Part shown: piece by piece, positions 1 to 20,103 of the stretch
Position numbering within the stretch: position 1 is the first letter of the stretch
Layout of the letters: each line of letters starts with the position of its first letter
Source of the DNA: Thermoproteota archaeon
GTDB lineage: Archaea; Korarchaeota; JAOZGF01; JAOZFZ01
Direction: 5' to 3'
Assembly: GCA_027492035.1 (NCBI GenBank)
Contig: JAOZFT010000024.1
Span: 1 to 20,103, forward strand
Length of the DNA stretch: 20,103 bases
Program-made: the position numbers and the translations under genes
The notes under the pieces: generated by a model
Database searches by the model: none
Told to the model about the DNA's origin: nothing
The model's input: the letters and a program-made list of their open reading frames with translations, nothing else

Positions 1-96
1 TGGTTCCCAAACGTTTCTGTCAAACCATTTTGCGTAAACAAAGTAAGCTATTGCATATACGATGATTCCTAAAACGACAAACCATATAGGAAACAT
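1..96 (-). CDS. Membrane protein N-terminus (partial, possibly CstA-like)
   Basis: Only the first 32 codons lie in the window; the gene continues past the left edge. The start ATG (96-94) is preceded on the minus strand by AGAAGGTG, a good ribosome site, and the frame is open to the edge. Residues 3-21 form one hydrophobic transmembrane segment (IWFVVLGIIVYAIAYFVYAK), followed by KWFDRNVWEP. The pattern of an N-terminal helix ending in a short basic/aromatic loop resembles the start of carbon-starvation (CstA) permeases. That is a weak resemblance from 32 residues and could fit other transporters. A TATA-like element sits at about 161-175. Confidence 0.5.
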   Translation of the reverse strand, partial: MFPIWFVVLGIIVYAIAYFVYAKWFDRNVWEP

Positions 97-157
97 GGGT
101 TTTGCACCTTCTCAAAGATTCTCAAAGAAAGAGAAATATTTGTTTTGTAGAGGAAGG

Positions 158-178
158 AGATAAATATTTAAATTTAAC
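158..178 (-). promoter_or_regulatory. TATA-like element for the leftward membrane protein gene
   Basis: The palindromic TAAATATTTA (161-170) followed by AATTTAA is a typical archaeal TATA region. It lies about 65 bases upstream of the leftward start at 96, leaving a leader of roughly 40 bases. The rightward gene at 306 has its own candidate box, AAATTTTAAA at 261-270. Confidence 0.4.
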
Positions 179-305
179 TGTTTAACATGTTTAATGTCGA
201 CAATTAACTATTTTTCGAAATTTTACGGGATAACTTCCGTTTTTATCACTTAAAGAAGTAAAATTTTAAACAAGTAAATTTAGTGAAGTAGAGAGGGGGA
301 CTGGT

Positions 306-932
306 TTGGGTGAAGATTTAGGTTTTGTTTTCATTGTTCTCTTAACTTTCTTTTTTGTTTTCACTTATCTCTTAGGTAGGAGAGAGAACTTTAAAAGACA
401 GAAAAATTTGTGGAAGAAAATTTCTGTTGCTATTAAGCCTTACTGTAAGAAAGTGAATTTTAAAGGTTTGGGTTCCAGTGCTTTCCAAATAAGTTTACGT
501 AGAAGCCGTCTACCTTTCAAAAAATTTGAATTGATTGTTTCTCTTTTGGACAGGGAAAACATCCTTCATTATTTTTTACTTAAATTGATGAAGAAAACTG
601 ATGAGTTAATTGTGAAAGCAGATTTTGAAATAAAACCCGGTTTTGAATTAGAGGTTTATAAAGGGAAGAGGAGAGTGAAGGAAGGCATGTTTTTTGTTAA
701 ATCAAGTATTTTACCTAGCGGATTCAGAATTTTAACCTCTAACAAAGACAAAGCAGAAAATTTTTTTGTAAAAATCGGCAAGAAACTAAGTAAATGCGTC
801 AACGAAATAGTTTATTTGTCGATTTCACCCGTTTCTCCAACTTTAATATTCACCGTATCCTTGGATGGAAACACTGTAGAGAAAGTTATGCCTGTGATTT
901 TAGAGCTTGGAGAAACGTTCAAGATGCATTAA
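306..932 (+). CDS. Hypothetical membrane-anchored protein
   Basis: This 208-residue protein was not recognised. It starts at TTG 306, directly behind the strong purine-rich site GAGAGGGGGA (291-300). Residues about 5-24 (LGFVFIVLLTFFFVFTYLLG) form one transmembrane helix, followed by a basic stretch RRENFKRQKNLWKK that would keep the remainder cytoplasmic. The rest (35-208) is a soluble, lysine-rich alpha/beta domain without cysteines beyond a few scattered ones and without a catalytic motif I can name. It is convergent with the next gene, with a gap of four bases. A single-pass anchor with a cytoplasmic domain is the safest description. Confidence 0.7.
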   Translation: MGEDLGFVFIVLLTFFFVFTYLLGRRENFKRQKNLWKKISVAIKPYCKKVNFKGLGSSAFQISLRRSRLPFKKFELIVSLLDRENILHYFLLKLMKKTDELIVKADFEIKPGFELEVYKGKRRVKEGMFFVKSSILPSGFRILTSNKDKAENFFVKIGKKLSKCVNEIVYLSISPVSPTLIFTVSLDGNTVEKVMPVILELGETFKMH

Positions 933-936
933 GGAG

Positions 937-1470
937 TCAAAGTTGATCATGGCATTTTACAGTTGAAATCAAGGGCATTAAATTGTTAAATGCTTCATCT
1001 GGTTCTTGGTTTGTGGAAAACTCTAAAAATATTGTTCTTGAGGTTTTTTTACATTTGAAAAGAAACTTTACAGTGGTTTCTTTTATTCTTTTCCCAAAAA
1101 ATAGGTTTTTCCTCCTTTCTTTAGCAGAAATATAGTAAACAGCTTCGTGGCTGAACAAGTTGAGACACCCCTTCTTTAAAACATTTTCTTTCTTTGTTTC
1201 TTTTTCCAGCCATTCATTAACCTTGAGTTTTTCATTGTACTTTTTTGTTTTCACCAGTAGAGAAAAGTATTTCTGTTCTGGGAGACGTATTAAGGCTCCT
1301 GTGTATCCTGAGACAGCCCATTTATTTCCTTCAAGTTCAATCCATTCCTCAACATCAGTTCTATAAAACAGGGGGGAGACGCTCCATTCTTCAGGTATTT
1401 TAAAATAGAGAAAAGAAACTTTACCTATTAGAAAATTATCTGTTTCAATTGATACGTTTTTAAGTTCCAT
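937..1470 (-). CDS. Hypothetical soluble protein
   Basis: This 177-residue protein was not recognised. The ATG at 1470 follows GAGGAAAAGGTTAG, an adequate ribosome site. There is no signal peptide or transmembrane segment. The N-terminal half is beta-rich with several tryptophans (EEWSVSPLFYRTDVEEWIEL, then GNKWAVSGYTG); the C-terminal half is basic (KERRKNLFFGKRIKETT). The last 40 residues end in CHDQL. It is transcribed divergently from the small protein at 1627, and both probably use the palindromic TATA region at 1537-1550. It converges on the gene ending at 932. No function can be proposed. Confidence 0.65.
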   Translation of the reverse strand: MELKNVSIETDNFLIGKVSFLYFKIPEEWSVSPLFYRTDVEEWIELEGNKWAVSGYTGALIRLPEQKYFSLLVKTKKYNEKLKVNEWLEKETKKENVLKKGCLNLFSHEAVYYISAKERRKNLFFGKRIKETTVKFLFKCKKTSRTIFLEFSTNQEPDEAFNNLMPLISTVKCHDQL

Positions 1471-1536
1471 AAAGAACTAACCTTTTCCTCAGTTTTTCAT
1501 GACACTAAAAACTTTCTGAAAAAAAAGAAAAAGGGA

Positions 1537-1550
1537 AAGATTTAAATCTT
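1537..1550. promoter_or_regulatory. Palindromic TATA box between divergent genes
   Basis: AAGATTTAAATCTT is a perfect 14-base palindrome. It lies 66 bases from the leftward start at 1470 and 76 bases from the rightward start at 1627. The TTTAAA core fits an archaeal TATA box, and its symmetry would let it serve either direction. Confidence 0.5.
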
Positions 1551-1626
1551 AATGTAGCACCCTCAAAAATTTAATTCTTTCCCCTTTTTCAGTTTCTTCT
1601 ACTTTTCGAAAGAGGCAACTTTTAGA

Positions 1627-1887
1627 ATGTCATTCTCAGGTTTGAAAAAGAAAATAAGAGAATTTCTTTTCGGTTTTTTTGTGATGGAACCTCTTTTGAC
1701 AGCTAGAAAAATCACGTTTAAGCTTGAACTTTCCTTTATGTCAGCAGTGGTTGGGGATTTAATAGGGATCCCTCTGTTTTCACCTATTTATAAATTGAAA
1801 CTTTTACCTCACTGGTTTCCCTTAATAACTATTTGGAAAAACAACATATTGAAAGAAGAGGATTTAACTGATAAAATAAGGGGATGA
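1627..1887 (+). CDS. Small membrane-associated protein, paralogue of the 1978 gene
   Basis: This 86-residue protein shares a C-terminal block with the next gene: F-M-x(4)-GD-(L/M)-(I/L)-G-(I/M)-P-x(3)-P-x-Y-x-LKLLP-x(3)-P-x-I-x(2)-W-K, then K-E-x-D-(L/V)-TD near the end. Residues 37-60 are hydrophobic and proline-containing, so it could be one short membrane segment or an amphipathic insertion. The start ATG follows GAGGC at a somewhat long distance. It has its own TATA region (1537-1550). Position just upstream of two ArsA-like ATPases suggests it works with them as a partner or client. I know of no named family, and the function is unknown. Confidence 0.65.
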   Translation: MSFSGLKKKIREFLFGFFVMEPLLTARKITFKLELSFMSAVVGDLIGIPLFSPIYKLKLLPHWFPLITIWKNNILKEEDLTDKIRG

Positions 1888-1920
1888 AGAGGAGGAAAAA
1901 GGCATTAGAGAAGACATAGA

Positions 1921-1933
1921 AAAATTTAAATAA
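1921..1933 (+). promoter_or_regulatory. TATA box for the small protein / ArsA-like operon
   Basis: AAAATTTAAATAA is a strong archaeal TATA match. A transcription start about 25 bases downstream (near 1953) would leave a leader of about 25 bases before ATG 1978, which carries GGGTG (1965-1969) as its ribosome site. This placement argues for ATG 1978 over the upstream GTG 1960. Confidence 0.55.
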
Positions 1934-1977
1934 GGGGGATTGTGTAGAAAGAAGAAATAGTGAAGGGTGTTAATGAA

Positions 1978-2256
1978 ATGACCGGAGAAAAAGAAAAGAA
2001 AGGTGTAAGTGAAGTTTCGAAAGCTGTAAAAGAAGTTTTTTATGGAATGGCTTCCCATGCAGTAGTTAGACAAATGATGAAGACAAGAATGTACCTAGAA
2101 CACTTGTTTATGTTAATAACACTGGGAGACATGCTTGGAATGCCAATACTTCCACCTTACTACTCACTTAAACTTCTACCTTATGCATTGCCTAACATAA
2201 AGACTTGGAAGAGAAGATTGTTCAAGGAAAGAGATGTAACAGATATGCTTTACTGA
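1978..2256 (+). CDS. Small membrane-associated protein, second paralogue
   Basis: This is a 92-residue protein from ATG 1978. An in-frame GTG at 1960 would add six residues, but GGGTG at 1965-1969 fits the ATG better. The N-terminus is charged (TGEKEKKGVSEVSKAVKEV) and probably helical. The C-terminal half matches the 1627 product nearly without gaps (GDMLGMPILPPYYSLKLLP against GDLIGIPLFSPIYKLKLLP), so the two arose by duplication. The stop at 2254-2256 is 17 bases before the first ArsA-like ATPase, placing it in the same operon. The hydrophobic stretch is short, so membrane insertion is likely but not certain. The function is unknown; a partner or substrate of the ATPases is the natural guess. 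Confidence 0.7.
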   Translation: MTGEKEKKGVSEVSKAVKEVFYGMASHAVVRQMMKTRMYLEHLFMLITLGDMLGMPILPPYYSLKLLPYALPNIKTWKRRLFKERDVTDMLY

Positions 2257-2273
2257 AAGAAAAGGCGAGAACA

Positions 2274-3284
2274 ATGACTTTGTCAATGAAGAAATACATA
2301 AATCAACACCCAAATTTAAGAGTGATTATTTACGCCGGTAAGGGGGGTTTAGGGAAAACTACTTGCAGCGCCGCGACAAGTTACTGGTACGCTAAACAAA
2401 ACAGGAAAGCATTATGTTTCAGTACAGATCCTCAAGCTTCATTAAGTGACATATTTGAAAAGGATTTATTTGGGAAAGGAGAGCAGAAATTAGCGGAAAA
2501 CCTTTTCGTTGTCGAAATAGATGCTGACAGAAAAATAACTGAATTCCAAGAAGAAGTTAGACAGAAAATAAGAGAAATGTACGGCATAGATGAAATACCT
2601 AAAGAGATAGATGAATATATAAGCACTTCATCTTACGAGCCTGCAATGCATGAAAGTGCAACTTACGACGCCATGGCTGCACTTTTAGCAAGTAAAAAAT
2701 ACGACGTGTATGTCTTTGACATGCCTCCGTTCGGCCACGGAGTTAGAATGATAAGTATGGCAACTATTTTAGATGTTTGGATTGATAAAATGGCTGAAGC
2801 TAGAAAGAAAGCAGCAGAGTATAAGGAAGCTGAAGCTAGGATTAAAGGAGTTTCAGCTGAAGCTGAAGATGCTGTGTTAAATGAATTAGATGAAATTAGA
2901 AGTAAACTTGACTTTTTTAGGGAAACATTAACGAATTCTGAAACAACTGCTTTTTTCATGGTTTTAATACCTGAAAAAATGGCTATTTTAGACACTGAAA
3001 GAGCACTTAAAATGTTTGAGAAACTGGGAATTAAATTAAGCGGAGTGATTGTGAACCAAGTTTACCCTGTTGAACTTCTTGAAAGGAAAGACTTAAGTGA
3101 GTTCCTAAAACATAGAATTGAAATGCAGCAGGGATACTTAAAGGAAATAAGTGAAAAATTTGGTGAACACGTCAGGGCAGTGGTGCCTATGTTCGAAAAG
3201 GAACCTAAAGGTTTGGAAATGATTGGAAGAGTTGCTGAACATTTATTTGAGAAACCTAACCTAGAAGTTTTAAAGAGGGTTTAG
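2274..3284 (+). CDS. ArsA/Get3-family ATPase, catalytically intact member of a pair
   Basis: This 336-residue protein belongs to the ArsA/Get3 (anion-transporting ATPase) branch of the SIMIBI NTPases. The deviant Walker A GKGGLGKTT is at residues 22-30. Switch I is DPQASLSD with the catalytic Asp at 52, and switch II is DMPPFGHGVR. A helical insert follows (about 185-235), then the family block VLIPEKMAILDTER and GVIVNQVYP. There is no CxxC zinc motif, so it is not a canonical Get3. ATG 2274 is chosen because AAGGCGAG precedes it and the frame upstream overlaps the previous gene. It is followed after two bases by a second family member, so a heterodimer is likely. No arsenite permease or arsR is nearby. 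Confidence 0.88.
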   Translation: MTLSMKKYINQHPNLRVIIYAGKGGLGKTTCSAATSYWYAKQNRKALCFSTDPQASLSDIFEKDLFGKGEQKLAENLFVVEIDADRKITEFQEEVRQKIREMYGIDEIPKEIDEYISTSSYEPAMHESATYDAMAALLASKKYDVYVFDMPPFGHGVRMISMATILDVWIDKMAEARKKAAEYKEAEARIKGVSAEAEDAVLNELDEIRSKLDFFRETLTNSETTAFFMVLIPEKMAILDTERALKMFEKLGIKLSGVIVNQVYPVELLERKDLSEFLKHRIEMQQGYLKEISEKFGEHVRAVVPMFEKEPKGLEMIGRVAEHLFEKPNLEVLKRV

Positions 3285-3286
3285 AA

Positions 3287-4309
3287 ATGAGTGAACAACA
3301 TGAAACTTTAAAAGATTTTTTAGGGAAGCACCCAACAGTGAAGTATTTATTTACTGGCGGTAAAGGAGGAGTTGGAAAAACAATTTCAGCAGCTGGTTTA
3401 GCTTATTACTTTGCCTCAGAAGGAGAGAAAGTCCTTTTAGCTTCATTAAACCCTGTACATTCACTTTCAAGTTTATTCGGTCAAGACTTAACAGGTGGTG
3501 CAATTAAACCTATTAACGGCATAAACAACCTTTACGCTATTGAAGTAGATATTCGGGAAAGAGTTAAGAAATACAAGGAACAGCTCTCGGAGAAATTAAT
3601 GTGGTTCATGAAATGGGCAGATATTCCATTAAAAGCTGAAGAATTCGTTGACATTGCTGCTACCAACCCTGCTTTTGAAGAAAGTGCAATGTTTGACAAC
3701 ACAATCGATATAATGTTGAAGGAAAGTGAAAATTTTGACAAAATAGTTTTTGACACTGCAGCAGTGGCTAATGCTGTTAGGCTTTTAGGTTTAAGCAAAA
3801 TATATGGTTTATGGCTTGGAAGAATGATTGAAAGCAGAAAAGAAGCTCTTTCTTTAAGAGTAAAGCTTTCATTCAGGAAGGAAAGAGTTATGGAGGAAGT
3901 TAAAAAGGACCCAATGATGAAGGATTTACTTGATATGAACGAAAGAATAAAGAAAGCAAGAGAAGTATTTAGTGACCCTGAAAAAACAGCTTTCTTCTTT
4001 GTAACACTACCTTTAGCTTTACCTATAGCAGTTGTTGAAAGGTTTATTAAAATGGTTCAAGGATTTGACATACCTACAGGAGGAGTGATTGTGAACGGTG
4101 TTTTAGAGAAAAAACTTGTCTCTGAGGGAAAGGCAACAGAGTACTTAATAAACAAGTTTAAAGAACAGCAGAGATACATGGAAATTATAAAAGAACGCCT
4201 CTGGCCAAGTGTGAGAGCAATTATTCCACTTTACCCAACTGAAATAATAGGGCTGGATATGGTGGGAAAAGTAGCTCAAGACATGTTAAACTGGAAACCT
4301 GAAGCCTAA
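3287..4309 (+). CDS. ArsA/Get3-family ATPase with degenerate switch motifs
   Basis: This 340-residue paralogue starts two bases after the preceding stop. It keeps the Walker A (GKGGVGKTI, residues 25-33). The switch I Asp is replaced by Asn 55 (NPVHSLSS instead of DPAHSLSD), and the switch II Gly-His is lost (DTAAVANAVRLL). In yeast Get3 the equivalent D57N change blocks hydrolysis while nucleotide still binds, so this subunit probably binds ATP but hydrolyses it poorly. The helical insert (about 180-230) and the downstream blocks FFFVTLPLALPIAVVERF and GGVIVNGV are retained. It is best read as the regulatory or structural half of a heterodimer with the 2274 product. There is no CxxC motif. 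Confidence 0.87.
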   Translation: MSEQHETLKDFLGKHPTVKYLFTGGKGGVGKTISAAGLAYYFASEGEKVLLASLNPVHSLSSLFGQDLTGGAIKPINGINNLYAIEVDIRERVKKYKEQLSEKLMWFMKWADIPLKAEEFVDIAATNPAFEESAMFDNTIDIMLKESENFDKIVFDTAAVANAVRLLGLSKIYGLWLGRMIESRKEALSLRVKLSFRKERVMEEVKKDPMMKDLLDMNERIKKAREVFSDPEKTAFFFVTLPLALPIAVVERFIKMVQGFDIPTGGVIVNGVLEKKLVSEGKATEYLINKFKEQQRYMEIIKERLWPSVRAIIPLYPTEIIGLDMVGKVAQDMLNWKPEA

Positions 4310-4547
4310 AACTTTTCCAGTGTCACCTCCCATCCCTTTATTTCTTGAAAAATCACATCTTCCACTTCTACTCTTTCTTAGACCTTTTTCTTCCCGGAAA
4401 AACATTTTTGACAACATTTTCACTCTCTGTTTTTTCAACCACTATAAATTCAGCTTTTCTACTTTTTTCTAAACCTGTTTAGTGAAAAACTTAACCATCA
4501 CAATTTGCAATTTTTACAGATTCAATGTATTTAAGTAATTTGATTTT
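4306..4547 (-). pseudogene. Probable remnant of an unidentified protein gene
   Basis: The 364 bases between the ATPase pair and the next gene hold no intact gene. On the minus strand they read as degraded coding sequence. From 4547 down to 4371 one frame gives KYIESVKIANCDG, a TAA (4491-4493), VFH, a second TAA (4479-4481), then KAEFIVVEKTESENVVKNVF up to a TAG at 4368. A one-base shift near 4372 continues it as VEVEDVIFQEIKGWEVTLEK to a TAG at 4306-4308, which overlaps the ATPase stop. The peptides look protein-like, but I cannot name the family. Chance in AT-rich DNA is possible. Confidence 0.35.
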
Positions 4548-4673
4548 TCATAAATTGCATCAACAAGGATTACAGAGAAATTCCACTGAAAAAAGTTTTT
4601 AAGTTAGCGGCAGAAAAAGAAGAGTAAACCTAAATTTTTCCCATTACCAGAATGATCTTGAGAAGTGTAGAAA

Positions 4674-5339
4674 ATGAATTTAAAGAAGGAATTTCTAAAA
4701 CTGTTGAGGGAAGATGAGGAATTCAAGTACGCCGTAGCAGGTTTCATAGGGATGAATGAAATCCTTAAAAAACTTGACAAACACGAAAGAATCATAATTG
4801 AACTAAGAGAAGACTTTAACACATTAAGAAGAGACTTCAACAGAATGCTTGAAGAAATAAAAATAATTAATCTCAGGTTGAACAGAGTTGAAAAAACCCT
4901 GGAAAAACTTACTCTAGACATTGAGGAAGAGGCTAGATCGATACTGAGTTATAGGCTAAAAAATGAGGGAATAAATATCCAAGTGGAACCTTTAACTTTA
5001 AAGGAAACAGAAATAAACCTTTACGGCGCCTCAAACAATATTTGCGTAATAGGAGAAGCAACAGTTAGGGCAGGATCAAACCTACTGGACGAATTAGAAG
5101 AAAAAATTAAGATTTTACAGAGAAAACACCCTCACCTACTCAAAGGAAAAACTATTTTAGTTATTTACACCTCATTAGCTACACCTGACCTTATAAAGAA
5201 AGCAAAAGAGAAAAAAGTATGGGTTCTAAAAGCCACAGGAGACATTTTTAAACCTGAAAAATTAATGAAGAAACAGCTATTGCAACGTAAAGAAAGAAAC
5301 AAAGAAAACACCAACAGTAAATGCATAGGAAAAAATTAA
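4674..5339 (+). CDS. Coiled-coil protein with degenerate PD-(D/E)XK-like domain
   Basis: This is a 221-residue protein. Residues about 27-85 form a charged coiled coil (KLDKHERIIIELREDFNTLR onward). Residues 95-190 resemble the PD-(D/E)XK nuclease-like domain found C-terminal to coiled coils in many archaeal proteins of the DUF3782 type: a strand with ETEINLYG, then CVIGEATVR, then KTILVIYTS. At the catalytic positions I read Asn 115 where Asp is usual, and E128-A-T130 where E-x-K is usual, so it may bind nucleic acid without cutting. The tail is basic (KKQLLQRKERNKENTNSK). It appears monocistronic; GTTTTTAAG near 4596-4604 is a candidate TATA box. The family call rests on pattern resemblance only. 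Confidence 0.7.
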   Translation: MNLKKEFLKLLREDEEFKYAVAGFIGMNEILKKLDKHERIIIELREDFNTLRRDFNRMLEEIKIINLRLNRVEKTLEKLTLDIEEEARSILSYRLKNEGINIQVEPLTLKETEINLYGASNNICVIGEATVRAGSNLLDELEEKIKILQRKHPHLLKGKTILVIYTSLATPDLIKKAKEKKVWVLKATGDIFKPEKLMKKQLLQRKERNKENTNSKCIGKN

Positions 5340-5589
5340 TAACCTGAAATGAGGCAAAGGGAACATTACTAAACCTGCATTAGAGTGTTTTTCAAAGGTT
5401 TTTCGTCTTTGCAGGATCCACGACCTAATTCCGAAAAAATAGGAGCTGTCCAAGAAAACGTCAACACTTAACAGATAAAGCTAAGCAGCAAGGAGTTTTA
5501 AGGCAAAATATTTTAATTGAAAAACATCACTGCTTTAAAACAACGCGGCGACAACATAACCATCTTCTTGTTTATAAGGTGACGTTGAA

Positions 5590-5805
5590 TTGAAAGAAAA
5601 AGTTACGATAAAGATACCTAAAGAACTTTACTTGAAGTTAAAAGCTATGATAAAAGGTACTGGGTTCTCCAGCGTCACAGAATTCATAGTTTTCACTATG
5701 AGAACAGTGGCTATGGGTGGTAAAATATCAGAAAAAGCAAAATTTAAGAAAGAGGAACTCAAAGAGATAAGGGAAAGACTGAGAAAATTAGGTTATCTTA
5801 AATGA
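5590..5805 (+). CDS. Ribbon-helix-helix DNA-binding protein
   Basis: This is a 71-residue CopG/Arc-type protein. Residues 3-9 (KVTIKIP) form the DNA-contacting strand, followed by helix 1 (KELYLKLKAMIKGTG) and helix 2 (SVTEFIVFTMRTVAM); the C-terminus is a charged helix ending RERLRKLGYLK. The start is TTG 5590, set by GGTGA at 5578-5582. Such proteins bind as dimers to inverted or direct repeats. It lies 88 bases upstream of the cysD start, and an inverted repeat (5844-5883) sits in that gap, so it is a good candidate for the local regulator. That link is inferred. Its own TATA box is unclear (TTTAAAAC near 5534 is one option). Confidence 0.8.
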   Translation: MKEKVTIKIPKELYLKLKAMIKGTGFSSVTEFIVFTMRTVAMGGKISEKAKFKKEELKEIRERLRKLGYLK

Positions 5806-5825
5806 ACATTGGAAACGTTAAAGGA

Positions 5826-5836
5826 AAAATTTAAAT
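5826..5836 (+). promoter_or_regulatory. TATA box of the cysD operon
   Basis: AAATTTAAATA is a strong archaeal TATA match. The expected start of transcription, about 25 bases downstream, falls around 5857-5862, between the arms of the inverted repeat at 5844-5883. Confidence 0.55.
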
Positions 5837-5843
5837 ACTTTTA

Positions 5844-5883
5844 CACTCCAATTAGAGCCTTAATTTTGACTCTGATTGGAGTG
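5844..5883. repeat. 14-bp inverted repeat over the cysD transcription/translation start region
   Basis: The left arm CACTCCAATTAGAG (5844-5857) and right arm CTCTGATTGGAGTG (5870-5883) pair at 13 of 14 positions, with a G-T wobble at the fourteenth, around a 12-base spacer. The right arm contains GGAGTG (5878-5883), the ribosome site of cysD. It could be an operator straddling the transcription start, or a hairpin masking the ribosome site if transcription begins upstream of 5844. Confidence 0.6.
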
Positions 5884-5893
5884 CAGAAAAACA

Positions 5894-6718
5894 ATGAATA
5901 GGAACCTAACTTACCTAGATGAATTAGAATCAAAAAGTATTTACATAATAAGGGAGGCATATAGGAGATACAGAGACAAATTAGCTGTCCTTGTTTCTTG
6001 GGGTAAAGATTCCACTACTCTTTTGTATTTAACTAGGAAAGCTTTCTTCGGCGAAGTTCCTATTCCTGTTATGCATATAGATACTTCTTATAAATTTAGA
6101 GAAATTTATGAGTTCAGAAATAGGTTAGTTAAGGAGTGGAACTTAAAGTTATTAATTGCAAAAAATGAAGAAGCCTTAAAACAGGGCATGAGCCCAGGAA
6201 AAGGAAGGTTTCAATGTTGCACAGCATTAAAGACACAGGCTTTGAAGCAAGCAATAAAGAAATTTAAACTTAAGGCTCTGCTTTTAGCTATACGGAGAGA
6301 TGAACATGGAATTAGAGCTAAAGAAAGGTACTTCTCTCCACGTGATTCGCATTTCAAGTGGAACTATTTAAGTCAACCTCCTGAACTTTGGGAGCAATTT
6401 AACCAAGTAACGGATGAAGAAACCCATGTCAGGGTTCACCCTATGCTTCACTGGCTTGAAATAGATATTTGGCGCTATATTCAAAGAGAAAAAATACCTA
6501 TTGTTCCTTTATATTTTTCTGGGGCGAGGAAGCTAGGGTATAGATACAGGAGCATAGGTTGCGAGCCATGCTGTATCCCTATCCCTTCAAATGCTAAGAC
6601 AGTGAAAGAGGTTATAGCTGAACTGGAAAGAACAAACGTCCCAGAAAGAGCTGGAAGAGCTCAAGACAAAGAGAAAATGTACATGATGGAAAAATTAAGG
6701 GCCCTGGGGTACATGTAA
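5894..6718 (+). CDS. cysD: CysD-like sulfate adenylyltransferase subunit 2 with Fe-S type cysteines
   Basis: This 274-residue protein belongs to the PAPS reductase/CysD superfamily of adenylate-forming ATP pyrophosphatases. CysD (with CysN) makes APS from sulfate and ATP. CysD features are the PP-loop SWGKDST (35-41), HIDTSYKFREIYEFRNR (61-77), RRDEHGIRAKER (134-145), HWLEIDIWRYI (186-196) and the terminal ERAGRAQDKE plus LRALGYM. Unusually, it also has C108-C109 in QCCTALK and C223-x2-C226-C227 in SIGCEPCC, matching the [4Fe-4S] ligand pattern (CC...CxxC) of APS reductases; E. coli CysD lacks these. ATG 5894 is chosen over TTG 5876 because GGAGTG precedes it. It overlaps the next gene by one base (TAATG). 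Confidence 0.85.
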   Translation: MNRNLTYLDELESKSIYIIREAYRRYRDKLAVLVSWGKDSTTLLYLTRKAFFGEVPIPVMHIDTSYKFREIYEFRNRLVKEWNLKLLIAKNEEALKQGMSPGKGRFQCCTALKTQALKQAIKKFKLKALLLAIRRDEHGIRAKERYFSPRDSHFKWNYLSQPPELWEQFNQVTDEETHVRVHPMLHWLEIDIWRYIQREKIPIVPLYFSGARKLGYRYRSIGCEPCCIPIPSNAKTVKEVIAELERTNVPERAGRAQDKEKMYMMEKLRALGYM

Positions 6719-6942
6719 TGCATGAAACAAGAACTAGGTCGTTAATTAAAGCTTTAACTTGGAGAGTAATTGGAATGTTTGTTTTAGGCAGTTTAGCATG
6801 GATTATAACTAACAACACTTTTCAAACTACCACTTTAACTGTTTCTTTTCATTTAGTTCAATTCACTCTCTACTACTTCCATGAAAGAATCTGGAATTAC
6901 ATTAAGTGGGGGGTAACTGATGGACAGAAAAAAGAAACGTAG
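6718..6942 (+). CDS. DUF2061 membrane protein
   Basis: This 74-residue protein matches the DUF2061 pattern: an N-terminal T-R-S-L-x-K-A-L-T-W-R (residues 5-15), a first membrane helix GMFVLGSLAWIIT (19-31), a second hydrophobic segment (about 39-53), and the signature YYFHERIWNYIKWG (52-65). The start ATG overlaps the cysD stop (TAATG), so the two are translationally coupled. DUF2061 proteins commonly accompany sulfate-activation genes; the biochemical role is not known, and a link to sulfate or sulfonate handling at the membrane is inferred. Cytoplasmic and external faces cannot be assigned with confidence. Confidence 0.85.
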   Translation: MHETRTRSLIKALTWRVIGMFVLGSLAWIITNNTFQTTTLTVSFHLVQFTLYYFHERIWNYIKWGVTDGQKKET

Positions 6943-6986
6943 ATGAAAACTTAAAACATACCAAGAGGTAGGAGGAACCAAAAGAA

Positions 6987-7028
6987 ATGTTGAAGCTAAA
7001 ACACAAAAGACGGAGGCTAGGGATATGA
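6987..7028 (+). CDS. Possible 13-residue leader peptide before cysN
   Basis: An ATG at 6987 behind GGAGG (6971-6975) opens a 13-codon basic peptide ([13 protein letters not shown]). Its TGA (7026-7028) overlaps the cysN start codon as ATGA. The arrangement would couple cysN translation to the mini-gene. However, cysN has its own GGAGG at 7012-7016, and so short an ORF can arise by chance. Confidence 0.2.
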
Positions 7029-8217
7029 ATATAGTTATTGTTGGACATGTAGATCATGGTAAATCAACTTTAATAGGGAGACTTCTTTATGACACGGACT
7101 CTATACCTGAGCAAAAACTGGACGAAATAAAACAAACCTGTGAAGCATTAGAGCGTAAAATGGAATTTGCTTATGTAGTTGACGCCTTAGAAGAAGAAAG
7201 AAACCGTGAAATGACAATTGACACAACCCAAACATTTTTTAGAAGCAAAAAAAAAGTTACACCATTATAGACGCCCCAGGTCACAAGGAATTCCTAAAAA
7301 ACATGGTAACTGGTGCTTGCCAAGCAAATGCAGGATTACTTATAGTTGATGTAGAGAAGGGGGTGCAAGAACAAACAAAAAGACACGCTTACATTCTGAA
7401 ACTCTTAGGAATAAATCAACTTATAGTAGTAATTAACAAAATGGATTTAGTTAATTTCAGCAAAAAGAAGTACGAAAAAGTCAAAAAGGAAGTGTTGAAG
7501 TATTTAAAAGAAATTGGAACCACTCCCAACTTTATTATACCGGTTTCTGCCTATTATGGAGACGGTGTAACTAAAAATTCGGAAAGAATACCCTGGTATA
7601 AAGCTGAAACCGTCATAGACGCCTTAGATGCATTGAAAGAGCCTTTTAAAACTTATGATTTCAGACTCCCAATCCAAGACATTTACAAACTTAGTAACAA
7701 AAGAATCTATGTTGGCAACATACTGTCCGGAATGGTTAAGGTGGGGGAAAACGTAAAAATTTTTCCTTCAGGTGAAGAAGCAAAGATAGAGCAGATAATT
7801 ACTTTTGAAGGCAAAATGAAAGAAGCTGAAAAACCTAAAGCAATAGGGGTAACTTTGAACAAGCAAGGGTTCTTAAGAGGAAACGTAATAACTAAAGGGA
7901 AAAAACCCATTGTCACTAACGAAATAGAACCAACTGTTTTCTGTTTACTAAATGAAGTAAAGGAAAAAGAGCAATACATTTTCAGGTGTGTAACCCAGGA
8001 AACTAAATGTAAAATTGAGAGAGTAGTGGAGAAAATCGATGTTAACACTTTAGAGAAAATAAAAAACACAACCGCTTTAAAGGAAACAGAAGTTGGAAAA
8101 GTAAAGATTCACTTAAACAAACCAGTAGTTGTGGAAAAATTCGAAAACTTACCTGAACTAGGCAGGTTTATACTTGAAAAAAACGGAGAAATAGTTGCAG
8201 GTGGAATAATAACATGA
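7025..8217 (+). CDS. cysN: CysN-like GTPase (sulfate adenylyltransferase subunit 1), one frameshift
   Basis: This is an EF-Tu-like GTPase that would drive APS synthesis with CysD. Visible parts: G1 GHVDHGKST (residues 7-15), switch [12 protein letters not shown]3 DAPGH, G4 NKMD and a G5-like SAY, followed by two beta-barrel domains (from about [15 protein letters not shown]). The frame breaks at an A9 run (7247-7255). Frame 0 stops at 7268-7270, whereas a one-base gain or -1 slip gives [16 protein letters not shown] and runs to TGA 8217. The restored protein is about 397 residues, shorter than E. coli CysN (about 475). The ATG follows GGAGG, and the stop overlaps the next start (ATGA). Sequencing error, true mutation and slippage are all possible. 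Confidence 0.8.
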
Positions 8218-8909
8218 TAATTCTTGCTTTAGATGGTTTAGAATATAAATATGTGAAAGAGTTCAAATGTAAAAATTTAATGCAGAAATACTGTGGTAAA
8301 ACAGACATATCTGAGTTTTCAGAACCAAGAACAGTAGTTATTTGGTCATCATTCCTTGCAGGGAAAAACCTGGAAAAAGAGATACTTAAAACAAAAAATT
8401 TTTGGGAGTTTAAACTAAACCCAAAAGAAACCTTTTTTTCAAAGTTTAAGAAATGGAAAGCAATAGATGTTCCAGGACTTACCTATAAGTCAGAAAAACA
8501 TAAAAAAGAAAGAGAACTTCTAAAAAAATTTTTCAATGGAGAAATCACTATAAGGGAATATGATAAAGCAGCTTTTAAACACCATAAAGAGAATAAGGCT
8601 GAATTCTTTAATGCAATAAAAGAGAATTACCAAGTTACAATGGGTTACTTCGCCTTAGCTGACACAATCGGGCACTTAAGTTTTGGGGTTAAACCGAAAA
8701 TGAAGATAGTTTACAAAGAACTTGACAAAATAGCTGAGAAAATTGGGGAAAATAACAAACTACTAATAATTTCTGATCATGGAATGAAAGCTGTTGGAAG
8801 ATACGGAGACCATTCTAATTACGGATTCTGGAGCACAAATTTTTTTGCAGACCTGGACAGGCCGAAAATAACTCAATTCAGGAAAATAATTGAGCTCTGT
8901 AAAGGTTAA
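8214..8909 (+). CDS. Alkaline-phosphatase-superfamily phosphodiesterase/phosphatase
   Basis: This 231-residue protein has the metal-site pattern of type I phosphodiesterases / nucleotide pyrophosphatases: ALDG (Asp 7), the nucleophile Thr 40 in EPRTVVIWSSFLAG, D150-x3-H154 in ADTIGH, D188-H189 in ISDHGM, and His 200 in GDHSNYG. All expected two-metal ligands are present, so it should be active. It is short for the superfamily because the cap region is small. No signal peptide is seen, so it is cytoplasmic. The ATGA overlap with cysN makes it part of the sulfur operon. A nucleotide by-product of sulfate activation (APS, PAP or similar) is a plausible substrate, but that is inference from position. 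Confidence 0.8.
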   Translation: MIILALDGLEYKYVKEFKCKNLMQKYCGKTDISEFSEPRTVVIWSSFLAGKNLEKEILKTKNFWEFKLNPKETFFSKFKKWKAIDVPGLTYKSEKHKKERELLKKFFNGEITIREYDKAAFKHHKENKAEFFNAIKENYQVTMGYFALADTIGHLSFGVKPKMKIVYKELDKIAEKIGENNKLLIISDHGMKAVGRYGDHSNYGFWSTNFFADLDRPKITQFRKIIELCKG

Positions 8910-8996
8910 AAAATTTAAAAGAATCAGGAACAAATTAACAAAGTTTCTTTATAACTTCTCTAATTAAAAATTAAGGGAATAAAAAGGAGTTCAGAA

Positions 8997-10826
8997 TTGT
9001 GCGGAATAGCTGGCTACTACGGTTTAAACAATAAAAACTTACTGGAAAAAATGTGCAAAGTAATTAGACACAGGGGACCTGACGATGAAGGATACTACAC
9101 ATGTTCAAAAATAGGTTTATGTAACAGACGTTTAAGCATAATAGATGTGAAAGGGGGACATCAACCTATACATAACGAAGACGGAACAATCTGGATAACG
9201 TACAATGGCGAAATATACAACTACAAAGAGTTAAGCAGGGAGTTAGAAAAGAGACATAATTTTTACACTAACTCAGACACTGAAGTAATTGTTCACTGTT
9301 ACGAAGAATATGGGGAAGAATTTGTCAACAAATTAAACGGAATGTTTGCTTTCGCTATATGGGACTCAAATAAGGAAGAACTGCTTATTTACCGTGACCG
9401 TTTCGGAATAAAACCACTATATTATTACTATAACGGTGAAAAACTCTTTTTCGGTTCAGAAATAAAAGCAATACTTCAAAGTGAAGAAGTGGAAAGAACC
9501 CCAAACGACAAAGTAATTTATGAATTTCTTGTCCACGGTTGGCACGACCATACAGAAGAAACCTTCTTCAAAGGAGTAAAGAGATTAATGCCAGCACATT
9601 ACCTAAAAGTAAACAGTAAAGGATTAAAAATTAGAAAGTACTGGGAAATAAAGAAACTAAACCAAAAAATAGAGTCCAAAGAGGAGAAAGACAAAGAACT
9701 AACTGAAAAATTCTACAACTTATTCCTAGATTCAGTAAAGAAAAGACTTATAAGTGAAGTCCCTGTAGGAACGTGTTTAAGCGGCGGAATGGATTCTTCA
9801 TCCATTGTATGCATAATAAATAAACTCTTAAGGAAAGGAATAAGCAAAGAAGTTATAGGGGAGAAACAAAAAACTTTTTCAGCAGTCTATAAAGAAAAAG
9901 AAGCAGATGAAACCCCCTATATTGAAGAAGTTATTAAGTTCACAAACTCAGAAAAAAACTTCACCCACCCAAACGCTGAAGAACTCTGGAAAGAACTTGA
10001 CAAAATAATATGGTACCAAGAAGAACCTTTCGGAAGCACAAGCATTTATGCTCAATGGTGTGTAATGAAAGAAGCAAGCAAAAAAGTTAAAGTAGTACTT
10101 GACGGGCAAGGAGGAGACGAATTACTTGCAGGATACACTCACTACTACATATACTTCCTAAAAGATTTACTGAAACAAAAAAGAATCATTCAGTTCATAA
10201 AAAACTTCTTCTTAGGTTTAGACCTCTTCTACAAAGACATACTGCACCACCTACTTAACAAAAGAAAAGAGAAAAAACTTATACAGGAAATGTTGAACAA
10301 AGAATTCATAAAGAAATATAAGGGTGAAGTTAAAACACCATGGAAAATCAAAAACTTAACAACTTACCTTCTAAATTCATTAACACAAATAAGTATACCC
10401 CACCTTTTAAGGTATGAAGACAAAAACGCAATGGCACACTCTATAGAATCAAGGGTACCTTTCCTAGACCACAGACTCGTAGAATATGTTTTCAACACAC
10501 CGGAAAACCAAAAAATAAGAAACGGATGGACAAAGTACATTCTGAGAAAAGCCATGAAAGGGGAGATACCCGAAAAAGTAAGGAAAAGAAGGTCAAAACT
10601 AGGATTTGCAACTCCGGAAGTAAAATGGCTCAGGGAATTAAGTAAAGAAATAATTGAAACCTTCGAAACAGAAACGTTCAAACAAAGAAAGTACTTTAAC
10701 CAAGAAAAGGTAACTAAAAATTTTGAGGAGTTTGTGAAGGGGAAATTTACACTGCAACACTCAATATTCTGGCGAGTAGTAATACTTGAAAAATGGCTAA
10801 ACCTATTCATAGATGAGAAAAAGTAA
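8997..10826 (+). CDS. asnB: Asparagine synthetase (glutamine-hydrolysing)
   Basis: This 609-residue enzyme has two domains. The N-terminal glutaminase begins MCGIAGY: Cys 2 is the nucleophile after Met removal, which fixes TTG 8997 as the start, behind GGAG at 8986-8989. It also contains RHRGPDDEG (24-32), RRLSIID (44-50), YNGEIYN (69-75) and SDTE (93-96). The synthetase domain has the PP-loop LSGGMDSSS (261-269), then VVLDGQGGDELLAGY and a C-terminal ESRVPFLDH. It would amidate Asp to Asn with Gln and ATP; archaeal homologues also amidate other carboxylates, including sugar acids, so the substrate is not certain. A second, related gene follows in tandem after 66 bases. A candidate TATA (TTTATAA) lies at 8947-8953. 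Confidence 0.9.
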   Translation: MCGIAGYYGLNNKNLLEKMCKVIRHRGPDDEGYYTCSKIGLCNRRLSIIDVKGGHQPIHNEDGTIWITYNGEIYNYKELSRELEKRHNFYTNSDTEVIVHCYEEYGEEFVNKLNGMFAFAIWDSNKEELLIYRDRFGIKPLYYYYNGEKLFFGSEIKAILQSEEVERTPNDKVIYEFLVHGWHDHTEETFFKGVKRLMPAHYLKVNSKGLKIRKYWEIKKLNQKIESKEEKDKELTEKFYNLFLDSVKKRLISEVPVGTCLSGGMDSSSIVCIINKLLRKGISKEVIGEKQKTFSAVYKEKEADETPYIEEVIKFTNSEKNFTHPNAEELWKELDKIIWYQEEPFGSTSIYAQWCVMKEASKKVKVVLDGQGGDELLAGYTHYYIYFLKDLLKQKRIIQFIKNFFLGLDLFYKDILHHLLNKRKEKKLIQEMLNKEFIKKYKGEVKTPWKIKNLTTYLLNSLTQISIPHLLRYEDKNAMAHSIESRVPFLDHRLVEYVFNTPENQKIRNGWTKYILRKAMKGEIPEKVRKRRSKLGFATPEVKWLRELSKEIIETFETETFKQRKYFNQEKVTKNFEEFVKGKFTLQHSIFWRVVILEKWLNLFIDEKK

Positions 10827-10892
10827 TTTTAAATTAAAAAGTGTTGGAAGTTAAGATTAAACTGCAATCCTGAACATGAAGGGTTTTTGTTT

Positions 10893-12824
10893 ATGTGCGG
10901 CATATGCGGCTTCGCTTTTGAAGATAAAAAACTAATAAAGGAAATGTGCAATATTTTTAAAGCATAGGGGACCTGACGATAAGGGGTATTTCCTAGATAA
11001 AGGAATATCTTTAGGGAACACAAGATTAAGCGTAATAGATTTAGAAACAGGGAAACAACCTATTTACAATGAAGACGGTTCAATGGTGATTGTGCAAAAT
11101 GGAGAAATTTACAATTATAGACAAATCAGGAAGGAACTTATCAATTTAGGGCATTCATTTTACACAAAATCAGATACAGAAGTTATACTCCACGCTTATG
11201 AGGAATGGGGAACCAAAGCACTTAATAAACTCAATGGAATGTTTGCATTTGCAATATGGGACTCCAACAGAAAGGAATTATTCCTAGCCCGAGATAGATG
11301 CGGAATAAAACCTTTATATTACACCTTAACAAAAAACAAAACCCTTCTTTTCGCTCAGAAATAAAAGCCTTACTTTTATATGAAAAAATTAAACCTAAGC
11401 TAAGTTTAGAAGGACTTCACTATTACTTAAACCTCCGATTCTTACCTGGAGAAGTAACAATGTTTAAAGGAATCAAGAAACTTTTACCTGGCCATTACCT
11501 CTTATATAAATTATCAAGCAAGAACATGGAAGTAAGTAAGTATTGGGAAGTAAAGGTTTCACCGGAGGAGCATACCGAAAGTTTTTTTGTTAAGAAGTTA
11601 AGGGAAATTTTGAAAGAATCTGTAAAAAGACACCTTATAAGTGACGTCCCTGTTGGAATATATCTTTCTGGAGGCATAGACAGCAGCTCAATAGTAGCTT
11701 TTGCTTCGCAAGTGTCAGAAGAACCCGTTAAAACTTTTACAATGGGATTCAATGAACCCTCAGATGAATTAAGAGACGCTAAACAAGTGTCAGAATTTTT
11801 TGAAACTGAACACTATGAATTAGTAATAGACTCTGATTTGATGAAAGATTACCCTGCTATGATATGGTACGCTGACACACCGAAAAGAAACCTTTACCCT
11901 TACTACATCGCCAAAGTTGTAAGGAAACATGTAAAAGTAGTTCTTGGAGGACTTGGAGGTGATGAACTTTTCGCAGGTTACGAATGGAAATACCAATTCG
12001 CAGAAGATACTACGGAAGAGCGTTCAAAAATACCAAACAACCTCAAATTCTCGCTTAGAAAAGAAATTCCAGAATTCATAAAGTATGTAACAAGGTATGG
12101 TTCACTTCATGAAATAGACCTTATCCACAATTTAAGGAGAGCAGCATACATAGACAACGATGTCAAACAGTACCTGCTCATAATGAGCTTAGATGAAGTC
12201 TATGAAAATAATTATTTGAAAGAGAAAATATATGGCGAAGAAATTCAGAAAATTAAATTACCGCAACTAGAAGATATATTTAAGCCATTTTTTGAAGATA
12301 ATAATCTTAACTTAATTGATAAAATTCTTCTTGCAGATTTTAAAATTAAAATGGTGGATGATTTTCTTTTTGTGGAGGATTCAATGTCCTCCGCTAACTC
12401 CTTAGAGTCAAGAGTACCTTTTTTAGACAAAGAACTTGTGGAATTCGTTTTTACTATACCATCAAGGTTTAAATACAGAGAGGGAAGAGGGAAATATATT
12501 TTTAAGAAAGCAATGCAGGGAATATTACCTAAAGAAGTAATAAAGAAAGAAAAACAAGGATTTAGCAGTGACGTAGTAATTAGATTTGAAAGAGAAATAC
12601 GGGAAATAGCAAAACAAATTCTAATGAATGGATACTTAGTAAAGGATAATTTAATTAAGGGGGGCTACATAGAGAATATACTTAATTACAGAACTTCTCG
12701 CAGCTTAACTAAGCATTACATTACAGTATGGAATCTCTTAACCCTTGAAATATGGTATAGAATGTACATTAAACAAGGAAAAATTCCAAAACCTCTTACA
12801 CTAAATAAATTGGAAGCAATTTAG
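10893..12824 (+). pseudogene. Second asparagine synthetase-like gene, interrupted by two frameshifts
   Basis: Three stretches in two frames together encode one class II glutamine amidotransferase/synthetase. The first (from ATG 10893, MCGICGF) ends in a stop at 10964-10966. One base too many around 10954-10961 (T5A3) is then corrected, and the sequence resumes as KHRGPDDKGYF through NGEIYNY and SDTE to a TAA at 11362. One base missing near 11353-11355 restores SEIKALL and continues to TAG 12824 with LSGGIDSSS and VVLGGLGGDELFAGY. The lesions cancel, so the span is exactly 644 codons. All catalytic motifs, including Cys 2, survive, which argues for recent decay or sequence error. It is clearly diverged from the upstream copy. 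Confidence 0.82.
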
Positions 12825-12832
12825 TTTTAAAA

Positions 12833-12851
12833 ACCAAAAAGCGTTTTTGGT
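12833..12851 (+). terminator. Short hairpin after the second asparagine synthetase gene
   Basis: ACCAAAAA (12833-12840), GCG loop, TTTTTGGT (12844-12851) form a perfect 8-bp stem nine bases after the stop codon at 12822-12824. It may mark the 3' end of the transcript, though archaeal termination usually relies on T-runs and the stem is AT-rich. Confidence 0.3.
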
Positions 12852-12963
12852 AAAAATATAAAGAGACAGAAAACTTCTTTATGTTTAAATTTTATCTTTT
12901 TGACGGCATTGATTAAAACCAAATGTTGCAAAGTAGAAAATATAAGAAGAAGGGGTTTATCCT

Positions 12964-13491
12964 TTGCAAGAATGGAAAAAGTTAATTTTAGAAATTTTTG
13001 AAAAGAAAAATCTAAAAAACCCTCTTCAAAAAATATTGAGGAAATCAGGTTTAAAAATAAATGAATTTGCAAGAATTTCAGAGATTCCTGAAAGTACATT
13101 ATATAAAATCTTTTCAGAGGAAGAGAAAGACATTAGGCTGTCTACAGTTTTTAAAATAATGGATGGAATAAAAAGGATCTACGGAACAGAAAGTCCATCC
13201 TTAAAAAGCACTATAGGGGTTATTACAGCCAGTTTTGTTCTGGATCAATTACCAAATGCTTTAGAAGTTAAAGGTAAAACTTACTATATAAAGGAGTATC
13301 CGGCTTTAACAATAGAGGAAGAGATAATACAAGGAATAAAGGCTGAAAGAGACGGAGTGGAGGCTATCATTTGTGGACCTGTTGCAGCAACCACACTGGA
13401 GAAAATAGTTACAGTACCGGTTATCTCGGTTAAGTTCGACAAAGAAGTTGTAATGAGAGCTGTACATCAGGCAATGGAGAAAATAGATTAA
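12964..13491 (+). CDS. HTH regulator with PrpR_N-like sensor domain
   Basis: This is a 175-residue protein. Residues 22-73 form an XRE-like helix-turn-helix (ILRKSGLKINEFARISEIPE, then STLYKIF). Residues 84-175 resemble the PrpR_N sensory domain: IGVITASFVLDQLP, then GVEAIICGPVAATTLEKIV, VPVISVKFDKEVVMRAVHQA. PrpR_N domains sense small metabolites in bacterial activators; pairing with an N-terminal HTH is seen in archaea. The start is TTG 12964 behind GGGG (12952-12955). It lies 260 bases upstream of the com operon in the same direction and has its own promoter region, so it is a candidate regulator of coenzyme M synthesis. The ligand is unknown. Confidence 0.75.
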   Translation: MQEWKKLILEIFEKKNLKNPLQKILRKSGLKINEFARISEIPESTLYKIFSEEEKDIRLSTVFKIMDGIKRIYGTESPSLKSTIGVITASFVLDQLPNALEVKGKTYYIKEYPALTIEEEIIQGIKAERDGVEAIICGPVAATTLEKIVTVPVISVKFDKEVVMRAVHQAMEKID

Positions 13492-13622
13492 AAGGAATCT
13501 GAATTAATAAAACTAAAAAAGTTTTCTCCCAGAAAAAACGAAGGAAAAACTAATTGTTTTTTGCTTGTCTTTTCTCGACATAGTAAATTGCACCCTAACC
13601 CTTTTTTATGAAGAAAAGAAAA

Positions 13623-13675
13623 ATTTTTCCTTAATGTAATTTTTCTATTTTATTTTTTTCTTTATAAGGAAAAAT
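13623..13675. repeat. Inverted repeat upstream of the com promoter
   Basis: ATTTTTCCTTA (13623-13633) and TAAGGAAAAAT (13665-13675) are perfect 11-base inverted copies separated by 31 bases. The right copy ends five bases before the comA TATA box. A regulator site is possible, but the arms are low in complexity. Confidence 0.3.
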
Positions 13676-13679
13676 AGTA

Positions 13680-13691
13680 ATATTTAAATAT
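13680..13691 (+). promoter_or_regulatory. comA: TATA box of the comABDE operon
   Basis: ATATTTAAATAT, itself a palindrome, lies about 60 bases upstream of the comA start at 13752. Transcription would begin near 13713, giving a leader of about 40 bases that ends in the ribosome site AGGGGAAGGG (13741-13750). Confidence 0.55.
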
Positions 13692-13751
13692 AAAAAATAC
13701 TTAAGCGAGTAAAGAAAAACTTACTAAAGTTTTCGGCAAAAGGGGAAGGGT

Positions 13752-14528
13752 TTGAAGATAAAAAACTTTGAAAAATTAATAGTTCCTGAGAGAGAACCTA
13801 AACCTAGAAGTAAAGGAATAACTATGGTGTTAGATAAAAACCTTGGGTTAAGAGGAATAAGAGACTTAGTTGAAACTGCCGGGGAGTACATAGACATTAT
13901 GAAGTTTGGTTGGGGCACAACACGGATGTTACCCAAGAGATTATTAAAGAGTAAAATAAGGATTTTAAGGGATAATGAGATAGAGGTATGCAATGGAGGA
14001 ACATTAACAGAATTTGCATTTTTACAAGGTAAATTTAAGGATTACCTAGGTGAAATGGCAACAATGGGTTATACGGTGGTTGAGATTTCAGATGGAACCA
14101 TAAATATGGGCTATGAAGAACGTTTGGAACTTATAACCCAAGCAAAAGAGCAAGGGTTTAAAGTTGTTACTGAAGTAGGCAAGAAAAGCCCTTCAGAAGA
14201 CTCCAAACTAACTGTACAAAAAAGGGTAGAACTGATAAAGAGAGACTTAAAGATGGGAGTAGATAAAGTTGTTTTAGAAGCTAGAGAAAGTGGAACTGTA
14301 GGAATTTTCGACAATAGGGGGGAAGTAGTTATTCCGAGGGTGTTATCCATAATTAAAAGCGTAAATGTTAATGATTTAATATTTGAAGCCCCTAAAAAAA
14401 AGCAACAAGTATATTTAATCTTAAACATAGGTCCTAATGTGAATTTAGGAAACATCAGCCCTTTAGATGTGATATCCGTTGAAACATTAAGGAGGGGACT
14501 TAGAGGAGATACATTTGGTAAGGTGTAA
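13752..14528 (+). CDS. comA: Phosphosulfolactate synthase
   Basis: ComA adds sulfite to phosphoenolpyruvate to form (R)-2-phospho-3-sulfolactate, the first step of archaeal coenzyme M synthesis, in the cytoplasm. The 258-residue length is close to the M. jannaschii enzyme, and the TIM-barrel family blocks are present: GITMVLDKNLGLRGIRDLVE (23-42), YIDIMKFGWGTTRM, NGGTLTEFAFLQG, VVEISDGT, VVTEVGKKSP and VVLEARESGT. The start is TTG 13752 behind AGGGGAAGGG. It is the first gene of a four-gene operon, and the comB start lies inside its 3' end (14 bases of overlap). Confidence 0.93.
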   Translation: MKIKNFEKLIVPEREPKPRSKGITMVLDKNLGLRGIRDLVETAGEYIDIMKFGWGTTRMLPKRLLKSKIRILRDNEIEVCNGGTLTEFAFLQGKFKDYLGEMATMGYTVVEISDGTINMGYEERLELITQAKEQGFKVVTEVGKKSPSEDSKLTVQKRVELIKRDLKMGVDKVVLEARESGTVGIFDNRGEVVIPRVLSIIKSVNVNDLIFEAPKKKQQVYLILNIGPNVNLGNISPLDVISVETLRRGLRGDTFGKV

Positions 14529-15171
14529 AATAAGTTTCAATGTGAAAAGTATCGGGAAAGATGACACTGTTGTGGTTGTTGATGTTTTACGTGCTACTAG
14601 CACTATTGTTACAGCTTTGGCCAATGGTGTAGAGGAGATCATTCCTGTAAGTTCTATTGATGAAGCTTTTAAACTTAGAAGGAATGGTTATTGCTTAATT
14701 GGGGAAGAAAAAGGTGTGAAAATAAAAGAATTTGACTTTAGTAATTCACCTACTGAAATAATGCAAAATCCTTGTAAAAAAATCGCTTTAAAAACTACAA
14801 ATGGAACAAAAATTATTAAGGAAGTAGAGGAAAGGACAAACCAGGAAGTATTTATGGGCTCAACATTAAACCTTTCTTACTTAGCTGAAAGACTTAAACA
14901 AACAGAAAAAATAAACATAATAGCTGTGGGAGGGAGGAAGGGATTCATAGAAGATTTAGCAGTAAGTATAGCTTTATTTACTAAATTGCAGAATTTACCT
15001 TTGAAGAAGGAAATTGTTAAGGAATTAATTATTAATTCAGAAGCAGCGAAACATTTAGCTAAAATAGGTTACTGGAAAGACGTTGAATTTGTTCTTCAGA
15101 TAGACCTATACCCAATTGCCCCTATTCTAAAAAAGGGAAAAATAGTTTTGGAGCAAAGCAGCTACAAGTGA
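14515..15171 (+). CDS. comB: 2-phosphosulfolactate phosphatase
   Basis: ComB removes phosphate from 2-phosphosulfolactate to give sulfolactate; it is magnesium-dependent and has its own fold. The 218-residue protein shows the family signature VDVLRATSTIVTALANG (22-38), GEEKGVKIKEFDFSNSPTE, ALKTTNGTKII and GGRKGFIEDLAVS. The TTG start at 14515 overlaps comA by 14 bases and follows AGGAG (14503-14507) at a seven-base spacing, so translation is probably coupled. The stop is six bases before comD. The next enzyme of the pathway, sulfolactate dehydrogenase (ComC), is not in this window. Confidence 0.92.
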   Translation: MVRCKISFNVKSIGKDDTVVVVDVLRATSTIVTALANGVEEIIPVSSIDEAFKLRRNGYCLIGEEKGVKIKEFDFSNSPTEIMQNPCKKIALKTTNGTKIIKEVEERTNQEVFMGSTLNLSYLAERLKQTEKINIIAVGGRKGFIEDLAVSIALFTKLQNLPLKKEIVKELIINSEAAKHLAKIGYWKDVEFVLQIDLYPIAPILKKGKIVLEQSSYK

Positions 15172-15177
15172 ATAGAA

Positions 15178-15669
15178 ATGGGGGAAATTGACAAGGAAAT
15201 AGTTAAGTTTTTGGTGGAGTCAGGTATAGACTTCGTTTGCAGCGTGCCATGTATGCTTTTGAAAGGAATACTGGAAGAAATAGAGAAGACAAACTTGAGA
15301 CATGTTAGAGTCAACAGGGAAGAAGAAGGAGTGGGAGTATGCGCAGGAGCGTACTTGGCCGGTAAGAAACCAGCATTAGTAATTCAAAATTCAGGTTTAG
15401 GTAACTCAATAAATGCTTTACTTTCCCTTACAAAGTTTTATCGTTTAGGGTTATTTATTTTAATGAGCCATAGAGGAGATAAATACGAAAAAATTAAAGC
15501 GCAGGTTCCAATGGGAGAGGCAACACCCAAATTGTTAAAGCTCTTAAACATCGAATATGCCAAAGTTACGGAGCCAAACCAATTGTTTCTGATAAAAAAC
15601 CTTGTTAAGAAAGCATTTAAAGAAGAAGACATTAAAGCTGTTTTACTTTCAAGGTCGTTATGGCTATGA
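15178..15669 (+). CDS. comD: Sulfopyruvate decarboxylase, alpha subunit
   Basis: ComD and ComE together form the thiamine-diphosphate enzyme that decarboxylates sulfopyruvate to sulfoacetaldehyde. The 163-residue ComD is the pyrimidine-binding (PYR) half. VNREEEGVGVCAGAYLAG (45-62) carries the glutamate that activates the cofactor, followed by ALVIQNSGLGNSINALLSL and MSHRGD. The length and the split into two subunits match M. jannaschii; in some other organisms the two halves are fused. It starts six bases after comB and overlaps comE at its 3' end, so the pair is probably made in equal amounts. Confidence 0.92.
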   Translation: MGEIDKEIVKFLVESGIDFVCSVPCMLLKGILEEIEKTNLRHVRVNREEEGVGVCAGAYLAGKKPALVIQNSGLGNSINALLSLTKFYRLGLFILMSHRGDKYEKIKAQVPMGEATPKLLKLLNIEYAKVTEPNQLFLIKNLVKKAFKEEDIKAVLLSRSLWL

Positions 15670-16214
15670 AGAGAATAGATGTTATAAGGGAAATTTCTAA
15701 AAGGAAAGGATTAATAATTTGTAATTTAGGATTTCCTAGTAGAGAACTTTATAGCATAAAGGATAAAAATACAAATTTTTACATGTTAGGCTCAATGGGA
15801 ATGGCTAGTTCCATAGGGTTAGGAGTTGCATTGTGCCAAAAAGAAAAAGTTTACATTATTGAAGGTGACGGTTCAATACTTATGAACTTAGGGTCCCTAG
15901 CCACAATAGCAGCCTACGCAACACCTAACTTAAACTTAATAGTAGTGGACAACGGGGTTTACGGTTCCACAGGAAAACAACCAACACACACAGCTAAAGT
16001 GGCAGATTTAAAAAAGATAGCTAAAGGAGCAGGAAATAAAAAGGTTTTTGAAGTAAAGTCGATAGAGCAACTTAAAGAAGCCTTAGAACAAGGTGGGCCT
16101 CTTATTATTGTAGCAAAAGTAAACCAAGAATCAAAAAAGGTACCTGAGGTACCTCTTGAAGCTGAGTTTATAAAGAAAAGATTTATGAACGCTATTTATG
16201 AATTAAATAAGTAA
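15660..16214 (+). CDS. comE: Sulfopyruvate decarboxylase, beta subunit
   Basis: This is the pyrophosphate-binding (PP) half of the ThDP-dependent decarboxylase, 184 residues. The ThDP/magnesium motif is GDGS (69-72), with the partner D97-N98 in IVVDNGVYGSTGKQ; GSMGMASSIGLGVAL (44-58) is the preceding conserved helix. It overlaps comD by 10 bases from ATG 15660. An in-frame ATG at 15666 gives a classical ATGA overlap and a better distance from AAGGT (15651-15655), so the true start may be two residues later. The 3' end overlaps the convergent oxidoreductase gene by 12 bases. Confidence 0.92.
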   Translation: MAMKRIDVIREISKRKGLIICNLGFPSRELYSIKDKNTNFYMLGSMGMASSIGLGVALCQKEKVYIIEGDGSILMNLGSLATIAAYATPNLNLIVVDNGVYGSTGKQPTHTAKVADLKKIAKGAGNKKVFEVKSIEQLKEALEQGGPLIIVAKVNQESKKVPEVPLEAEFIKKRFMNAIYELNK

Positions 16215-17996
16215 ATTGTTTAGGGAACTAAGCTTTAACGATTTCAATTTTTCAGTTGAGGGTTTACCAGTAATTCTGTCCCAATTCCTTATTTTGTAAT
16301 ACTTTCTAAGCATGAAATTAACATCCGGCACCTTATTCTTAGCTCCTCCTTCCCTTAAAGGTTTCAAAAAAATGGAGGGGAGATAATCATCCCTAGCATT
16401 AATTCCAAGTTTATTGTTTAATAACCTTTTCAAGTTAAATATCCTTTCCCCGATCAGAAGCAAGTCTTGAACAGTGATTCTCCATCCCATTAAACAATTA
16501 AGAGCTTCAGTTATTAATTTTGGTGATATTACACAGAATTGACATAGAATCAGGGAATTATAGATACTCATCCAATTCTGAGTTTTAACTGTAGTTTCTG
16601 CCTTGCCTTTTTCAGAGAATCTCTCCCCTGGATAGATTCCAATTTCAGGTATTTCTTTACCCATATCTACTTTATGCATATCACCTTGCAAATGACAAGC
16701 CCCTCTCGGTGAAGTCGCGTAACAGAGAGCCATTCCAAAAAAGGCGCGTGGATCATGAAAAGGCACTTCTAAGCCTTTAACCTCTGCTGCAAATTTTTGT
16801 AACCCATGTCTTAATTGAAGATTGGAAGTTCCTTCAGCTAAAGAATCACCGAAACCTTTACGGTAAGCTATCTGTGTTATAAGCGCTAAAACAGTGTCAA
16901 TATCGCCCCATTTCAATGTTACACCACCTGTTTCACTTTTACTGATTTTTCCAGTTTCAAAAAGGTAGGTGGCGAAAGCAATAACGGAACTACAGCTAAT
17001 GGTGTCTAAACCCATTTGATTGCATAAATAATTAGCATGAACAATTTTTTCAAGGTTCTGATTCAAAAAGAGCGAACCGAAACCACAAATTGTTTCATAC
17101 TCCGGAGCATCAATTAAAATAAATTTTCCGTTCTTTTTCAACTTAACAATTTTTCCGCAAGCAATTGGACAGTAAAAACATGCCTTGCTTCCCACAACTA
17201 GTTTCCTTAAAGCATCCTTACTTATCAATTCACTTTCAAATTTTCCTTGTAGGAAATATTTGTTAGGCATATCTCCAAGTTCTTGTGCAACTTCCACTAA
17301 CCAGCTTGTCCCATATTTACGCAAAATATCACTGGAGGGGTTATTTCGAATTTCCGTCACAAATTTTTTTATAATAGGTTTAATTTCTGGCTTAATGGGT
17401 TTCTTCTCAGGTTTAGGTATTATAATTGCCTTTAATTTTTTAGAACCCATCACCGCACCTAAACCTGTCCGGCCAGCAGCTCTACCGCCATCAACAATAA
17501 TTGAAGCGAATTTAACAAGGTTTTCACCTGCAGGTCCTATACTCGCAACACTAGCGTTTTTAAGGCTGAGGTCTCTCAATATTTCGTTTTGAACATCTAG
17601 AGCTCCAAGACCCCAGTATTCAGTTGCATCTAATATTTCACTTCCCTTTTCTGTAATTTTAAGCATTACTGCACTAGACGGCTTACCTGTAATAAAAATG
17701 CCGCTAAAACCTATAAATTTAAGATATGACGCAAATTTGCCACCTACACTGGATTCTGCCCAAATATGTGTAAGAGGAGACTTAGAAGTTACTGAGCATT
17801 TACCGGAGCAAGGAAGCCCTGTACCTGTAAATGGACCTGTTAAAAAAAGTAAGGGAGCCTCAGCATGGAAAGGAGAAAGTGAAGACTTAATTTTCCCGAA
17901 AAGAAGGCGAGCTGCTAAGCCGCTTCCACCCAAAAATTTTTTATAAAATTCACTATTAAGGTGAACTATTTTAGCTTGTTTATTCCCCAGATCCAC
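16203..17996 (-). CDS. aor: Aldehyde:ferredoxin oxidoreductase (tungsten)
   Basis: This enzyme family oxidises aldehydes to acids with ferredoxin, using a tungsto-bispterin and one [4Fe-4S] cluster. From GTG 17996 the protein has 597 residues. Visible features: SGKCSVTSKSPLT (64-76), cluster cysteines C273-x2-C276-x3-C280 with a distal Cys in LILCQFC (485), PEYETICGFG (298-307), pterin motif CNQMGLDTIS (325-334) and HDPRAFFGMALCYATSPRGA (414-433). Odd: the codons just upstream of the GTG read PPLLK, completing the expected LLKVDL strand, but no start codon precedes the in-frame TGA. A start at ATG 18060 with a one-base shift near 18022 would give a normal N-terminus. Substrate is not determined. 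Confidence 0.88.
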   Translation of the reverse strand: MDLGNKQAKIVHLNSEFYKKFLGGSGLAARLLFGKIKSSLSPFHAEAPLLFLTGPFTGTGLPCSGKCSVTSKSPLTHIWAESSVGGKFASYLKFIGFSGIFITGKPSSAVMLKITEKGSEILDATEYWGLGALDVQNEILRDLSLKNASVASIGPAGENLVKFASIIVDGGRAAGRTGLGAVMGSKKLKAIIIPKPEKKPIKPEIKPIIKKFVTEIRNNPSSDILRKYGTSWLVEVAQELGDMPNKYFLQGKFESELISKDALRKLVVGSKACFYCPIACGKIVKLKKNGKFILIDAPEYETICGFGSLFLNQNLEKIVHANYLCNQMGLDTISCSSVIAFATYLFETGKISKSETGGVTLKWGDIDTVLALITQIAYRKGFGDSLAEGTSNLQLRHGLQKFAAEVKGLEVPFHDPRAFFGMALCYATSPRGACHLQGDMHKVDMGKEIPEIGIYPGERFSEKGKAETTVKTQNWMSIYNSLILCQFCVISPKLITEALNCLMGWRITVQDLLLIGERIFNLKRLLNNKLGINARDDYLPSIFLKPLREGGAKNKVPDVNFMLRKYYKIRNWDRITGKPSTEKLKSLKLSSLNNLLI

Positions 17997-18120
17997 CTTT
18001 AATAGAGGAGGATTTGACTCGTTAGTAACCGTTCCAGTTCACCTTAAACCTAAAATCCATCCATAAGAGACCATGAATAACTGAAAGAATCCGCTGAATT
18101 TTTCATTTGCTGAAGAAAAG

Positions 18121-18138
18121 AATTTATAAATTTAAAAA
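18121..18138. promoter_or_regulatory. Palindromic TATA region between divergent genes
   Basis: AATTTATAAATT (18121-18132) is a perfect palindrome followed by TAAAA. It can serve the leftward oxidoreductase and the rightward deacetylase gene. For the leftward gene it suits a start at 18060 better than one at 17996. Confidence 0.45.
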
Positions 18139-18284
18139 CTGAAAAAACTTTCAAGAGGAAAAGTGGTTAAGTTGAATTTTAAAATTTATGCAGCAAAATC
18201 CCTGAACAATTTTCCTATACACAATAGAGGCTGCAAGACATTACTGTAAATTTTCTGTTTAATAGAGAGGAAGAGGGAAAAGCA

Positions 18285-19013
18285 GTGGGGATACTGTTAA
18301 GAATTGATGTGGACAACCCGTACGGCTACAGTGACCTGTTAAGGAAAACATTTAATTTCTTTGCATTAAACTATTTTTTCCCGCCTTTGCCTAAGTTACA
18401 CCTTTCTAATTTTAAAAAGCTTCTTGAAGATTTAGAAGATAGAGGGATCCCAGTTAATTTCTTCTTTAAACCTAAAACTTTACCTTCTAAAGAATTATCT
18501 GTGCAAATAATTAAAAGAAACGAAGTAGGCCTACATGCAGTTCAAGTGCACACTTTCGAAAAATTTGAGGAAGAACTAAAAAAGGTCAATGCCAGATTTG
18601 GAAATAAAGTAAGGGGGTTCAGTAAACACGGACACTGGAGAAATTGGGTGGGCGAAAGAGGCTCTGTACCAGGATATAACCCAAACAAACTTTTAAAATA
18701 CGCAAGGAAGGCGAAACTGAAATATTTTGCAGGGAATTATGAAAATCCAACATATAAACCTGAAATCGTGCAGGGAGTGCATTATTTCCCCTCTGCATTT
18801 TGGCTAAATGAAAGATTCAGAAACAAAAAATTCACGTTAAATTGGCTCTTCCAAAACAGTCAAGTAAGAGATATAGTGGTGCTTATGCATCCTTGGGAAT
18901 GGGTTACATTAAAACAGGTAAGGGAAGCATATGAAAAAATTTTAACAAAGACTGAAACTTTCAAAAAATTCAGCGAAGTAAGTGACAGCTTTAGAACTTC
19001 ACCGAAACTTTAA
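18285..19013 (+). CDS. Polysaccharide deacetylase-like (NodB-fold) protein
   Basis: This is a 242-residue protein with no signal peptide. It shows divergent NodB-type motifs: LRIDVDNP with Asp 8 and Asp 10 (metal/base motif), VNFFFKP after the first helix, GLHAVQVHT with H84 and H89 (metal histidines), KHGHW (H115, H117), and a late VVLMHPWEW (His 202). Family members remove acyl groups from sugars or cleave related C-N bonds. The start is GTG 18285 behind GAGAGGAAGAGGG. It is followed after 74 bases by an ATP-grasp gene, which suggests one pathway for a modified sugar or peptide, perhaps of the cell surface. Substrate is unknown. Confidence 0.75.
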   Translation: MGILLRIDVDNPYGYSDLLRKTFNFFALNYFFPPLPKLHLSNFKKLLEDLEDRGIPVNFFFKPKTLPSKELSVQIIKRNEVGLHAVQVHTFEKFEEELKKVNARFGNKVRGFSKHGHWRNWVGERGSVPGYNPNKLLKYARKAKLKYFAGNYENPTYKPEIVQGVHYFPSAFWLNERFRNKKFTLNWLFQNSQVRDIVVLMHPWEWVTLKQVREAYEKILTKTETFKKFSEVSDSFRTSPKL

Positions 19014-19087
19014 GGAGTAAATAATTCTTAAATAGCGAGGTTCTAGTTCAAAAATTTTTAAAGGTTTAAGGTGGAGGGGAATTAAGT

Positions 19088-20103
19088 CTGGCCATTAATA
19101 TTTTAATAACTGAAGCTTCACAGAGGAACAGTTTAGCAATTGCTAGAACACTTGGCTCTAACGGATTCAACTGTATACTTGCAGATGAAAAAAAATTCGC
19201 TCCTTCATTTTATTCCAAATACTGCAAAGCCAGATATAGATACTTCCCTCCAACCACTAACCCTGAGAAATTTTTAAGTAGCATAATAAGGATAGTAAAG
19301 GAAAGTAAAGCCTCTCATATTCTTCCCGTAGGCGTAAACACAGTAGTTCCATTGTCTCTGTACCTTGACAAAGTTAGACAATACATCAACATTGCTTTAC
19401 CCCCCTACAAAACATTACTTAAGGCTCATAACAAAGCAGAAACGTTAAAAATAGCAAGAGAAGTGGGAGTACCTACACCTAAAACTTACACCCCAAAAAG
19501 TCGCTTAGAAGTTATAAATCTGTCCAGGAAAGTTCAATACCCCGTTATAATTAAAAGAAGAAAGGGGTCAGGGGTATATAAAGGGGTTCGAATAGCTAGA
19601 ACCCCTTCAGAACTAGTTAAGAAATATATGGAGATAGAAAATATGCAGGGGGACCACTTAATTGAAGAACAAAAGTTACCGTTGATCCAGGAATATGTAC
19701 CTGGAGAGATTAGAGATGTTTGCGTACTTTTTAATAGAGGTGAACCACGAGCCGCATTGGTTCAAAGAAGAATATGGACATGGCCACCTAAAGGAGGAGT
19801 TGGTATTCTTAATGAAACGGTGAAGGACGATAAAACGTTGAAACTTGCCTTGAAACTTTTAAAAAAAATGAAATGGCACGGTGTAGCACAGGTTGAGTTT
19901 AAAAAGGATGAACATGGAAATCCCCTCCTCATGGAGGTTAACCCTAAATTTTGGGGCACTTTAGAACTTTCAATAAAGGCAGGGATAAATTTTCCTTTGT
20001 TAATAATAGAAATGATGAAGAGGGGGGATATACCAGCAAAATTCAAATACAAGGTAGGCATTAGATTTTATTGGCCTCTACCTTACATAACAAAGTACCT
20101 CAT
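19088..20103 (+). CDS. ATP-grasp ligase (partial, probable CTG start)
   Basis: The frame is open from after a TAA at 19067-19069 to the right edge, giving about 338 residues. It encodes a CarB/PylC-type ATP-grasp enzyme that joins a carboxylate to an amine or similar through an acyl phosphate. Parts: an N-terminal Rossmann-like domain (NILITEASQRNSLAIARTLG), HILPVGVNTVVPLS, the ATP loop PVIIKRRKGSGVYKGVRIA, IQEYVPGEIRDVC, and the magnesium motif LMEVNPKFWGTLEL with Glu (19934) and Asn (19940). No ATG, GTG or TTG lies near the N-terminus; CTG 19088, eight bases after GGAGGGG (19073-19079), is the only well-placed start. It pairs with the deacetylase-like gene upstream. Confidence 0.82.
   Translation, partial: MAINILITEASQRNSLAIARTLGSNGFNCILADEKKFAPSFYSKYCKARYRYFPPTTNPEKFLSSIIRIVKESKASHILPVGVNTVVPLSLYLDKVRQYINIALPPYKTLLKAHNKAETLKIAREVGVPTPKTYTPKSRLEVINLSRKVQYPVIIKRRKGSGVYKGVRIARTPSELVKKYMEIENMQGDHLIEEQKLPLIQEYVPGEIRDVCVLFNRGEPRAALVQRRIWTWPPKGGVGILNETVKDDKTLKLALKLLKKMKWHGVAQVEFKKDEHGNPLLMEVNPKFWGTLELSIKAGINFPLLIIEMMKRGDIPAKFKYKVGIRFYWPLPYITKYL

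Follow-up and report, generated by a model that had tools for sequence, protein, structure and literature searches.

The gene at positions 5894 to 6718 on the forward strand of the window, the whole 20,103-nucleotide stretch of DNA analyzed here, encodes a 274-aa CysD-type ATP sulfurylase catalytic subunit that carries the four-cysteine set of adenosine 5'-phosphosulfate (APS) reductases (APRs). Family models from Pfam and NCBIfam, structure matching, and a phylogenetic tree support this assignment. In our judgment, the protein is probably the CysD of a GTP-driven ATP sulfurylase and belongs to a subfamily with a putative, non-redox [4Fe-4S] cluster at the APR site. CysD together with CysN would form APS from ATP and sulfate, driven by GTP. 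C108, C109, C223, and C226 would hold the [4Fe-4S] cluster at the cluster site of APS reductases, probably without redox chemistry in the CysD family. Next to the nucleotide and sulfate pocket, the cluster would tie the CC helix to the loop that precedes the C-terminal part. There it would shape APS binding and perhaps turn the enzyme into a sensor of oxygen or iron supply.

The reading frame opens with an ATG at 5894. Pfam PAPS_reduct matched the 274-aa protein with 140 bits, and its score for NCBIfam PRK05253, a CysD subfamily model, was 324.7 bits (cut-off, 195). Scores for the narrower CysD models fell below their cut-offs (TIGR02039, 247.5 vs 396.6; PRK12563, 244.7 vs 413), as did those for the APS/PAPS reductase models (TIGR02055, 56.4 vs 235.3; PRK02090, 75.3 vs 154 bits). 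The active site was compared in an alignment that took in CysD of E. coli, Sinorhizobium, Tsukamurella, and Smac51. The P-loop SxGKDS (S35, G37, K38, D39, and S40) was invariant, these canonical CysDs included, and R134-R135-D136-E137, R141, K143-E144-R145, S148, R150, W156, and E164 were likewise common to all rows. A preliminary description of this DNA had called the protein CysD-like outside its cysteine motifs, including the C-terminal ERAGRAQDKE, and the C-terminus is indeed CysD-like. Judged by these sequence features, the window protein is the catalytic subunit (CysD) of a GTP-dependent ATP sulfurylase. Homology predicts that the four-cysteine CysD works with CysN in GTP-coupled APS synthesis.

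C108, C109, C223, C226, and C227 are the sole cysteines of the window protein. The first pair (C108-C109; 6215 to 6220, forward strand) lies in the context QCCTALK, and the second (C223-x-x-C226, followed by C227; 6560 to 6574, forward strand) lies in SIGCEPCC, both contexts as previously described. The codons of C223, C226, and C227 occupy 6560-6562, 6569-6571, and 6572-6574, so that the interval 6215-6574 spans exactly the first (C108) to the last (C227) cysteine. Scanning 84,980 species genomes returned 213 relatives, and the best 80 of the 213 loci, the closest relatives, were retained. The resulting family alignment held 82 members, the window protein included, with a median pairwise identity of 67% and a minimum of 50%. 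Conservation in close homologues had been set beforehand as one of two points on which the idea of an APR-type cluster could fail; in this set, drawn from the best 80 of 213 relatives, C108, C109, C223, and C226 were Cys in 82 of 82 members. C227 was Cys in 73 of the 82 and T or V in the other nine, and any other column held Cys in at most 26 rows. Four invariant cysteines across 82 homologues at this median identity are more than chance would give.

The placement of these cysteines was compared in an alignment of the family with APRs and canonical CysD. CC and GCxxC shared columns with four APRs, and the family profile aligned both cysteine pairs with those of the P. aeruginosa APR (PDB 2goy). 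The second such point, how far apart the cysteines lie in a structure, was approached by aligning the protein with APR by structure and by profile. Published motifs found only in APRs are CCXXRKXXPL and SXGCXXCT (PMC3125206). In the window protein, the first reads CCxxLK rather than CCxxRK, and the second reads RSIGCxxC (APR, SxGCxxC). The loop before CxxC is short in the family and in APRs, whereas canonical CysD is about 25 residues longer there, before GCxxL. E. coli CysD reads HT and GCxxL at the cysteine columns, and all four cluster cysteines are absent from a Niveispirillum CysD and from E. coli PAPS reductase. Alignment, profile, and invariance therefore bear out the earlier claim that C108-C109 and C223/C226 (plus C227) lie where APRs bind a [4Fe-4S] cluster. 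By homology with APRs, C108, C109, C223, and C226 are the putative ligands of such a cluster. No reductive nucleophile is kept in the family, and the predicted cluster is therefore likely structural and active-site-shaping.

An AlphaFold2 model of the window CysD had a mean pLDDT of 82 and a pTM of 0.82, with pLDDT 84 to 89 in the cysteine-bearing blocks and below 50 at residues 139-142, 161-174, and 258-274. Its best structure match was the CysD of 1zun (Z 22.7, rmsd 3.5, 196 residues), nearly tied with APR 2goy (Z 21.4, rmsd 2.4, 200 residues). A phylogeny had been suggested as a check, and it placed the family beside canonical CysD and far from the reductases. In the IQ-TREE result, the reductases, represented by few and long-branched rows, split from all CysD-like rows with a support of 100/100. 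The four-cysteine proteins grouped together (91/87) and adjoined canonical CysD plus the Niveispirillum protein (93/80); support for the family with canonical CysD was 95/92 once one row, G029, was set aside. The deepest branch on the CysD side was a 270-aa archaeal CysD-like protein without cluster cysteines (locus L004, 1021-1830, minus strand; 31% identity).

CysD of the known CysDN complexes (E. coli; P. syringae, 1zun) has the same fold, the same P-loop, the same RRDE..RAKER..S.R..W signature, the same C-terminal ER.GR..D..., and the same CysN partner. E. coli CysD is 38% identical to the window protein and keeps just the first Cys of CxxC, whereas the window family has both CC and CxxC and lacks the canonical insert before CxxC. 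Assimilatory APRs (P. aeruginosa 2goy and M. tuberculosis 7lhr) share the CCxx-K and SxGCxxC columns, the short loop before CxxC, and the PAPS_reduct fold. However, they are about 21-24% identical to the window protein and fall in the separate, fully supported clade. APR carries its nucleophile in a C-terminal ECGLH and lacks the ATP-using SxGKDS P-loop; the window family shows the reverse. The Niveispirillum CysD is cluster-free, 48% identical, and compact without the canonical insert; it has neither CC nor CxxC and falls with canonical CysD. On its plasmid (L099, 3054-4801), the gene immediately upstream is APR-like and has both CC and CxxC.

The gene order in the window is a ribbon-helix-helix (RHH)-like protein, cysD, DUF2061, cysN with a broken frame, and a phosphodiesterase, all on the forward strand. 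The RHH-like protein (5590 to 5805; 71 aa, TTG start) matched Pfam RHH_1 at E=0.0012, just under the cut-off, and a relative (L043:3244-3510) scored 26.4 bits, above the cut-off. In many archaeal loci, relatives of this protein (cluster 3/20) directly precede cysD, and it is probably a local regulator. Between cysD and cysN lies a small membrane protein of the DUF2061 type (6718 to 6942; Pfam DUF2061, 46 bits), in the slot held by a TauE/SafE transporter in other loci, judged by gene order. The CysN-like GTPase, the regulatory subunit, extends from 7025 to 8217, with CysN/PRK05506 and EF-Tu family matches on both of its pieces. Its open reading frames (7025-7270 and 7303-8217) are split by a frameshift at an A9 run (7247-7255), and the break may stem from misassembly, from slippage during transcription, or from a genuine mutation. 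A CysN-like GTPase had been said to follow cysD. One is present downstream, but it is not adjacent, with DUF2061 in between, and its frame is broken. The GTPase motifs are invariant among the CysN partners of the family.

Neighbors were counted in 40 well-flanked family loci as genes in the same-strand run with cysD, using clusters of raw open reading frames, so that the counts are lower bounds. cysN was present in at least 33 of the 40 loci, a PF01663 alkaline-phosphatase-superfamily phosphodiesterase in at least 25, and a TauE/SafE transporter and an RHH protein in at least 10 each. cysC and cysH were not among the recurrent neighbor clusters of these loci. In contrast, an APS kinase gene was nearby in six of the eight annotated canonical CysD loci opened (L098, L100, L102, L103, L104, and L148), so that the family operon differs from the canonical one in having no cysC or cysH and, usually, a phosphodiesterase. 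The window phosphodiesterase (8214 to 8909) matched Pfam Phosphodiest with 28.5 bits and has a predicted nucleotide pyrophosphatase/phosphodiesterase (NPP) fold; its model (pLDDT 92) matched 2gsn with a VIA Z of 19.2 and an rmsd of 2.8 over 203 residues. The metal-ligand-like residues D7, T40, D150, H154, D188, H189, and H200 are invariant. By its alkaline-phosphatase-superfamily metal ligands and modeled fold, this protein is an NPP-type phosphodiesterase. Other arrangements were also seen. Loci L040 and L060 carry a shortened second CysD-like frame (about 200-216 aa) as the third same-strand gene after cysD, between two sulfatase genes. A Mesorhizobium plasmid (L150, 575-3897) has cysD without cysN, beside a DUF2309 protein and a proton-conducting membrane subunit.

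The later steps of sulfate assimilation were searched for in the window genome, which is 93% complete. It has no second PAPS_reduct protein beside this CysD and no CysH/APR homologue, and the search returned no APS kinase, no sulfite reductase, and no Sat-type ATP sulfurylase. One APS kinase candidate at 19.7 bits was rejected because AAA_18 matched this P-loop kinase better. Across the family, a full-length APS kinase was found in 5 of 46 genomes, a further strong CysH/APR-like protein, as we read the matches, in 9 of 46, and sulfite reductase in 10 of 47. At the thresholds used, both APS kinase and a strong CysH/APR-like protein were missing from 33 of the 46 family genomes. Although many of the genomes are incomplete and metagenome-assembled, the absence of APS users is too general for such gaps to explain. 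Dissimilatory AprA (TIGR02061) gave no match, with the controls silent too, and reductases of other families may be present. A sulfotransferase partner was rejected, with Sulfotransfer_3 proteins in 2 of 48 family genomes, both of which carry APS kinase. The window itself holds comA, comB, comD, and comE (13752-16214), which belong to a sulfite-dependent route to sulfoacetaldehyde and coenzyme M; the genome has no match to MCR alpha and no known sulfite source. Because just 3 of 48 family genomes carry comA, we rejected coenzyme M synthesis as what the pathway generally serves.

The preliminary description had also raised an enzyme joining activation and reduction, which would activate sulfate and then reduce APS to sulfite in one protein. 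Such an enzyme would explain the absence of other APS-using enzymes in most family genomes, with neither CysH/APR nor APS kinase in the window genome or in those 33 relatives. It would feed sulfite to ComA for coenzyme M-type sulfonates in the window genome, where comA lies in the same window, and some operons carry transporters of the TauE/SafE type, whose name refers to sulfite export. The APR-type cysteines are present, but the nucleophile is not: the ECG of the APR C-terminal ECGLH occurred in 0 of 82 members, any Cys after residue 230 occurred in 1 of 82, and C227, the sole spare cysteine close to full conservation, is not invariant. No thioredoxin-like or ferredoxin gene was found among the recurrent neighbors, the operon has no recurring reductase partner, and few family genomes have ComA. 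In APRs, the cluster is not known to serve as the electron donor, which also counts against this idea. The missing nucleophile, the tree, and the HMM scores led us to reject a reductase, and we regard the bifunctional enzyme as very improbable.

It is unlikely, if less strikingly so, that the cysteines hold another metal (e.g., zinc) or form disulfides, giving a structural site without iron-sulfur. Motif identity alone does not separate Fe-S from Zn; however, tandem CC plus CxxC at this site is what marks the iron-sulfur cluster in the homologous APRs (PMC3125206), and disulfides are unlikely because many family members come from anoxic habitats. A sulfur-transfer enzyme like TtuA/NcsA, a PP-loop ATPase with a [4Fe-4S] cluster that thiolates a nucleotide, would share the PP-loop fold (Z 12 to 13) and an ATP-using P-loop. 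CysD is far closer, at 35-48% identity to the aligned canonical and sister CysDs and Z 22.7, and with a CysN GTPase in the operon and four invariant cysteines, not three, this assignment is extremely improbable. The frameshift in cysN and the lack of a known APS-using enzyme in the genome could also mean that the pathway is decaying in the window organism, with cysN a pseudogene and CysD a relic. Yet runs such as the A9 at the break are where slippage and assembly errors usually occur, CysD and what remains of CysN are intact and conserved, relatives share the gene order, and APS users are missing as a rule across the family, making decay improbable. The motif position, total conservation, tree, fold, and CysD active-site residues instead support a sulfurylase with a structural cluster, the other possibility raised beforehand.

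For a sulfurylase of this kind, the fate of APS is a matter of speculation. The neighboring pyrophosphatase-fold phosphodiesterase may use or remove APS, an idea suggested because most family genomes are without APS kinase and CysH/APR homologues. Tentatively, and at less than even chances, the iron-sulfur CysD, CysN, and the phosphodiesterase would constitute a new APS pathway, neither PAPS-dependent sulfation nor sulfate reduction, in which the phosphodiesterase-fold enzyme uses APS directly. APS would then be a sulfuryl or adenylyl donor, or a signal that is turned over. If true, this pathway would operate in numerous archaea and bacteria lacking APS kinase, APS/PAPS reductase, and, mostly, sulfite reductase.

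The four-cysteine CysD is a widespread and so far seemingly unremarked branch in mostly uncultured, anaerobic lineages. Among the best 80 of 213 relatives, the archaeal carriers included Aenigmatarchaeota, Woesearchaeota, Diapherotrites, Micrarchaeota, Methanofastidiosum, Methanoperedens (L066), ANME-2 (L085), Methanophagales (L090), and Thermoplasmata, and the bacterial carriers included Omnitrophota, Planctomycetota, Spirochaetota, and deltaproteobacterial groups. In the open-access literature, we found no description of a CysD with an iron-sulfur cluster. The passages of PMC6286981 on CysD of ANME and Methanoperedens discuss it as an ordinary CysD and leave the cluster cysteines unmentioned. 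A search of viral contigs found no family CysD; matches from phage records were 37-44% identical, among them one partial CysD (L101) without CC. CysDN in ANME, Methanoperedens, and DPANN has hitherto been read as an indication of assimilatory sulfate reduction. This use as an assimilation marker needs rereading because most carriers examined are without the following steps.

According to the statements citing Kopriva 2002 in PMC1266029 and PMC3125206, the presence of the cluster in APS/PAPS reductases marks those that use APS. With the cluster motif in an APS-making sulfurylase, the cluster/no-cluster split would run on both sides of the family. This suggests that the cluster tunes APS binding, not reduction, and the four-cysteine CysD would offer a natural test of the purpose of the APR cluster in a protein doing no reduction.

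Other features of the window were also recorded. Two adjacent ArsA-type ATPases lie at 2205-4309, preceded by two small, similar-looking proteins (1627-2256). Tandem asparagine-synthase-like genes occupy 8997-12824, the second of which is seemingly split into overlapping frames (11083-11364 and 11298-12824).
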